A stretch of DNA of 64,000 nucleotides, from the NCBI RefSeq assembly GCF_003751085.1, contig NZ_RJJY01000002.1:1302001-1366000 (forward strand), written 5' to 3'. Every line of letters begins with the position of its first letter. Within the stretch, counting starts at the first letter, position 1. The notes below the pieces were generated by a model. The model did no database searches and had not been told where the DNA came from. It was given only the letters and a program-made list of their open reading frames with translations. The translations under genes and the position numbers were made by a program. The stretch is from Micromonospora sp. Llam0 (GTDB lineage Bacteria > Actinomycetota > Actinomycetes > Mycobacteriales > Micromonosporaceae). This document shows positions 1-64,000 of this stretch, in pieces.

Positions 1-145
1 CGGCGGCACCGCCGATGCCGAGCCCGGCGGCGACCCGGCGGCGGGTGGCGGACAGCGGGTCGGGTCGCAGGCTGACCAGCAGGCCGGCCAGGGCGGCCGC
101 GAACGGTACGGCGGGCAGCAGGTGGCCCAGGGTCGTCCCGGTCAC
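1..145 (-). CDS. nuoL: NADH-quinone oxidoreductase subunit L, N-terminal fragment
   Basis: The minus strand opens with GTG at 145, overlapping the nuoK stop as GTGA, and reads as a hydrophobic segment (VTGTTLGHLLPAVPFAAALA, then GLLVSL) that runs off the left edge. An antiporter-like proton-pumping subunit of complex I is expected after nuoK. Only about 48 residues are present, so the call rests mainly on gene order and on hydrophobicity. Confidence 0.75.
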   Translation of the reverse strand, partial: MTGTTLGHLLPAVPFAAALAGLLVSLRPDPLSATRRRVAAGLGIGGAA

Positions 146-534
146 CGGGGCACCTCCTGCCGCGCGGCGGGGTCGACCTGCACGGCAGCGGTGTCGGCCG
201 GCGGGTCTACGTCGAGCGGCCCGGCTGCGGCATCGCCGAGCGGCACGTCGTCGACGATGACGCTGGCCCGCAGCCGGTACAGGTGCAGCACGATGGCCAG
301 CCCGACGCCCACCTCGGCGGCGGCGATCACGATGATGAACAGGGCGAACGTCTGCCCGGTGTACGGCAGCGCGGCGCGCACCGTGGTGTCGGCGGTGACC
401 AGGACCAGGTTGACGGCGTTGAGCATCAACTCGACCGACATCAGCAGCAGCACGGCGTTGCGGCGGCGCAGCACGCCGTAGAGGCCGAGCCCGAACAGCG
501 CGGCGGCGACGAGGTACGGGATGACCGGGCGCAT
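142..534 (-). CDS. nuoK: NADH-quinone oxidoreductase subunit K
   Basis: Membrane subunit of complex I, 130 residues. Three hydrophobic helices fall at about residues 5-22, 27-47 and 58-85. The typical segment LLMSVELMLNAVNLVLV carries the conserved membrane glutamate of the proton path (Mrp/NuoK family). The family is usually near 100 residues; here a polar, acidic and proline-rich tail of about 35 residues is added. Its ATG overlaps the nuoJ stop (ATGA), and its own stop overlaps the nuoL GTG, so the subunits are translationally coupled. Confidence 0.93.
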   Translation of the reverse strand: MRPVIPYLVAAALFGLGLYGVLRRRNAVLLLMSVELMLNAVNLVLVTADTTVRAALPYTGQTFALFIIVIAAAEVGVGLAIVLHLYRLRASVIVDDVPLGDAAAGPLDVDPPADTAAVQVDPAARQEVPR

Positions 535-1073
535 CAGCCGCGCCCGCCCGGCCCGGCCTGCCCGGCCTGCTCGGGCTGCGCGCCGACGTCGGGGCGGGAC
601 AGCACGATCGCCCCGATCAGCGCGGACAGCAGCAGCACCGACAGCACCTCGAACGGCAGCACCCAGCTGCCGAAGACGGCCGTGCCGAGCCGGTCGGCGG
701 TGCCGGCGTCGGGCAGGTCGACGCGCGACCAGCGGTACGCGTCGACGAACAGTGCGGCCAGCCCCAGCCCGGCCCCGCCGCCGATCAGCGCGGCCGGCCA
801 GCCGGGCCGGTCCAGGTCGGTGGCGGCGCCGATCGGGGCGCGGGTGAGCATCACCGCGAACAGCAGCAGCACCACGACCGCGCCGACGTAGATCAGCACC
901 TGCACCCAGGCGACCAGTTCGGCGGTGAGTACCAGGTACAGGCCGGCGACGGCGCCGAGGCAGCCGACCAGGTACAGCCCGGCGCGGACCACGTGCCGGG
1001 TGGTCACCACCAGGGTGGCGGCGCCGACGGCGACCGCGCCGAGGGCGAGCAGCAGCACGTCCGTACCGGTCAC
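534..1073 (-). CDS. nuoJ: NADH-quinone oxidoreductase subunit J
   Basis: Membrane subunit of complex I, 179 residues from a GTG at 1073 that overlaps the nuoI stop (GTGA). It has five hydrophobic helices, and the conserved middle region [20 protein letters not shown] is the NuoJ signature. The C-terminus is Pro/Gly/Gln-rich and cytoplasmic. A longer open frame continues upstream but is only the shadow of nuoI; coupling and the protein start both favour 1073. Confidence 0.93.
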
Positions 1074-1681
1074 GCGGTCGCCCCGCGGGCGGGTCGGCCG
1101 GGCGCGGGCCGGTCGGGCGCGGCGGCCTTGCGGGCGGCGGCGGTCTCCTCCTTGGCCGGTTCGCCGTTCGGGTCGTGCGCCGGTGGCGGCGGTACGCTCG
1201 CCATCCACTCGCCGAGGTGTTCCTTGTCGTGCAGCAGGTTCCGGATGTCGTACTCGGCGTACTCGAACTCGGGCGACCAGTAGAGCGCGTCGAACGGGCA
1301 GACCTCGACGCAGATGCCGCAGTACATGCAGAGCGAGAAGTCGATGTCGAACCGGTCGAGGACGTTGCGCTGCCGGGCCCGTGCCGCTCCCGGCACCTGC
1401 ACCTCCTCCTTGTGCGAGTCGATGTAGATGCACCAGTCGGGGCATTCGCGGGCGCAGAGCATGCAGACCGTACAGTTCTCGGCCAGCAGCGCGATGACCC
1501 CCCGGGAGCGGGGCGGCAGGTCCGGGGCGACGTCCGGGTACTGCTGGGTGTGGGCCGGGGAGACCATCGTCTTGAAGGTCGTCGCCAGGCCTTTCAGCAG
1601 CCCTTCGCCGTGGCCGCCGCCGTGCCCGGCCCCGCTGTGTCCGGTCCCGCTGTGTCCGGTGTCGTGCTCCTCGCCGCTCAT
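1070..1681 (-). CDS. nuoI: NADH-quinone oxidoreductase subunit I (2x[4Fe-4S])
   Basis: Ferredoxin-like peripheral-arm subunit that passes electrons toward cluster N2. Two complete CxxCxxCxxxCP motifs are visible ([12 protein letters not shown] and [12 protein letters not shown]), with the usual spacer. I chose ATG 1681, giving 203 residues, over an upstream ATG at 1747 because homologues begin close to the first hydrophobic segment. The start has only a weak ribosome site. Unusual: residues 6-25 or so form a His/Gly-rich stretch with [16 protein letters not shown]. The gene follows the inserted glycosyltransferase-like gene by 126 nt. Confidence 0.93.
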
Positions 1682-1807
1682 GCCGGTCGTCCGCCGCGTC
1701 GGTCCATGCGCCTCATCCTGCCGAATTCGTACCGGGCACGCGAGCATCTGATCCCCGTTGCCTTCGATCTCCGCTGTCTGCGGTCTCCGTCGCCGCTTGC
1801 CACGTTG

Positions 1808-3556
1808 TCACCAGCGGGCGAGGCAGGCGTGTTCCGGATCCGGTGCGACGACCGGCGGCTGCGGGTCCGGGCCGGCGGTCAGATCGACCAGCACCCAGGC
1901 CGCCGTGGACGTCGACCAGCGGTCGGCGGGGAAGTCGCGGATTTCCACGATGGTGCCGTACTCGGCGAACTCGGCGGCGACCCGGGTCACGTAGTCGTCC
2001 GGCGCGCTGCTGAGGCTGCGGCCGTGCACGTACCAGACCCGGTCGGCGTCACCGAGCCACTCACCGAACGCCTGCGGGTCGCATTTGTCGTGATCGGACG
2101 GGTACAGCCGCACGGTGTGCGGTACCAGGTCGTGCTGCGGCCCGTACCAGACCACCATCCGGTAGCTGAACCAGTAGAACAGCACCACGTCGCCGGGCCG
2201 GGCCCGGTCGGCCACGTCGGTGAGCGCGGCGGGTCCGGCATCCTTCATCCGTGGGTCGATCGCCTGCCGGTACGCCGCGACGGCCGCCGGGTGGGCGATC
2301 ACCGGCAGCACGGCGGCGGCCAGCAGCAGCACCAGCGACGCCACCACCTGGCCGGCCCGCCACCCGGTGCCAACCCGCGAAGTCAGCCCGGCGCCGGCCC
2401 GCAGAGCCAGCCGTACGCCGCCGTCCAGGCCGGCGACCACCAGGATCACCGTCGGGGCGATCAGCCAGGTCGCCACCCGGTCGGCGAGCGGCAGGCCCCG
2501 GGCCGCCGCAGCGGCCACCGCCACCAGCAGGGTCCCGCCGAGCATCGCCGCCCACAGCGACCGGCGACGCCAGATCAGCACGGCGACGCCGGCCACGGCC
2601 AGCAGCAGGACCAGCAGCGGTTGACGCCAGTCCAGGGTCACCGTGACGAAGCTGGACCACATCCGGGGTAGCCAGGCGAGGATCTCCACCGGCCCGGAGC
2701 CGGCCGGCGGGGTGCCGTCGGCGAAGTAGTCGGCCTGGCCGGGCATGAACGGGAACCGGCGGCGGCGGTGGATCAGGTAGCCGGCGAAGGCGACCGCCGG
2801 CGCCGAGCCGGCGAGCAGGACCACCGCGTCGGTCCAGCGGCGACGCAGGGCGAGCAGCAGGGTCATGCCGGCGACAGCGGCGGCGAGGGCCAGCACCGCG
2901 GTCAGGCTGACGAAGACGGCGACCAAGGTGGCCGCCGCCCAGCCGACCGGGGTCAGCCAGCGGGACCGGCCCCGGCGGGACCCGACCGACGCCAGGTACC
3001 GGTCGCCGAGCAGCAGTACCGCCAGGGCGACCGCCGATTCGACGGCGTACTGCTTGAGCTCGCCGACGTAGGTCAGGATCATCGGCGCGGCGGCGATCAA
3101 CGCGGTCGCGGCGACCGCCGCCCACCGCCCGACCACCCGGCGGGTGATGATCGCGGTCAGCGCCAGGACGGCCAGCATGCCGGCCAGCGACGGCAGCCGC
3201 AGCACCCGTTCGCCGTCGCCGAACGCCAGCCACAGGGTTTTCTCCAGCCAGAGCCAGCCGACCGGGGCGACCTGCTGGAACTCCATCCCCCGGGTCAGCT
3301 CAAGGAAGGTGCGGCGCAGGTTGATGGCGATGGCGGTCTCGTCGTTCCACAACCAGATGCCGGCGGCCCAGACCATGATCTGCCCGGCGGCGCCGACGAC
3401 CAGTGCCACGGCGAGGGCGATCCGGGCCGGCCAGCGCAGCCGGTCCCCCGTCGGCCAAGCGGTGCCGGCCGGCGGCAACTCGTCGGGCCGGTCGGGCTGG
3501 TCGGGTCGGTCGGGCCGGCCGCCCGCACGCTCCTCGGTGTGCGTGGCGCTGGTCAT
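1808..3556 (-). CDS. multi-pass membrane glycosyltransferase-like protein (GT39/ArnT type) inside the nuo operon
   Basis: 582 residues from an ATG at 3556 that overlaps the nuoH stop (ATGA). After a charged, Pro/Asp-rich N-terminus there are about ten hydrophobic helices. Early features, a luminal acidic WNDETAIAINLRRTF after the first helix and VGELKQYAVESAVAL further on, resemble polyprenyl-phosphate-sugar transferases of the GT-C fold (ArnT/PMT, glycosyltransferase family 39). The C-terminal 150 residues are soluble with GDVVLFYWFSYRMVVWYG. It is coupled to nuoH yet has no known part in complex I. Substrate unknown; the family call is from pattern only. Confidence 0.7.
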   Translation of the reverse strand: MTSATHTEERAGGRPDRPDQPDRPDELPPAGTAWPTGDRLRWPARIALAVALVVGAAGQIMVWAAGIWLWNDETAIAINLRRTFLELTRGMEFQQVAPVGWLWLEKTLWLAFGDGERVLRLPSLAGMLAVLALTAIITRRVVGRWAAVAATALIAAAPMILTYVGELKQYAVESAVALAVLLLGDRYLASVGSRRGRSRWLTPVGWAAATLVAVFVSLTAVLALAAAVAGMTLLLALRRRWTDAVVLLAGSAPAVAFAGYLIHRRRRFPFMPGQADYFADGTPPAGSGPVEILAWLPRMWSSFVTVTLDWRQPLLVLLLAVAGVAVLIWRRRSLWAAMLGGTLLVAVAAAAARGLPLADRVATWLIAPTVILVVAGLDGGVRLALRAGAGLTSRVGTGWRAGQVVASLVLLLAAAVLPVIAHPAAVAAYRQAIDPRMKDAGPAALTDVADRARPGDVVLFYWFSYRMVVWYGPQHDLVPHTVRLYPSDHDKCDPQAFGEWLGDADRVWYVHGRSLSSAPDDYVTRVAAEFAEYGTIVEIRDFPADRWSTSTAAWVLVDLTAGPDPQPPVVAPDPEHACLARW

Positions 3557-4518
3557 CCGATGGCCACCTTCACCCCTGCCGTGAGCACCAGCTGGGCCAG
3601 GGCGAGCGGCACCAGCACCAGCCAGCACAACCGTTGCAACTGGTCTTCGCGTAGCCGGGGGAACGACACCCGCAGCCAGATGATCACGAACGCGACGGCG
3701 AAGACCTTCAGCAGTGTCCACAGCCAGCCGAGTTGTTCGACGCCGAACGGCCCGTGCCAGCCGCCGAGGAACAGCACGGTGGTCAGCGCGGCGATGACGA
3801 CGATGCCGGCGTACTCGGCGAGCAGGAAGAACGCGAACCGCAGCCCGGTGTACTCGGTCAGGTAGCCGAAGACCAGCTCGGAGTCGGCGATCGGCATGTC
3901 GAACGGTGGGCGACGGATCTCGGCCATGCCGGCGAGGAAGAACACGATCAGGGCGGGCGCCTGCCAGAGCAGCCACCAGGGCCGCCAGGCTTCGACGATG
4001 CCGGACAGCGACAGGGTGCCGGCGGCCATCGCGACGCTTGCGGCGGCGAGCACCAGCGGCAGTTCGTAGGCGAGCAGTTGGGCGGCGCCGCGCAGCCCGC
4101 CGAGCAGGCTGTACTTGTTGGCCGACGCCCAGGCGGCCATCAGCACGGCGACGACACCGACGCCCATCACGGCCAGGACGAAGAACAGGCCGACGTCGAG
4201 CGGCTGGCCGACGAGGTCGCCCGGCCCGAGCGGGATGACGAGCAGAACCAGCAGGTACGGCACGAGGGCGATCGCCGGGGCGAGCCGGAACACCGGCCGG
4301 TCGGCGGCGCGCGGGGTGATGTCCTCTTTCTGCACGAACTTGACGCCGTCGGCGATGAGTTGCGCCCAGCCGTGGAAGCCTCCGGCGTACATCGGGCCGA
4401 GCCGGCCCTGCATGTGCGCCATCGCCTTGTGTTCCAGCTGCCCGACGAGCAGCGGCAGGGTGAGGAACGCGACGACGACGGCACCGACCCGGATCGTCAG
4501 CTCCAGCCAGAGCGGCAT
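3553..4518 (-). CDS. nuoH: NADH-quinone oxidoreductase subunit H
   Basis: Membrane subunit of complex I contacting the quinone site, 321 residues, the usual length. Conserved loops are present: GRLGPMYAGGFHGWAQLIAD, followed by GVKFVQKEDI, and EIRRPPFDMPIADSELVFGY with the acidic residues of the quinone-site loop, although the usual full-length motif is shortened to the common variant of second-copy clusters. The ATG overlaps the nuoC stop (ATGA), so nuoD, normally between nuoC and nuoH, is absent. Confidence 0.95.
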   Translation of the reverse strand: MPLWLELTIRVGAVVVAFLTLPLLVGQLEHKAMAHMQGRLGPMYAGGFHGWAQLIADGVKFVQKEDITPRAADRPVFRLAPAIALVPYLLVLLVIPLGPGDLVGQPLDVGLFFVLAVMGVGVVAVLMAAWASANKYSLLGGLRGAAQLLAYELPLVLAAASVAMAAGTLSLSGIVEAWRPWWLLWQAPALIVFFLAGMAEIRRPPFDMPIADSELVFGYLTEYTGLRFAFFLLAEYAGIVVIAALTTVLFLGGWHGPFGVEQLGWLWTLLKVFAVAFVIIWLRVSFPRLREDQLQRLCWLVLVPLALAQLVLTAGVKVAIG

Positions 4519-5195
4519 CAGGGCGTACCCCCGTCGGGGTTGGCGTTCTGGCCGCCGTCGGGGTCGGCGTCGCGCGCGGACCTGACGGCCTGCGGACCCC
4601 ATTCGGTCGGCAGCGGTACGCCCGGTGGCCGCATCGGGGCCCGCCGGGCTCCCCCGCCGCCGCCGGCCGGTTCGCCCGGTTCCTTCGCGCCCGGCCACGG
4701 CTTGGCGACCCGGGCGGCGAGGACGAACTCCTTGCGCAGCGGGTGGCCTTCGAACTCGGGGGGCAGCAGCAGCGGGGTGAGGGCGGGGTGGCCGACGAAG
4801 TGGACGCCGAACATCTCGTGGGTTTCCCGCTCGTGCCAGTCGGCGCCGGGGAACACGTCGACCACGGAGAGCAGCTCGGGGCGTTCGCGCGGCACCCGGG
4901 TACACAGCAGCAGGCCGTGCCGGTGCCGGGTGGACCACAGGTGGGCGACGATCGCGAAGCCGTCGTCGAGCTCATCGACGGCGGAGAGCCAGTCGAAGAA
5001 GTCGCAGGCCAGGTCGGCGTCGTCGCGGGCGGCGGCGACCGCGGCCGGCCAGCTGTCGGCCGGCACGTCGACGGTGGCCCGGGCGTACCGGTCGCCGCCG
5101 CCGGAGACCGTGGCGGTGACCTGCGCAGCCTCCGACGCAGCCGCCGGCTGGTCGAGCAGGCTGACCAGGTGCGCGCCGATCTCCTCGGGGGTCAT
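4518..5195 (-). CDS. nuoC: NADH-quinone oxidoreductase subunit C (30 kDa)
   Basis: Peripheral-arm subunit, 225 residues. The 30-kDa signature is clear: WHERETHEMFGVHF followed by PLLLPPEFEGHPLRKEF. The last 60 residues are a Pro/Gly/Asp-rich tail not seen in short NuoC proteins. ATG 5195 is preferred because an upstream frame extension would overlap the divergent dehydrogenase promoter. It is not fused to NuoD, and no NuoD frame follows. Confidence 0.92.
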   Translation of the reverse strand: MTPEEIGAHLVSLLDQPAAASEAAQVTATVSGGGDRYARATVDVPADSWPAAVAAARDDADLACDFFDWLSAVDELDDGFAIVAHLWSTRHRHGLLLCTRVPRERPELLSVVDVFPGADWHERETHEMFGVHFVGHPALTPLLLPPEFEGHPLRKEFVLAARVAKPWPGAKEPGEPAGGGGGARRAPMRPPGVPLPTEWGPQAVRSARDADPDGGQNANPDGGTP

Positions 5196-5280
5196 GGGTC
5201 TGATCCTAAGGGCCCGGGTGGGGTGGAAGCGGACCCGACATTTCCCGTGTAGGTCCTGATCTGCGGGGAACATCCCTGTT

Positions 5281-6318
5281 ATGCGTGCGCTGTACGTCAC
5301 CCCGGGCAAGGCCGACTCGCTGCGGCTCGTCGACGACGCGCCGGAGCCGGCACCCGACGAGGGTGAGGTGCTGGTCGAGGCGGTCGCGGTCGGCATCTGC
5401 GGCACCGACGGGGAGATCCTCGGCGGCGACTACGGTGAGCCGCCGCCGGGCCGGGACACGCTGGTCCTCGGCCACGAGTCGCTGGGCCGGGTGATCGAGG
5501 ACCCGAGCGGGGCGACCCGGCCGGGTGACCTGGTCGCCGGGATCGTCCGGCGGCCCGACCCGGTGCCGTGCCGGTACTGCGCGGCCGGCGAGTGGGACAT
5601 GTGCACCAACGGACGGTACACCGAGTGCGGGATCAAGGGCGTCGACGGGTTCGCCCGGCAGCGGTGGCGGGTGCCGGCCGAGTACGCCGTACCGCTGCGG
5701 CCGGAGCTGGGGCTGGCCGGGGTGCTGCTGGAGCCGACCAGCGTGGTCGCGAAGGCATGGGACCACGTCGACCGGATCGGCGCGCGGGGTTTCTGGGCGC
5801 CGCAGCGGGTGCTGGTCACCGGGGCCGGCCCGATCGGGCTGCTCGCGGCACTGCTGAGCGTGCAGCGCGGCCTGGAGACGCACGTGCTGGCCCGGGGCAC
5901 GTCGGGGCCGAAGCCGGAGCTGGCCCGCCGGCTGAGTGCGACGTACCACGCGGTGCCGGTGGAGGAGCTGGACTTCGACCCGGACGTCATCATCGAGTGC
6001 ACCGGCGCGCCGCCGGTGGTACGCGAGGTGTTCAACAAACTGGCGCCGAACGGCATCGGCTGCCTGACCGGGATCAACGCCAGCGCCCACCACACCGAGT
6101 TGGACCTCAACGAGCTGAACCGCTGCCTGGTGTTGAAGAACAACGTCATTTTCGGCACGGTCAACGCCAACCGGCGGCACTGGCGGCAGGCCGCCGACGC
6201 GCTGGCCCGTGCCGACCACGACTGGCTGATGGGCCTGATCACCCACCGGTACGGCCTGGACGACTACCAGCGGGCGTACGCCGAGCAGGGCGGTATCAAG
6301 ACGGTCATCGAGTTCTGA
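5281..6318 (+). CDS. zinc-dependent medium-chain dehydrogenase, glucose 1-dehydrogenase type
   Basis: 345 residues of the MDR superfamily. Catalytic zinc ligands C40 (GICGTD) and H65/E66 (GHES) are present, followed by a structural-zinc lobe CRYCAAGEWDMCTNGRYTEC and a Rossmann segment GAGPIGLLAALL near residue 180. The overall pattern, including the late LNRCLVLKNNVIFGTVNAN, matches NAD(P)-dependent glucose 1-dehydrogenases of the haloarchaeal/Sulfolobus group, which oxidise glucose to gluconolactone. It is divergent from nuoC with only 85 nt between, and its 3' end overlaps the convergent NmrA gene by 14 nt. Substrate is inferred. Confidence 0.85.
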   Translation: MRALYVTPGKADSLRLVDDAPEPAPDEGEVLVEAVAVGICGTDGEILGGDYGEPPPGRDTLVLGHESLGRVIEDPSGATRPGDLVAGIVRRPDPVPCRYCAAGEWDMCTNGRYTECGIKGVDGFARQRWRVPAEYAVPLRPELGLAGVLLEPTSVVAKAWDHVDRIGARGFWAPQRVLVTGAGPIGLLAALLSVQRGLETHVLARGTSGPKPELARRLSATYHAVPVEELDFDPDVIIECTGAPPVVREVFNKLAPNGIGCLTGINASAHHTELDLNELNRCLVLKNNVIFGTVNANRRHWRQAADALARADHDWLMGLITHRYGLDDYQRAYAEQGGIKTVIEF

Positions 6319-7249
6319 CCGTCGGCCGCCAGTGGTCGGCGTGGGCGGTGCAGAAGTCGCGCAGGCTCGTCGGTGCCCGGCCGGTGACATCGGAGACCGT
6401 GCTCGTGGTCCGGTCTTCGGAGCCGGCGGCGATGTCGCCGTCCATGCCGGCAAGGATGGCGGCGAACGCGTCCGGGATGCCGAAGCTGGCGAGCCGGCGG
6501 TGCATCGTGTCGACGCCGATCGCGGTGTGCCGCACCGGTCGGCCGCTGACCTCGCTGATCATGGCCGCAACGTCGGCGTAGCTGTGCGCCTGCGGGCCGG
6601 TGAGCAGATGTTCGGTGTTGTGCGGGGTCGAATCGGTCAACACCCGTACCGCGACGGCGGCGATGTCGGCGACGTCGATGAAGGCGACCCGGCCGGCTCC
6701 GGTGGCGGTGACGATCTCGCCGTCGCGCAGGATGCTGTGCGCGTGTGGGTGCTCGCCGACGAAGTTCTGCATGAACCAGGACGGCCGCAGCACCGCCCAC
6801 TGCGGGAACTGCTTGGCGATGGTGGTGTGCACCTGGCCGAAACCGGGGTCGCCGGCCTGGAACGCCGATGAGCTGAGCAGCACGATCCGCTGCACTCCGG
6901 CGTCGCGGGCCAGGTCAAGGAACGGGTCGAGCTGCGCGGCCGGGTCGGTGGTGCCGGGTGGTGGGATGAGATAAGTCGCGTGTACGCCGGTGACGGCGGC
7001 CCGGTGCGACACTGGGTCCGCCCAGTCAGAGGTGACGTGCCGGGCTACGGCATCCGGGTTGGTGGGGCGATGATCGGCGGATCGATCGTCGGTGAGGCGG
7101 TCGTCAGTGGGTTGCTGCCGGCTGGCGGCGCGGACCGGGTGGTGCCGGGCGACGAGGCCGTCAACGATGCGCCGACCGGTCTTGCCGGTCGCGCCGAGCA
7201 CCAAAACGGGCTGCGGGACGCTGGCGTCGGGGCTGGGTGAGTCGGTCAA
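6305..7249 (-). CDS. NmrA-type NAD(P)-binding oxidoreductase
   Basis: Atypical short-chain dehydrogenase, 314 residues, with an N-terminal dinucleotide motif LVLGATGKTGRRI and later DVADIAAVAVRVLTD and LTGPQAHSYADVA, as in NmrA/azoreductase-like quinone reductases and redox sensors. The TTG at 7249 is chosen because GAGGAA lies four bases upstream; an in-frame GTG at 7285 has no ribosome site. It is divergent from the TetR gene, with two identical-type palindromes between them, so it is the probable regulated target. Confidence 0.82.
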   Translation of the reverse strand: MTDSPSPDASVPQPVLVLGATGKTGRRIVDGLVARHHPVRAASRQQPTDDRLTDDRSADHRPTNPDAVARHVTSDWADPVSHRAAVTGVHATYLIPPPGTTDPAAQLDPFLDLARDAGVQRIVLLSSSAFQAGDPGFGQVHTTIAKQFPQWAVLRPSWFMQNFVGEHPHAHSILRDGEIVTATGAGRVAFIDVADIAAVAVRVLTDSTPHNTEHLLTGPQAHSYADVAAMISEVSGRPVRHTAIGVDTMHRRLASFGIPDAFAAILAGMDGDIAAGSEDRTTSTVSDVTGRAPTSLRDFCTAHADHWRPTVRTR

Positions 7250-7303
7250 GATCTTCCTCGATCCGGGTGGTGTGCAGTGATCCACTTGGGCCGCGATACA
7301 GTG

Positions 7304-7344
7304 CGGACCAGCGGTCCGTTTCTACTATACGGACCATCGGTCCG
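7304..7344. promoter_or_regulatory. two palindromic TetR operators in a divergent promoter region
   Basis: CGGACCAGCGGTCCG at 7304-7318 and CGGACCATCGGTCCG at 7330-7344 are perfect 6-bp inverted repeats with a 3-bp spacer, 26 bp centre to centre. They sit between the divergent NmrA-type gene and the TetR gene and overlap the only AT-rich stretch (TATATAG just after the second site). This is the expected layout for a TetR repressor controlling itself and its neighbour. Confidence 0.85.
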
Positions 7345-7372
7345 GATATATAGTCGGGGAGGGTGATCGCGC

Positions 7373-7978
7373 ATGCCAGCGGCACGCAAGGAACGGGCCG
7401 ACGCCGTCCGTAACCGGGAAACCGTGCTGGCCGCCGCCGGCCGGCTGCTCGACGCCACCGACGACCCCGACCAGGTGTCCATGGACGACATCGCCAAGGC
7501 CGCCGGCGTCGGCAAGGGCACCCTGTTCCGCGGCTTCGGCGACCGCACCGGGCTGCTGCAGGCCCTCGCCACCCAGCGCAGCGCAGCGCTGCTACCGGCA
7601 GCCGACGCGGCCGGCGACACCGGCGACACTGGGGCGGTCGGCGACGCGACCCCGACCGAACGGGTCATCGCAATCTTCGACGCGATCCTCGCCTACAAAC
7701 AGGCCAACCGTTCACTGACGCTCGCGCTGGAGAGCGCCGGCCGGGGCAGTCCGTACCTCAATCCGGCGTACGACGAACTGCACCGGCACCTGGCCGGCAT
7801 CATCTCCGGCGTACGCGGCCCGCACGACGCCGACTACCTGGCGCACGCCCTGCTCGGCGCCGTCCGCAGCGACCTGCTGCACCACCTGCGCGCCGAACCG
7901 CCTGAGCGGATCAGGGCCGGCGTCGTCGCCCTGATCCGCGCCGTCCTCACGCCGACCGGACGGGTTCGACTGAACTGA
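7373..7978 (+). CDS. TetR-family transcriptional repressor
   Basis: 201 residues. The N-terminal helix-turn-helix reads RETVLAAAGRLLDA through MDDIAKAAGVGKGTLFRGFG, a standard TetR DNA-binding domain; the C-terminal ligand domain is not diagnostic. It starts at ATG 7373 with GGGGAGGG eleven bases upstream. The paired palindromes just upstream suggest autoregulation and control of the divergent NmrA-type reductase; the ligand is unknown. Confidence 0.9.
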   Translation: MPAARKERADAVRNRETVLAAAGRLLDATDDPDQVSMDDIAKAAGVGKGTLFRGFGDRTGLLQALATQRSAALLPAADAAGDTGDTGAVGDATPTERVIAIFDAILAYKQANRSLTLALESAGRGSPYLNPAYDELHRHLAGIISGVRGPHDADYLAHALLGAVRSDLLHHLRAEPPERIRAGVVALIRAVLTPTGRVRLN

Positions 7979-8008
7979 CCGGTTCCGGTGCCGAGGGCCA
8001 GTGCCAGG

Positions 8009-9244
8009 TCAGGGGCGTACCGGCCGGTGGAGCGTATCGGCCCAGGGCAGATCCTCGTTGGTCAGCTCCCGTTCGGCCGTTCCGGACGGGTACGACGACC
8101 GGCGTACCCGGGCCGGGAACCGACGCCAGGCACCGGCCCCGGTGGCCGGGTTCAGCGCGGCGAGGCGCCGGCCGCTGCCGACGTAGAGCAGACCGTCGGC
8201 GACGGCCAGCGCGTCGATCCGGCCGACTGGCAGCCACCGCCACCAGTGCACCTCGCGTCGGTCACGTTGGAGCGTGACCAGCAGGCCTTGGATGCCACCG
8301 ACGTGCAGCAGGTCGTCCGAGGCGGCGATGCTGAGCGCCGGTACGCCGACCCGCCAGACGCGCTGCAACTCACCGGTGTCGCGGTCCAGCAGGTGGACGT
8401 CACCATTGCGGCTCGGCACGTAGATCTCCTGCTCGGTGATCACCGGCCGGTCTACCTGCTGACCGGCGATCGCCACCGCCCCGCCCGGCGAGGCGAACGG
8501 TAGCAGCCCGGACCGGATCGGCATCCCCGACTTCGGGCGGACCTGTATCGACCAGCCGGCGTCGCCGGTGCCGCGATGGAACGTGATGAACCGGCCCTCA
8601 CTGTCGCCGACGCAGACCAGCCCGCCGCCGACGGTCAGCGTGGCACCGCCGCCGTCGACCTGGACACCCCAGGCATCGGCCCCGGTGGACCGGTCGAACG
8701 CCATGACCAGGTACCAGTCGGCAGTTGCCGTGCTCGGCCCCCAGAGCCGGGTGACGGCGTACACGTGGTCGCCGCCGACCGCTGGTTGTTCCAAGCTGGC
8801 CTGCCACGGCTTGTTCGTCTCCGGTGCTGGCACCGTCCACCGCACCCGCCCGTTGGCCGGGTCGAGACAGGACAAAGTGCTGTGGCCCGTGACGACGACG
8901 TCCTTCTCGTCGGCGGCTAACCCGGTGACGATGGTGCCGGCGAGCGGATACGTCCACAGGTGGGCTCCGTCAGCCGCCGCCAGCCCGAGCACCGCGACCG
9001 GCAAGCCGAACCCGTCGAGGCACCCGGCGACGACCAGGACGTCACCTGCGAGCACCGGTGCCAGCGGCGGAAAAATCCCGTTTGGCTTCGGCTCGCCTCG
9101 CCGGACGCGCCATCGTGGCCGGCCGCTGCTGGCGTCAATGGCATAGACGTACCCATCGTCGCAGGCGACATAGACGAGACCACCGGCAACCAGTGGGGCA
9201 CTCAGCAACCCCCGCGCCGTGAAACGCCAACCGGATCGGGCCAT
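8009..9244 (-). CDS. PQQ-like beta-propeller repeat protein
   Basis: 411 residues built of repeated blades of the form LVYVACDDGYVYAIDASSGRPRWRVR, split here as LVYVACDDGYVYAID and SGRPRWRV, with later VYAVTR, ICVGDSEGRFITF and LLYVGSGRRLAALNP segments. This is the PQQ/BamB-type WD-like propeller with Trp at blade ends. No signal peptide is seen, so it is probably cytoplasmic; no enzymatic residues are evident. The start is uncertain: ATG 9244 or ATG 9286. It follows the DUF2252 gene closely and probably shares its transcript. Confidence 0.75.
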   Translation of the reverse strand: MARSGWRFTARGLLSAPLVAGGLVYVACDDGYVYAIDASSGRPRWRVRRGEPKPNGIFPPLAPVLAGDVLVVAGCLDGFGLPVAVLGLAAADGAHLWTYPLAGTIVTGLAADEKDVVVTGHSTLSCLDPANGRVRWTVPAPETNKPWQASLEQPAVGGDHVYAVTRLWGPSTATADWYLVMAFDRSTGADAWGVQVDGGGATLTVGGGLVCVGDSEGRFITFHRGTGDAGWSIQVRPKSGMPIRSGLLPFASPGGAVAIAGQQVDRPVITEQEIYVPSRNGDVHLLDRDTGELQRVWRVGVPALSIAASDDLLHVGGIQGLLVTLQRDRREVHWWRWLPVGRIDALAVADGLLYVGSGRRLAALNPATGAGAWRRFPARVRRSSYPSGTAERELTNEDLPWADTLHRPVRP

Positions 9245-9297
9245 CAGCCCACAGTAGCCGGCACACGCCAACGGCCGGCCCGGCATCGGGCCGGCCG

Positions 9298-10617
9298 TCA
9301 GACCCAGGGCAGCTGGCCGTTGCGGAACAGGTCGACGAAGATGCCGTGGTCGGTGCGGGCGCGGGCACCGTACCGGTGGGCGAAGTCGACCAGGCCCGCG
9401 ACGAAGCCGGCCTCGTCGGTGTCGACCGCCGCGACGATCGCCTCCTCGGTCGAGTAGTCGACCAGGTCGTGGCTGGACTCGTCGTCGGCGACCGAGTGCA
9501 TCCGGGCCACCGAGTGGGCCAGGTCGGTGACCACGCCGGTCAGCTCGGCCAGCTCGTTGACGTCGGACCAGTCCAGGTCGGCGGCGTACGGCGACACTTC
9601 GGCGACCAGCTGGCCGACGCCGGCCAGCTCGGTGTAGCCGAGCCACGGGTCGGCGTGCGCCTGCAACGCCCGCTGCGACTCGGCGGTCCGGTGGCCCTGG
9701 TGCCGGAAGTACGAACGGACGCCTTCGTCGTGGACGTGCCGGGCGACGGCCGGCACCTGGGCCTGCTTCATGTAGACGACGACATCGTTCTCCAGCGCCT
9801 GGGTGTGGCCTTCGAGCAGGATGCTGTACGACGGCAGCCCGGCCGAGCCGATGCCGACGCCTTTGCGTAGCACGATGTCCTTGATCTGGGCGGCGACGGC
9901 GCGACCGCCGCCGGCCCGGTGCGGCAGGGTGGCCAGGTATTCGCCGAACGCGGCGGTCACCGCGGCCCGGGTGTCGTCGTCGACCTCGTACACCCCGTCG
10001 CGGATGACGAACCGCCGCTCGTAGTCGTTGATCGTGGTGAGGGTTTCCAGCAGGCCGACGCGGGTGTTGAGCCGGGCCTCCTGCAGCACGTGGCGCAGCA
10101 CCCCGTCGGCGTTGGCGAGGGTGATGGAGCCGATCGCCTCTTCGCCGCCGGCGACGATGGCCCGCAGCTCGGCCAGGTAGGCGGTGGCGAAGGTGCGTAC
10201 CAGGGTGCCGATGATGTCGTCGGAGAGCGCCTTGGCGTAGCCGATCAGGGCGAGGCTGGCGGCGAAGCGGCGCAGGTCCCAGATGAACGGGCCGACGTAC
10301 GCCTCGTCGAAGTCGTTGACGTTGAAGACCAGCTCGCCGGAGCCGTTCATGTAGGTGCCGAAGTTCTCGGCGTGCAGGTCGCCGTGGATCCAGACCCGGC
10401 TGGTCTGCTTGTCGCAGAAGCTGTCGTCGTTGAACGGCCCGTCGGGCTCGGTCTGGTCGGCGTAGAACAGGCAGGCGGTGCCCCGGTAGAACGCGAACGG
10501 GCTGGCAGCCATCTTGCGGAACTTGCGGCGGAAGGCGGCCGGGTCGATGGCCATCAGCTCGCCGAACTCGGCGGTCAGGATGTCGACGATCTGCGTCGCG
10601 CGCTGAGAATCACTCAC
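9298..10617 (-). CDS. DUF2252 family protein (kinase-like fold)
   Basis: 439 residues matching the DUF2252 family: FYRGTACLFYAD, then RVWIHGDLHAENFGTY and LVFNVNDFDEAYVGPFIWDL. The HGDLHxxNFG and NDFDEA elements resemble the catalytic and metal-binding loops of aminoglycoside/choline kinases, so an ATP-dependent phosphotransfer role is plausible but unproved. It lies between nuoB and the rest of the nuo genes on the same strand, with 111 nt of non-coding DNA separating it from nuoB. Confidence 0.88.
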   Translation of the reverse strand: MSDSQRATQIVDILTAEFGELMAIDPAAFRRKFRKMAASPFAFYRGTACLFYADQTEPDGPFNDDSFCDKQTSRVWIHGDLHAENFGTYMNGSGELVFNVNDFDEAYVGPFIWDLRRFAASLALIGYAKALSDDIIGTLVRTFATAYLAELRAIVAGGEEAIGSITLANADGVLRHVLQEARLNTRVGLLETLTTINDYERRFVIRDGVYEVDDDTRAAVTAAFGEYLATLPHRAGGGRAVAAQIKDIVLRKGVGIGSAGLPSYSILLEGHTQALENDVVVYMKQAQVPAVARHVHDEGVRSYFRHQGHRTAESQRALQAHADPWLGYTELAGVGQLVAEVSPYAADLDWSDVNELAELTGVVTDLAHSVARMHSVADDESSHDLVDYSTEEAIVAAVDTDEAGFVAGLVDFAHRYGARARTDHGIFVDLFRNGQLPWV

Positions 10618-10728
10618 GTCCGCGCAGGCTACCGCGTTTCAGCAACCGCGCCGCTGAGCGCCGGGTCAGATCCCGGCGGTACGCCGAGTCAGCTCGGCGA
10701 TCGGTCGGGTTCTGGCTGGCGGGCCGGC

Positions 10729-11304
10729 TCAGCTCGGTGGCTTGACGACCGGTGCGGTGAGCCGGTCGACCGGCGAGGCGAGCGGGTCGGGCCGGTGCAC
10801 GCCGCCGATGCCGGACCGCTCGGCGGCGATCTTCTCCTGCAGCCGCAGGATGCCGTGCAGCAGCGCTTCGGGCCGGGGTGGGCAGCCGGGCACGTACACG
10901 TCGACCGGGATCAGCTGGTCGACGCCCTTGGTCACCGAGTACGAGTCCCAGTACGGGCCACCGCAGTTGGAGCAGGCCCCGAACGAGATGACGTACTTGG
11001 GCTCGGGCATCTGGTCGTAGAGCCGCTTGATCGCCGGCGCCATCTTGTCGGTGACGGTGCCGGAGACGACCATCAGGTCGGCCTGGCGTGGCCCGTGGGC
11101 GAACGGGATGACGCCGAGCCGGATGAAGTCGTGCCGGCCCATGCTGGTGGCGATGAACTCGATCGCGCAGCAGGCCAGGCCGAAGTTGAACACCCAGAGC
11201 GAGTAGCGGCGACCCCAGTTCAGCACGAACCGGATCGGCTCACCGAGCACCGCCGGCAACTGCACCACCGCGCCGCCACCTCCTCCGGCCCCGCTCACCC
11301 ACAC
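10729..11304 (-). CDS. nuoB: NADH-quinone oxidoreductase subunit B
   Basis: Carries the N2 [4Fe-4S] cluster. The tandem cysteines [10 protein letters not shown], the GACSNCGG motif and [11 protein letters not shown] are all present. About 191 residues; the GTG at 11304 or another at 11298 could be the start. The [18 protein letters not shown] variant is typical of second, partial nuo clusters of actinomycetes. It is isolated from nuoC by 5.5 kb of unrelated genes; no nuoA precedes it and no nuoD follows. Confidence 0.93.
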
Positions 11305-11497
11305 GTACGTGCGACCCAGTCAACCACATCGCCTGCCCCGAGCCCGCGCATTCATCGGGCCACGTCCACAGACGACACGAAGCGGGGCATCGCGCGGAGT
11401 AGTTGTGCAGTAACCTGAGCCAGATCGACCCTGACGCACGACTGGTCCGACAGGGTCCAGTCCCCTCCCCGCCACTCCCCTGGACCGGTGAGCATCG

Positions 11498-11974
11498 TTG
11501 AGCAGGCAAGCCTCCCCGCTGGCCACGCACGCGAACCTGGGCAGCCTCCTGTCACCCGCCGCCTCCGCAACGACCGTTGGGGGCATCTCCTGGAGGCAGA
11601 AGCCCGGCCTCGACAAGGAGGGCCTGGTCCAGGTCCGGATCGCCATCAAGCATCTTGCGCCGTGCGTCCTGCGGATGACGGTCCATCCGCTACGACCGAG
11701 CGAGCCCTTCCTTCAATACCTCGTCGGCGCTGGTCGTGACGGCTTCTCGGCCCGGCGGCTGTGCGTCAACCACACGCACCGACCCATCGAGGGCACCCAC
11801 AAGCATCGGACGGAACCGGCGATAGGCGACGAAGTGGCATACAAACCTACGGACATCCCCGAGGTGCCGTTGGCGCCTCGGGTCGCTCCGGGCGTCCACC
11901 GTGCGATATTTGAAGCATTCGCGGCAGAGTGCTTCGTTGAACTGGGTAGTGATTTCACCTGGGTAGAGCCGTGA
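11498..11974 (+). CDS. uncharacterised protein, DUF6978-like
   Basis: Up to 158 residues from a TTG at 11498; the first 35 residues are low-information, and the true start may be nearer 11590-11674. The central part, with CVNHTHRPIEGTHKHR and a C-terminal FEAFAAECFVELG, resembles small DUF6978-type proteins (His-rich loop followed by a short helical end) that I associate with phage and mobile-element gene pairs. It overlaps the next gene by GTGA, so the two are coupled. Function unknown; the family assignment is tentative. Confidence 0.5.
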   Translation: MSRQASPLATHANLGSLLSPAASATTVGGISWRQKPGLDKEGLVQVRIAIKHLAPCVLRMTVHPLRPSEPFLQYLVGAGRDGFSARRLCVNHTHRPIEGTHKHRTEPAIGDEVAYKPTDIPEVPLAPRVAPGVHRAIFEAFAAECFVELGSDFTWVEP

Positions 11975-12777
11975 TGGGGGTGGCGATGAACAGCGAAACC
12001 GTCGTAGGCGCGATCTTGCGGGCGGTCAACGACCAGAGCACCACCCAGGCGTACGGCGACGGCCTGCTCATCGACCTGCCGCTCACCTACGGCGACGGCG
12101 ACGCGGTGCGTCTGCTCGTCGAGCCGATCGGTGACGGCTACCGCGTCTCCGACCGGGCCACGGCGACCACCCTGCTGTCGATGGCTGGTGTCAACTTCGA
12201 CCACGGTCGCCCTGCGGAAGCGATCGCCGAAGCAGCACGCCTGTCCGGGCTGAACGGCTTCGACGCCGTGCCTGGCGAGTTGGCCACCTACGGCGCCAAG
12301 GAGTCATTGGGCGAGCTGGTGCTCGCCGTGGCGCAGGCGTCGATGCGGGTGGACCAGCTCCGATGGCTGGCGGTGAAGCAGCCGCCGGTGCGCTTCCCGG
12401 ACAGGGTCGTTACACGCATCAAGGCGTGGGCCACCAACGACGGTCGACAGGTGCGGCGCGAGGCACCGGTACGACTGAGCTCAGGTCGCCAGCGGCCCGT
12501 TACTGTGCAGGTGTCGTCCGCCAACAACGCCGCGTACGTGCAGGCGGTGAGCGGACGCGACCAGGAGCAGGCCGCCGAGCACTGCTACCACATCTTCAGC
12601 CTGTCCGAGGTGCCCAAACAGCAGCGCATCGCAGCCCTCGACGGGACACAAGACGACTGGTCGCCGGCCGTCGTCCGCGAGCTGGAGTCGGTGAGCGACG
12701 TGGAGTTCTTCGCCACCCCCCACAAGCTGGAGCAGCGCATCGACATCGTCGTACCTCCATCCCTGCAGCACAGCTGA
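11971..12777 (+). CDS. DUF1828-like domain protein
   Basis: 268 residues. Residues 25-75 (YGDGLLIDLPLTYGDGDAV, then VEPIGDGYRVSDRATATTLL) resemble the N-terminal DUF1828 domain, a compact beta fold found in phage and mobile-element proteins, followed by an all-alpha/beta C-terminal part like DUF1829 (residues 130-260). GTG 11971 overlaps the upstream stop; ATGs at 11974 and 11986 are alternatives, the last with GGGGGTGG just before it. The coupled pair opens the accessory island and may be a two-gene toxin-antitoxin or defence module; that is inference. Confidence 0.55.
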   Translation: MMGVAMNSETVVGAILRAVNDQSTTQAYGDGLLIDLPLTYGDGDAVRLLVEPIGDGYRVSDRATATTLLSMAGVNFDHGRPAEAIAEAARLSGLNGFDAVPGELATYGAKESLGELVLAVAQASMRVDQLRWLAVKQPPVRFPDRVVTRIKAWATNDGRQVRREAPVRLSSGRQRPVTVQVSSANNAAYVQAVSGRDQEQAAEHCYHIFSLSEVPKQQRIAALDGTQDDWSPAVVRELESVSDVEFFATPHKLEQRIDIVVPPSLQHS

Positions 12778-12864
12778 CTACGCCAGTCTTGCACCTCCGG
12801 CGCAGCCACTTGCCAGAATCGAATCGTCTTCACATTTCCGTCCGCATGACCTACTCTGCCGGCT

Positions 12865-13752
12865 ATGGCGGAGCGGACGTATGGCGAGATCCCCGGCTAC
12901 CCACCCGGCTCGACGTTCGCGAACCGCACCGAACTCGCAGCGGCCAAGGTCCACCGGCCACTTCAGGGCGGCATCTGCGGCGGGCAGGATGGAGCAGAGT
13001 CCATCGTCGTCTCCGGCGGCTATATCGACGACGAGGACTACGGCAACGAGATCGTGTACACGGGCCAGGGCGGTAACGACCCCCGAACCAAGCGTCAGGT
13101 CGCGCATCAAGAGCTCACGCGCGGAAACCTCGGGCTTGCCAGGAGCCGACTCGATGGCAACCCGGTCCGCGTAATTCGCGGCGCGGGAGCGAACGAGACG
13201 CACTCACCCAAGGTCGGTCTCCGCTATGACGGACTCTTCAGAGTCGTTGACCACTGGAAAGACATCGGGACCGACGGGTACACTATTTGGCGCTTTCGCT
13301 TGGTGACTTACGAGAGCTTGGATCTACCCAGGATCCTCGCTCCGCCGGAGACGTCCACCCGTACCACTCGGGTCGAGGCCACAATTCAACGGCTCGTTAG
13401 AAGTGCCACTGTCGCAGCGGAGGCCAAGCGTCTTCATGACTACACATGCCAAATCTGCGGAATCAAGCTGATGACCCCCGCCGGCCCATACGCGGAAGCC
13501 GCACACATCAAGCCCCTCGGGAAGCCGCACAACGGCCCAGACGTCCTCAGCAACGTCCTCTGCCTCTGCCCGAACCATCACATACTGTTCGACAACGGAG
13601 CCCTTCAAATTGACTCGAGTGGTCGAGTCATAGACACCATGAGTAATACGTTTGTCGTTGACCTGCAGCAGACCGAAAAACACCCGCTCAACTGGTCTTT
13701 GATCGAATATCACCGAAATATTCGTCTGGCCGACGAGCAAGTCGCAGATTAG
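12865..13752 (+). CDS. SRA (YDG)-HNH modification-dependent restriction endonuclease
   Basis: 295 residues in two domains. Residues 8-155 form an SRA/YDG base-flipping domain: GYPPGSTFANRTEL, HRPLQGGICGG, SIVVSGGYIDDEDYG, IVYTGQGG, then LRYDGLFRVVDHW. Residues 190-265 form an HNH nuclease: YTCQICGIKL, AEAAHIKPLG, LCPNHHILFDNG, with a four-Cys/His zinc knuckle and the catalytic histidine in AAHI. This architecture is that of Type IV enzymes such as Sco5333 and TagI that cut DNA carrying 5-methylcytosine. Codons are visibly less GC-biased than in neighbours, suggesting transfer. No partner methylase is present, as expected for Type IV. Confidence 0.88.
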   Translation: MAERTYGEIPGYPPGSTFANRTELAAAKVHRPLQGGICGGQDGAESIVVSGGYIDDEDYGNEIVYTGQGGNDPRTKRQVAHQELTRGNLGLARSRLDGNPVRVIRGAGANETHSPKVGLRYDGLFRVVDHWKDIGTDGYTIWRFRLVTYESLDLPRILAPPETSTRTTRVEATIQRLVRSATVAAEAKRLHDYTCQICGIKLMTPAGPYAEAAHIKPLGKPHNGPDVLSNVLCLCPNHHILFDNGALQIDSSGRVIDTMSNTFVVDLQQTEKHPLNWSLIEYHRNIRLADEQVAD

Positions 13753-13828
13753 GAGCCGAGAGGCCACCTGCGCAACTACATCACGAAGTCCGGACTACAC
13801 GAAAGCCAGCCCGGTCGAACCGTTAGGA

Positions 13829-14092
13829 CTAGCCAAGGAGCCCTCGGTACTCGGATGTAGCCTTGCTAGCTTGCCGCACAAGTTTCGTAGCCTCCGTCAA
13901 GCGCTGTTGACTCTGCTCGCAGCGAGTGATTGCAGCTTGAACCAGCGGATGTCCAGCGCTAGACGAGACGGATCGCAGCATGATGAGCATTCTTTCGATC
14001 TCGTCGATCGCGCCCTGAATTCGGGCGACGACCTTGGCTGCCTGCTCCTCGGACATGGCAAGCCCGGCTTTGACTTCTTGGATGTTGGCCAA
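13829..14092 (-). CDS. small helical protein, paralogue of the gene at 15450
   Basis: 87 residues, not recognised. Predicted all-helical. It aligns end to end with the 87-residue product at 15450-15713: both start xAxIxEVKAGLA, both have GHP near the middle, CEQ in the second helix and end Y..xLG. I chose the second of two adjacent TTG codons (14092) because it equalises the two lengths and has AAGGTGA just upstream; 14095 is the alternative. It is the last gene of a five-gene minus-strand operon and converges with the SRA-HNH gene. Confidence 0.7.
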   Translation of the reverse strand: MANIQEVKAGLAMSEEQAAKVVARIQGAIDEIERMLIMLRSVSSSAGHPLVQAAITRCEQSQQRLTEATKLVRQASKATSEYRGLLG

Positions 14093-14124
14093 CAATCACC
14101 TTTCAGTCCACCATCTCGACGATC

Positions 14125-14553
14125 TCATCGGGCCGCCAGGCGCTCGGCCTTGCGCAGGAGATCGTCGAGATCGCTGTCTGTCATGTCTAGGTCGGCGACC
14201 GCATGATGGATGGCTACAATTTGCGTCTTGGGCAACTCCAGCGCCGACACATTCAAATCGGCCGCCGGATCCAGAGCAGCTCGAATCGCAGCTTCCGCAA
14301 TGCTTGGATCAACTTGGGCCGCAACGGGGTTCGCAGCTCGCATGTCTGCGACAAATTGGATCACCGCACTTTGGCTCCATTTGCCCCCGAACCTACGATC
14401 GATGGCGTAGTAGAAGACCGCAGCCAGGTAAGAGGCGAACCCGTCGCCCCAGCCCTCTTCGTCGAGCAGGCGCTCGATCCGGTCGTTTTCCTCGTGGTCG
14501 TCGCGGACGAACGTGCGGACATAGTCAACTATTTCCGGCTTGATCTCGGTCAT
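14125..14553 (-). CDS. uncharacterised 142-residue protein
   Basis: Not recognised. Acidic, mainly helical: an N-terminal part with VRTFVRDDHEENDRIERLLD, then GDGFASYLAAVFYYAIDRRF, and a C-terminal part with VAIHHAVADLDMTDSDLDDL. No signal peptide or membrane segment. ATG 14553 lies 29 nt inside the end of the 218-residue gene, so the two are likely translated together. Fourth gene of the island operon; the middle hydrophobic helix could be a partner-binding face. Confidence 0.65.
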   Translation of the reverse strand: MTEIKPEIVDYVRTFVRDDHEENDRIERLLDEEGWGDGFASYLAAVFYYAIDRRFGGKWSQSAVIQFVADMRAANPVAAQVDPSIAEAAIRAALDPAADLNVSALELPKTQIVAIHHAVADLDMTDSDLDDLLRKAERLAAR

Positions 14554-15181
14554 TTCTCTTCGCTCTCGAGTTCCTGAACTTCCTGATGAACGAATGGACG
14601 ATCAGCCCCGCGCCGGTCAATGCAATAACAACGTCGGCGACAGGGTGTTGAGAATCTTGTGCCCTTGGCTGCAGGAAAGGATTTTGTCCAGGTGCAACTG
14701 TTCCCGAATGGGTGTCCCCAGGTCTCACAAGATCCTTGATAGCAGAGGCAATGTCACGCGCCAACTGCTCACCTTGCTTGATCTCTCCCTCTTTTTCCCC
14801 GACAGCGTTGACCAGCTTACGATGAAGCTGCTCGGCACGGGATTCCTGTGTCAGCGCCTCCTCGGCTAGCCGTTCACCATCCGGCATCCCGTCAGCACTG
14901 CTAAATCGCCAACCGGGTGCCACGATCTTGAAATACGCCTCGTACTGGGCACGAGCAGCATCAAGAAGGTTCGCGTATCGCCCGCACTTGTCTGCGGCGA
15001 TTTGCGCCTCGGCCATCGCCCGACGCACTTTAGGATCGGTAGCGCCTTCAGCCGTGCGTTCATAGATGTCCCGGGCCTGTTCAGCGTCAACCGCTGCCCG
15101 TCTCGCTCGCACCGCAGCCTCGGCAAGTTGATCAAAAGCCGCCTGAACCTGGGCAAGGACAGGTTCCATGCTTGCGGTCAC
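14525..15181 (-). CDS. uncharacterised coiled-coil protein with C-terminal membrane anchor
   Basis: 218 residues from GTG 15181, which has GAGG nine bases upstream; ATG 15169 is an alternative. Residues 5-150 are charged and helical with heptad-like Ala/Gln/Glu repeats (coiled coil). A Pro/Gln-rich linker follows, then one hydrophobic helix, PVADVVIALTGAGLIVHSFI, and a basic tail RKFRNSRAKR, giving a tail-anchored, cytoplasm-facing layout. Third gene of the operon. Function unknown. Confidence 0.7.
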   Translation of the reverse strand: MTASMEPVLAQVQAAFDQLAEAAVRARRAAVDAEQARDIYERTAEGATDPKVRRAMAEAQIAADKCGRYANLLDAARAQYEAYFKIVAPGWRFSSADGMPDGERLAEEALTQESRAEQLHRKLVNAVGEKEGEIKQGEQLARDIASAIKDLVRPGDTHSGTVAPGQNPFLQPRAQDSQHPVADVVIALTGAGLIVHSFIRKFRNSRAKRNDRDQAGNS

Positions 15182-15202
15182 TATATCTGACCTCGGTACT
15201 CG

Positions 15203-15439
15203 TCAGCCAACTCGACGGCACAAATCAAATCTACGGACAGTCCGCTCGATTTCCTGCGCCGCAGCAATGAAAGTCTTGCCGGCCGCAACAACTTCATCTT
15301 TCCTACTGTCGCGGCAAGCGCTTTCGGCTAGGGCTTTGCCTTCCGCAACAACCTCTGCGGCACCCAGAAAGATGCCGCGAGCTCTGGCCATTAATGTGTT
15401 CGCCTCGACAAGCGCGGCTTTGACGTCGTCGACACTCAT
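15203..15439 (-). CDS. small helical protein, diverged relative of the 87-residue pair
   Basis: 78 residues, not recognised. Starts MSVDDVKAALVEAN, matching the EVKAGLA start of the two 87-residue proteins in this operon, then two Ala-rich helices split near residue 43 and a basic Cys-containing end. ATG 15439 lies 10 nt after the upstream stop, so the genes are in one transcript. The size and helical-hairpin look recall WXG100-type proteins, but no WxG is present. Confidence 0.68.
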   Translation of the reverse strand: MSVDDVKAALVEANTLMARARGIFLGAAEVVAEGKALAESACRDSRKDEVVAAGKTFIAAAQEIERTVRRFDLCRRVG

Positions 15440-15449
15440 CGCCTGCGCC

Positions 15450-15713
15450 TCAGCCGAGCCGATCCCCGTAGTTGCGGGTAGCCTCGTTCGCTCCGTAGAT
15501 CAGGTTGGAGACTTCATGGAGATACTCCAGGCCCTGCTCGCAGGCATTGATGGTTGCATTGATGTGGGGGTGTCCCGTGCCAGCCCCGAGCACACGGACG
15601 TCTCCCATGATCCCTTCGAGCATCTCCCGCGCGGCACGGATCTCTTGGATGGTCGCACCGCCGTGTGCCATGGCCTGGGCGAGACCAGCCTTGACCTCGT
15701 GGATGCTGGCCAT
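15450..15713 (-). CDS. small helical protein, first gene of the five-gene island operon
   Basis: 87 residues, MASIHEVKAGLA at the start, GHPHINATINACEQ in the middle, NYGDRLG at the end; predicted as two helices joined at GTGHP. The strong ribosome site GGGAGGG lies six bases before ATG 15713. It is paralogous to the terminal gene at 13829-14092. This arrangement, paralogues bracketing a membrane protein and a 142-residue protein, looks like a functional unit, but I know no characterised member. Confidence 0.7.
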   Translation of the reverse strand: MASIHEVKAGLAQAMAHGGATIQEIRAAREMLEGIMGDVRVLGAGTGHPHINATINACEQGLEYLHEVSNLIYGANEATRNYGDRLG

Positions 15714-15949
15714 CCGGTCCCTCCCATCGGCCTACGCTCAGGGATGCGTCTCGGGGCTCCCGAGCCGTTGGCCCACACTATCGGAGCCTGCGAACCAGTG
15801 TCGCCCCCGCTACAAGCGCTCCCACGGTTAGTCTCTGGACCTACCAACGTAGACGAGATTGCGCCCCGCGGTCATACCGCTGATCGTCCAGGCCTCGCTG
15901 CAAGCATCACGGCGATGTCAGCGGAGCAGCCAGCCGCGTAGGCGGAGTT
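15714..15949. other. gene-free stretch upstream of the five-gene operon
   Basis: 236 nt between the operon start and the end of the GntR gene. It must hold the minus-strand promoter of the operon; AT-richer than average, but I see no clear -35/-10 pair and no strong inverted repeat. Confidence 0.4.
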
Positions 15950-16195
15950 CTACTTCGGTTCGGCGACGAAGACGCCAACGCCCTGGGCGCTCTCGACAAG
16001 GCCCTCCGTGCGCAGGGCATGCATGGCGTAGCGGATCACCGAGTCCGAGACGTTGTGCTCGGCCTTGAGCTGGGCAGTTGATGGGAGCTTGTCGCCGGGC
16101 CGCAGCTCGCCGCTCTTGATCTGAGCGCGAATGTGGTCGGCAAGCTTCTCCCACTTGGTGGCGGGCATGGGCACTCCTTGGTCTCCACCCGCCAT
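15950..16195 (-). CDS. GntR-family winged-helix regulator, DNA-binding domain only
   Basis: At most 81 residues; ATG 16168 (start MPATKWEKLADHI) is the better start by family length, giving about 72. The HTH is clear: RPGDKLPSTAQLKAEHNVSD followed by SVIRYAMHALRTEGLV and the wing GVGVFVAEP. There is no ligand domain, as in the small KorSA-like GntR repressors of actinomycete integrative elements. It is divergent from the promoter that carries a perfect inverted repeat at 16256-16275, its likely operator. Confidence 0.85.
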   Translation of the reverse strand: MAGGDQGVPMPATKWEKLADHIRAQIKSGELRPGDKLPSTAQLKAEHNVSDSVIRYAMHALRTEGLVESAQGVGVFVAEPK

Positions 16196-16543
16196 GAGAT
16201 CACGCGGATAGCTCAGGCAGCAAGATGCCGGTACAGCGAACTAGTGGTGTTGACTTAAGCGAACTACTTCGCTTAGGTTCCTCGGTGCGAGGTTTCCTCC
16301 TTGGTCTCCAACCTCAGAGGACGCCACGCGGCCGGTCGGGGCGGTCAGCGGGTCACGCCGTTGGGCGTCCCGGCCCCGAAGGTTTGCCCTGGTCGCCGTA
16401 CTGCCGAGGAGGGCTGCGGCGATCGGGGTGGGGGTGGCCCCGCCGGTTCGGCAAGCGGCAGGGCCACCCCCGTCCAGGCACACGGTCCACGACACAGCCA
16501 GACCCGAACACCCAGTAGTCAAGGAATTGGGGAGGAAGACGTG
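16196..16543. promoter_or_regulatory. long regulatory leader between GntR and the DivIVA-like gene
   Basis: 348 nt without a credible gene. It contains the promoter and inverted repeat described separately near 16250-16279, a direct repeat of GCGAACTA (16236-16243 and 16259-16266), then about 250 nt of GC-rich leader, and finally the ribosome site GGGGAGGAA before the DivIVA-like start. The long leader could carry further control; no riboswitch fold was recognised. Confidence 0.5.
16250..16279 (+). promoter_or_regulatory. promoter with GntR-type operator
   Basis: TTGACT at 16250-16255 is a good -35 box; TAGGTT at 16274-16279 is a plausible -10 with an 18-bp spacer. TAAGCGAA-CTAC-TTCGCTTA (16256-16275) is a perfect 8-bp inverted repeat with a 4-bp spacer and fills the spacer of the promoter, so a bound dimer would block RNA polymerase. 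The adjacent divergent GntR regulator is the obvious ligand. Confidence 0.75.
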
Positions 16544-16978
16544 ATGCGAGAGCTTTGGCGACGCTGGCGGCTGCGCCGGCAACGCCGCACCATGGCCGGC
16601 ACGCCGCCGCGTGACTGGCCGAACGGCAGCGGTGTCTACCGCGTACCCGCCGATGGTCGTGGCCGCAACCAGCGGCCCGCCGCGTACCGGCCGATCCGGC
16701 CCTGGCAGATCCGCGCCCACCGCTTCCCGACCGTCACCCGCAAGGCGCACGGGCCCGGCCTGGACCCCGGCGAGGTCGCCGCCTTCCTCGAACGGGTCGC
16801 CCACGACCTCGGCGTCGTCTACGCCGAGCTTGACCGCACCTACGAGCAGAACGACCGGATCAAGGACGCGCTGCGACGGTGGCAGACCAGCCAGGCCCGC
16901 GCCGCGCAGGCCACCGTCAACCTGCCCGCCTGGACCGGCGCCGGCACCACCACCGCCAGGTACGCGGGGCAGCCGTGA
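16544..16978 (+). CDS. DivIVA-domain-like protein
   Basis: 144 residues; ATG 16544 (or GTG 16541) follows GGGGAGGAA. After a strongly basic start (RRWRLRRQRR) residues 55-120 carry RPWQIRAHRFPTVTRKAHG, then LDPGEVAAFLERVAHDLG and a coiled coil VYAELDRTYEQNDRIKDALR. This is the R-x-G-[Y/L]-D-x-x-x-V-x-x-F-L pattern of DivIVA/Wag31-like domains, which bind membrane or polar protein scaffolds. The usual long coiled-coil tail is missing. It overlaps the next gene by GTGA. Confidence 0.75.
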   Translation: MRELWRRWRLRRQRRTMAGTPPRDWPNGSGVYRVPADGRGRNQRPAAYRPIRPWQIRAHRFPTVTRKAHGPGLDPGEVAAFLERVAHDLGVVYAELDRTYEQNDRIKDALRRWQTSQARAAQATVNLPAWTGAGTTTARYAGQP

Positions 16979-18906
16979 CCCACGACCCGACCCCGCACCA
17001 CACTGTCACCGTCGTCACCTGCCCCCGGTGCGACGGCAGCCCCGCCGCGGCGTGCCCGCGCTGCGGCGGGGCCGGCAAACGCCGCGCCCAGTTCGTGCTC
17101 ACCGTCGCCAACATCGACACCGCCGCCGTCGCGTCGGCGAACGTCGTACCCGGCGCGGTCACCCCGACCCGCACCGACGACGGCCGCTTCTGGTGCCTCG
17201 ACCTGGCGCCCGTCGTCGACGACCTCGCCGCCCGGGTCGGCGCCGCCCACGTCTACGACCCCGAACTACCCGGCGAACCGATCTTCGCCCCGTGGGCGGA
17301 ACTGCCCGCCGGCTGGCAACCCGACCTGCCCGACCACCAACGGCACGCCCTCGAAGCCGCACCGATCGCCGCCGAAAGCTACGAACCATGGCGGATCTGG
17401 TACGGCCGCACCGCCGCCCCACCACCGCCCGACCCGGCCCGCCGCCTCGGCGCACTCTGCGAAACCGCCGAACTGCTCTGCCTCGACCTGGTCATCGAAG
17501 CCCGCCGCGACCCACTCGCGCCCGACAGCGACCGCTTCCGCTGGGACGTCCGTTTCGAACTGCCCGGCAGCCCGGTCCCCACCGGCGTCGGCCGCTACGG
17601 CAGCTTCGCCGAGGCCGCCACCCGGGTCAGTGTCGCCCGCGCCTGCTACGAGCTGGTCGACCGCAGCCAGCACGCCCCCGCCCACCACGTCACCCCACGC
17701 CCGGCCAACGGCATCAGCCTCGGCCCGCCACCGGTCGACGTCGACCAGCTCGAACGCCGCATCGTCGCCGACTGCACCGCCCTGCTCACCGGCGAACCGA
17801 CCCCCGGCGCGCACGCCATCTGGCGCGACGGCCGCTGGTGGCACACCACCCTGCGCGCCGACGCCGACACCGACACCGACGGGCGGCTGGCCCGCTCCTG
17901 GCAGCCACCGCCACCATCGTGGCAAGGACCACCCATCCCGCACCGGCGCTGCCCCGACTGCACCCACCTGCCGCACTGGGAAGACTGCGACTGCGACCGG
18001 ATCGGCGGCTGCCGCACCTGCGGCGGCACCCACCGCATCTATCAAGGTGCGACCGTCACCATCGCCGCCGGTCGCCGCCGGGTCCGCCACCTCAACTGGC
18101 CACCCCTCGGCGGTACGCCGCCAGCCGCGCCGCCCTGGCTCGGCTACCACCCCAACGGCAAGGCAATCCACCAACTCCCGCCGGAGTACCAGCTCACCCA
18201 CCACCTCACCGAGCTCGGCCTCGACCCGACCGAGTTGGCCACCCTCGACGGGCTGACCATGTTCCTGCGCGACCACGAGCTGCTGCACGGCTACGCCACC
18301 GTCCACCGCCCCGGCGGCGACCCGCTCACCGCGTACCTGGAGAACGTCACCAACGGGCACCCCGGCGGCCGGATCCTGCTGCACGCCACCCCACCGAAGG
18401 TGCCGCCCCTGGCCACAGTGGTCACACTTGCGTACGCCCTCGGCCTGGCCCTGGTCGTCAGCGTCGCCGACCACCGCCGCAACGACGGCATCCCCTACCA
18501 GGTCCAGGGCCTCCGCTGGGGAGTCCGCTTCGCCCCACCCGACACCACCCGCCACCTCGACCGCTGGAATCCCGGAGCACACCAGCCCAGCCTGCCGAAA
18601 GCGATCACGCAAGCCCTGGAGTACCTCCCCAACGCCACCGACCACACCGTGCCCACCGACCCGACCACCCCGATCCTCGTACCGACCAACCTCGACAACA
18701 ACCCAGGCGAGCCCGACAGCCGCCTACCCGACCCGGTGCCCGCGCTCACCGCACTCGCCACCTACCACCCCGGCACCGTCGTCACCGCCGTGCTCACCCC
18801 ACAACGATGCGAAGTCCACCTACCCGACGGCCCACACCACACCAAGCTGATCGCCACCGCCGCCACCCTCGACGGAGCGGTCACCGCGGTGACGGCCGAC
18901 ATCTGA
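16975..18906 (+). CDS. uncharacterised 643-residue protein with two zinc-ribbon motifs
   Basis: Not recognised. GTG 16975 overlaps the DivIVA-like stop (GTGA). Near the N-terminus CPRCDGSPAAACPRCGGAGK is a DnaJ-type Cys-x2-Cys-x-Gly pair; near residues 325-355 a second set appears (CPDCTHL, then DCDCDRIGGCRTCGG). The rest mixes Pro/His/Thr-rich loops with short alpha/beta segments; no enzyme motif, signal peptide or membrane helix. Codon use is extremely cytosine-rich. Co-transcription with a DivIVA-like protein under a small GntR repressor recalls accessory cassettes of mobile elements. Confidence 0.75.
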   Translation: MTHDPTPHHTVTVVTCPRCDGSPAAACPRCGGAGKRRAQFVLTVANIDTAAVASANVVPGAVTPTRTDDGRFWCLDLAPVVDDLAARVGAAHVYDPELPGEPIFAPWAELPAGWQPDLPDHQRHALEAAPIAAESYEPWRIWYGRTAAPPPPDPARRLGALCETAELLCLDLVIEARRDPLAPDSDRFRWDVRFELPGSPVPTGVGRYGSFAEAATRVSVARACYELVDRSQHAPAHHVTPRPANGISLGPPPVDVDQLERRIVADCTALLTGEPTPGAHAIWRDGRWWHTTLRADADTDTDGRLARSWQPPPPSWQGPPIPHRRCPDCTHLPHWEDCDCDRIGGCRTCGGTHRIYQGATVTIAAGRRRVRHLNWPPLGGTPPAAPPWLGYHPNGKAIHQLPPEYQLTHHLTELGLDPTELATLDGLTMFLRDHELLHGYATVHRPGGDPLTAYLENVTNGHPGGRILLHATPPKVPPLATVVTLAYALGLALVVSVADHRRNDGIPYQVQGLRWGVRFAPPDTTRHLDRWNPGAHQPSLPKAITQALEYLPNATDHTVPTDPTTPILVPTNLDNNPGEPDSRLPDPVPALTALATYHPGTVVTAVLTPQRCEVHLPDGPHHTKLIATAATLDGAVTAVTADI

Positions 18907-19041
18907 TCCCACCCGGTAGGCGTCTTGTCCCCCGCGCGAGCTACCCGCAATTGTCCACCGCGCGGTGACGATTGTGGCGGCGAAAATTCATAGGTTCTTC
19001 GTGTCCGCGGCGCTCCAGTCGCGGACTGCGAAGGAGTCATC

Positions 19042-19878
19042 ATGCGATTCGTCAAACAGCTTTTCGCCGTCGCCGCCGTCGCCCTCGTCGGCGGGCAGAG
19101 CATGGCCGCCGTCGAGGGCAATTTCTTCCTCACCCTGGTGATCGGCGCCGTGACCGCCGTGCTGGGCGTGGTCGTCTACCGGTGGGTCGTGCGGCGAACC
19201 GAGCGCCGCGAGCCGACCGAGCTCGGCCGGGACGGCTGGGGCGGGAAGCTTGGCCGCGGGACACTCATCGGCTTCGCCATGTTCGCGGCCGTCGTCGCCA
19301 ATATCGCGTTCCTCGGCGGTTACCACGTCGATGGCTGGGGCTCGCCGACGGGAGCGCTGGGTCTGCTCGGGTTCATGGCAGCAGTCGCCGTCGCCGAGGA
19401 GTTGCTGTTCCGGGGGGTACTGTTCCGGATCATCGAGGAGCGTACCGGCACCTGGATCGCCCTTGCCCTGACCGGCGTGGTGTTCGGCGCGATACACCTG
19501 GTGAACCCGGACGCCACCCTGTGGGGGGCGACCGCCATCGCGATCGAGGCCGGGTTCATGCTGGCCGCCTGCTACGCCGCCACCCGGAACCTGTGGATCC
19601 CGATCGGCCTGCACTTCGGCTGGAACTTCGCCGCCGGTGGGATCTTCAGCGTCGTGGTCTCGGGTAACGGCGAGTCGAAGGGGCTGCTCGAGGCATCGAC
19701 GTCGGGCCCGGTCGCGCTGAGCGGGGGCGACTTCGGGCCGGAGAGCAGCCTGTACGCGGTGCTGGCCGGTGCGGTGCTGACCGTGGTGTTCCTGTGGCTG
19801 GCCAAGCGCCGCGGGCACATCGTCCCGCGCCGCCGCCGCACGGTGGCGGCCCCGGCCTCCGCTACAGTCACCCGGTGA
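19042..19878 (+). CDS. CPBP-family intramembrane metalloprotease
   Basis: 278 residues, about seven hydrophobic helices, no soluble domain. Abi/CPBP motifs are present: EELLFRG (E119, E120, R124), FGAIHLVN and HFGWNF, giving the two Glu, Arg and two His of the Rce1/CaaX-protease-like active site. AAGGAG lies six bases before ATG 19042. The stop overlaps the histidine kinase GTG, so it is coupled to a two-component system and may be its effector, immunity factor or sensory partner. Confidence 0.9.
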   Translation: MRFVKQLFAVAAVALVGGQSMAAVEGNFFLTLVIGAVTAVLGVVVYRWVVRRTERREPTELGRDGWGGKLGRGTLIGFAMFAAVVANIAFLGGYHVDGWGSPTGALGLLGFMAAVAVAEELLFRGVLFRIIEERTGTWIALALTGVVFGAIHLVNPDATLWGATAIAIEAGFMLAACYAATRNLWIPIGLHFGWNFAAGGIFSVVVSGNGESKGLLEASTSGPVALSGGDFGPESSLYAVLAGAVLTVVFLWLAKRRGHIVPRRRRTVAAPASATVTR

Positions 19879-21032
19879 CCAGGATCCGGAGGCTCCCGGA
19901 TCTGTGGCGGCGGTGGCCCGTCACGGTCCGGGACCTCCCGTTGGCGCTCGCCCTCGCCCTCGCGGCGGTGATCCCGGCGTTGGAACGCCAGGGTACGCAG
20001 CTCGGCGACCTCCCGGACCGCCCGTACGACGCGCTGACCGTCGGTGTCGTCGCCCTGGAGTGCCTGCCGCTGGCCGTACGCCGTCGGTGGCCGGCCGTCT
20101 GCCTGGCGCTGGTGTCACTCGGCTTCGCGATCGACCAGATCCGCGGATACCACACCATCGCGGGTACGGCACTGGCCATCGCGCTCATCAGCGCCGGCGC
20201 CCACCTGGAAAGGCGCCGCTGGGTCGTCGCGGGTCTCGCCTCGGCGGCGTACGTACCCCTGGCGATCTGCCTCGACCGGCTCGGCTCGGGTGAGGGCGTC
20301 GCCGGGTTCACCACCTTCTACCTGCTGCTGACGCTCGCGTGGGGCGTCGGGGCGTGGCTGCGCCAGAACCGGGCCGCCGAGGCGGAACGCCGCCGCCATG
20401 CCGAGGAGGCCGCCCGTACGGGGGAGCGCACGCGCATCGCCCGGGAGCTGCACGACGTCGTCACCCACCACGTGACGGCGATGGTCGTGCAGGCCGAGGC
20501 GGCGCGCTACCTGACGGGCAACCCGGACAAGCTGGAGCAGACCTTGACCGCGATCACCGGCACCGGCCGCCGGGCCGTCGGCGACCTGCGGCAGCTGCTC
20601 GACCTGCTCAACCCGGACCACAGCACAGGCGACCCGCGTACGCCCTCCGTCGGTGACCTGAACGCCATCGTCGACCAGACCCGGCAGGCTGGGCAGCCGG
20701 TCGAGTTCATCAGGGAAGGTACGCCGGCGGGGGTCACCGGCAGCGCCGAGGTGGCGGCGTACCGGGTGGTGCAGGAGGCGCTGACGAACGCGCTGAAGTA
20801 CGCGCACGGCAGCCGGACCAGGGTTCACGTTCACCACGGGAAAGGGGAGACAACCGTGGAAATCAGCACCTACGGCTCCGGATCCGGCACCGCGTCCCCG
20901 GGCGGCAGCGGGCGCGGCCTCGCCGGGCTCCGCGAGCGGGTCACCGTCCTCGGCGGCGACTTCAGCGCGGGCGCGCAGGCCGACGGCGGCTTCCTCGTGC
21001 GGGCCCGGATCCCGGCCGGGAACCGGTCGTGA
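19875..21032 (+). CDS. NarL/DesK-type sensor histidine kinase
   Basis: 385 residues. Residues 15-150 contain about six hydrophobic helices with short loops, so it senses the membrane or a bound partner. HisKA_3 phosphoacceptor H193 lies in ARELHDVVTHHVTAM; the HATPase part has VQEALTNALKYAHG and GRGLAGLRERV. The start, GTG 19875, overlaps the CPBP stop. It pairs with the LuxR-type regulator that overlaps its own stop. Confidence 0.92.
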   Translation: MTRIRRLPDLWRRWPVTVRDLPLALALALAAVIPALERQGTQLGDLPDRPYDALTVGVVALECLPLAVRRRWPAVCLALVSLGFAIDQIRGYHTIAGTALAIALISAGAHLERRRWVVAGLASAAYVPLAICLDRLGSGEGVAGFTTFYLLLTLAWGVGAWLRQNRAAEAERRRHAEEAARTGERTRIARELHDVVTHHVTAMVVQAEAARYLTGNPDKLEQTLTAITGTGRRAVGDLRQLLDLLNPDHSTGDPRTPSVGDLNAIVDQTRQAGQPVEFIREGTPAGVTGSAEVAAYRVVQEALTNALKYAHGSRTRVHVHHGKGETTVEISTYGSGSGTASPGGSGRGLAGLRERVTVLGGDFSAGAQADGGFLVRARIPAGNRS

Positions 21033-21688
21033 CCGCGCCGATCCGGGTGCTGGTCTGCGACGACCAGGAGCTGATCCGCGTCGGTTTCGCGACGATCATC
21101 GACGCCCAGCCCGACATGGAGATCGTCGGCGCCTGCGGCGACGGGCGCGCGGCGGTCGACCTGGCCGCTCGGCTCCGGCCGGACGTGGTGGTGATGGACG
21201 TCCGGATGCCGGTGCTCGACGGCATCGAGGCGACCCGCCTGCTGGCCGGCGCTGGGGTCCCCGAACCGGTGAAGGTCCTCGTGGTGACGACATTCAACCT
21301 CGACGAGTACGTCTACGAGGCGCTGCGCGCGGGTGCCAGCGGCTTCCTGCTCAAGGACGCCCCACCGGCGCAACTGCTCAACGGCATCCGCACGGTCGCG
21401 ACGGGCGCCGCGCTGCTGGCCCCGGAGGTGACCCGGCAACTGGTGGGCAGGTACGCGGCCCGCATCCGCTCGGCCGAGGGCACCGCGGACGGCGGCCCGC
21501 TGACCCCGCGTGAGCTGGAGGTGCTCCGGCTCATCGCGGAGGGCCTGTCCAACAGCGAGATCGCCGCGGCGCTGGTGATCAGCCAGGAGACGGTCAAGAC
21601 GTACGTGTCCCGCATCCTCACCAAGCTCGACCTGCGCGACCGGGTGCAGGCCGTGGTGTACGCGTACCGCCGGGGCCTGGTGACCTGA
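21029..21688 (+). CDS. LuxR/NarL-family response regulator
   Basis: 219 residues. Receiver with phosphoacceptor D57 in VVVMDVRMPVLDG, acidic pocket DDQE and K near LLKDAPP; C-terminal LuxR helix-turn-helix LTPRELEVLRLIAEGLSNSE and IAAALVISQETVKTYVSRIL. GTG 21029 overlaps the kinase stop. It is the output of the CPBP-kinase-regulator operon. Confidence 0.94.
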   Translation: MTAPIRVLVCDDQELIRVGFATIIDAQPDMEIVGACGDGRAAVDLAARLRPDVVVMDVRMPVLDGIEATRLLAGAGVPEPVKVLVVTTFNLDEYVYEALRAGASGFLLKDAPPAQLLNGIRTVATGAALLAPEVTRQLVGRYAARIRSAEGTADGGPLTPRELEVLRLIAEGLSNSEIAAALVISQETVKTYVSRILTKLDLRDRVQAVVYAYRRGLVT

Positions 21689-22026
21689 GCGGCCCGCTGA
21701 TCTTTCGCGGTGTCACGACAAAGGTGGCGCCGAGCACCCCCTGCCGTATGTCGGCCACAGCAGCAGAGCGCACCCGACGATTACGCGGCGTGATTGCCTG
21801 GGCCGAGGAGTGCTGGTTCAGCCTTGATGCCAGAGATGCATCAAGATGCACCTGTGGCATCAGGCCAGCAGAGACACCATGCCCCGCTGCCCCGCTGACC
21901 TGTCAGCCCTCCCCGCCCGTACCGCCGTGGTTGAGGTTGCTCGGTGCGGGCCGGACGCTGCCGGCGCTGCCGGCGACAATGGTTCACTGATTGATTTATT
22001 CAGCGTTTGATGTACTGTCGCGGGTC
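21689..22026. other. gene-free region before the metal-sensor operon
   Basis: 338 nt. An open frame of 88 residues is Pro/Cys-rich with no family look and was not accepted. The last 40 nt turn AT-rich and probably hold the promoter of the ArsR/CmtR operon. Confidence 0.4.
21987..22003. promoter_or_regulatory. candidate ArsR/CmtR operator
   Basis: CTGATTGATTTATTCAG is an imperfect inverted repeat (CTGA...TCAG arms, AT-rich centre) lying 24 nt before the CmtR-type start, in the only AT-rich stretch here. ArsR/SmtB repressors normally bind such sites. The match is partial and the assignment rests on location. Confidence 0.4.
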
Positions 22027-22356
22027 ATGGAGACACTGACGTACGGGCAGGTGCTGGCGCGCTTCGGGCACGCCCTGTCCGACCCGGTCCGGGCCCGGCT
22101 GCTGCTCGCGCTGCGCGACGGCCCGGGCTATCCCGCCGAGCTGGCCGACCTGCTCGACACCAGCCGGCAGAACCTCTCCAACCACCTGGCCTGCCTGCGC
22201 GGCTGTGGCCTGGTCGTGGCGGTGCCCGAAGGCCGGCGGTCCCGCTACGAGCTGGCCGACCCCCGGCTCGCCCACGCCCTGGGTGACCTGCTCGGCCTGG
22301 TGCTGACCGTCGACCCGGCGGCCTGCCCGTCGGCTGACACCGACGACTGCTGCTGA
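22027..22356 (+). CDS. cmtR: ArsR/SmtB metal sensor, CmtR type
   Basis: 109 residues from ATG 22027. Winged helix with YPAELADLLDTSRQNLSNHL. The metal ligands of Mycobacterium tuberculosis CmtR (C57, C61, C102, for Cd/Pb) are matched by C56 and C60 in ACLRGCGLVV and by C100, with two more Cys at the end (DDCC). The stop and the start of the transporter gene share one base (TGATG), so sensor and exporter are coupled; derepression by soft metals is the natural reading. Confidence 0.85.
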   Translation: METLTYGQVLARFGHALSDPVRARLLLALRDGPGYPAELADLLDTSRQNLSNHLACLRGCGLVVAVPEGRRSRYELADPRLAHALGDLLGLVLTVDPAACPSADTDDCC

Positions 22357-23102
22357 TGTCCGCCCAGCTGCCGCTCATCCCGATCGGGCCGACCCGACCG
22401 TCCGGACAGAACCGGTCGACCGGACAGAACCGGTCGACCGGCCCGGCCCAGCCGTCCGCCGCCCGGCAGGCGACACTCGCCCGGCGGATCCGCTGGTTCG
22501 TCGCCGCCACCATCACCTACAACGTGATCGAGGCGATCGTCGCGATCAGTGCTGGCACCGTCGCCTCCTCCACCGCGCTCATCGGGTTCGGCCTCGACTC
22601 GGTGGTCGAGGTGGCCTCCGCCGCCGCGGTCGCCTGGCAGTTCACCGGCGCCGACCACGAACGCCGCGAACGTCGGGAACGTGCCGCGCTGCGGGTCATC
22701 GCCTTGTCGTTCTTCGCCCTCGCCGGCTACGTCGGAGTCGAATCGGTACGGGCGCTGCTGGGCGCGCACCGGCCGGACCATTCCACGGTCGGGCTGGTCC
22801 TCGCCGCGCTGTCCCTGGCGGTCATGCCGGTGCTCTCGACCGCGCAGCGCCGCGCCGGACGGGAGCTCGGCTCGGTGTCGGCCGTCGCCGACTCCAAACA
22901 GACCCTGCTCTGCACCTACCTGTCCGCCGTCCTGCTCGTCGGGCTGGCGGTCAACTCGCTGTTCGGCTGGTGGTGGGCCGACCCCGCCGCCGCCCTCGTC
23001 ATCGCCGCCGTCGCCGTCAAGGAAGGCCGGGAGGCCTGGCGCGGCGACACCTGCTGCGCCCCGACCGGGGCCACCCCTGGTTCGTGCGGCCAGCAACGGT
23101 GA
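22356..23102 (+). CDS. cation diffusion facilitator-like metal exporter
   Basis: 248 residues, about six membrane helices after a Pro/Ser-rich N-terminus that contains an exact 18-bp tandem repeat (22403-22438, encoding GQNRST twice). GFGLDSVVEVASA and AVADSKQTLLC hold the paired acidic residues of the transport site in the CDF family; the C-terminal cytoplasmic domain is absent, ending in Cys-rich DTCCAPTG and SCGQQR, which could bind the same metals sensed by the CmtR-like repressor. Confidence 0.82.
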   Translation: MSAQLPLIPIGPTRPSGQNRSTGQNRSTGPAQPSAARQATLARRIRWFVAATITYNVIEAIVAISAGTVASSTALIGFGLDSVVEVASAAAVAWQFTGADHERRERRERAALRVIALSFFALAGYVGVESVRALLGAHRPDHSTVGLVLAALSLAVMPVLSTAQRRAGRELGSVSAVADSKQTLLCTYLSAVLLVGLAVNSLFGWWWADPAAALVIAAVAVKEGREAWRGDTCCAPTGATPGSCGQQR

Positions 23103-23130
23103 CGGCCGGCCGGGTGGCTACCATCGCCGG

Positions 23131-24069
23131 GTGAACGAGGCAGCCGACGAACGCAGGGCCGACCAGGGCAACACCGGCGGGCGGGGTGAGCAGGTCGCCC
23201 AGGGTGAACGGGGTGGCGAGCGGCGCGGCACGCTGTCGGTGGTGCCGACGCCGATCGGCAACCCACGTGACATCACATTGCGGGCGCTCGACGTGCTGCG
23301 TACCGCCGGACTGGTCGCCGCCGAGGACACCCGACGGGCCAGACGGCTGCTCGACGCGCACGAGATCAACGTCCGCGTCGTCAGCTGCTACGACCACAAC
23401 GAGCAGGCCCGTACCAAGGAACTGCTTGCGGCGCTGAACGCCGGCACCGACGTCGCGTTGATCTCCGATGCCGGTACGCCGCTGGTCAACGACCCCGGCT
23501 ACCTGGTGGTCGGGGCGGCGCTCGCCGACGGGCTGCGGGTCGACCCGCTACCGGGGGCGAGCGCCGCGCTGAGCGCGCTGGTCGGCTCCGGGCTGCCGGC
23601 CAACCGTTTCCTGTACGTCGGTTTCCTGCCCCGCAAGTCGGCGGCGCGGCGCACCGCGTTGACCGAACTCGCTTCGTTGTCCGCCACGTTGATCTTCTTC
23701 GAAGCGCCGCACCGGGTGGTGGAGATGCTGGCCGACGTACGCGAGGTGCTCGGCGACCGGTCGGCGGCGCTGGTGCGCAACCTGACCAAGTCGCACGAGG
23801 AGTGGCTGCGCGGCCCGCTGTCCCAGGTGCACGCCGAGCTGGCCGCCCGCGCCGAGGTCAAGGGCGAGATCACCGTGGTGGTGGAGGGCGTCCGGCGGGG
23901 TGAGTCGACCAACGGCGTCGGGGCCGGCGGCCTCGACCCGGACCGGGTGATCGAGCTGCTGCTCGGTGCCGGGCTGGACACCCGGACGGTACGGTCGTTG
24001 GCCGGCCAGTTGACCGGTCTGGCCCGCAACGAGGTCTACGACCGGGTGTCGGTGCTGCGCCCCCGCTGA
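23131..24069 (+). CDS. rsmI: 16S rRNA (cytidine-1402-2'-O)-methyltransferase
   Basis: 312 residues from GTG 23131. Tetrapyrrole-methylase fold: [59 protein letters not shown], then [20 protein letters not shown] and [12 protein letters not shown]. All RsmI landmarks are present. It uses S-adenosylmethionine to methylate C1402 of 16S rRNA. The first 30 residues are a variable, charged extension. Confidence 0.95.
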
Positions 24070-24088
24070 AGGCGCCGGCATAGATCTA

Positions 24089-24117
24089 TTGACATGCTCG
24101 AAACACGCTGAGAATAT
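24089..24117 (+). promoter_or_regulatory. cellulase promoter
   Basis: TTGACA (24089-24094), a perfect -35 hexamer, is followed after 17 bp by GAATAT (24112-24117), a moderate -10. The stretch is AT-rich between two GC-rich genes. The CebR-type operator begins 14 bp after the -10, i.e. around the start of transcription. Confidence 0.6.
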
Positions 24118-24131
24118 TCGAGTACTGCGGG

Positions 24132-24145
24132 TGGGAGCGCTCCCA
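24132..24145. promoter_or_regulatory. CebR operator (cello-oligosaccharide-responsive)
   Basis: TGGGAGCGCTCCCA is a perfect 14-bp palindrome identical to the CebR box that controls cellulase and cellobiose-uptake genes in Streptomyces and related actinomycetes. It overlaps the expected transcription start of the GH9 cellulase gene, so LacI-type CebR would repress until cellobiose is present. Confidence 0.9.
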
Positions 24146-24229
24146 TCCGCTGCTTTCGATGCACGACCGCTGACGCGGCGCGCCGGGCAGAGCCTCGCCC
24201 GCGCCGCACGACCATCGAAAGGACCAGGC

Positions 24230-26494
24230 GTGTCGATACTCTCCCGGCGGCGGACCGTTCCGCTCGCTGTCACCGCGGTGGCGGCGCTGACCGCCACCGC
24301 CCTCACCGCCGCTGCCCCCGCGCAAGCGCAGGACGAGGCACCCGAACAGATCGTCAACGGCACCTTCGACGACGGTCACGCCCCCTGGTGGGGCACCCCC
24401 AACATCACCCTCGACTCCAGCAGCCAGCAGCTCTGCGCCGACATCCCCGGTGGCACCGTCAACCCGTGGGACGTCATCATCGGCCAGGACGACGTCCCGC
24501 TGGTCGCCGGCGAGACGTACGAATACAAGTTCTTCGCCACCGCCACCCCCAACAAGGTGATCCGGGCGCTGATCCAACTGCCGGTCGACCCGTGGACCCA
24601 GTTCATGGCGGCCAACCCCGAGGTCAGCGTCTCCGGCAACAACTACACGTACACCTTCACCGCCCCGACCGACCTGCCCAACGCCCAGGTCGCCTTCCAG
24701 GTCGGCGGCAGCACCGACCCGTGGCGGCTCTGCCTCGACGACGTGTCGCTGCGCGGCGGCGCCGAACCGGAGGAGTACGTGCCGGACACCGGACCCCGGG
24801 TACGGGTCAACCAGGTCGGCTACCTGCCGAAGGGGCCGAAGAACGCCACCCTTGTCACCGACGCCACCGACCCGCTGCCGTGGAAACTGTACGACTCAGG
24901 CGGCAAGGTCGTCGTCAACGGCAAGACGAAGCCGCGTGGGCTGGACGAATCCTCCGGGCAGAACGTCCACGCGATCACGTTCAGCCGCTTCGTCCGGCCC
25001 GGCACCGGCTACACGCTGGTCGCCGACGGCGAGACGAGCCACCCGTTCGAGATCGGCACCACCTTCTACACGCAGTTGCGTGCCGACGCGCTGAAGTTCT
25101 ACTACACCCAGCGCAGCGGCATCGAGATCCTGGACGACCTGCGCCCCGGCTACGGCCGCCCGGCCGGGCACGTCGGCGTCGAACCCAACCAGGGCGACCT
25201 TGAAGTGCCCTGCCAGCCCGGCGTCTGTGACTACACCCTGGACGTCTCCGGCGGCTGGTACGACGCCGGTGACCACGGCAAGTACGTCGTCAACGGTGGC
25301 ATCTCCGTCTACCAGCTGATGAGCGAGTACGAGCGTGGTCTGCGGGTCGGCCACGGCAAGCCGTGGCTGCAGCGTGACGGCGTGCTCGACCTGCCGGAGA
25401 GCGGCAACAAGCTGCCGGACATCCTCGACGAGGTCCGCTGGCAGCAGGAGTTCATGCTCAAGATGCAGGTCCCGGCCGGGCAACCGCTGGCCGGCATGGC
25501 CCATCACAAGATCCACGACGCCGCGTGGACCGGTCTGCCGCTGCTGCCGCACCTCGACTCCCAGCTGCGGGAGCTGCACCCGCCGTCGACCGCCGCCACG
25601 CTCAACCTGGCGGCCACCGCCGCCCAGGCGGCGCGGGTGTTCGCGCCGTACGACGAGGCCTTCGCCGACCGCAACCTGCACGCGGCCCGCGACGCGTGGG
25701 CGGCGGCCAAGGCCAACCCCGAGATGTACGCCGACCCGGCCGACGCCACCGGCGGCGGCGCCTACGATGACGTCGACGTCACCGACGAGTTCTACTGGGC
25801 GGCCGCCGAGCTCTACCTGACCACCGGGGAGCGCGAGTTCCGCGACTTCGTGCTCGCCTCGCCGCACCACACCGGTGACATCTTCGAGGAAGGCGCCTTC
25901 AGCTGGCAGTGGACCGCGCCGCTCGGCCGGATGGCGCTGGCCACGGTGCCGAACAGCCTGCCGGGCTGGTGGCAGGTGCGGGCGTCGGTGATCGAGGCGG
26001 CCGACCGCTACCTGGCCACGCTCAAGGCCCACCCGTACGGCATCCCGTACACCCCGGTCGGCAACATCTACGACTGGGGTTCGAACAGCGTCGTCGTCAA
26101 CAACGCGATCGTGATCGCCACCGCCTACGACCTGACCGGCAAGGAGAAGTACCGCGACGGGGTGCTGCAGTCGATGGACTACATCTTCGGCCGCAACGCG
26201 CTGAACATCTCCTACGTCACCGGCTACGGCACGGTGTCGTCGCAGAACCAGCACTCCCGCTGGTACGCCCGGCAGCTCAACCCCGAGCTGCCGAACCCGC
26301 CGCGCGGCACGCTCGCCGGTGGTCCGAACTCGTCGATCCAGGACCCGGTGGCGCAGCGGCTGCTGACCGGCTGCGCGCCGCAGTTCTGCTACGTCGACGA
26401 CATCGAGTCCTGGTCCACCAACGAGCTGACCATCAACTGGAACGCCCCGCTGGCCTGGATCGCGGCCTTCATCGTCGACCAGGGCCGCGGCTGA
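24230..26494 (+). CDS. secreted GH9 endoglucanase with N-terminal carbohydrate-binding and Ig-like domains
   Basis: 754 residues from GTG 24230, with AAAGGA 8 bases upstream. Signal peptide of about 35 residues ending APAQAQ. Residues 40-190 form a CBM4/9-type jelly roll ([16 protein letters not shown] start). Residues 195-285 are a CelD_N Ig-like domain ([19 protein letters not shown]). The GH9 barrel follows: [14 protein letters not shown] supplies the catalytic base pair D345/D348, and E732 in [13 protein letters not shown] is the acid. It cleaves internal or processive beta-1,4 bonds of cellulose outside the cell and is controlled by the upstream CebR box. Confidence 0.95.
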
Positions 26495-26537
26495 TCCACA
26501 CCCCTGCGCCGCCCGGGCGGGCACCGGACCGTGGAGG

Positions 26538-28955
26538 TCAGAACGTGTAGGTCCGGGCGACGGTCACCAGTTCGCTGGTGTGCGAGCCGGCCACCCCGAC
26601 CCCGGTCGGCCGGGGAGTGAACCCGGGCAGGTCGGCCAGGCCGTCGCTACCGTCGGCCACCCGTACCCGGACCGGGTCGGCGGCGGCGTCCGCGCCGTCG
26701 CCGACCCGCAGCACCAGCACGACCTCCAGCCCCTGCGGCGGCGGGGCGTGGAACACCGTCCCGAAGCTCCACCCGTCGCCGGACGAGGTGCCGGTCGGCT
26801 CGACCGGCACCTCCCGGCCGGCGACCGTCGCCGACACCATCTCGGGCCCGTCGGCCGCCACGTGCAGCCCCACCAGCCGGACCGGTCGCTGCTGCAGCAG
26901 CCGCAACCGCAGGGTCCGCAGCCCGTCGGCGGCCACCCCGCTGTCGTCGAGCAGGTCCAGCGCCGGGGCCGGCAGGTCCGCCGCCTCGGCCGGCCCGGTA
27001 CGCAGTGGATGGTCGCCGATCAGCGGGAACTCGTCCGCCACCGAGGCGGTCTGGTCGACGTACCCGGCGGTCCACGGCTGCGGCCGGGTCTCCCGGCTCA
27101 ACCAGCGGGCCTCACCGGAGTCGGTGTCCAGCGCGTACATCAGCTGGGTCGGCACCGGATGGTCGGCGTCGAACCGGTCCATGACGAAGCCGACCACGGC
27201 CAGCACCAGCGCGGCGAGCCCGGCGGCGACCGCCGGCACCGGCCCGGCCCGGCGGGCCCGGACCGCGGCGACGCCGCGCTGCCCGCCGGCCTGCGGCAGC
27301 AGCAGGTCCAGCACCGGCAACGTGGCCAACGCCAGCAGTGTCGCCACGAACGCGGCGGCGGCGGCCAGGCCCATGCCCAGCGCCGGGAAGAGCAACACCA
27401 CCGTCGGCGCCAGCAGCAGCACGCCGACCGTCGCCCCGGCGGCCAACGCCACCACCGGCCACGGGCCGGTGATCCGCAGCGACAGCGCGACCAGGCAACC
27501 GGCCGTGCCGGCCAGCGCCGGCAGCGTCGCCAGGTACGACCCGCCGGGGGCGAGGGCGGCGAGCAGCAGACCGATCAGGGCCAACCAGGCCAGCCCCCCG
27601 ACGGCCAGCGCCGCCGGGCCGACCCGCCGCCGCAGCAACGCGTACCAGGTGAAGATCACGGCCGTGGTCAGCGCCAGCACCGCCAGCCGGTACGGCACCG
27701 GCCGGTACGGGTCGAGCAGGTCGGCGTACTCCGGCCGGAGCCGGACCACGACGGTCCACAGCAGCTGCGCGGCGGCCGACGCGGCGACCAGCGGGATCGC
27801 CGCCAGCCCGAACCCGGCGGCGAGTCGCGGCCAGTCGGCCCGGCCGCGTCGCCGGGTCGCCCAGGCCAGTACGCCGACCGCGACGGCGGCCAGCACCGCC
27901 AACGGCCAGGTCAGCGCGCCGGAGTAGCGGGCCAGCCCGAGCGGGGTGGGAAAGTAGGTGGCGTCGGAGTCGGCGGACAGCGCCGGGATGTCCGCCGCGC
28001 CGAACCCGCGTGCCAGGCCGAGGGTGTTGTCGCCGTGGTGCTGCAGGCTGGCCCGGTCCATCGACCCGGGGGTGTCCTGCGGGGTGTGGTAGACGGCCGA
28101 TCCGTCGATGTACGCCGAGTTCAGCCCGGCGAAGCCGGCGTCCAGGAACGGGGTGAAGTCGGTGTCGTTGGGCAGCAGCCGGTAGACCTCGACGGCGAAC
28201 GACGTGCCGACCGGGTGCGGGGCGGCCCGGCCGAACACGTCGACCAGGGCGGCGTTGTCGCGGGACGTCTCGAAGGTGACCACCGGCCCGCCGCTGCCCC
28301 GCGCCTCCAGGTTGAGCACCACGCTGTCGTCGGCGTCGGCCAGCGGATGCCCGGCGACGAACGCCGCCGCCCCGCACAGGCAGGCCTCCTCGGCGTCGGT
28401 GAACAGCAGCACCACGTCGTTACGCGGCCGGTCACCTCCGGTGATGGCGCGGGCCACCTCCAGCAGGGTGCCGACGCCGGCGCCGTCGTCGTTGGCCCCC
28501 GGACTCACCTGGACCGAGTCGTAGTGGGTGACCAGCACGACCCGTCCGGTCGGGTCGGTCCCCGGGATCTGGGCGACCACGTTGCGTACCCGGGCCAGGG
28601 TGGCGCCGCTGGCCGCGCCGCTGAGCTGCCCGGCCTCGACACCGACCGCGTCCTGCGTCTGCGGTGCCAGCCCCAGCCCGGTCAACGTGTCGACCAGGTA
28701 GTCGCGGACCTCGTCGTTGGCGGCGCTGCCGGTCGGGTGCGGCCGCCGGGCGATCCGTTCGATGTGCTGGTGGGCCCGGTCCACGCTGAACTCGGTGGCC
28801 GGCGCGTCGACGCCACGCGGCGCGGGTGGGCGCAGGTCGACCAGTGCGGCGGCGGCCACCAGGCCGAGGGCGGCCAGCGCGGCGAGCGCGGCAGCCGGCC
28901 GCCGTCGGGGCCGGGCGAACGCCCGGTGGGCGGCGGCGACGAGGGGTACGCCCAT
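26538..28955 (-). CDS. membrane M28 aminopeptidase with multi-pass C-terminal half
   Basis: 805 residues. AGGAG lies six bases before ATG 28955, chosen over an upstream GTG. A signal anchor at about residues 20-40 precedes the M28 domain: VTHYDSVQVSPGANDDGAG, LFTDAEEACLCGA, and YHTPQDTPGS supply the zinc-binding His, Asp, Glu-Glu and His. Then come about eight membrane helices and a C-terminal soluble beta-rich domain. This layout is that of vacuolar/ER-type Fxna-like peptidases, with the active site outside the membrane. It converges with the cellulase gene. Confidence 0.9.
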   Translation of the reverse strand: MGVPLVAAAHRAFARPRRRPAAALAALAALGLVAAAALVDLRPPAPRGVDAPATEFSVDRAHQHIERIARRPHPTGSAANDEVRDYLVDTLTGLGLAPQTQDAVGVEAGQLSGAASGATLARVRNVVAQIPGTDPTGRVVLVTHYDSVQVSPGANDDGAGVGTLLEVARAITGGDRPRNDVVLLFTDAEEACLCGAAAFVAGHPLADADDSVVLNLEARGSGGPVVTFETSRDNAALVDVFGRAAPHPVGTSFAVEVYRLLPNDTDFTPFLDAGFAGLNSAYIDGSAVYHTPQDTPGSMDRASLQHHGDNTLGLARGFGAADIPALSADSDATYFPTPLGLARYSGALTWPLAVLAAVAVGVLAWATRRRGRADWPRLAAGFGLAAIPLVAASAAAQLLWTVVVRLRPEYADLLDPYRPVPYRLAVLALTTAVIFTWYALLRRRVGPAALAVGGLAWLALIGLLLAALAPGGSYLATLPALAGTAGCLVALSLRITGPWPVVALAAGATVGVLLLAPTVVLLFPALGMGLAAAAAFVATLLALATLPVLDLLLPQAGGQRGVAAVRARRAGPVPAVAAGLAALVLAVVGFVMDRFDADHPVPTQLMYALDTDSGEARWLSRETRPQPWTAGYVDQTASVADEFPLIGDHPLRTGPAEAADLPAPALDLLDDSGVAADGLRTLRLRLLQQRPVRLVGLHVAADGPEMVSATVAGREVPVEPTGTSSGDGWSFGTVFHAPPPQGLEVVLVLRVGDGADAAADPVRVRVADGSDGLADLPGFTPRPTGVGVAGSHTSELVTVARTYTF

Positions 28956-29163
28956 GGTGCTCTCCTGCGCTGCGGGGGTAAAGGTGCCTACATCCTGCCC
29001 AACCTCGGCCGGCCGGGTCACCGGGCATCGGCCGGGTGGCCTAGTTTGTGAATGTTCCCGTAGTTGTGTGCCCTGGTCGGCTGGGAGACGATCAGCGGGT
29101 CATCGAGAAGGAGCCCACCATCGATACTCACCTGGCTCGGCGGCGGACCAGTAGCAGGCCGGT

Positions 29164-30390
29164 ATGACCGGTTCGTCAGTCGTTCCGCCCCGTTCCTATC
29201 CTCGGTCCGAGCCGGGCCCGCCGATTCCTGTCCCGCCGGCGGAGCGGCTGCGGGTGCTGCTGGTCGAGGACGACGAGGCCGACGCGTTCCTGGTCGGCGA
29301 GCTGCTGGCCGAGGCGCAGGCGGCCGTCGACCTGGTGGTGGCGAACAGCCTGAACCAGGCCCGGGAGCGGATCGCCGGGGTCGACTGCGTCCTGCTCGAC
29401 CTGGGTCTGCCGGACGCGCAGGGGCTGGACGGTCTGCGCCGGGTGCTCGGCGTGGCCGGCCGGGCGGCGGTCTGCGTACTGACCGGGCGTCAGGACGAGC
29501 ACCTCGGCATCGGCGCGGTCACCGAAGGTGCCCAGGACTACCTGGTCAAGGGCCAGGTCGACGGGGTCCTGCTGAGCCGGGCGCTGCGGTACGCCGTCGA
29601 GCGCAAGCGGGCCGACGAGAACGCCCGCCGGCTTCGGGAGGTCGAGCTGCGGCAGGCCGAGTCGGCCCGGCTGGAGCGCGGCCTGCTGCCGCAGCCGCTG
29701 ATGGACACCGACGAGGTGTCGGTGCACACCTTCTACCGGCCGGGTCGGCACGCCGCGCTGATCGGCGGCGACTTCTTCGACGTGGTGCAGACCACCCCGG
29801 AACGGATCGACCTGATCGTCGGCGACGTCTGCGGGCACGGCGTCGACGAGGCCGCGCTCGGGGTCGAGCTGCGGGTCGCCTGGCGGGCGCTGGTGCTGGC
29901 CGGGGTGGCCGACGACGCGGTGCTGCCGGCGCTGGAGCAGGTGCTGATGAGCGAGCGCCGGCTGCGGGAGATCTTCGCCACGGTGGCCGCCGTCCGGCTG
30001 GACCTGGCCGCGAACCGGGCCACTGTACGGTTGGCGGGACATCCGCCGCCGCTGCTGTTCCGCCACGGCCAGGTCGTGCCGGTGCCCGCCCCGGGCGGCC
30101 TGCTGCTCGGCGTCCACCCCCGCCCTCCCCGCGCCTTCGAGGTGGAGTTCGACGCCGATGAGTGGTCCCTGTTGATGTACACCGACGGTCTGATCGAGGG
30201 GCGGCTCGGCGACTCCGACGAACGGCTGGACGTGGCCGGCCTGCAGCGGCTGGTGGCCGAGCCGGCGGCCCGGGACGTCCCGCTGCCGGCGCTGCCCGGC
30301 TGGCTGGTCGGGCAGGCCGAGGAAATCAACGGTGGCCCGCTCGCCGACGACGTGGCGATGCTGCTGGTCAGCCGGGGCGGTGGCCGGTGA
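29164..30390 (+). CDS. receiver-PP2C (SpoIIE-type) phosphatase
   Basis: 408 residues. Residues 28-150 are a receiver: RVLLVEDDEADAFLVGELL, phosphoacceptor D79 in CVLLDLGLPDAQG and VKGQ. After a coiled-coil linker, residues 195-405 form a PPM/SpoIIE phosphatase: LIGGDFFDVVQTTPERIDLI, GDVCGHGVDEA, LMYTDGLIEGR, LADDVAMLLV give the Mn/Mg-binding Asp residues. Such proteins dephosphorylate anti-sigma-factor antagonists in RsbU-type pathways. Its stop overlaps the downstream histidine kinase GTG. Confidence 0.92.
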   Translation: MTGSSVVPPRSYPRSEPGPPIPVPPAERLRVLLVEDDEADAFLVGELLAEAQAAVDLVVANSLNQARERIAGVDCVLLDLGLPDAQGLDGLRRVLGVAGRAAVCVLTGRQDEHLGIGAVTEGAQDYLVKGQVDGVLLSRALRYAVERKRADENARRLREVELRQAESARLERGLLPQPLMDTDEVSVHTFYRPGRHAALIGGDFFDVVQTTPERIDLIVGDVCGHGVDEAALGVELRVAWRALVLAGVADDAVLPALEQVLMSERRLREIFATVAAVRLDLAANRATVRLAGHPPPLLFRHGQVVPVPAPGGLLLGVHPRPPRAFEVEFDADEWSLLMYTDGLIEGRLGDSDERLDVAGLQRLVAEPAARDVPLPALPGWLVGQAEEINGGPLADDVAMLLVSRGGGR

Positions 30391-31973
30391 CCGTCGGCCC
30401 GGTCGGCCGGTTGACGCTGCGCGCCCGGGTGACGCTGCTCTGCGTGGTGGTGGGCGGCCTGCTGGCGGTGCTGGCCGGCGGCGCGGCCCTGGTCGCCCGG
30501 GCCAACCAGGACCACATCGACACCGTACTGACCCAGGTCGGCCCGCTGCGGGCCGACGCGGAGAGCCTGCTGACCGTGCTGGTCGACCAGGAGACCGGGG
30601 TACGCGGCTACGCGGTCTCCGGCGACCCGGCCGATCTCGAACCGTACCGGCAGGGGGTCGCCCGGGAGCGGCAGCTGCTCGACCACATGCTCGGGCTGAC
30701 CGGCCCGGACGACCCGCTGCGCGCCCAGATCGAGGCGGTCGCCGACCAGTCGCAGCAGTGGCGCGACCGGGTCGCCGAGCCGGCGATCGCCGCCGTCGAG
30801 GCGGACGGGACCGCCGCCGGGCAGACGCTGCTCGACGACGCCGCCCGGCAGCGGTTCGACACGCTGCGGACCGACGTCGACCAGTTGCAGGCGGACATCC
30901 TGGTGGTCCGGGACCAGGTCGCGGCGGACGCCCGGGGCACCAGCCGGACGCTGGCCGGCCTGCTGGCCGTCGCGGCGGCGGTGGTGGTGCTGGCCGGGGT
31001 GGTGCTGCTGATGTCGCTGAACCGCCTGGTGATCGGCCCGGTCACCGGTCTCGCCGCCCAGGTGCGGCAGGTGGCCAACGGCGCGTACCAGCGGGACATC
31101 GCCAACGTCGGGCCGCCGGAGCTGGCCGCGTTGGCCAGCGACGTCGACGGCATGCGGCGCAAGATCGCCGCCGATCTGGCCGAGGTACGGGAGTCCCGGG
31201 AACGGGTCGAGTGGGTGAACAGCCAGCTGCAGCAGCAGGCCGAGGAGCTGGTCCGGTCCAACCGTGACCTGGAGCAGTTCGCCTACGTGGCGTCGCACGA
31301 CCTGCAGGAGCCGCTGCGCAAGGTGGCCAGCTTCTGCCAGCTGCTGCAGCGCCGGTACGCCGGTCAGCTGGACGCCCGCGCGGACCAGTACATCGCCTTC
31401 GCGGTCGACGGCGCGCAGCGGATGCAGCGGCTGATCAACGACCTGCTGGCGTTCTCCCGGATCGGCCGGGTGACCTCCGGTTTCACCGAGGTCGACCTGA
31501 ACAAGGTGATGACCGAGGTGGCCGGCCAGACCGAGGCGAGCCGGGAGTACGCCGGCGGCGAGTTGACCTGGTCGCAGTTGCCGGTAATCCCCGGTGAGGA
31601 GCCGTTGCTGACGAATCTGCTGGTCAACCTGGTCAGCAACGCGTTCAAGTTCCGCCAGCCGCAGGTGCCGCCCCGGGTGGAGATCTCCGCCCGTGAGCTG
31701 GACGGCGAGTGGGAGATCAGCTGCCGGGACAACGGCATCGGGATCGAGGCCGAGTTCGCCGACAAGATCTTCGTGATCTTCCAGCGGCTGCACTCGAAGG
31801 ACGCCTACCCGGGCACTGGGATCGGGCTGGCGATCGGCAAGAAGATCGTCGAGTACCACGGCGGCCGGATCTGGGTGGACACCCAGGTCGACGAGGGTAC
31901 GGCGATTCGTTTTACGCTTCCGGTGACCGCCCGCCCGGACCCGGCGTCCGCCGCGTCGGCTGACGGCGGCTGA
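30387..31973 (+). CDS. sensor histidine kinase, CHASE3-HAMP, phytochrome-like kinase domain
   Basis: 528 residues; GTG 30387 overlaps the phosphatase stop. One helix near residue 20, an extracellular CHASE3-like four-helix domain (VDQETGVRGYAVSGDP) to about residue 185, a second helix, HAMP linker to about 265, then HisKA with H304 in VASHDLQEPLRKVASF and HATPase with NLVSNAFKF, DNGIGIE and GTGIGLAI. The 3' end carries a 10-bp tandem repeat (31961-31980) containing the stop codon. It presumably phosphorylates the phosphatase receiver and/or the single-domain regulator downstream. Confidence 0.93.
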   Translation: MTVGPVGRLTLRARVTLLCVVVGGLLAVLAGGAALVARANQDHIDTVLTQVGPLRADAESLLTVLVDQETGVRGYAVSGDPADLEPYRQGVARERQLLDHMLGLTGPDDPLRAQIEAVADQSQQWRDRVAEPAIAAVEADGTAAGQTLLDDAARQRFDTLRTDVDQLQADILVVRDQVAADARGTSRTLAGLLAVAAAVVVLAGVVLLMSLNRLVIGPVTGLAAQVRQVANGAYQRDIANVGPPELAALASDVDGMRRKIAADLAEVRESRERVEWVNSQLQQQAEELVRSNRDLEQFAYVASHDLQEPLRKVASFCQLLQRRYAGQLDARADQYIAFAVDGAQRMQRLINDLLAFSRIGRVTSGFTEVDLNKVMTEVAGQTEASREYAGGELTWSQLPVIPGEEPLLTNLLVNLVSNAFKFRQPQVPPRVEISARELDGEWEISCRDNGIGIEAEFADKIFVIFQRLHSKDAYPGTGIGLAIGKKIVEYHGGRIWVDTQVDEGTAIRFTLPVTARPDPASAASADGG

Positions 31974-32000
31974 CGGCGGCGCGGACAAGGAGGCGATGGC

Positions 32001-32453
32001 GTGATGACCGAACCGGACGGCAAGAGCCCGATAGAGGTGCTGCTGGTCGAGGACGATCCGGGTGACGTGCTGATGACCCAGGAGGCGTTCGAGGAGCACA
32101 AGGTCCGTAACCGGCTCACCGTCGTCTCCGACGGCGCCGAGGCGCTGGCCTACCTGCGCCGGGAGGGCAAGTACGCCGACGCGGTGCTGCCCGACCTGAT
32201 CCTGCTCGACCTGAACCTGCCCCGGCGCGACGGCCGTGAGGTCCTCGAAGAGATAAAGAAGGACGACGAGCTGTGCCGGATCCCGGTGGTGGTGCTCACC
32301 ACCTCGCAGGCCGACCAGGACATCCTGCGCTCCTACCAGTTGCACGCGAACGCGTACGTGACCAAGCCGGTGGACTTCGAGCGGTTCATCGCGGTGATCC
32401 GGCAGATCGACGAGTTCTTCGTCAGCGTGGTGAAGCTGCCCCCGCGCGGCTGA
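32001..32453 (+). CDS. single-domain response regulator, Rcp1 type
   Basis: 150 residues if GTG 32001 is used, 149 from ATG 32004; AAGGAGG lies at 31987-31993. A lone receiver domain: [20 protein letters not shown], phosphoacceptor Asp in [24 protein letters not shown] and [11 protein letters not shown]. There is no output domain. The family (Rcp1/Spo0F-like) works as a phospho-relay partner of phytochrome-type kinases such as the one just upstream. Confidence 0.93.
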
Positions 32454-32456
32454 GAC

Positions 32457-33257
32457 ATGATCGACGAGGTGGGTGAGCTGCTGCGGGAGGCGGCGGCGCG
32501 GGCGGTGCTGCCCTGGTTCAACCAGCTGTCCGCCGAGCACATCACCGAGAAGGCCCCGGGTGACCTGGTCACCGTCGCCGATCAGCAGGCCGAGGAGGTC
32601 ATCGCGGCCGGGCTGCGCCGGCTGGCGCCGGGTTCGGTGGTGGTCGGTGAGGAGGCGGTCGCCGTCGATCAGCGGCTGCTGCGCCGGCTGCGCGACGCCG
32701 GCCGGGTCTGGCTGGTCGACCCGATCGACGGTACGGCGAACTACGCGGCCGGCCGTCGGCCGTTCGTGATGATGGTGGCCCTGCTCGCCGCCGGTGCGCC
32801 GGTGGCGAGCTGGATCCTCGACCCGGTGGCCGGGTCGCTGGTGTCGGCCGAGCGCGGGTCCGGTTGCTGGGTGGACGGGGTACGGCTGACGTCGCCGTCG
32901 GCCACGCCACCGGTGGACCGGCTGCGCGGGGCGGTGCCGCTGGAGTATCTGCCGGTGCCGGTGCGGGCCGCCGTCGAGGCCGGCGGTGACCGGGTGGGTG
33001 CGGTGCTGCCGGGGCAGCGCTGCGCCGGCCGGGAGCACTGGGACATCGCCGCCGGCGAGCAGGACTTCGCGGTGTTCTGGCGGACCTTGCCGTGGGATCA
33101 CGTGCCGGGCACGCTGCTGGTGCGGGAGACCGGTGGGGTGGCGATGCGGCTGGACGGCAGCCCGTACGACTTCACCGACGACCGGTCGGGGCTGCTGGTG
33201 GCCCGGACCGACGCGGCCTGGCAGGAGGTACGGGCGGCGCTGTTGCCGGGCGGGTGA
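32457..33257 (+). CDS. inositol-monophosphatase-family phosphatase
   Basis: 266 residues. GDLVTVADQQAEEVI, VVGEEAV and the signature WLVDPIDGTANYAAG give the metal-binding Glu/Asp residues; later HWDIAAGEQDFAVFWRTLPW and the closing WDH region carry the second aspartate. This is the FIG superfamily, hydrolysing inositol-1-phosphate, histidinol phosphate or similar. It starts three bases after the regulator stop, so it appears to be in the signalling operon; its substrate is not determined from sequence. Confidence 0.88.
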   Translation: MIDEVGELLREAAARAVLPWFNQLSAEHITEKAPGDLVTVADQQAEEVIAAGLRRLAPGSVVVGEEAVAVDQRLLRRLRDAGRVWLVDPIDGTANYAAGRRPFVMMVALLAAGAPVASWILDPVAGSLVSAERGSGCWVDGVRLTSPSATPPVDRLRGAVPLEYLPVPVRAAVEAGGDRVGAVLPGQRCAGREHWDIAAGEQDFAVFWRTLPWDHVPGTLLVRETGGVAMRLDGSPYDFTDDRSGLLVARTDAAWQEVRAALLPGG

Positions 33258-33260
33258 CCC

Positions 33261-33551
33261 TCAGCCGCCGGCCGGCTGCCAGTCGACGGCGAGGCTTTCC
33301 CGGGCGCCGGCGCGTTCCAGGTGTTCGCCGACGAGGTACTCGACCCGGGCGAGCCCGATGTCGTCGTCGCTGTCGGCGTGCAGGGTGAGGCTGTCGTCGG
33401 TGGCGTCGATCCGGCAGGTGCCGAAACCGAAGTCGATCAGCCCCTGGTCGGCGGTCCATTTGACCGGTACGGCGGTGGCGAAGTGTTCGCACAGGTGGGT
33501 CAGGTGGCGCCGCGACCGTGGGGTCCGGACGTGAGCCTCGGATCGTGGCAC
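33261..33551 (-). CDS. DUF2218 family protein, iron-regulated
   Basis: 96 residues from GTG 33551, with GAGGA five bases upstream; GTG 33563 is an alternative with no ribosome site. HLTHLCEHFATAVPVKW, IDFGFGTCRIDA and ARVEYLVGEHLERAG match DUF2218, a small alpha/beta protein often found near siderophore or iron-uptake genes in actinobacteria. A strong iron box lies 26 bp upstream, so repression by IdeR/DtxR under iron sufficiency is likely. Confidence 0.85.
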   Translation of the reverse strand: MPRSEAHVRTPRSRRHLTHLCEHFATAVPVKWTADQGLIDFGFGTCRIDATDDSLTLHADSDDDIGLARVEYLVGEHLERAGARESLAVDWQPAGG

Positions 33552-33856
33552 CGGAATCCTCACTGGAGACTGTGGATAAGGTTAGGCTAGCTTAATTTAC
33601 TGGCCAGCTGCGGCACCGCCGGGATGGCTCTACGACACACCGACGGCCACAATCCGTAACCGCACTGATTTTGCGTGATGAGTTCATTGCTGCAGGTAAT
33701 AGTTGGGACTCGACTGCGCACCATCTGCATAGTGTGGTAATGCACTCGACGCGCCGGTGTTCCAGTGGCGACGGTGAAATCCGGTAAGCTGTGCCCGGTT
33801 TACGGACCGCGAGTTACCAGACCGCGAGCTGACAAGTGATCCAGGAGGACGCGACA
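33552..33856. other. AT-rich divergent intergenic region
   Basis: 305 nt between the DUF2218 gene and the coiled-coil cell-wall protein gene. It carries the iron box at its left end. The right part is moderately AT-rich; a weak TTGGGA / CATAGT pair at 33703-33733 (19-bp spacer) is the only promoter-like pattern seen for the rightward gene, followed by AGGAGG at 33843. Confidence 0.5.
33577..33595. promoter_or_regulatory. IdeR/DtxR-type iron box
   Basis: TAAGGTTAGGCTAGCTTAA matches the 19-bp iron-box consensus TTAGGTTAGGCTAACCTAA at 16 of 19 positions by eye. It lies just upstream of the DUF2218 start, in a promoter position, so iron-dependent repression is expected. Confidence 0.82.
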
Positions 33857-34882
33857 GTGGTCGGCACGACGATAATCCGGCGGCGCTCCGGTGCGGCGGC
33901 GTCACTCGTTGCGCTGGTCACCGCGATCGCGCTGGTGATCGGCACACCGGTCGCCTCGGCCGCGCCCGACGCCCCGGACGAAGGCGACAACAAGAGCCTG
34001 CGCGAGGTCCTGGAAGCCGCCTCCAAGGGGCACATCGAAGCAAAGGCCAAGCTGGACAACTCCAAGAAGCGCCAGAAGGAGCTGACCGCCCAGTACGACG
34101 CCGTACAGGATCGGCTCGTCTCGCTCACCGACGAGGTCGGGCTGATGGCGGCCGAGTCCTACCGGGTGGGGCGGCTGACCTCGGTCACCCTGCTGCTGAA
34201 CAGCGCCTCCCCGGCCGACATGCTGGACCGCGCCGCCGGGCTGGAGGTGATGGCCCAGCGGGAGGGCCGCAACCTGCGGGCGCTCACCGAAGCTCACGAG
34301 CAGGCCGCCCGGGCCAAGGCCGCGATCGACAACGAGGTACGGGAGCAGGAAAAGCAGGTCGCCATCATGGCCCGCAAGAAGCAGGACGCCGAGCGTGCCC
34401 TGGCGGCCGTCGGCGGCCAGTCCAGCGGCGGATTCGTCAGCACCACCTCGGCCGCCGCCAAACCCGCGCCCCGCAACTCCGACGGCTCCTGGCCCTCCGA
34501 GTCCTGCAACGTCGACGACCCGACCACCTCCGGCTGCATCACGCCGCGCACCCTGCACGCCTTGAACCAGGCAAAGGCGGCCGGCTTCACCCGGTACGTC
34601 TCCTGCTTCCGTAACGGCGGCAGCGGCGAGCACCCCAAGGGCCGGGCCTGCGACTTCTCCGCCGAAGCCGGCGGATTCCAGAACCGCGCCGCCACCGGCG
34701 GCAACCGCACGTACGGCAACAACCTCGCCAGCTACTACATCAACAACGCCGACCGGCTCGGTGTGCTCTACGTCATCTGGTACCGGCAGATCTGGATGCC
34801 CGGCACCGGTTGGCGGTCGTACAACGGCGGCGGCAGCCCGGCCGGCGACCACACCAACCACGTGCATCTGTCGATGCTCTGA
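33857..34882 (+). CDS. secreted coiled-coil protein with C-terminal ARB-07466-like domain
   Basis: 341 residues from GTG 33857; AGGAGG lies eight bases upstream. A signal peptide (ALVIGTPVASAA) is followed by an extended coiled coil (residues 40-180, LREVLEAASKGHIEAKAKLD and so on), as in peptidoglycan-hydrolase regulators. The C-terminal 120 residues start WPSESCNVDDPTTSGC and contain YVSCFRNGGSGEHPKGRACD and HTNHVHLS; this resembles the ARB-07466-type domain with conserved His and Cys, possibly a metal-dependent peptidase-like fold. The stop region is duplicated in tandem. Confidence 0.8.
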   Translation: MVGTTIIRRRSGAAASLVALVTAIALVIGTPVASAAPDAPDEGDNKSLREVLEAASKGHIEAKAKLDNSKKRQKELTAQYDAVQDRLVSLTDEVGLMAAESYRVGRLTSVTLLLNSASPADMLDRAAGLEVMAQREGRNLRALTEAHEQAARAKAAIDNEVREQEKQVAIMARKKQDAERALAAVGGQSSGGFVSTTSAAAKPAPRNSDGSWPSESCNVDDPTTSGCITPRTLHALNQAKAAGFTRYVSCFRNGGSGEHPKGRACDFSAEAGGFQNRAATGGNRTYGNNLASYYINNADRLGVLYVIWYRQIWMPGTGWRSYNGGGSPAGDHTNHVHLSML

Positions 34883-34915
34883 CCTAACCACGTGCATCTC
34901 TCGATGCTCTGACCT
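34856..34915 (+). repeat. 30-bp tandem duplication spanning the stop codon
   Basis: Two 30-bp copies, 34856-34885 and 34886-34915, each begin AACCACGTGCATCT and end TGCTCTGACCT; they differ only at 34870 (g) versus 34900 (c). The first copy contains the functional TGA; because 30 is a multiple of three, the second copy repeats the C-terminal codons and stop in frame. It looks like a recent slippage or recombination event. Confidence 0.95.
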
Positions 34916-34960
34916 GGCCTCCGTGCATCCCGCTCGACCTCCGGTCGGGCGGCGGGCCGG

Positions 34961-36619
34961 ATGCGTACCATCACTGCGATGGACTCGCCACCACCGGACG
35001 TCGCCACCGACAGCGCCGACCCGGCAGACTCCGCCGCCGGCACCCAGCCCGCAGCCGGCACCCAGGTCGAGGCACCGCCGGCCACGCCGCTGCGGCCCGG
35101 CCTGGCCGCCGCGCTGGTCTTCGTCTCCAGCGGCGCCGTACTGGTGCTGGAGATCGTCGCGCTGCGGCTGGTCGGGCCGTACATCGGGGTGACCCTGCAG
35201 ACCAACAGCGCGGTGATCGGCGTCGCGCTGGCCGCGATCGCCTACGGCACCTGGATCGGTGGCCGGATCGCCGACCGCCGCGACCCCCGCCCGCTGCTGC
35301 CGGCCGCGCTGGTCCTCGCCGGGATCACCACCGCGATCACCCTCCCGCTGGTGCGGTACGCCGGTGAACTACTGCGCGGCAGCGCCGTGGTGGGCATCCT
35401 GCTGCTCACCATGGTGGCCATCGTGCTGCCGGCCGCGCTGCTCTCGGCGGTCACCCCACTGGTGATCAAACTCCAGCTCGGCGACCTGAACCGCACCGGC
35501 GAGGTGGTCGGCAAGCTGTCCAGCATCGGTACGCTCGGCGCGATCACCGCCACCCTCGGCACCGGCTTCTTCCTGGTCGCCACGCTACCCAGCAGCGTGA
35601 TCATGATGACGTTGGCGCTGCTGCTCGGCGGCTGCGGCATCGCCCTCGGGGTGCATCTCCACCTGCACCGCACCCGGCCACCCGCCACGACCACCGCCAC
35701 CGGCGGCACCGCAGGCGGCGGCCGGGCCGGCACCGCCACCCGGGCCGCCGTCGCCGTGATCGGGCTGCTCGCCGTCGGCCTCGCCGTCGTCGCACCCGAC
35801 CCGTGCGACGTGGAAACCGAGTACCACTGCGCCACCGTGCAGGCCGACCCGGACCGCGACTCCGGCCGGCTGCTGCTGCTCAACTCGGCCCGGCACTCGT
35901 ACGTGGACCTCGACGACCCCACCCATCTGGAGTTCGCCTACACCAAATGGATCGGCGCCGCCCTCGACGTGACCGCCCCACCCGCAGAACCGCTCGACGC
36001 GCTGCACCTCGGCGGCGGCGGCTTCACCATGCCCCGGTACCTCAGCGCCACCCGGCCGGGCACCCGCAACACCGTCTACGAGATCGACGGTGGACTGGTC
36101 GACCTGGGCGTGCGGAAGCTCGACGTACAGCCGGGTCCCGACCTGGCCGTGGTGGTCGGCGACGCCCGGATCCTGGTCACCGACCTGCCCACGGACAGCG
36201 TCGACGTGGTCGTCGGGGACGCCTTCGGGCACCTGGTGGTGCCCTGGCACCTGGCCACCCGGGAAATGGCCGCCGAGATCCGCCGGGTGACCCGACCGGA
36301 CGGCATCTACCTGCAGAACGTGATCGACTACCCGCCACTACGGTTCATCCAGGCCGAGGTGGCCACCGTCGCGGCCGAGTTCCCCGAGGTGGCCCTGATC
36401 ACCCGGCCGGGGGCGTCGACCCGGCTCAGCGGCAGCAACTTCGTCATCCTCGCCGCCGACCGACCGCTGCCGTTGGACGAGGTACGGGCCCGGTTGACCG
36501 CTTCGGTCGGCGCCGAGTTCGATCTGCTCGCCGGGGACGAACTGACCGATTTCGTGGCCGACGCGCAGCCGCTCACCGACGACTATGCCCCGGTCGACCA
36601 GCTGCTTGTCGCCCCCTGA
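34961..36619 (+). CDS. membrane protein with spermidine-synthase-like domain
   Basis: 552 residues from ATG 34961 (ATG 34979 is an alternative). After an Ala/Pro-rich start, seven to eight hydrophobic helices (residues 45-250, e.g. LEIVALRLVGPYIGV) resemble the fused MFS-like half of prokaryotic spermidine-synthase-like proteins. Residues 290-545 are a Rossmann methyltransferase-like fold: DALHLGGGGFTMPRYL, VYEIDGGLVDLGVRKL, VVVGDARIL, VVVGDAFG. The aminopropyl-transfer GGG and acidic motifs are kept, but enzyme activity in these fusions is unproved. Confidence 0.85.
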   Translation: MRTITAMDSPPPDVATDSADPADSAAGTQPAAGTQVEAPPATPLRPGLAAALVFVSSGAVLVLEIVALRLVGPYIGVTLQTNSAVIGVALAAIAYGTWIGGRIADRRDPRPLLPAALVLAGITTAITLPLVRYAGELLRGSAVVGILLLTMVAIVLPAALLSAVTPLVIKLQLGDLNRTGEVVGKLSSIGTLGAITATLGTGFFLVATLPSSVIMMTLALLLGGCGIALGVHLHLHRTRPPATTTATGGTAGGGRAGTATRAAVAVIGLLAVGLAVVAPDPCDVETEYHCATVQADPDRDSGRLLLLNSARHSYVDLDDPTHLEFAYTKWIGAALDVTAPPAEPLDALHLGGGGFTMPRYLSATRPGTRNTVYEIDGGLVDLGVRKLDVQPGPDLAVVVGDARILVTDLPTDSVDVVVGDAFGHLVVPWHLATREMAAEIRRVTRPDGIYLQNVIDYPPLRFIQAEVATVAAEFPEVALITRPGASTRLSGSNFVILAADRPLPLDEVRARLTASVGAEFDLLAGDELTDFVADAQPLTDDYAPVDQLLVAP

Positions 36620-36667
36620 TGCGTTTCCGCAGGTGTAGCTTGGGCCAGATCGGGCAACTCGGGTGTC

Positions 36668-38257
36668 ATGGGCGGGGTGGCGAACGACTGCGGGCAACTG
36701 CTCGGTGACCGGTACCGGCTGATCCAACGGCTCGGCACCGGCGGGACGTCGGTGGTCTGGCGCGGCTACGACGAGATCCTCGACCGGCAGGTCGCGATCA
36801 AGGTCCTCGCCCCGCAGTACGCCCCCGACCAGGTGTTCCGCCACCGGATCCGGGTGGAGGCGCAGGCCGCCGCCCGGCTGTGCCACCCACACATCACCAA
36901 CGTCTACGACTACGGCGAAGCCGTCCGGGACGAAGCCACCCTGCCGTACGTGGTGATGGAGCTGGTGGACGGCGAGTCGCTGGCCACCCGGCTGCGCCGG
37001 AAACACATCCTGTCCTGGCGGGACGCGGTGGTCGCCTGCGCCGAGGTCGCCTCGGCGCTGGCCGCCGCGCACGCCACCGGCGTCGTCCACCGCGACGTCA
37101 CCCCGGCCAACGTCATGCTGACCAGCACCGGAGCGAAGGTCGTCGACTTCGGTATCTCCGCGTTGGCCGGCGAGAGCGACGTCGGCCCCGACGGCAACCT
37201 GCTCGGCACCCCGGCGTACCTGGCGCCGGAGCGCCTCAACGGCGGCCAGGTCTCCCCGGCCACCGACGTGTACGCCGTCGGCCTGCTGCTCTACCGCTCA
37301 CTCACCGGCCGGCTGCCCTGGCAGGCCGCGAGCGTCACCCAGATGCTGCGGGCACACCTGCACACCGTGCCCGACCCGATGCCGCCGGTCGCCGGACTGC
37401 CGGCCGAGGTGGTCGACCTCACCCTGCGGTGCCTGGCCAAATGCCCGGCGGACCGGCCGACCAGCGAGGAGGTGGCGAAGACGTTGGCGGCCTCCGTCGG
37501 GGTCGCCGCCGGGCTGTCGCCGTCGATGGTGGCGCCGCTACCGAACCGGCCGGGCTCCGACACCGACGGCGGCACCGACGACGGCCCGCCACCCGTCGGC
37601 GTCGACGTCACCTGCGGGCTGGAGGTCACCGGGCTGGACCTGCCGGTCGCGACCGGCACCGGCCGACGCCGCCGGCTGCGGACCTCGTGGGTGCAGCGCC
37701 GGGCGGAAGCCGTGGTGATCGGGGTCGGCCTGATGCTGCTCAGCGCCCTGGTCTGGGCCGGAGCCGGTGCCACGCCGGCCACCGACCGATTCCGCGAGGC
37801 GGTGGCCGCGCCGCCGGACTTCGGGCTCGCCGCCCAGTCCTCGGTGCCCTGCCGGGTCGAATACACGGTGCGCGGCGACTCCGGGCGGGAGTTCGTCGCG
37901 GCGGCCACCGTCACCAACACCGGTTCCGCCGAGCTGACCGACTGGTCGCTGCGCTTCGCCTTCCCCGGCACCCAGCGGCTCACCGCGGTGCGGGGCGGGC
38001 AGTGGGAACAGCAGGGCGGCGACGTACGGCTGCGGCCGGCGGCCGACGCCACCACCCTGGCCCCGGGGGCGACCGCGCAGCTCCAACTGGCCGGTGACTA
38101 CGACGGGGTCAACACGCTGCCGCTGGAGTTCCACCTCGACGAGCTGATCTGCGGCGTGTCCGTCGCGGCGGTCCCCGGGCAGGCGGCGGGCGCGACGACC
38201 GAACTGCTGGAAACGGCGACCGGTCAGCCCGCCACCGACCCGTCCCCGGTCCGGTAG
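36668..38257 (+). CDS. receptor Ser/Thr kinase with extracellular CBM2-like cellulose-binding domain
   Basis: 529 residues. Residues 15-275 are a PknB-type kinase with all catalytic elements: GTGGTS loop, K45 in VAIK, E64, HRDVTPAN (D143, N148), DFG at 160 and the APE element. A linker precedes one membrane helix at about 348-368. The outside part (about 393-500) reads as a family-2 carbohydrate-binding module: TNTGSAELTDWSLRFAFPG, then GQWEQQGGDVRLRP and TLAPGATAQ, flanked by C395 and C495, the classical disulfide. It may sense cellulose or chitin at the cell surface; ligand and target are inference. Confidence 0.92.
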   Translation: MGGVANDCGQLLGDRYRLIQRLGTGGTSVVWRGYDEILDRQVAIKVLAPQYAPDQVFRHRIRVEAQAAARLCHPHITNVYDYGEAVRDEATLPYVVMELVDGESLATRLRRKHILSWRDAVVACAEVASALAAAHATGVVHRDVTPANVMLTSTGAKVVDFGISALAGESDVGPDGNLLGTPAYLAPERLNGGQVSPATDVYAVGLLLYRSLTGRLPWQAASVTQMLRAHLHTVPDPMPPVAGLPAEVVDLTLRCLAKCPADRPTSEEVAKTLAASVGVAAGLSPSMVAPLPNRPGSDTDGGTDDGPPPVGVDVTCGLEVTGLDLPVATGTGRRRRLRTSWVQRRAEAVVIGVGLMLLSALVWAGAGATPATDRFREAVAAPPDFGLAAQSSVPCRVEYTVRGDSGREFVAAATVTNTGSAELTDWSLRFAFPGTQRLTAVRGGQWEQQGGDVRLRPAADATTLAPGATAQLQLAGDYDGVNTLPLEFHLDELICGVSVAAVPGQAAGATTELLETATGQPATDPSPVR

Positions 38258-38302
38258 GACACCGGTGGGCGGTCCGGCTCTGATGACGCGGTAGGTACGG
38301 GT

Positions 38303-38977
38303 TCAGGTGGCGGCGGCGAACCGCTGCACCTGTTCGGTGGTGCCGGAGACGATCAGCAGGGCACCTTCGCGCAGCTCAGTGTCGCCGTCGGCGTAGGTGA
38401 AGCGTTCCCCCGGTATCTTCACCCCGATCACCGTCACCCCGTACCGCGACCGCAGGTCGGTCTCGCCGAGCCGCCGGCCCGCCGTACCGCTCGGCAGCCG
38501 GGTCTCGGCGATCGAGAACCCGTCGTCGAACTCGATGAAGTCGAGCATCTTGCTGGTGATCAGGTGTGCCACCCGGTCGCCCATCGCGGCCTCCGGATAG
38601 ATGACGTGCCGGGCGCCGACGGAACGCAGAATCTTGCCGTGCTTGCCGGAGACCGCCTTGGCCCACACCTCGGTGACGCCGATCTCGGCGAGGCTGAGCA
38701 CGGTCAACACGCTGGCCTCGACGTCCGAGCCGATGCCGACCACCACCCGCTGGAAGTCCCGCAGACCCAGTTGACGCAGCGCCTCGGTGTCGGTCGAGTC
38801 GGCCTGCACCACGTACGTCAGCCGGTCCGCCCAGTGCTGGACCACCGCCGGGCTGGAGTCGACGCCGAGCACGTCGAAGCCCATCCGCAGCATCGAGTCG
38901 GCGACCTGGCCGCCGAACCGGCCGAGCCCGATGATGACTGCGGTCCGGGTGGACCTGGTGCCGGTACGGTCAGCCAA
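38303..38977 (-). CDS. trkA: TrkA/KtrA-type potassium channel gating subunit
   Basis: 224 residues with an RCK layout: TrkA_N Rossmann domain (VIIGLGRFGGQVADSMLRMG, VLGVDSSPAVVQHWAD, VVQADSTDTEALRQLG) and TrkA_C domain near residues 145-220. It binds NAD(H)/ATP and gates the TrkH-type pore. The start is TTG 38977, the only start codon near the domain; it overlaps the trkH stop by 8 nt, and GGAGGAG lies about 12 bases upstream. Confidence 0.9.
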   Translation of the reverse strand: MADRTGTRSTRTAVIIGLGRFGGQVADSMLRMGFDVLGVDSSPAVVQHWADRLTYVVQADSTDTEALRQLGLRDFQRVVVGIGSDVEASVLTVLSLAEIGVTEVWAKAVSGKHGKILRSVGARHVIYPEAAMGDRVAHLITSKMLDFIEFDDGFSIAETRLPSGTAGRRLGETDLRSRYGVTVIGVKIPGERFTYADGDTELREGALLIVSGTTEQVQRFAAAT

Positions 38978-40316
38978 CGATGGGTCGCTCCTCCGGGTAG
39001 TGGAACCGCCGCCGCCGGGTGTTCAACGCGATCGCCGAGCCCAACGTGACGCTGCCGATCCGGCCGACGAACATCAGCCCGGCGAGCAGCACCTGAGCGG
39101 GGTCGGGCAGGTCACCGGTGATCCCGGTGGACAGCCCGGTCGTGCCGAACGCCGACGTCACCTCGTACAGCGCCTGCTCGCCGCCGATGTCGTCGGTCAG
39201 GCTGATCAGCGCCAGCGTGCCGGCCCCGACCAGCGCCACCCCGATCAGTGCCACGGTCAGCGCCTGGCGTTGGCTGGCCGCCGCGATCCGGCGCCGGCCG
39301 ATCACCACGTCGTGCTCGCCGCGCAGCTCCGACCAGATGACGAAGGCCAGCAGAAAAAAGGTGGTCACCTTGATGCCGCCGGCGGTGCTGGCGCTGCCAC
39401 CGCCGATGAACATCATCCCGATGGAGACCGCCGTCGTCTCCGGGTTGAACGCTCCGTTGTCGACCGTGTTGAACCCGCCGGACCGGGTCATCACGTCCTG
39501 GAACAGCGCGGCCAGCAGCTTCTCCGGCAGGTCGAGCGGACCGAGGGTACGCGGGTTGGCCCACTCGAAGGTGAGCATGCTGACGAAGCCGGTGCCGATC
39601 AGCGCCAGCGTGCCCCACACGGTCAGCCGGGTGTGCACCGACCAGCGCTGCGGCCGGCCGTGCTCGCGGGCCAGCTCGAACAGGGCCGGGAAGCCGAGCC
39701 CGCCGACCACCACACCGACGATCAGCGGCAGGCAGATCCACCAGTCGCCGACGAACTGGACCAGCCCGTCGGAGTAGAGGGCGAAGCCGCCGTTGTTGAA
39801 CGCCTGGACGGCGTGGAACAGCCCGTACCACAGGGCCCGGGGCGGCGGGTAGTCGTAGTGCAGCCACAGCCGGGCGGCCAGGATGAGGGTGATCGCCGTT
39901 TCGGCGCCGAGCATCGTCGCCGCGATCCGCAGCAGCACCCGCCGGATGTCGGACAGCGCGAGGCTGTTGGTCTCGGCCTGCGCGGTGAGCCGGCTGCGCA
40001 GCCCCAGCCGGCGGGACACCAGCAGGCCGAGCAGGGTGGCCAGCGACATGATCCCGAAGCCGCCGAGCTGGGTGAGCAGGGTGATCAGCGCCAAGCCGAG
40101 CGGCGTCCAGTAGGCCGGGGTGTCGGTGACGGCCAGCCCGGTCACGCAGACCGCCGAGGTGGCGGTGAACAGGGCCGTGACAAAGGGTGCCGCGTCGGGT
40201 CCCTGGCGGCTGGCCGGCACCATCATCAGTACGGTGCCCACGGCGATCGCCCCGAGGAACGCGATCGGCACGATCCGGGCGGGGTTTCGCAGCGGCCGGC
40301 GCATCACAGATGTCAT
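38970..40316 (-). CDS. trkH: TrkH/KtrB-type potassium transporter
   Basis: 448 residues, ATG 40316 (ATG 40304 possible). Eight to ten membrane helices and the four selectivity-filter loops of the family are visible: SAVCVTGLAV, NNGGFALYS, MTRSGGFNTVDN and SAFGTTGLST. It forms the ion-conducting subunit whose gating partner TrkA is encoded immediately after it, with overlapping ends. Confidence 0.93.
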   Translation of the reverse strand: MTSVMRRPLRNPARIVPIAFLGAIAVGTVLMMVPASRQGPDAAPFVTALFTATSAVCVTGLAVTDTPAYWTPLGLALITLLTQLGGFGIMSLATLLGLLVSRRLGLRSRLTAQAETNSLALSDIRRVLLRIAATMLGAETAITLILAARLWLHYDYPPPRALWYGLFHAVQAFNNGGFALYSDGLVQFVGDWWICLPLIVGVVVGGLGFPALFELAREHGRPQRWSVHTRLTVWGTLALIGTGFVSMLTFEWANPRTLGPLDLPEKLLAALFQDVMTRSGGFNTVDNGAFNPETTAVSIGMMFIGGGSASTAGGIKVTTFFLLAFVIWSELRGEHDVVIGRRRIAAASQRQALTVALIGVALVGAGTLALISLTDDIGGEQALYEVTSAFGTTGLSTGITGDLPDPAQVLLAGLMFVGRIGSVTLGSAIALNTRRRRFHYPEERPIVG

Positions 40317-40473
40317 ACCACCGCAAAACCGAAAAAAACCGGAGATCGATCGGCATTCATGTGATAGTCGGCCGGTCACCGTCCGCCCGTCGCCCGCAGG
40401 TCTCCCACCCGTCGTCCCGGGCGTCTTCACTGACGCCCGACCGCGCCCCGGGAACCCCTGTGAGGAGACGACG

Positions 40474-41586
40474 TTGTCGCGTACTCTGCCGATCATGCTG
40501 CTCGCCGGCACCCTGCTGGCCACCATGGCGATCCCGTCCGCCGCCACCGCGACCGACCCGGCGGCCCGCGGCAAGCCGCAGGCCGAGCCGAAACCACTGG
40601 TCATCGCGCACCGAGGGGCCAGCGGCTACCGGCCGGAACACACCCTGGAGGCGTACCGGCTGGCGATCCGCCAGGGCGCCGACTACATCGAGCCCGACCT
40701 GGTGTCGACCGCCGACGGGGTGCTGGTCGCCCGGCACGAGAACGAGATCTCCGGCACCACCGACGTCGCCGACCGCGCCGAGTTCGCCGACCGGCGGACC
40801 ACCAGAACCATCGACGGGCGCTCCGTCACCGGCTGGTTCACCGAGGACTTCACCCTGGCCGAGCTGCGTACCCTGCGAGCCGTGGAGCGGCTGCCGCAGG
40901 TCCGGCCGACCAACACGGCGTTCGACGGCGAGTTCGCGGTGCCGACCCTGCAGGAGGTCATCGACCTGGCCCGGTCGCAGAGCCGCCGGCTGGGCCGGAC
41001 CATCGGCATCTACCCGGAGACCAAGCACCCCACCTACTTCCAGTCGATCGGACTGCCGCTGGAGGAGCCGCTGGTCGACACGCTGCGACGCAACAAGCTG
41101 ACCCGGCGTACCGACGCGGTGTTCATCCAGTCCTTCGAAACCGCCAACCTGCGCAAGCTGAGCCGGATGACCAACGTGCGGCTGGTGCAGCTGCTCGGCG
41201 GCAGCGGCCGGCCGTACGACTTCGTCGTGGCCGGTGACCCGCGCGGCTACGCCGACCTGGCCACCCCGGACGGGCTCGCCTGGATCAGCCGGTACGCCGA
41301 CGCCATCGGACCCACCAAGGACCTGATCGTGCCGCGCGACGCCGACGGCGCGCTGCTGGCCCCGACCTCGCTGATCCGCGACGCCCACCGGGCCCGGCTG
41401 GCGGTGCACGCCTGGACGTTCCGGGCGGAGAACCAGTTCCTGCCGGCCGACCACCGCATCGGCACCGACCCGGCCGCCCGGGGCGACATCACCGCCGAGT
41501 ACGAGCTGTTCTACAGCCTCGGGCTGGACGGGCTGTTCGCCGACCACCCGGACACCGCGGTGGCGGTCCGCGCCGCCACCCGCTGA
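40474..41586 (+). CDS. secreted glycerophosphodiester phosphodiesterase
   Basis: 370 residues from TTG 40474, with GAGGAG six bases upstream, giving a signal peptide (MLLAGTLLATMAIPSAATA). GDPD TIM-barrel landmarks: VIAHRGASGYRPEHT, GADYIEPDLVSTADGVLVARHE, IGIYPETKHP and the final FADHPDTAV. It hydrolyses glycerophosphodiesters to an alcohol and glycerol-3-phosphate outside the cell; metal-binding His/Glu/Asp are present. Acidic pairs after HENEISG fit the PstS/GlpQ-type family length. Confidence 0.93.
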   Translation: MSRTLPIMLLAGTLLATMAIPSAATATDPAARGKPQAEPKPLVIAHRGASGYRPEHTLEAYRLAIRQGADYIEPDLVSTADGVLVARHENEISGTTDVADRAEFADRRTTRTIDGRSVTGWFTEDFTLAELRTLRAVERLPQVRPTNTAFDGEFAVPTLQEVIDLARSQSRRLGRTIGIYPETKHPTYFQSIGLPLEEPLVDTLRRNKLTRRTDAVFIQSFETANLRKLSRMTNVRLVQLLGGSGRPYDFVVAGDPRGYADLATPDGLAWISRYADAIGPTKDLIVPRDADGALLAPTSLIRDAHRARLAVHAWTFRAENQFLPADHRIGTDPAARGDITAEYELFYSLGLDGLFADHPDTAVAVRAATR

Positions 41587-41610
41587 CCGGTCCTTGCTAC
41601 GGTCCATGGC

Positions 41611-43878
41611 ATGACCGTGGACCGGGCCGAGTTGCGCGAACGCGCCGGGCAGACGCTGCACCGGCTGGCCGGGCCGGGCGCGACGTTGCGCGACGACCAG
41701 TGGCGGGCCATCGAGGCGCTGGTCGTCGACCGGCGGCGGGTGCTCTGCGTACAGCGCACCGGGTGGGGCAAGTCGGCGGTCTACTTCATCGCCACCGCGC
41801 TGCTGCGCGCCGGCACCGGCCCGGCTACCTCGGCCGGGTCGGCGCCGACCGCGCCAGCCGGGCCGACGGTGATCGTCTCGCCGCTGCTGGCGTTGATGCG
41901 CAACCAGGTGGCCGCCGCCGAACGGGCCGGCATCCAGGCCCGCACGATCAACTCCGCCAACCTCGACGAGTGGGACACCGTCAGCGCGGAGATCCGGGCC
42001 GGCGCGGTCGACGTACTGCTGATCAGCCCGGAGCGGCTGAACAACCCGGACTTCCGGGACAACGTGCTGCCCAGCCTGGCCGCCACCACCGGCCTGCTGG
42101 TCATCGACGAGGCGCACTGCGTGTCGGACTGGGGGCACGACTTCCGCCCCGACTACCGGCGGATCCGGACCTTCCTGCACGAGCTGCGCCCCGGCACGCC
42201 GGTGCTGGCCACCACCGCGACCGCCAACACCCGGGTCACCGACGACGTCGCCGAACAGCTCGACGCCACCAGCGCCGCTGGTGGCGCTGGTGGCGCTGGT
42301 GGCGCTGGCGAGGGCGGGGCCGGCAGGCTCGGCGACACGCTGGTGCTGCGCGGCCCGCTGGACCGCCAGTCGCTGCGGCTGGCCGTACTGGACCTGCCCG
42401 GCACCGCGCACCGGCTCGGCTGGCTCGCCGACCACCTGGACACGCTGCGCGGCTCCGGCATCGTCTACACGCTCACCGTCGCGGCGGCCGCCGAGACCGC
42501 CGAGTTCCTGCGGTCCCGGGGCTACGCCGTCGCCGCGTACAGCGGCCAGTCCGACGACGCGCAACGCCGCGCCGCCGAACAGGACCTGCTGGACAACAAG
42601 ATCAAAGCCCTGGTGGCGACGTCCGCGCTCGGCATGGGCTTCGACAAGCCGGACCTCGGATTCGTGGTGCACCTCGGCGCACCGCCGTCACCGATCGCCT
42701 ACTACCAGCAGGTGGGCCGGGCCGGTCGGGCGCTCGACGGCGACCGGTACGCCGACGTGGTGCTGCTGCCCGGCCCCGAGGACCAGGCGATCTGGCGGTA
42801 CTTCGCGTCCCTGGCCTTCCCCCGCGAAGAACAGGTGCGCTCGGTGCTGGCCGCCCTCGAAAACGCCGGCCGTCCGCTGTCCACCCAGGCCCTGGAGCCG
42901 ATCGTCGACCTGCGGCGCACCCGGCTCGAACTGATGCTCAAAGTGCTCGACGTGGACGGCGCGGTGCGCCGGGTGCGCGGCGGCTGGGTCGCCACCGGCG
43001 AGCCGTGGCACTACGACGCCGCCCGGCTGCACCGGGTGGCCCAGGCCCGCACCGCCGAGCAGCAGATCATGCAGGAGTACGCGGTACCGGCCGACACCGC
43101 ACCGCCGGCCGGCCGACCCGGCTGCCGGATGGAGTTCCTCCGCCACTGCCTCGACGACCCGCAGGCCCAGCCGTGCGGGCGCTGCGACCGGTGCGCCGGC
43201 GGGTGGCTGCCGGCCGGGGTGAGCCCGGACGCGCTGCGCGCCGCCGAGACCTTCCTCGGCCGCGCCGGAGTGGAGATCCCCCCGAAGAAGCTCTGGCCGA
43301 CCGGGCTGGAGGCGGTCGGCGTACCGCTGCGCGGCAAGATCGGCCCCGACGAGCAGGCACTGCCCGGCCGGGCCGTCGGGCGGCTGTCCGACCTGGGCTG
43401 GGGCAGCCGGCTGCGGGACCTGCTCGCCGCCGGCCGGCCGGACACCGCGCTGCCGGCCGACGTCGCCGGTGCGGTGATCGACGTGCTCCGCGAGTGGGCG
43501 CGCGGTGCCCAGCCCTGGCCGGCCCGACCGGTCGGGGTGGTGGCGGTCGCCTCCCGGACCCGCCCGGAGCTGGTCGCCAGCACCGCCCGACGGATCGCCG
43601 AGGTCGGCCGGCTGCCGCTGCTCGGCTCGGTCGAGCCGGCCTGGGCCGAGCCGCCGTCGGCGCAGGGCCGGGGCAACAGCGCCCAACGGGTCCGTACCGT
43701 CCATGACGCCTTCGCCGCGCCGCCGGAGCTGGCCGCGGCGCTGTCCGGGCTGACCGGCCCGGTGCTGCTGGTCGACGACCTGGTCGACACCGGCTGGACG
43801 TTGACCGTCGTGGCCCGGCTGCTGCGGCACTCCGGCGCTCCGGCGGTGCTGCCGTTCGCCCTCGCCACCACCAACTGA
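41611..43878 (+). CDS. RecQ-type DNA helicase fused to a phosphoribosyltransferase-like domain
   Basis: 755 residues. Helicase motifs: DDQWRAIEALV (Q-like), RTGWGKSAVY (Walker A), SPLLALMRNQV, VIDEAHCVSDWGHDFRPDYRR (DEAH plus aromatic-rich loop), SALGMGFDKPDLGFVVH and QVGRAGRALDGD. RecQ zinc-binding cysteines appear around CRMEFLRHCLDD and PCGRCDRCAGG. A Gly/Ala triplet repeat (ggcgctggt, 42277-42306) lies in the linker. The C-terminal 180 residues end with VLLVDDLVDTGWTLTVVARL, the PRPP-loop motif of PRTases (ComF-like). Confidence 0.92.
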   Translation: MTVDRAELRERAGQTLHRLAGPGATLRDDQWRAIEALVVDRRRVLCVQRTGWGKSAVYFIATALLRAGTGPATSAGSAPTAPAGPTVIVSPLLALMRNQVAAAERAGIQARTINSANLDEWDTVSAEIRAGAVDVLLISPERLNNPDFRDNVLPSLAATTGLLVIDEAHCVSDWGHDFRPDYRRIRTFLHELRPGTPVLATTATANTRVTDDVAEQLDATSAAGGAGGAGGAGEGGAGRLGDTLVLRGPLDRQSLRLAVLDLPGTAHRLGWLADHLDTLRGSGIVYTLTVAAAAETAEFLRSRGYAVAAYSGQSDDAQRRAAEQDLLDNKIKALVATSALGMGFDKPDLGFVVHLGAPPSPIAYYQQVGRAGRALDGDRYADVVLLPGPEDQAIWRYFASLAFPREEQVRSVLAALENAGRPLSTQALEPIVDLRRTRLELMLKVLDVDGAVRRVRGGWVATGEPWHYDAARLHRVAQARTAEQQIMQEYAVPADTAPPAGRPGCRMEFLRHCLDDPQAQPCGRCDRCAGGWLPAGVSPDALRAAETFLGRAGVEIPPKKLWPTGLEAVGVPLRGKIGPDEQALPGRAVGRLSDLGWGSRLRDLLAAGRPDTALPADVAGAVIDVLREWARGAQPWPARPVGVVAVASRTRPELVASTARRIAEVGRLPLLGSVEPAWAEPPSAQGRGNSAQRVRTVHDAFAAPPELAAALSGLTGPVLLVDDLVDTGWTLTVVARLLRHSGAPAVLPFALATTN

Positions 43879-43900
43879 CCAGGTCCGAGCGATCCGCCCG

Positions 43901-44881
43901 TCAGCCCGGTCGGCCGTAGCCCTTGATCGGCATCCGGTCGATCCGGTCGACGCGGACCACCTCACCGTGCCGCGGCGCGTGGATCATCTGGTCGGCCCCG
44001 ATGTAGATCCCGACGTGCTGCACATTGCTGTAGAAGAAGACCAGGTCACCGGGGCGGAGCTGATCGCGGCCGATCCGGGTGACGGTGCCGAACTGCCGGC
44101 GGGCGTTGTGCGGCAACCGCACCCCGGCCTTCGCCCAGGCCGTCGAGGTCAGCCCGGAGCAGTCGTACGAGTGCGGCCCGGCCGACCCCCACCGGTACGG
44201 CTTGCCGAGCTGGGCGTGGGCGAAGGCGACGGCGTTGGCCGCGCGGCCGGTCGCCGCCTCGGGCAGCGGGCCGGCCCGGCTGCGGTCGGCGGCGTCAGCA
44301 CCGGACCGGTCCAGCAGCGCCTGCTGGCGGTCTCGCAGCTCGGTCAGCGCCCGGATGTCCGACTCGATCTGCCGCTGCGTCGCGGACAGCTGCTCCTGCT
44401 GCAGCAGCTGCTGCTCGATCAGCGCGTTCGCCGCCCGGCGTGCCGCTTCGCTGCGGTCGCGGGTGTCGCGCAGCCCGGCGATCGTCTGCTCGTTGTCGCG
44501 GTTGATCACGTCGGCGATGAGCAGCTGGTCGACGAAGTATTCCGCCGACGCGGTGGACAGCAGGGTGGCGACGGGTCGGGCACCGTTCACCCGGTAGTTG
44601 CTGGCCGCGAGTTGGCCGACCTGATCGTGTCGGACCGCGAGCTGCCGGTCCAGTTCGATGATCGTTTCGCTGAGTCCATCAGCGCGTTCCTGGTTTTCCC
44701 GCAGGTCCACCCGGATCTCGTTGTACTGCTCGACCACCGTCTCCAACTGGTGGGCCGCCTGGTCGATCCGCCGGTCCAACTCGGCGATCGAGGCCTGCGC
44801 CTGGGCCGGAGCCGGCAGCAACGTGGCGGTTACAGCGGTGACGAGGGCGGCTGCCCTACCTGCCAAGCTATTAACGGTCAC
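43901..44881 (-). CDS. secreted NlpC/P60 peptidoglycan hydrolase
   Basis: 326 residues from GTG 44881. A signal peptide (AALVTAVTATLLPAPAQAQA) precedes a coiled coil (residues 25-175). The C-terminal NlpC/P60 domain has C241 in SYDCSGLTSTAWA, the catalytic His in NVQHVGIYIG and a polar partner near MIHAPRHGE. Such RipA/RipB-like enzymes cut the D-Glu-mDAP bond in the peptidoglycan stem peptide. It converges with the RecQ fusion gene and diverges from the His-rich protein gene. Confidence 0.93.
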   Translation of the reverse strand: MTVNSLAGRAAALVTAVTATLLPAPAQAQASIAELDRRIDQAAHQLETVVEQYNEIRVDLRENQERADGLSETIIELDRQLAVRHDQVGQLAASNYRVNGARPVATLLSTASAEYFVDQLLIADVINRDNEQTIAGLRDTRDRSEAARRAANALIEQQLLQQEQLSATQRQIESDIRALTELRDRQQALLDRSGADAADRSRAGPLPEAATGRAANAVAFAHAQLGKPYRWGSAGPHSYDCSGLTSTAWAKAGVRLPHNARRQFGTVTRIGRDQLRPGDLVFFYSNVQHVGIYIGADQMIHAPRHGEVVRVDRIDRMPIKGYGRPG

Positions 44882-44980
44882 GGATGGTACAACGACCGTG
44901 CGTCGCGGAAGCCACGGCCGACGACCCGGCCGACGACCCGGCCGAGGCGTTGCCGGCCGGTAGCGACTACCGTCGGCGAG

Positions 44981-46006
44981 GTGGGAGAAACAGCGACCGG
45001 TGCCGGCGATCCGACGGAGCCGGCGGAGACGGTTGAGCCGACGGGGCCGACGGAGCCGGTTGAGCCGACGGATCTGGCCGGGCCGGCCGGGCCGGGGACG
45101 TCCACCGTGCGGCTGGCGACCGGGGTCGCTGCCGTCGTGCTCGCGATGCTCGCCGGGTTCGCCCTGGGCCGGGCGGTGACCGCCCCGACCAGCATCGGCA
45201 CCCAGTACGCGGCCGGCGCGGCCGACCACACCCACCCGCCCGGGACCACACCGCACGTGCACGGCGCCGGCACCGACGGCGGTGACGGCGGTGACGGCGG
45301 TGACCAGGTGTCCGGCCTGTCGGTCAGCGTCGGCGGCTACACCCTGGCGCCGGTGCAGCGGCAGCTACCGGTCGGCGACCAGGTCGACCTGCGCTTCCAG
45401 ATCGTCGACGCCGATCAGCGGCCGGTCACCGCCTTCGACGTGGTGCACGACAAGCCGATGCACCTGATCATCGCCCGCCGGGATCTGACCGGCTACCAGC
45501 ATCTGCACCCGACGATGGCACCGGACGGCACCTGGAGCGTCCCGGTCCGGCTGGCCGCCGCCGGCATCTGGCGGCTCTACACCGACTTCACCCTGCGCGA
45601 CTCCGGCGGTACGCCGGTCGCGTTGACCCTCGGCGTCGACCTCGTGGTGGCCGGCGAGTACCTGCCGACCGACCTGCCGACCGCAGCCGACACCGCCGAG
45701 GTGGACGACTTCACCGTACGGATGCGCGGGGTCGCGCAGCGCGGGGTGGTGACGCCGCTGCTGTTCGAGGTGAGCCGGGCCGGCCGGGCCCCGACGCTGG
45801 AGCCATACCTCGGCGCGTACGGGCATCTGGTCGCGCTGCGCGACGGCGACCTCGGCTACCTTCACGTGCATCCGGAGGCCGAGTTGGTCGACGGCGCGGT
45901 GAAGTTCTGGCTGACCGCCCCGAGCTCCGGCGACTACCGGCTGTTCCTGGACTTTCAGGTGGCCGGCGAGGTGCACACCGCCGAGTTCACCGTCACGGTC
46001 GACTGA
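44981..46006 (+). CDS. membrane-anchored His-rich extracytoplasmic protein (YtkA/FixH-like)
   Basis: 341 residues from GTG 44981. A Thr/Glu/Pro-rich cytoplasmic part, one membrane helix (residues 50-72, ATGVAAVVLAMLAGFALG), then a His-rich linker DHTHPPGTTPHVHG and a (GGD)n repeat. The rest has two beta-rich domains of similar look: HDKPMHLIIARRDLTGYQHLHP and LGAYGHLVALRDGDLGYLHVHP, each with a HxxxxxxxDLxGYxHxHP pattern typical of copper or other heavy-metal-binding extracytoplasmic proteins. A metal-binding role is inferred from the His pattern; no exact family name is secure. Confidence 0.78.
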   Translation: MGETATGAGDPTEPAETVEPTGPTEPVEPTDLAGPAGPGTSTVRLATGVAAVVLAMLAGFALGRAVTAPTSIGTQYAAGAADHTHPPGTTPHVHGAGTDGGDGGDGGDQVSGLSVSVGGYTLAPVQRQLPVGDQVDLRFQIVDADQRPVTAFDVVHDKPMHLIIARRDLTGYQHLHPTMAPDGTWSVPVRLAAAGIWRLYTDFTLRDSGGTPVALTLGVDLVVAGEYLPTDLPTAADTAEVDDFTVRMRGVAQRGVVTPLLFEVSRAGRAPTLEPYLGAYGHLVALRDGDLGYLHVHPEAELVDGAVKFWLTAPSSGDYRLFLDFQVAGEVHTAEFTVTVD

Positions 46007-47225
46007 CCGCGGTCGCCCCGGCGGCGTCCGGCACGGTCGACGGGGCGGCGTCGGGCACCATCGCCCCGGCGGCGTCCGGCAACACCGGCAGCAGGGTCTG
46101 CAGCCGGGGGGTCACCGCCCACTGGTCGACCAGCGCCCGGTAGGCCCGGTGCTGCTCGCGCCGGTCCGGTACGCCGCCGCGCCGGGCCCGCAGCAGCAGG
46201 TTGCGCGGCGTGTGCTGGGAGTCGATGAACTCGACCACGTCCACCCGGTAGCCGTACGCCCGGAGCAGGGTCGCCCGCAGCGTGTCGGTGAGCACGTCGG
46301 CGAACCGCTCCCGCAGGATGCCGGCGGAGACCAGCGGCCCGTACGGCTGCGGTGCCGGCTGCCGGCGCAGCTGGGCGGCGATGTCGTGATGGCAGCAGGG
46401 CGCGGCCAGCACCCACCGGGCCTGCCAGTCGACCGCCCGGGCCAACGCCTCGTCGGTGGCGGTGTCGCAGGCATGCAACGCCAGCACCAGGTCCGGTGCC
46501 GGCTCGACCGGTGCCTGCTGGATCGTGCCGGCGACGAACCGGACCTGCCCGGCGCAGCCGAGCTGGTCGGCGAGCGCGGTGTTGCGCCGCCGCTGGTCCT
46601 CGCGGACGTCGACGCCGGTCACCACCGGCTCCACGCCGCAGGCAATCAGGTAGCGGTAGGCGGCGAAGGTCAGGTAGGCGTTGCCGCAGCCCAGGTCGAC
46701 GACGTGCAGCGGCCCGGTGGGCAGCGGGTCGGGCAGGGTGGCGGCGAGTGCCCGCAGGAACGCGTCGACCTGGCGACGTTTCGCGGCGTTGGCACCGATC
46801 GCGGCGAACAGCGGGTCGTCCGGATCCAGCAGGTACCGCTTGGCCCGGTCGTGGTCGCCGGGGCCGGTGTCGGCCCGGTCGGCGGTCGACCGGTGCACCT
46901 GCGCGGTGCCCTTCTTGGTCACCCGCAGCTGCAGGGTGCTGGTGCTGGTCTCGACGTGCCAGTTCCCGAACGGCTCGGCGAGCAGCTGGTCGACCGCGGC
47001 TTCGGCCGGGGCACCCGGCGGCAGGTTACGGGTCACCGGACGGGTGCCGTCGTTGGTGACGATCTGCAGATGGGTACCGGCCCGCAGGGCGACCGGCCGG
47101 AGCTCGGCCCGAACGACCGACGGGGCGGCGTTGCGCCGACGCCCAGCGGCGACCGCCCGGGTGAGCTGCGGGCTGAGCAGCAGCGCCCGGACGTCGTCGA
47201 GGGCGTCGGCGAGGGAACGGGTCAG
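45993..47225 (-). CDS. SAM-dependent methyltransferase, probable CTG start
   Basis: The strict ATG/GTG/TTG reading begins at GTG 47036 (347 residues), but the same frame stays open upstream and reads conserved-looking sequence (RALLLSPQLTRAVAAGRRRN, AELRPVALRAGTHLQIV) up to CTG 47225, which overlaps the DEAD-helicase stop as CTGA, exactly like the ATGA/GTGA overlaps elsewhere here; this gives 410 residues. The core has HVVDLGCGNAYLTFAAYRY (SAM motif I), TGVDVREDQ, ALHACDTATDEAL and APCCHHDIAAQL, as in Methyltransf_32/GSTCD-like proteins. The RNA or other substrate is unknown. Confidence 0.82.
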   Translation of the reverse strand: MTRSLADALDDVRALLLSPQLTRAVAAGRRRNAAPSVVRAELRPVALRAGTHLQIVTNDGTRPVTRNLPPGAPAEAAVDQLLAEPFGNWHVETSTSTLQLRVTKKGTAQVHRSTADRADTGPGDHDRAKRYLLDPDDPLFAAIGANAAKRRQVDAFLRALAATLPDPLPTGPLHVVDLGCGNAYLTFAAYRYLIACGVEPVVTGVDVREDQRRRNTALADQLGCAGQVRFVAGTIQQAPVEPAPDLVLALHACDTATDEALARAVDWQARWVLAAPCCHHDIAAQLRRQPAPQPYGPLVSAGILRERFADVLTDTLRATLLRAYGYRVDVVEFIDSQHTPRNLLLRARRGGVPDRREQHRAYRALVDQWAVTPRLQTLLPVLPDAAGAMVPDAAPSTVPDAAGATAVSRP

Positions 47226-48943
47226 TTGTCGCCGCCGCCGGCCTGGTCGGCCCGGCCGGCACCGCCGGAGCCACCCCGGCGGCGCCGGCGGCGGCGCGTC
47301 GAACCGCCCGAGCTGCCGTCCGACGTGGCGGCGGCCGCGATCTCCGTACCGCCGGTGGACGCCGCACCGGAGTCGGTGGCGGCACCGCCGTCGACGAGTT
47401 GGCCGCCGCGCCGCCGCCGACGTGGCCGGCGGCTGGCCGGGGCACCGTCCTCGCCGCCGGTCGTCGCGGTGGCGGCGGACCGGTCGGTGTCGTCCGGCGC
47501 GGCGGATCGGCGGGACCGCGACGACCGGCGGCCCCGGCTGTCACCGCGCGCTCCACGCTCGGCGCGGCCGTCGCCGTCACCGCGCCGCCGTCGGCCGGCG
47601 CTGCGACCGCCGAGGTCCTCCTCGACCTCGGCGGACAGCCCGGCGCGGGTGCGGTCGGCGCTGGGCAGCGTGCCGGAGACGTCGCGGGAGATGTCCAGGT
47701 CGGCGTAGAGGTGCTCGGAGGTGTGGTACGTCTCCGGCGGCTCGGGCATCTCCAGCCCGAGGGTCTTGTCGATGATCCGCCACCGGGTCATGTCCTCCCA
47801 GTCGACGAAGGTCACCGCCACCCCGGTCGCGCCGGCCCGGCCGGTGCGGCCGATCCGGTGGGTGTAGGTGTCCTGGTCCTCCGGGCAGTCGTAGTTGATG
47901 ACGTGGGTGACGCCGGAGACGTCCAGACCGCGAGCGGCGACGTCGGTGGCCACCAGGATGTCGATCTTTCCGGTACGGAAGGCGCGCAGCGCCCGTTCCC
48001 GGGCCCCCTGGCCGAGGTCGCCGTGCACGGCGGCCACCGCGAAGCCACGGAAGTCCAGGTCCTCGGCGACCCGGTCGGCCGCCCGCTTGGTACGCGTGAA
48101 GATCATCGTCAGCCCGCGCTCCTCGGCCTGCAGGATCCGGGAGACGATCTCGATCTTGTTCATCGGGTGGGTGCGGTAGACCACCTGACGGGTCAGCGGG
48201 GGGACGCCCGCCTCCGTGGTGTGCCCGGCGTGGATGGTCACCGGCTGGCGCAGGAACCGCCGGGAGAGGGCCACGATCGGGTCGGGCATGGTGGCGGAGA
48301 ACAGCATCGTCTGCCGGTCCTCGGGCAGCATTGCCAGGATCCGCTCGACGTCGTCGAGGAAGCCCAGATCGAGCATCCGGTCGGCCTCGTCCAGCACCAG
48401 TGCCCGGATCCGGTCGAGCCGCAGCTTCTTCTGCTTGGCCAGGTCCATCAACCGACCCGGCGTACCGACCAGGATCTCCACGCCGGAGCGCAGCGTCTCG
48501 ATCTGCGGCTCGTACGCGACGCCACCGTAGATCGGCAGCACCCGCACGCCGCGGGTGCTGCCGGCGGCGGCCAGGTCCTTGGCGACCTGCAGGCCGAGCT
48601 CGCGGGTCGGGACGACGACCAGTGCCTGCGGTACGCCGTCACCGCCCTCGGCCGGGGCGAGCACCCGGTCGATGAGCGGTACGCCGAAGCCGAGAGTCTT
48701 GCCGGTCCCGGTCGGTGCCTGGCCGATCAGGTCGCTGCCGCGCAGCGCGATCGGCAGGGCGTACTCCTGGATGGCGAAGGCGTGGACGATGCCAACCTCG
48801 GCGAGCGCGGTCACCGTCTCCGGGCGGGCGCCCAGGTCGGCGAAGGTGGGGCTGTCCGGCCGTGCCGGTGGGCGTTTCGCCGGCTCGTCACCGACGTTGT
48901 GATCGAACTCGTCACCGGCGTTGTGATCGAAAATGTCAGTCAT
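47222..48943 (-). CDS. DEAD-box ATP-dependent RNA helicase, RhlE-like
   Basis: 573 residues. ATG 48943 begins an odd 8-residue tandem repeat, FDHNAGDEFDHNVGDE. Helicase motifs: F-x-x-L...AIQEYALP, APTGTGKTLGFG, PTRELGLQV, GTPGRLMDL, VLDEADRMLDLGF, FSATMPD, IIFTRTK-like TMIFTRTKRAADR, VATDVAARGLDVSG, HRIGRTGRAG. The C-terminal 170 residues are Arg/Gly/Ser-rich, as in RhlE-type RNA helicases of actinobacteria (M. tuberculosis Rv3211). It is transcribed with the methyltransferase that overlaps its stop. Confidence 0.95.
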   Translation of the reverse strand: MTDIFDHNAGDEFDHNVGDEPAKRPPARPDSPTFADLGARPETVTALAEVGIVHAFAIQEYALPIALRGSDLIGQAPTGTGKTLGFGVPLIDRVLAPAEGGDGVPQALVVVPTRELGLQVAKDLAAAGSTRGVRVLPIYGGVAYEPQIETLRSGVEILVGTPGRLMDLAKQKKLRLDRIRALVLDEADRMLDLGFLDDVERILAMLPEDRQTMLFSATMPDPIVALSRRFLRQPVTIHAGHTTEAGVPPLTRQVVYRTHPMNKIEIVSRILQAEERGLTMIFTRTKRAADRVAEDLDFRGFAVAAVHGDLGQGARERALRAFRTGKIDILVATDVAARGLDVSGVTHVINYDCPEDQDTYTHRIGRTGRAGATGVAVTFVDWEDMTRWRIIDKTLGLEMPEPPETYHTSEHLYADLDISRDVSGTLPSADRTRAGLSAEVEEDLGGRSAGRRRRGDGDGRAERGARGDSRGRRSSRSRRSAAPDDTDRSAATATTGGEDGAPASRRPRRRRRGGQLVDGGAATDSGAASTGGTEIAAAATSDGSSGGSTRRRRRRRGGSGGAGRADQAGGGDN

Positions 48944-49622
48944 CAGGTGTCGGGGGTGCCTCTCGTGGTGCGCCCCGCCTGTTCCTGAGGGCGCGTGTCG
49001 GATGCGGCGCCGCGACGGCGCCGGTTGTGCGGCGCGCAGGGTGCGCGCCGGTTGTGGTCGGTGCCGGAAGGGCGCCGGTTGTGCGGCGCGCCGAGCCGGC
49101 GCGTCCGATGGTCGTCGGCACCGACGTCGTGTCGGTGCGGTGCGGGTGCTGCGACGTGCCGCCGCGATGCCGGGGCGACGCGTTGTCTGCGGCATGCCGC
49201 AGTGCGTCAGTTGACGGCGCTGGCCACACGCGATCGACAGGTCGCGGGCCGCACGCGCGCCGCGAACCCCGCTCGAGCATCCTCGACGGCCGCAGCATTG
49301 CTGACCATGGTAGCTGACGGTCCGCGTCGACGTGGAGATCCTCGGCGACGGCGGCCGGACCGACGACTCAGCTGTGGTTCTTGTCACGCCGTCGGGGTGG
49401 TGCGGGCACGGCGGCGGTGACGAACGGCACGGTCGTCGGCGGTGTCGGCCGAGCAGAGTCGCGACCGGGCCGCAATCGCGACCGGCGCGGTGATCTGGCG
49501 GGTGATCTGGGCGGACCGATCCGGATCAGGGTGAACCGATCCGGATCGGTGCGGTCGGCAGCCGGGAGTCAGCAGCCGTGAGTCGGCGGCCGGCTTGGCA
49601 GCTTCGGGCCGGTCAGGTCAGG
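48944..49622. other. gene-free repeat-containing region upstream of the DEAD helicase
   Basis: 679 nt with many overlapping shadow frames but no credible gene. It includes the long leader of the helicase mRNA (minus strand) and the region between helicase and DUF3107. Two exact 21-bp direct repeats, GGCGCCGGTTGTGCGGCGCG plus c, lie at 49017-49037 and 49071-49091, with a partial copy GCGCCGGTTGTG at 49045-49056. Near 49498-49550 there are short repeats of ACCGATCCGGATC. Meaning unknown; leader-mediated control, as in cold-shock RNA helicases, is possible. Confidence 0.55.
49017..49091 (+). repeat. 21-bp direct repeats with 54-bp period
   Basis: Copies at 49017-49037 and 49071-49091 are identical; a 12-bp partial copy lies between them at 49045-49056. 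They fall in the presumed 5' leader of the DEAD-box helicase mRNA, about 75-150 nt upstream of its start codon on the minus strand. Confidence 0.9.
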
Positions 49623-49847
49623 TCAGCGGACGGTGAAGCCGACCGAACGGGGAGCGGCCTCGGCGATCTCGACGTACGCGATCTTGCTGACCGGGACGAT
49701 GACCCGGCGGCCGCGCTCGTCGGTGAGTGACAGAGTCCCCTCGGTCGCGATTGCCTGGGTCACGATCTGCTCGATCTCAGCCGGTGACTGGGCACTGTCC
49801 AGAACGAGCTCGCGCGGCGCGTACTGCACGCCGATCTTGACCTCCAC
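49623..49847 (-). CDS. DUF3107 family protein
   Basis: 74 residues: MEVKIGVQYAPRELVLDSAQ, IEQIVTQAIATEGTLSLTDE, GRRVIVPVSKIAYVEI and RSVGFTV. This is the short beta-rich DUF3107 family, restricted to actinobacteria (M. tuberculosis Rv3208A). It is conserved next to the FasR-type TetR gene. Function unknown. Confidence 0.92.
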   Translation of the reverse strand: MEVKIGVQYAPRELVLDSAQSPAEIEQIVTQAIATEGTLSLTDERGRRVIVPVSKIAYVEIAEAAPRSVGFTVR

Positions 49848-49913
49848 GGGTCCTCCTTGAGGTGGGCGAAAACAACGCCAACGCGAAGGTTAGCCGATGC
49901 GGACGCACTGTGT

Positions 49914-50552
49914 TCAGGATGCCTCGCCCTGCAGCGGGAACCCGGCGATGCCCCGCCAGGACAGTGCGGCGAGCAACGACTCGGCTTCGCCCTTGGGCAC
50001 CTGTCGACCACCGGCCAACCAGAACTGGGCGGCGGTCTCGGCCGCGCCGACCAACCCGGAGGCGAGCAGTTCGGCCCGGGACCGGCTCACCCCGGTGTCC
50101 GAGATGATGGTGTCGGTGATCGACGCGATGCACTCGCGTTCGACGCGCTCCACCCGGGCCCGTACCAGCGGTTCGTTGCGCAGGTCGGAGTCGAAGACCA
50201 GCCGGAAGGCGCCGCTCTCCTCGTCGACGAAGTCGAAGTAGGCCTGCACCGCCCCGCTGACCCGTTCCTTGTTGTCGGTGGTCGCGGCCATCGCGGCGGC
50301 GACTTTCGCGATGATGGCGTCGCAGTGCGTGTCGAGCAGTGCCAGATACAACTCCAGCTTGCCCGGAAAATGCTGATAAAGCACCGGCTTCGACACGCCG
50401 GCCCGCTCCGCGATGTCGTCCATCGCCGCCGCGTGGTAACCCTGCGCGACGAACACCTCCTGGGCGGCGGCGAGCAGCTGCTTGCGGCGGGCGGACCGCG
50501 GCATCCGGGCCGGTCGGCCGCTTGTCTGTGCGTCGCTCGACGCAGCGGTCAT
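49914..50552 (-). CDS. fasR: TetR-family regulator, FasR-like
   Basis: 212 residues. N-terminal HTH RRKQLLAAAQEVFVAQGYHA, MDDIAERAGVSKPVLYQHFP. The segment GKLELYLALLDTHCDAIIAK and DFVDEESGAFRLVFDSDLRN closely follow M. tuberculosis FasR (Rv3208), which activates the fatty acid synthase operon in response to acyl-CoAs. The neighbours DUF3107, DUF3152 and MoeZ are the same as around Rv3208, so orthology is likely. Confidence 0.85.
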   Translation of the reverse strand: MTAASSDAQTSGRPARMPRSARRKQLLAAAQEVFVAQGYHAAAMDDIAERAGVSKPVLYQHFPGKLELYLALLDTHCDAIIAKVAAAMAATTDNKERVSGAVQAYFDFVDEESGAFRLVFDSDLRNEPLVRARVERVERECIASITDTIISDTGVSRSRAELLASGLVGAAETAAQFWLAGGRQVPKGEAESLLAALSWRGIAGFPLQGEAS

Positions 50553-50704
50553 GTCGAACCTCCGAGTCCGGTCGCGGCCATCTGGTCGGCGAAGAAACGA
50601 AACGATCAGTGCATATCACCTGGCCGGTCGATTGGCCCGACGTTGCAACTTATCGCCACTGTCAGCACACGGTAGCCTCAGCGGGGGCGACCGAGGAGCG
50701 CACG

Positions 50705-53653
50705 GTGGACGAATCAGGTGAACCCCGCGGGGCCGCACCGGGACCAGAGGACGGCGGAGCGGATCCGCGAGACCGTCGTGACCAGGGCATGGGCAGTTGG
50801 ACGGGGTCGCCGACCCGGTGGTCGGACGGCTCGGGTGTCGGCCCGGACGCCGACCGTGCCGGTGCCGGCTGGGCCGCCCGCGACGAACCGGTGAGCGGCC
50901 CGCACTGGGCCGACCCGCCGTCCCGGTACGCCGAGGTGCTGCCGTTCACCCGGACCCCGCGCGGCGGCTCACCCGCCCGCGGCTCCCGCAGCACCGACAA
51001 CGGCCGTGCCACCGCCGTCAACGGCCGGCCGGTCTCCGGGCCGGCCGAGACCGTGGTACCGACCCCACGCCCCGCGCCGGCCGGTGAGTCGATCCAGCCG
51101 GGCGGCACGGACACCGGACGGGCCGACGACGAGCCGACCGCCCGGGTGGCCGGTGGGCCTGCCGACGACCCGCCCGCAGCTGGTGGCCCCGCTGAGCGCC
51201 GTGGCGGTGACAACCCACGCCCGGCCCCGACGCCGGTCAACCCGCCGCCCCGCTGGCAGGAGACGGCCCGGGTGGTGCCGACCGCGCCGCTGCGCGCGGT
51301 GCCGGTGGCCTCGGCGGCACCGGTGTCGCCCGCCCGGCCGGCCCGCCCCGGCACCCCACCGGGCTTCCAACCGCCGACCACCGGTCGGCCAGCCGAGCGA
51401 CGGTCCGAGCCCGATGACCGCCCGGTCGAGCCCGACCGGCAGCGCAGCGCGCAGTCCGGCCTTCCGCCCGACCGCCCTGCGATGTCGACCGACCGGCCCG
51501 GCTCCCCGGGCACGCCAGCCGACCGGTCTGCTGGCGGCCCCGCCGGCCGTACGGCGGACGCAGCCAGACACGACGAACCGGCCCGCCGCGACGACCTTGC
51601 CCCGGCACCGCCGCAGCCTGCTGGGCAGCCCTCCGACCCGGGTCCGCTCCGGCAGCCGACCGGCGAATGGCCCGGTCCAGGTGCTGTCGGGCCGTGGTCC
51701 CGGCAGGTGACCGGCGAATGGCCCCGGCCCGGTGCCACCGACGAGTGGCGACGGCCGGTCCCGACCAGCGCCGTACCGGCCGCCGACCAGTGGCATCGAC
51801 AGAGCGCCACCGGCGAATGGCCGCGACCGACCAGCTCCGCCGCCTGGGACCGGCCCTCCGGCGACGACGCGGGCCACCGGACCCAGCGTGGTCAGGGGGC
51901 GCCCTCCGGGCCGACGTCCGGGCCTCCGGCCGGTGAGCCGGACTGGTCGTACGGGCAGCGCTGGTCGGCGTCGGAGCCGGGCTGGACGGACGGACCGACC
52001 GATTCGAGCTGGGCGGCCACGGAATCCGGCGGTCAGGTGTGGGCGGCCGAGGCCGCCAGTGGGCCGAGCGGCCCGGCGGAACGGGACGACATCGAGCCGC
52101 CGGCCTGGTCCGACGACCAGACCACCACCGCTGACAGCGGCTGGTCCGGTCCGCCGCCACCGAGCTGGGGCGGCGACGACCGCGGCGGCTGGCCGGGCGC
52201 GGCGAGCGGCGAGTCGGGCTGGGCGATGCCGGATCCGCCGACCGTGCCGGAGGAGATGCCGTGGCGCCCCGACCGCCCGGCCGACCTGGGCCAGGCGGCC
52301 GGGTACCGGCCGGTCAGTGGCCAGCCCCGGTACGAGCCGACGGCTCCCGCCGGGCAGTACGGACCGGGGCGGCCCGGCCAGGGTGACAGCGACGGGGACG
52401 CCGACGACCTGATGCCCCGCCGCCGGGCGGTTTCCCGCCGTGCGGACGACGAACTGGGCGAGGCGACGGTGTCCGGGCCGGCTGTGGCACCGGTGACTGC
52501 CGAGCCGGCCGGTGCTGCGCTACCGCCGGTCGAACATCCGGCGGATCTGTCCGCCACCCCCATCGCGGCTGCCGCGCTGGACGCGTTGCCGCAGCGGGTT
52601 CCCGCCGACCCGGACGTGCCGACCGTGCCACAGCAGCTGCCGCCGGTCGAACACGCGGCAGAGACGCCGGAGCTCGCGCGGATCGCGTCCCACCTGCGCC
52701 GAGGCGACGTCGTCGACCAGCCGCAGGAGCGGCCGGAAGGCTTCGACGTCGGAGCGATCCTGGCGGCGGTACGCGGCGTCGGCGGAGTCCGCGACGCCTC
52801 GCTGCGGACCACCGACGCCGGTGCCCACAGCCTCCGGCTCGACCTGGCCGAAGGTGCCGACCCGGCGGAGGTGAGCCGGTTGGTGGCGCGGCTGCTCCAG
52901 GAACGGATGGGCCTGGCGGCGGCCCCGCAGAACCTGCCGGGTGTCGAACCCGACCACGGGCTGCCGGCGTTGCCCGGCCGCGCCGATCTGCCGGCGCCGG
53001 GTCGGCCGCCGGGCTCGACGGCTCCGCCGCCGACGGCACCGGGCGGCGTACCCGGCTGGGTCGCCCCGGAGCCGGCGGACGTACCGCGCCGCCGCCGACA
53101 GCCGCTGGGTCCCCGCCCCGGCCAGGACGATCCGCCGCCACGGCACGCGGGTACGGCCGCCGCGACAGCCGCTGTGCCGTGTGTGGAGCCGAGTGGCACC
53201 GCGCCGGAGAGCGGGCCGCCCAGGCCGCTGAACCCGGGTGGTCGGCCCGGCCCCCGGGTCGTGCTGGACCACGTCCAGGTCAGCACATTCGGCGTGGACG
53301 CCACCGTCGAGGTGCGACTGACCGCCGGCCGGCGGACCACGTCCGGTGTGGCGACCGGACCGGCGGTCGACGGGTACGTGCTGCGGCTGTGCGCGGTGGC
53401 CGCCGCCTCGGCGATCGAGAAGCTGTTGGCCGGCCCGGCCGGCGCGGCGGACCGGGGACGGTGCATCGTCGAGCACGCGGCCGTGGTGCCGATGGGCGGC
53501 TGCGAGGTGGCGGTGGTCGTGGTCCTGCTCGCCTGCGGTGGCTGGGTGGAGCAGTTGGCCGGTTCGGCGGTCGTCTCGGGGGACCCGCGGCAGGCTGTGG
53601 TGAGAGCCACACTCGCCGCCGTCAACCGGCGACTGGATGCTCTGCTGGCCTGA
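50705..53653 (+). CDS. large Pro/Arg-rich protein with conserved C-terminal domain
   Basis: 982 residues from GTG 50705, with GAGGAG six bases upstream. Residues 1-580 are disordered Pro/Gly/Asp/Arg-rich, with repeats of TGEWPRPG (three to four copies near residues 320-375). Residues 640-740 form a small alpha/beta, ACT-like part (GFDVGAILAAVRGVGGVRDA). The last 150 residues, HVQVSTFGVDATVEVRLTAG, SAIEKLLAGPAG and EVAVVVVLLACGGWVEQLAG, form a compact conserved domain. No signal peptide; it lies divergent from fasR in the conserved Rv3206c-Rv3211-like block. Function unknown. Confidence 0.75.
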   Translation: MDESGEPRGAAPGPEDGGADPRDRRDQGMGSWTGSPTRWSDGSGVGPDADRAGAGWAARDEPVSGPHWADPPSRYAEVLPFTRTPRGGSPARGSRSTDNGRATAVNGRPVSGPAETVVPTPRPAPAGESIQPGGTDTGRADDEPTARVAGGPADDPPAAGGPAERRGGDNPRPAPTPVNPPPRWQETARVVPTAPLRAVPVASAAPVSPARPARPGTPPGFQPPTTGRPAERRSEPDDRPVEPDRQRSAQSGLPPDRPAMSTDRPGSPGTPADRSAGGPAGRTADAARHDEPARRDDLAPAPPQPAGQPSDPGPLRQPTGEWPGPGAVGPWSRQVTGEWPRPGATDEWRRPVPTSAVPAADQWHRQSATGEWPRPTSSAAWDRPSGDDAGHRTQRGQGAPSGPTSGPPAGEPDWSYGQRWSASEPGWTDGPTDSSWAATESGGQVWAAEAASGPSGPAERDDIEPPAWSDDQTTTADSGWSGPPPPSWGGDDRGGWPGAASGESGWAMPDPPTVPEEMPWRPDRPADLGQAAGYRPVSGQPRYEPTAPAGQYGPGRPGQGDSDGDADDLMPRRRAVSRRADDELGEATVSGPAVAPVTAEPAGAALPPVEHPADLSATPIAAAALDALPQRVPADPDVPTVPQQLPPVEHAAETPELARIASHLRRGDVVDQPQERPEGFDVGAILAAVRGVGGVRDASLRTTDAGAHSLRLDLAEGADPAEVSRLVARLLQERMGLAAAPQNLPGVEPDHGLPALPGRADLPAPGRPPGSTAPPPTAPGGVPGWVAPEPADVPRRRRQPLGPRPGQDDPPPRHAGTAAATAAVPCVEPSGTAPESGPPRPLNPGGRPGPRVVLDHVQVSTFGVDATVEVRLTAGRRTTSGVATGPAVDGYVLRLCAVAAASAIEKLLAGPAGAADRGRCIVEHAAVVPMGGCEVAVVVVLLACGGWVEQLAGSAVVSGDPRQAVVRATLAAVNRRLDALLA

Positions 53654-53797
53654 TCGGCACGCATCTGCGGCCTGATCGGCAGCGGTCCGGCGGCCTGACC
53701 GGTCGCTCAGTGGCCCGGTCGGCCAGACGGCGTGCCCGGACCGACGCGCCGATCCGGGGTGCCCGGACCGGCGTTCGCTGTGGCACGCTGGTCAGCG

Positions 53798-54715
53798 ATG
53801 TCAGACCGCCGCACCCGCCCGACACGCCGTGACCACCCGTCCGGGGCACGGAGCCGGTCGGCGCACCGCCGGCAGCGGCGGGACGCGTCGCGTACCCGTC
53901 GGCGGCAGCTGCGGTGGCCGGTGCTGGCGGCGCTGCTGGTGACCGTGCTCGGGCTGGCCGCGATCGGGTTCGCGCTACCCCGGGTCGGAGTGGGCGGCGA
54001 TCGGGACGCGATGGCCGCGCCGCCCGGCGGCACCGCAGCGGCGACGCCCAGCGTCGACCCGCCAACGACGACCGGCCCACCGCCGACGACCGCGCCACCA
54101 GCGCCGGTGCTGCGGCTGTCCGGCACGGCGCCGTCGGCCGGCAGCGGCGAGTTCGACTTCAGCTCGAAGCAGGGGAAGATCGCCGGTCGGTCCGGCACCC
54201 TGCGCCGCTACCGGGTGGCCGTGGAGATCGGCTCCGAGGAGGACGTCGAGGCGTTCGGTGACACGGTGGAGAAGCTGCTCTCCGACGAACGGAGCTGGAT
54301 CGGCGGCGGTCAGCTGCGCCTGCAGCGGGTGCCGGACCAGGCCGGCCACGACTTCACGGTCTACCTGGCCACCGCGCAGACCGCCGCCCGGATGTGCCAG
54401 GCCGGCTGGGTGGACATCCGGATCGACGGCGAGCCGTACACCTCGTGTCGGGCGCAGGGCCAGGCGATCATCAACCTGGACCGCTGGCGGTTCTCGGTCG
54501 ACCACTACGTCAGCGGCGAGGTCCCGCTCGACGTCTACCGGGCGTACGTGATCAATCATGAGGTCGGCCACGAGCTGGGCTACGGCCACGAGCGCTGTCC
54601 GGGGGAGGGCGAGCCGGCCCCGGTGATGATGCAGCAGACCCTGTTCCTCAAGGGATGTGTGGCCAACCCGTGGCCGTTCCTGGCCGGTGAGCGGTACGCC
54701 GGTCCCCCGTTGTGA
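53798..54715 (+). CDS. DUF3152 membrane-anchored zinc-metalloprotease-like protein
   Basis: 305 residues from ATG 53798. A basic N-terminus is followed by one membrane helix (LRWPVLAALLVTVLGLAAIG) and a Pro/Thr linker. The extracytoplasmic domain ends with NHEVGHELGYGHERCPG, giving HExxHxxxxxH (H254, E255, H258, H264), a metzincin-like zinc motif, and CxxxxC pairs. This is the Rv3207c type (DUF3152). It is followed 208 nt downstream by a paralogue. Confidence 0.9.
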   Translation: MSDRRTRPTRRDHPSGARSRSAHRRQRRDASRTRRRQLRWPVLAALLVTVLGLAAIGFALPRVGVGGDRDAMAAPPGGTAAATPSVDPPTTTGPPPTTAPPAPVLRLSGTAPSAGSGEFDFSSKQGKIAGRSGTLRRYRVAVEIGSEEDVEAFGDTVEKLLSDERSWIGGGQLRLQRVPDQAGHDFTVYLATAQTAARMCQAGWVDIRIDGEPYTSCRAQGQAIINLDRWRFSVDHYVSGEVPLDVYRAYVINHEVGHELGYGHERCPGEGEPAPVMMQQTLFLKGCVANPWPFLAGERYAGPPL

Positions 54716-54923
54716 TCCGGCCGCTCGGCGGATCGTCGGAGGATACGGGGCGTACGGTCGGATTGAATCCCTGAGCCGATGATCCCCGCGCGTCGTTCGG
54801 GCCTTACCGACATGCCGTGACAATCTGGGCAGGTCAGGCCAGGGATTCGCGCCGGTTCGCCCCCTGTCGTGCACCAGTCCGACCGGCGCGGGTGGCGAAG
54901 CACGCCATGAGGGGCGGGCCACG

Positions 54924-55811
54924 ATGCACGACCGACGACGAGTCACCGAGGAGCCGGACCGCCGGCCGGGCCACGGGCCGGACCGCCAGCGGGATCACCG
55001 GACGGACCGGCGACGAGCGGCGCGGCGCCGACGCCGCCGGGCCGGGGCACTCGTCCTGGTGACGATGGCGGCGGCGCTGATCGTCACCGACGTCCTGCGA
55101 GCCGGTTCCGGCGCCACCGGGCTGCTGGCGGCGGCGGTACGCGAGCCCGGCCCCGGCGGCGGGGCGGCACCCGCCGGCAGCGCACCGTCGGACGGCGCCG
55201 GTCTGCCGCCGACCTCATCGCCGGCCCCATCGCCGGCCAGCTACCCGGAGACCGGGCCGGGTACCTTCGGCTACCTCACCGGGACCGGCCGGCTGCTCGG
55301 CTGGGCCGGGGACCTACGCCGGTTCCGGGTCGCCGTCGAGGACGGGACCGGTCAGCGCGCCGACGAGTTCGCGGCCATCGTCGACGCGACGCTCGGCGAC
55401 GAACGCAGTTGGATCGCCTCCCGGCAGTTCCGGCTGCAGCGGGTGTCCCGGGTCGACGCCGCCGAGTTCACCATCTACCTGGCCACCCCGGGCACCTCGG
55501 AGCAGATGTGCGCGCTCGGTGGGCTGTCCACCGAGAAGTACACCTCGTGCCGACTGCCCGGCCAGGTGATCATCAATCTGGCGCGCTGGCTGGAGGCGGT
55601 GCCGCACTACGACGGAACGCTCGCCGAGTACCGCGCCTACGTGATCAACCACGAGGTCGGTCACCAGTTCGGCATGGGCCACGAACTCTGCCCGGCACCC
55701 GGCCGGCCCGCTCCGGTGATGCAGCAGCAGACGTACGGAATGCAGGGTTGCGTGGCCAACGGCTGGCCCTACCTGGACGGAAAGCGGTACGCCGGCCCAC
55801 CGATGACCTGA
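54924..55811 (+). CDS. DUF3152 metalloprotease-like protein, second copy
   Basis: 295 residues, same layout as the gene before it: Arg-rich N-terminus, membrane helix (GALVLVTMAAALIVTDVL), Pro/Ser linker, then RRFRVAVEDGTGQRADEFAA and the zinc motif NHEVGHQFGMGHELCPAPGR (H243, E244, H247, H253). The two domains are clearly paralogous across their C-terminal 190 residues. M. tuberculosis has a single copy, so duplication happened in this lineage or its ancestors. Confidence 0.9.
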   Translation: MHDRRRVTEEPDRRPGHGPDRQRDHRTDRRRAARRRRRRAGALVLVTMAAALIVTDVLRAGSGATGLLAAAVREPGPGGGAAPAGSAPSDGAGLPPTSSPAPSPASYPETGPGTFGYLTGTGRLLGWAGDLRRFRVAVEDGTGQRADEFAAIVDATLGDERSWIASRQFRLQRVSRVDAAEFTIYLATPGTSEQMCALGGLSTEKYTSCRLPGQVIINLARWLEAVPHYDGTLAEYRAYVINHEVGHQFGMGHELCPAPGRPAPVMQQQTYGMQGCVANGWPYLDGKRYAGPPMT

Positions 55812-55967
55812 CCGGGAGCGACCGGCCCACGGTGCCGGGTGCCGACCCGCGCCGGGAGCGGCTATTCCCGGATCCCGGATGGCGGGCGGTGTCGCTACTC
55901 ATGGCCGAGTCGGCGCGAAGCGAGCAACAATAGCGCAGCCAGCATTGCCGATCCCGGGGAGTTCACC

Positions 55968-57128
55968 GTGTCGTTGCCCCCGCTCGTCGAACCCGCCGCC
56001 GAGCTGACCGTCGATGAGATCCGCCGCTACTCGCGGCACCTCATCATCCCGGATGTCGGGGTCGACGGCCAGAAACGCCTCAAGAACGCCAAGGTGCTCT
56101 GCGTGGGCGCCGGTGGGCTCGGCTCACCCGCCCTGATGTACCTGGCCGCGGCCGGTGTCGGGACGCTGGGCATCGTCGACTTCGACACCGTCGACGAGTC
56201 GAACCTGCAGCGTCAGATCATCCACGGCCAGTCGGACATCGGCCGGTCCAAGGCCGAGTCGGCCGCGTCGTCGGTCCGGGAGATCAACCCGTACGTCAAC
56301 ATCCAGATCCACGACGTGTCGCTGGACAACGACAACGTCTTCGACATCTTCGGCCAGTACGACCTGATCCTCGACGGCACCGACAACTTCGCCACCCGCT
56401 ACCTGGTCAACGACGCCTGCGTGCTGCTCGGCAAGCCGTACGTGTGGGGGTCGATCTACCGGTTCGACGGCCAGGTCAGCGTCTTCTGGGACCAGCACGG
56501 CCCGAACTACCGGGACCTCTACCCGGAGCCGCCGCCGCCCGGCATGGTGCCGTCGTGCGCCGAGGGCGGCGTGCTCGGGGTGCTCTGCGCCTCGATCGGG
56601 TCGATCATGGTGACCGAGGCGATCAAGCTGATCACCGGCATCGGTGATCCACTGCTCGGCCGGCTGATGGTCTACGACGCCCTGGAGATGACCTACCGGG
56701 TCATCAAGATCCGCAAGGACCCGAACGGCGAGCCGATCACCGGCCTGATCGACTACGACGACTTCTGCGGCGCGGTGTCCACCGAAGCCGAGGAGGCCGT
56801 CGTCGACTCCACCATCACCGCCCGCGAACTGAAGGACTGGCAGGACGCCGGCAAGGACTTCTTCCTGATCGACGTCCGGGAGCCGGCCGAGTACGAGATC
56901 GTCAAGATCCCCGGCTCGACGCTGATCCCCAAGGGCGAGTTCCTCAACGGCGAAGCCCTGGCGAAGCTGCCGCAGGGCCGGCAGATCGTGCTGCACTGCA
57001 AGTCCGGCGTACGGTCGGCCGAAGCCCTCGCCGCGGTCAAGGCCGCCGGCTTCGCCGACGCCGTGCACGTCCAGGGCGGGGTGCTCTCCTGGGTCAAGCA
57101 GATCGACCCGTCGCTGCCCAGCTACTGA
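55968..57128 (+). CDS. moeZ: MoeZ-type adenylyltransferase/sulfurtransferase
   Basis: 386 residues from GTG 55968, with GGGGAG six bases upstream. N-terminal ThiF/MoeB E1-like domain: RYSRHLIIPDVGVDGQKRL, VGAGGLGSPALMYLAAAG, FDTVDESNLQRQI, DGTDNFATRY, catalytic C197 in MVPSCAEGGVLG. C-terminal rhodanese domain with active C344 in IVLHCKSGVRSAEA. MoeZ activates and thiocarboxylates small sulfur-carrier proteins for molybdopterin, cysteine and natural product pathways. Its 3' end is duplicated in tandem; a hairpin follows. Confidence 0.95.
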   Translation: MSLPPLVEPAAELTVDEIRRYSRHLIIPDVGVDGQKRLKNAKVLCVGAGGLGSPALMYLAAAGVGTLGIVDFDTVDESNLQRQIIHGQSDIGRSKAESAASSVREINPYVNIQIHDVSLDNDNVFDIFGQYDLILDGTDNFATRYLVNDACVLLGKPYVWGSIYRFDGQVSVFWDQHGPNYRDLYPEPPPPGMVPSCAEGGVLGVLCASIGSIMVTEAIKLITGIGDPLLGRLMVYDALEMTYRVIKIRKDPNGEPITGLIDYDDFCGAVSTEAEEAVVDSTITARELKDWQDAGKDFFLIDVREPAEYEIVKIPGSTLIPKGEFLNGEALAKLPQGRQIVLHCKSGVRSAEALAAVKAAGFADAVHVQGGVLSWVKQIDPSLPSY

Positions 57129-57149
57129 TGTCGCTGCCCAGCTACTGAT
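57111..57149 (+). repeat. 20-bp tandem duplication spanning the moeZ stop
   Basis: TCGCTGCCCAGCTACTGATG at 57111-57130 is repeated as TCGCTGCCCAGCTACTGAT at 57131-57149. The first copy holds the final codons and TGA of moeZ; the second is outside the gene and, since 20 is not a multiple of three, is out of frame. Confidence 0.95.
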
Positions 57150-57154
57150 CCAGC

Positions 57155-57217
57155 GGCCGGTGGCCGCCAGCCCTCCGGGGCCGGTGGCCGCCCGCTGCGG
57201 GCCGGCGGCCACCGGCC
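57155..57217 (+). terminator. strong hairpin after moeZ, with alternative left arms
   Basis: GGCCGGTGGCCGCC occurs at 57155-57168 and again at 57179-57192; its exact reverse complement GGCGGCCACCGGCC lies at 57204-57217. Either copy can pair with the right arm to make a 14-bp stem (11-nt loop with the nearer arm). No U-tract, as usual in high-GC actinomycetes. Confidence 0.75.
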
Positions 57218-57327
57218 GGTCATGACGGTGCCGCCGGGGATCCGGTCCGTCCAGGTCCCCGGCCGGCTAGTTGACCTTGACTGAGTTACCGAGGCGGACC
57301 GGCGGACCCGCCGGTAGCCTGTCGTCC

Positions 57328-58125
57328 GTGGTCGATATGGATGCCGCCATCGGGTTCGTCGTCGCGCACGGCGACACCGTGGACCGGGCCCGGCTGTCCT
57401 GGTTGCGGACCGGGACCGCCCCGCAGCCCGACGCCCTCACCAGCGCCGAGATCGGCCAGGCCCCGGACGGCGGCTGGCCCGCCTTCTGGGCCGGCGACGT
57501 CGCCTCGGTCGACGCCACCTGCTTCCGCCTCGCTGAGCTGGACGACCTCGGAGCGCTCGACCGGCCACCGGCCCGCAAGGCACTCGACTGGCTGGCCGCC
57601 CGGCAACGGGCCGACGGCAGCTGGGAAGAGGACGAGAGCCTGGCCGCCGAGGCACCCGACTGGGCACGGCCCGGCGACCCGGAAGCCACCTACTACCTGA
57701 CCGCCAACGCCGGCTACTGGCTGAGCGTCGCCGACACCGACGGTGCCGGCGACCCCGGTCACCGCGCCGCCGCGCAGCGCGCCGCCCACTACCTGGCTGC
57801 CCAGATGCGCCCGGACGGCACCTGGCCGTCGTACCTGCTGGCCGGCTGGTTGGCCGCCGCCACCCTCTACCGGCAGACCATGTTCTACGAGTCGGCCCGG
57901 ATGCAGGTGGTGCTCAACGACCGGCTCGCCACCATGACCCCCGGCGACGTCGCCCAGCTGGCCGCCGCGCTGCGCCGGGCCGGCCTGGCCGACGACGACT
58001 GGCTGCTGACCAACGCCCGCCGCCGGCTGGCCACCACCCAGCGCAGCGACGGCGGCTGGGACAGCGACGCGGGCGACGCGTTCGAGGTGCACGTCGTCCT
58101 GGCCGCGATCCGCGCCTGCCGCTGA
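57328..58125 (+). CDS. terpene-cyclase/prenyltransferase-like alpha-alpha barrel protein
   Basis: 265 residues from GTG 57328 (ATG 57337 possible). Two or three QW-like repeats are visible: KALDWLAARQRADGSWEE, AAHYLAAQMRPDGTWPS and RRRLATTQRSDGGWDSDAG. This is the squalene-hopene cyclase/prenyltransferase beta-subunit repeat fold, but the DxDD cyclase motif was not seen and the length is under half a full cyclase. Function is not determined. It converges with proA. Confidence 0.75.
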   Translation: MVDMDAAIGFVVAHGDTVDRARLSWLRTGTAPQPDALTSAEIGQAPDGGWPAFWAGDVASVDATCFRLAELDDLGALDRPPARKALDWLAARQRADGSWEEDESLAAEAPDWARPGDPEATYYLTANAGYWLSVADTDGAGDPGHRAAAQRAAHYLAAQMRPDGTWPSYLLAGWLAAATLYRQTMFYESARMQVVLNDRLATMTPGDVAQLAAALRRAGLADDDWLLTNARRRLATTQRSDGGWDSDAGDAFEVHVVLAAIRACR

Positions 58126-58134
58126 CCGGCCTGC

Positions 58135-58152
58135 CGGCGGGCGCGCCCGCCG
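58135..58152. terminator. bidirectional hairpin between convergent genes
   Basis: CGGCGGGCGCGCCCGCCG is a perfect palindrome: a 7-bp CGGCGGG/CCCGCCG stem with a CGCG loop. It lies exactly between the convergent terpene-cyclase-like gene and proA, so it could end both transcripts. Confidence 0.65.
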
Positions 58153-58162
58153 TCGGGTGGGG

Positions 58163-59407
58163 TTACCCGCGCAGGTGGCCGTCGCCGGTGACCACGTACT
58201 TCGTCGAGGTCAGCTCCGGCAGCCCCATCGGGCCGCGGGCGTGCAGCTTCTGGGTGGAGATGCCGATCTCCGCGCCGAAGCCGAACTGCCCGCCGTCGGT
58301 GAACCGGGTCGACGCGTTCACCATCACCGCGGCCGCGTCGACCCGGGCCACGAACTCCCGGGCGGCGCTCGCCGAGTCGGTGACGATCGCCTCGGTGTGC
58401 CCGGTGCCGTACCGCTTGATGTGCGCCACCGCCGCGTCGAGCGAGCCGACGACGGCGACCGAGATGTCGGCCGAGAGGTACTCGGTGGCGAAGTCGTCGT
58501 CGGTGGCCGGCACCACGTCGGCCGAGAACGCCGCCACCTCCGGGGTGCCGTGCACGGTCACCCCGGCGTCACGCAACGCCGCCAGCAGCTTCGGCAGGAA
58601 CGCCGCCGCCACGTCCACGTGCACCAGCAGCGACTCGGCGGTGTTGCAGGTCGACAGCCGCTGCGTCTTCGAGTTGACCGCCACGGCGAGGGCCTTGTCC
58701 AGGTCGGCGGCGGCGTCGACGTACACGTGGCAGTTGCCGACCCCGGTCTCGATCACCGGCACCGTCGACTCCTCGACCACGGTGCGGATCAAATCCGCCC
58801 CGCCGCGCGGGATCAGCACGTCGACCAGGCCGCGCGCCCGCATCAGCTCCTTGACCGAGTCCCGCGACGAGGCGTCCAGCAGCTGCACCGCGTCCGCCGG
58901 CAGTCCGGCACCGACCAGCGCGGCCCGCAGCACCTCGACCAGGACCGCGTTGGAGTGCGCCGCCGACGACGAGCCGCGCAGCAGCGCCGCGTTGCCCGAC
59001 TTCAGGCAGATCCCGGCGGCGTCGACGGTCACGTTCGGCCGCGCCTCGTAGATGATGCCGACCACCCCGAACGGCACCCGCACCTGCCGCAGCTCCAGCC
59101 CGTTCGGCAGGGTCGAGCCGCGCACCACCTCGCCGACCGGGTCGGCCAGCCCGGCCATCGCCAGCAACGCCTGCGCCATGTCTTCAATGCGCTTCTCGTT
59201 GAGGGCGAGGCGGTCCAGCAGCGCCGTCGACAGGCCGTTGGCCCGTCCCGCCGCCAGGTCGGCCGCGTTCGCGGCCACGATCTCGGCGGTACGGGCGACG
59301 AGCGCATCGGCCATCGCCAGCAACCCGGCGTCCTTGGCCGCCCGGGTCGCGGTGACCAGCTCGTCGGCGGCCACCCGCGCCCGGCGGCCCTGCTCGGTCA
59401 CGCTCAT
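58163..59407 (-). CDS. proA: gamma-glutamyl phosphate reductase
   Basis: 414 residues, ATG 59407 with GAGGAGAAG eight bases upstream. NADPH-dependent aldehyde-dehydrogenase-like reductase of proline synthesis: [35 protein letters not shown], catalytic Cys in [15 protein letters not shown], and [19 protein letters not shown]. It follows proB by 28 nt in the same operon and makes glutamate-5-semialdehyde. Confidence 0.96.
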
Positions 59408-59435
59408 GGTCAGCTTCTCCTCGATTGTCGTGTGG

Positions 59436-60545
59436 TCATAGGAGCACCAGGTCGTCGCGGTGCACGACCTCCCGCTCATATCCTGGCCCTAGTGCCGCGG
59501 CCAGCTCACCGGTGGACCGGCCGAGCAGCGTCGGCAGCTCCACCGCGTCGTAGTTGACCAGCCCACGGGCCACCGGCGCACCCGCCGCGTCGACCAGGTC
59601 GACCGGGTCGCCGGCGGTGAACGTACCGTCGACGGCGGTGATCCCGGCCGGCAGCAGCGACTTGCGGCGGGCCACCACCGCCTGCACCGCGCCGGGATCC
59701 AGGTGCAGCCGGCCCCGGGGCGCGGTGGCGTGCGCCAGCCAGAACAGCCGGGCGGCGGGCCGGCGCTCCACCCGGTGGAACAGGGTGCCGACCGCGTCAC
59801 CGCGCAACGCTTCGGCGGCGAGCGGGGCGGCGGTCAGCACCACCGGGATACCGAATCCGGTGGCGATCCGGGCCGCCTCCACCTTGGTGACCATGCCGCC
59901 GGTGCCGACCCCGGCCCGCCCGGCCTTGCCGATCGCCACCCCGGCCAGATCGGCGGCGTCGCGCACCTCGGAGATCCGTTCACTGGCCGGCTTCGCTGGG
60001 TCGCCGGTGTAGAGGGCGTCGACGTCGGACAGCAGCACCAGCAGATCGGCGTGGACCAGGGCGGCGACCAGGGCGGCCAGCCGGTCGTTGTCGCCGAACC
60101 GGATCTCGTCGGTGGCGACGGTGTCGTTCTCGTTGACGATCGGGATCGCCCCGAGGTCGAGCAGCTTGCGCAACGTCCGGTACGCGTTGCGGTAGTGCGC
60201 CCGCCTGGTCACGTCGTCCGCGGTCAGCAGCACCTGGCCCGTCGTCAGACCGTGCCGGGCCAGGCTGGCGGCGTACCGGCCGATCAGCAGCCCTTGCCCG
60301 ACGCTGGCCGCCGCCTGCTGGGTGGCCAGGTCACGCGGGCGTCGGGTCAGCCCGAGCGGCGCGAGCCCGGCCGCGATCGCCCCGGAGGAGACGAGCACCA
60401 CCTCACGTCCGTCGTCCGTCAGGGCGGCGAGGACGTCGACGAGGGCGTCGACCCGGTCGCCGTCCAGGCCGCCGCCCGCTGTCGTGAGGGACGAGGAGCC
60501 GATCTTGACGACGACCCGCTTCGCCTGGGTAACTGCGGCACGCAC
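59436..60545 (-). CDS. proB: glutamate 5-kinase
   Basis: 369 residues from GTG 60545. Amino-acid-kinase domain ([71 protein letters not shown]) and a C-terminal PUA domain from about residue 280. It phosphorylates glutamate in the first step of proline synthesis; proline feedback is normally exerted on this enzyme. Upstream of proA in the operon. Confidence 0.96.
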
Positions 60546-60605
60546 CCGCCCATTGTGCGTGCCGGCGTGCGCGTCGTCGGCGCGAGATCTCATATCGTGG
60601 CGTGC

Positions 60606-60947
60606 GTGACCCCGCAGGAGTACGTCGAGGAAGTGCTGGCGCTCGTCGAACGCATCCCACCCGGGCGGGTCATGTCGTACGGCGCGGTCGCCGACGCCCT
60701 GGCGGAGCCGAGCGGGCGTGCCTCCGCCCGCCTGGTCGGCAACATCATGGCGCGCCATGGCTCCGCCGTCCCGTGGTACCGGGTGGTTTCCTCGGCCGGC
60801 CGGCTGCCGCCGGGGCACGAAGACCGCGCCCGTGCCCTGCTGCGTGCCGAAGGATGCCCGTTCAAGGGGACAGCGGTTGGGGTCGGCGACGGCGGCGAGC
60901 GGGTCGACATGAGCGCCGCCGCCTGGTACCCGGACACATCAAGGTGA
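60606..60947 (+). CDS. atl: alkyltransferase-like protein (ATL)
   Basis: 113 residues from GTG 60606 (GTG 60597 possible). This is the MGMT/Ogt DNA-binding domain without its methyl-accepting cysteine: the PCHR site is PWYR here (W57), with the flanking ARLVGNIMARH and RVVSSAGRLPPGHE. ATL proteins bind O6-alkylguanine and hand it to nucleotide excision repair. M. tuberculosis has a gene of this kind (Rv3204) near moeZ, so context agrees. Confidence 0.92.
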   Translation: MTPQEYVEEVLALVERIPPGRVMSYGAVADALAEPSGRASARLVGNIMARHGSAVPWYRVVSSAGRLPPGHEDRARALLRAEGCPFKGTAVGVGDGGERVDMSAAAWYPDTSR

Positions 60948-60969
60948 GGCTCAGGCACGTCGTTCCCGC

Positions 60970-62175
60970 CTAGCCCGCTCGTGGCGGAGACGTCGTCAGC
61001 CCGAGCGCCGTCGCCAGCCGGGCGACGCCGGCGACCTGCGGCCCGCACCGGGCGACCTCAGCCACGACGGTACGCACGGAGGGTCGGCAGCGAATCTCCG
61101 CTGGTGCGACGCGGTCGGCTTCGACCAGCCACCGCCCCGCCCCGGTGAAGTCACCGCCGTCGAGGTGCGCCCGTGCGGCGTCCACCATATACGCCGCCCG
61201 GTGCTCGGCCGGCAGCATTTGCCAGAGTTGTCGACTGGTGGCCGACTCATGCAGGCGGATCGCCTGCCGACCGTCGCCCAACTCCACCGCTGCCACCACG
61301 TGTGCCAACTCCACCGCCGCCGGCCCGAAACTCGCCGCCCGGTAGTCCTTCCCGTCACCGACCTGGCCGGCGACGTCGGCCGCCTGCCGGAGCAGCTCAG
61401 TGACACTGTGGGTGTCGCCGCAGCTGGCGGCGGCCAACCCCGCCTGCACCAGCAACGTCCCGTACACCGCCCGGCCCGGCGGTGTCGCCCGCGCGTCTGT
61501 GGATACGGCGATCCGGTCGGCGGCGGTGACCGCCGCCGCCATCGCCAGCCGGCCCTGACCCAACCCGCGCAGCGCCTGCCCGAGCGGCACCACCGCCGAC
61601 GCCGCCAGCAACCGGTCAGTGCCGGCGGTCGCGACCGCCCGATCGGCCGCCAACCAGGCCAGCTCGGCCTCACCTACCTTGACCAGCACGAGCGCGGTGA
61701 CCTGGTACGCCCGCGTCAACAGCACCGCCCCCTCCTCGGGTCGGGTGGTGTGCGACCGCTGGGCGGCGTCCAGTAGCTCCGGCACCGTCCGCAGCAACCG
61801 GGGGTAGTCGCCGTGGCGGTACGTTGACCACGCATGTTCGACCCGCCGCGCCACCTCCCCCGGCAGCGTCGGCGACGCACCGGCAGGTGAAGTGGTGAAC
61901 ACGTCGTAGCAGGCCAGCGCCGCCCGGGCCGCATCGACACCGGCCGACGCGGCGCCAAGCTGCGGCTCGCTGTCGTCGCCGAGGAGTTCCGCCGGGTCGA
62001 CCCGCAGCACCTCGGCGACCTGCTTGATCAGCGAAAAGCGGTCAAGGGTCCGGACCCCGCGCTCGACCTTGTCCACCCAGCTTTTCGACCGGCCGATCCG
62101 GTCGGCGAACACCTGCTGGGTCATTCGCCGCCGCACCCGCCACTGCGCCACCCGCCGCCCGACCGCAACACTCAC
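60970..62175 (-). CDS. XRE-type helix-turn-helix regulator with helical repeat domain
   Basis: 401 residues from GTG 62175. N-terminal HTH: RVAQWRVRRRMTQQVFADRI and GRSKSWVDKVERGVRTLDRF. The rest is helical, TPR-like, with many Ala/Leu pairs; typical of actinomycete regulators whose repeat domain binds a peptide or partner. It overlaps the stop of the small gene at 62172 (GTGA), so they form one unit. Confidence 0.85.
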   Translation of the reverse strand: MSVAVGRRVAQWRVRRRMTQQVFADRIGRSKSWVDKVERGVRTLDRFSLIKQVAEVLRVDPAELLGDDSEPQLGAASAGVDAARAALACYDVFTTSPAGASPTLPGEVARRVEHAWSTYRHGDYPRLLRTVPELLDAAQRSHTTRPEEGAVLLTRAYQVTALVLVKVGEAELAWLAADRAVATAGTDRLLAASAVVPLGQALRGLGQGRLAMAAAVTAADRIAVSTDARATPPGRAVYGTLLVQAGLAAASCGDTHSVTELLRQAADVAGQVGDGKDYRAASFGPAAVELAHVVAAVELGDGRQAIRLHESATSRQLWQMLPAEHRAAYMVDAARAHLDGGDFTGAGRWLVEADRVAPAEIRCRPSVRTVVAEVARCGPQVAGVARLATALGLTTSPPRAG

Positions 62176-62441
62176 CGCCGGTCACCCGCCGCCGACCAGG
62201 TCCAGGACACGAACCGCTCGTACAGCTCGGCCGGATCGGTGATGCCGGCCTCCTGCGCGGCCACCGGCAGCAACTCGCTGACGTCGACCGACAACGCGAT
62301 CGGTTCACCGACGTACGCTTCCGCCAACTGCACCCGCCCCGGTGGGCAGGGCCACGGCGTACCGTCCGGACACACCACACACCACCACGACGGCCGCTGC
62401 GGTTCGTGCACCGGCTCCCGCCCGGTTTCCGGCTTTCTCAC
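62172..62441 (-). CDS. small Cys-rich protein coupled to the XRE regulator
   Basis: 89 residues from GTG 62441, not recognised. The middle has SWWCVVCPDGTPWPCPPGRV, a CxxC plus third Cys that may bind zinc, then AYVGEPIALSVDVSELLPVA. Its stop overlaps the regulator GTG. Such small partner-plus-XRE pairs are common in Micromonosporaceae and may act as a regulatory module; the role is unknown. Confidence 0.65.
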   Translation of the reverse strand: MRKPETGREPVHEPQRPSWWCVVCPDGTPWPCPPGRVQLAEAYVGEPIALSVDVSELLPVAAQEAGITDPAELYERFVSWTWSAAGDRR

Positions 62442-62847
62442 GGCAGGTAGTGCCGGCCAGCGTTACCGCCCCGGCGCAGCGCCCGATCCGTCCGGGTCGC
62501 CGGCCGTCGGTCCGGCGGCGGCGAGCTCACCTCGGCGTACCGGCGCCGACCCGGCACCGGATACACCACGTCCACTGGCACGTCTGCCCGCTGAAACCAC
62601 TTCCCCAGCACCGCAGCCCCCTCAACAGCGAGAGTTGGAAGGGCGGCGACCCGAGGTGGCTCTCCACGTCAACCCCGAGCCGCCGCCGGCTAACCCGGTA
62701 CGCGACCACGCTTGGCACGTTCGGTGACCACAACGCTACGATCAGGGCGGTGACGGTAGGACTCACCGGTAGTACGAGTAAGCAGGCCGCCAGAGCCACC
62801 CCCAGAGCCCTTCGCGCCACAAACGTGAACTGCCGGTCAACGTAGGG
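62442..62847. other. region between divergent regulators; possible small membrane-protein gene
   Basis: 406 nt. On the minus strand, a frame from GTG 62820 to 62527 (97 residues) has a hydrophobic stretch (ALGVALAACLLVLPVSPTVT, then ALIVALW) that could be two helices, but its C-terminal half is unlike a normal protein and it lacks a ribosome site. I keep it as a low-confidence possibility. Otherwise no motif was seen. Confidence 0.3.
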
Positions 62848-63984
62848 ATGCGCATGGCAGATCTCGCACGACCAATCCGCCACCGTGGAGACGTAACCGG
62901 ATACCTGCTGAAGCTCATCCGGGAGTCCATTCCGCTCACTCAGGAACAGCTCGCCACAGAGCTCGGCGTCGACCGCGCGACGGTGCAGAGCTGGGAATCC
63001 GGACGTCGACCGTTTACGGCCGTGCCGTTAGGACAGGCAGTCGCCACACGGCAGCGACTCGGCAGACTCGGCGCGGATCCAACACTGCTCACCGCAGTCG
63101 AGGACGCTGTCGAGGTAGACTTCATCCTCAGTTCAGTGTTGAACGACAGGATCGAACGCACCCAGATCGCCGAGCAGCCGCTCGGCTGGTCAGTCCTCAC
63201 GCACCGCCTCACTGACCTACTACTATGGACAGTAATCGGTCAGACCCCCACCTTCATCCGAAACCCCCGGGCTCCGCAGCGCCGACGCGGACCGGTAGCT
63301 ACCAGTCCGCTACTTTCCGCCGACGAACGCCGAGCGTTCTTTGCTCATCTGCAGACGCTCGCCGAGCGTGCCGCGAGTCAACGTCACCCGCATCTGCTTC
63401 TACACCGGCAGGCATGTTTCCTGGCCGGTATGGACCCCAGCGGCGCCTCCGCAGCCTGGCTCGCCCAGAACACCGTCAGGAGCGCCCGCCGGGGGCTTGC
63501 CTTCCACACCTGGTCTCCGCAATGGTCCGACGCCCGATCCGTCGCCACCTCTTTGGCGAAGCAGGGCGATCCCGAACCGTTACGGGAATTCATCGCCAGG
63601 GCTCACCCGGACGACGCATGCGAACAGGCGGCCCTCAACTACTCAGCGTACTGGGTTGGTGAGATCCCCCACCGGCAGCGCGACGACACCTTCATGCCGA
63701 TCAACACCAGCAGTTGGTACGGAACTCGGCTCCTACGACACCTGGTGCACCGCCTGGAACCCGGCCACCCGTTCATCGACCTCAACATCCACAACCTCTG
63801 GGCACTACTCACTGCACGCCCCACACTCGTCCACGCTGACCCCGCCAGCGCCCACGCGCTCGTCGACCGCACTCCCGCTCTCCTGGAGAGCGACACGATC
63901 TCCGGCCAGTCCCGGCAGGAGCTAACCTCGGTCCTCTACAGCCTGCGTACCAACGGGTTCCCCGGCACAGGAACGAGCAGATGA
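62848..63984 (+). CDS. XRE-type helix-turn-helix protein
   Basis: 378 residues from ATG 62848 (or ATG 62854). N-terminal HTH: LLKLIRESIPLTQEQLATEL, GVDRATVQSWESGRRPF. The remaining 300 residues are helical with no recognised motif; several His/Trp-rich stretches (RHPHLLLHRQACFLAGMD, SSWYGTRLLRHLVHRLEPGH). It overlaps the next gene, which is cut by the window end. Together they may be a two-gene regulatory or toxin-antitoxin-like unit. Confidence 0.75.
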   Translation: MRMADLARPIRHRGDVTGYLLKLIRESIPLTQEQLATELGVDRATVQSWESGRRPFTAVPLGQAVATRQRLGRLGADPTLLTAVEDAVEVDFILSSVLNDRIERTQIAEQPLGWSVLTHRLTDLLLWTVIGQTPTFIRNPRAPQRRRGPVATSPLLSADERRAFFAHLQTLAERAASQRHPHLLLHRQACFLAGMDPSGASAAWLAQNTVRSARRGLAFHTWSPQWSDARSVATSLAKQGDPEPLREFIARAHPDDACEQAALNYSAYWVGEIPHRQRDDTFMPINTSSWYGTRLLRHLVHRLEPGHPFIDLNIHNLWALLTARPTLVHADPASAHALVDRTPALLESDTISGQSRQELTSVLYSLRTNGFPGTGTSR

Positions 63985-64000
63985 GCGACAACCACGATGA
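63981..64000 (+). CDS. start of a gene cut by the right edge
   Basis: ATG 63981 overlaps the preceding stop (ATGA) and reads MSDNHD before the window ends. The overlap implies translational coupling with the XRE-type protein. Nothing more can be said. Confidence 0.6.

Follow-up and report, generated by a model that had tools for sequence, protein, structure and literature searches.

A conserved, unnamed operon of small hairpin proteins in Micromonosporaceae: a candidate conflict module that shares a domain with DddA-like toxins

What do five small, closely packed genes that reach no named family do, and do they form a unit that recurs in other genomes? The question is raised by a minus-strand gene set at positions 13829–15713 of the window, that is, the whole stretch of 64,000 nucleotides from Micromonospora sp. 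Llam0 analysed here. The operon is real, conserved and unnamed. Several of its proteins share a helical hairpin with DddA-like deaminase toxins of the same genome, and in outline it is likely to be a conflict module.

The operon and its conservation

The sequence-only reading of the window had described genes of 87, 78, 218, 142 and 87 residues, and all five are present (Table 1). The first and last proteins, said to align from end to end, are 35% identical over their length, having in common EVKAGLA, GHP, CEQ and the terminal LG, and the start motif is also present in g2. The last gene starts with TTG at 14092, with AAGGTG ahead of it. The region is AT-richer as had been noted, with a GC content of 58–62% at 13–16 kb compared with about 70–77% for most of the window, and the neighbour taken for a Type IV restriction enzyme does contain SRA and HNH_2 domains. 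Nor can a family be named for the operon proteins: no Pfam or NCBIfam model exceeds its cut-off for any of the five, and PADLOC-DB 2.0.0 gives no match at E ≤ 1 for g1, g2, g4 or the last gene. A match of g3 residues 8–65 to the PADLOC model RT_UG33 (E 0.0035) was judged to be a coiled-coil chance match. The nearest named proteins are from Solwaraspora, and no description of the operon was found within the open-licence literature searched.

Table 1. Features of the operon and its neighbourhood. Counts of homologues refer to 28 distinct operon loci (the window not counted) and to 29 control loci. The controls were taken from 15 genomes, in which 18 of the operon loci also lie; the remaining 10 operon loci are in genomes that provide no controls.
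Feature	Position	Strand	Description	Homologues at other loci
g1	15450–15713	–	87-aa EVK helical-hairpin protein, type 1
g2	15203–15439	–	78-aa EVK protein, type 2; C-terminal end lost by frameshift relative to 14 relatives
g3	14525–15181	–	218 aa; long EVK-related helical hairpin at the N terminus, middle modelled with low confidence, hydrophobic stretch (181–199) and basic tail at the C terminus
g4	14125–14553	–	142 aa, predicted seven-helix soluble protein; 29-nt overlap with end of g3
Last gene (second g1-type)	13829–14092	–	87-aa EVK type 1 paralogue; closes the operon
Mini-GntR regulator	15950–16195	–	81 aa, single-domain; upstream, co-directional	12/28 operon loci; 0/29 controls
DivIVA-like ORF	16301–16978	+	225 aa, divergent; DivIVA similarity below threshold (E 0.0016, 18.8 bits, cut-off 28)	15/28 operon loci; 0/29 controls
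Zinc-ribbon ORF	16879–18906	+	675 aa, CxxCxGxG-type zinc-ribbon motifs (by eye), no Pfam family	18/28 operon loci; 0/29 controls
SRA-HNH protein	12865–13752	+	Type IV restriction-like	3/28 operon loci; that in L074 weak, with HNH_2 only in Pfam
DUF1828-like protein	11971–12777	+	268 aa, DUF1828 similarity below threshold; PADLOC candidate PDC-M24B (E 4.9e-12)	Beside the operon in L072 and L112
158-aa ORF	11498–11974	+	Adjoins the DUF1828-like gene	L112

In every comparison of the operon genes with those of two relatives (G105 and G060), changes are most numerous at the third codon position. Against G105 the changes at the first, second and third positions number 8, 7 and 44 for g3 and 3, 2 and 22 for g4; g1 and the last gene differ little from their relatives and give a weaker signal. 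This bias, which is marked in g3 and g4 but less so in the short genes, is evidence that the frames are translated. In the 14 relatives g2 has 85–88 aa, with a conserved C-terminal end that the frameshifted copy in the window has lost.

The gene order recurs within the Micromonosporaceae, in 29 distinct loci with the window included. The conserved core comprises four genes: g1 (87 aa), g2 (about 86 aa), g3 (about 215 aa) and g4 (about 142 aa). Contiguous g2-g3-g4 is found in 28 of the 29 loci, contiguous g1-g2-g3-g4 in 20 and all four gene types in 24, where the presence of g1 and g4 is biased since the loci were picked through g1 or g4 matches; g2 and g3 are unselected, apart from some rows that sit in profile alignments. 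No g1 was found in the remaining five loci (L075, L081, L082, L084 and L099), and more than one copy or fragment of g4 is present in eight. The claim of an operon thus stands as to the reality of the genes and the conservation of their order, but not as to their number: a second g1 closes the operon in only 3/29 loci (the window, L072 and L074). Genes were called with a simple caller based on GC by codon position. L085 and L115 are 100% identical and are treated as one locus, L115 being excluded; with it kept, the counts for contiguous g2-g3-g4, contiguous g1-g2-g3-g4, all four gene types and extra g4 become 29, 21, 25 and nine of 30 loci, and those for the GntR, DivIVA-like and zinc-ribbon homologues 12, 15 and 19 of 29.

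Several copies of the operon occur per genome, and the genome studied here has, on its other contig, a paralogue of the operon in which the gene order is the same. Among 200 genomes sampled from the family, 59 contain the g4-type domain, divergent long-frame forms included. Beyond the family, the g4 profile was found in at least 3/296 genomes at the level of the class (this genome included) and the g1-type profile in at least 1/296 at that of the phylum (only this genome among the candidates scored), both being lower bounds because scoring was confined to the 13 or 18 best candidates of each genome. A protein search with the g4 profile gave 23 proteins, Stackebrandtia and Haloglycomyces among their sources, all of them hypothetical, uncharacterized or unnamed. 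EVK-type matches occur in 95 of 121 family genomes, with 18 at E ≤ 1 in this genome.

The EVK hairpin, g3 and g4

Two EVK proteins of this genome are DddA-like deaminases (PF14428, E 2.4e-23 and 2.6e-20 in Pfam), and the genes downstream of them (in L101 and L102) encode Imm1 (PF14430). An EVK match lies directly upstream and on the same strand in five of the six DddA-like matches of the genome, one of them at E 0.002 only; in the sixth it is 2.6 kb away. In that sixth locus (L131, G000:C1:190520–193735) the two domains share a strand and are separated by a frame that looks like a transposase by eye; the locus is possibly an interrupted toxin gene. Among 30 DddA loci retrieved from the family, 10 have an EVK recognisable by HMM (E ≤ 0.0016), and in the other 20 inspection by eye gives helical starts of another kind, sequence of RHS type, short frames or no recognisable feature. 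This relationship is the strongest clue to the nature of the small hairpins, and on the basis of sequence it suggests that g1 and g2 are stand-alone forms of the N-terminal domain of the toxins. Pfam lists the PF14428 deaminase domain for none of the five operon proteins, and g4 has no PF14430 match, unlike the DddA partners in L101 and L102.

A stand-alone EVK gene is also present in two genera (L128 and L104) between a larger protein and a gene that, by eye, we take to be YacP/NYN-like, an arrangement suggesting that the hairpin family has an older member that is not mobile.

The g3 protein had been described as a coiled-coil protein with a single C-terminal membrane helix. Its most hydrophobic 19 residues are indeed 181–199 (Kyte–Doolittle 1.95), followed by a net-positive tail, and this layout is found in all 14 aligned g3 proteins. 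In the AF2 model the N-terminal region forms a two-helix hairpin (residues 6–44 and 50–87), and the model is poor past residue 96 (pLDDT below 50). The N-terminal region aligns with EVK in a profile–profile comparison by hhalign (E 0.00018, with a probability of only 48%), and is matched by HMM in several orthologues, at E-values down to 1.8e-8 (L081).

The g4 protein is predicted with high confidence (pLDDT 93) to consist of seven helices. The predicted fold has no significant match in the PDB, and is possibly new. In another genus (L091:6509–10187) a g4 homologue, a small helical gene and a gene that looks like g3 by eye, though without an HMM match, adjoin the gene for a Ser/Thr protein kinase that has an E3-binding domain.

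The hairpin and the g4 domain occur together in a second, differently built gene set. At seven loci with divergent g4 domains (L226–L232) a free EVK gene of about 87 aa is followed by a 212-aa gene and then by a gene of about 230 aa with glycine-rich hydrophobic stretches; the frame with the g4 domain is about 1.6–6.5 kb further on. The C-terminal part of the ∼230-aa protein matches EVK by HMM in four of the seven (L227, L228, L230 and L231); those of L226 and L229 give close alignments to two of the four, and the end of that in L232 differs. The loci were picked for a nearby EVK match, five others that were fetched (L233–L237) having none, so that 7/12 is not a rate. The recurrence of a free hairpin, a membrane-type hairpin protein and a g4 domain in a set of different construction favours a shared function of the three. 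The set is also seen at L010, L090 and L094. At L090 a single frame may fuse EVK-like hairpins to a g4 domain, a weak indication given by an EVK score of 13.5 bits with an E-value from a two-sequence search only. Long frames in L226 and L229–L232 were rejected as fusions; their N-terminal part is arginine-rich, and the codon composition (L226 only) suggests that it is non-coding.

The zinc-ribbon cassette

The zinc-ribbon gene lies close to most strong g4 loci. Of 40 such loci (bit score ≥ 84), 34 have a homologue of the 675-aa gene no more than 12 kb away (16 genomes), compared with a mean of 0.74 and at most 6 in 2000 trials of uniform random placement, a comparison that indicates clustering and not function and is inflated by inheritance within genera. 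The 34 loci belong to six genera, 20 of them to that of the window. Only 1 of 23 weaker g4-domain loci (below 84 bits) is near a zinc-ribbon gene.

Conversely, the 675-aa gene has 74 loci in 15 of the 16 genomes searched, of which 34 are with g4 and 40 without. In 20 zinc-ribbon loci chosen for the absence of g4 the DivIVA-like gene is present in 17 and the mini-GntR gene in 11. Because the zinc-ribbon loci are often without g4, with other cargo in its place, the operon appears to be a frequent cargo of a defence-type hotspot and not an obligate partner of the zinc-ribbon gene. The zinc-ribbon and DivIVA-like genes, often with the divergent mini-GntR gene, form a repeated cassette that stands beside interchangeable cargo, restriction and RloB/AbiEii-type genes among it, and that may mark defence hotspots.

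The pair formed by the 158-aa ORF and the 268-aa DUF1828-like gene (11498–12777 in the window) is also found beside the operon in Micromonospora inaquosa (L112:6369–7579).

Proposed function and related systems

We propose that g1-g2-g3-g4 form a conflict module of the toxin/immunity type. The g3 protein would be the effector: it begins with the type of hairpin found at the front of actinobacterial DddA-like toxins, and would insert into or attach to the membrane through the hydrophobic helix and basic tail at its C terminus. The g1 and g2 proteins would be small partners whose hairpins bundle with that of g3, so as to stabilise, hold or route it. The g4 protein, whose gene overlaps g3 and often has extra copies, would be a cytosolic neutraliser. 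Expression would be controlled by the upstream mini-GntR, and the module would travel as cargo of the regulator/zinc-ribbon cassette, which also carries restriction genes. The assignment of partners, effector and neutraliser follows from the layout: two small hairpins, a hairpin-headed membrane protein and an overlapping soluble gene with extra copies. The outline is likely; the roles given to the individual proteins are tentative and fall well short of an even chance. Tandem immunity genes are described in the accessible part of PMC3482391, with which the extra g4 copies in 8/29 loci are compatible.

Several features argue against such a module. The C-terminal part of g3 is not polymorphic but conserved in all 14 proteins, unlike classical polymorphic toxins; its helix is only moderately hydrophobic (Kyte–Doolittle 1.39–2.07); and the uncertain parts of the g3 analysis, the model beyond residue 96 and the profile alignment with EVK, weigh on the same side. 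The g4 protein matches no known immunity family, an immunity protein that counters a membrane toxin might itself be expected in the membrane, and no export signal was identified. The target is likewise a matter of balance, since sharing of a domain with toxins would favour action on neighbouring cells and the hotspot would favour action on the infected cell.

The second of these targets leads to an anti-phage system of the abortive-infection type, in which g1, g2 and g4 would act as a cytosolic sensor or lock and g3 as a membrane effector released on infection, protecting the population rather than attacking neighbours. This is possible if doubtful. Operon neighbourhoods do contain SRA-HNH and GmrSD_N proteins, an Eco57I/DUF7008 methylase (presumably like PglX of BREX), SLFN-g3 helicases and other restriction genes, together with ordinary metabolic genes. 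Sister cassettes lacking g4 carry C5 methylase, Vsr and Eco29kI-type genes (L212) or AAA_21 and RloB (L220, cargo of RloB/AbiEii type), all by Pfam; in others transposases, XRE regulators or nothing recognisable were seen by eye. The several copies per genome would also fit. Among 118 neighbour proteins, Pfam finds GntR in 10, HTH_31 in 9, DUF5753 in 9, HNH_2 in 4 and SAD_SRA in 2; the set comprises one window ORF and 117 of the 266 called genes, namely the two closest on each side with lengths of 70–1300 aa, and counts the four proteins of the duplicate locus twice. None of these five families is among the first 25 control families with at least two members (107 controls scanned). PADLOC counts were rejected as evidence of defence, since the highest-ranking models, of ATPase type, match control proteins as well and the counts do not separate these from neighbours; AAA_21 is as common in controls (4/107) as in neighbours (5/118). 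The operon proteins themselves gave the PADLOC results described above, none for four and a weak one for g3, and contain no recognised sensor or enzyme domain, and the domain shared with the DddA/Imm1 toxins points to interbacterial toxins.

It is unlikely that the operon is an export or tethering adaptor, in which g1 and g2 would be chaperone-like and g3 a membrane receptor serving EVK-headed (DddA-like) toxins encoded elsewhere, much as Lap1 and Lap2 serve LXG toxins. In the accessible part of PMC9600955, two helical partners (Lap1 and Lap2) bind the helical head of the LXG effector, and the position of small helical partners just ahead of a hairpin-headed protein resembles that layout: a small helical gene directly precedes the effector candidate, g2 before g3 in 28 of 29 loci (as part of the g2-g3-g4 run) and g1 before g2 in 20. 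The many EVK matches per genome and the seven loci of the second gene set would agree. EccB is present, but as it occurs in 120 of 121 family genomes, a type VII secretion system does not discriminate between readings. On the other side, WXG, Yxxx[DE] and FxxxD motifs were not seen by eye in the alignments of g1 and g2, linkage of the operon to DddA genes was not seen on a non-systematic inspection of the loci, and g4 would have no obvious role.

Membership of the WXG100 or LXG families is not supported by motifs or family matches. The 12-row EVK alignment (A4) has no Trp in the turn between the helices, which is of the [GS][TAS][GA]H type, and no Yxxx[DE] tail; Y81 is invariant and the position four residues on is an invariant L85, followed by G86. 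Neither a WXG100-type family nor the LXG domain or the Lap1/Lap2 families (DUF3130/DUF3958) is listed by Pfam for the five proteins at E up to 10, where the filters of HMMER drop most matches above about 0.1. The variable C-terminal toxin domain of LXG proteins was also not found, the 14 aligned g3 proteins having one C-terminal layout. The earlier suggestion of secretion substrates or a membrane-linked defence or toxin module is plausible, membership of WXG100 apart, as the EVK hairpin heads DddA-like toxins and the cassette is common to restriction and Abi-type genes.

A cell-envelope or regulatory module acting with the proteins next door is very improbable: a zinc-ribbon gene within 12 kb in 34/40 loci and a DivIVA-like gene in 15/28 distinct loci would suit it, but 40/74 zinc-ribbon loci are without g4 and carry unrelated cargo that includes restriction genes, and patchy presence (59/200 genomes for the g4 domain) with several copies per genome fits accessory cargo.

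The conflict module may be part of something larger, a view that we regard as rather unlikely in all its detail. The hairpin of DddA toxins would have been turned into a heteromeric machine of an undescribed conflict system, made up of two free hairpins, a hairpin effector anchored in the membrane, and a protein of possibly unseen fold that would act as neutraliser or latch, and spread through the Micromonosporaceae as frequent cargo of a new defence hotspot marked by the DivIVA-like/zinc-ribbon/mini-GntR cassette. If this is so, the N-terminal domain of DddA-like toxins from actinobacteria, an orphan so far, would gain a family, partners and a testable role; g4 would add a protein whose fold is possibly new; and the cassette, as a marker of defence islands in six genera, would offer a practical means of discovering more systems. 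Since genome-editing tools come from DddA-like deaminases, the way in which host cells hold, route and neutralise these enzymes would be of wider interest.

Four known systems may be compared with the operon. Like WXG100/PE-type ESX substrates, its small proteins are helical, of about 90–100 aa and encoded in pairs, in a genome with EccB; they differ in having a GHP-type turn and in lacking WXG, the Yxxx[DE] tail and a Pfam match. The LXG operons of type VIIb systems, as presented in the accessible part of PMC9600955, similarly combine two small helical proteins, a helical-headed effector candidate and a further small gene; the present operon has no LXG or Lap match and no FxxxD was seen, and it belongs to another phylum. 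The DddA-like/SCP1.201 deaminase toxins with Imm1 (PF14428/PF14430) share the N-terminal EVK hairpin, the genome and the family, together with a small partner gene directly after the toxin gene (Imm1 there, g4 here), whereas g3 lacks a deaminase domain, has a hydrophobic helix at its end and follows stand-alone hairpins, and g4 is not Imm1. In the AICE-like defence islands of actinomycetes, judging from the accessible part of PMC11706625, GntR and XRE regulators likewise adjoin interchangeable restriction and Abi-type cargo; the marker here is instead the cassette of DivIVA-like and 675-aa zinc-ribbon genes.
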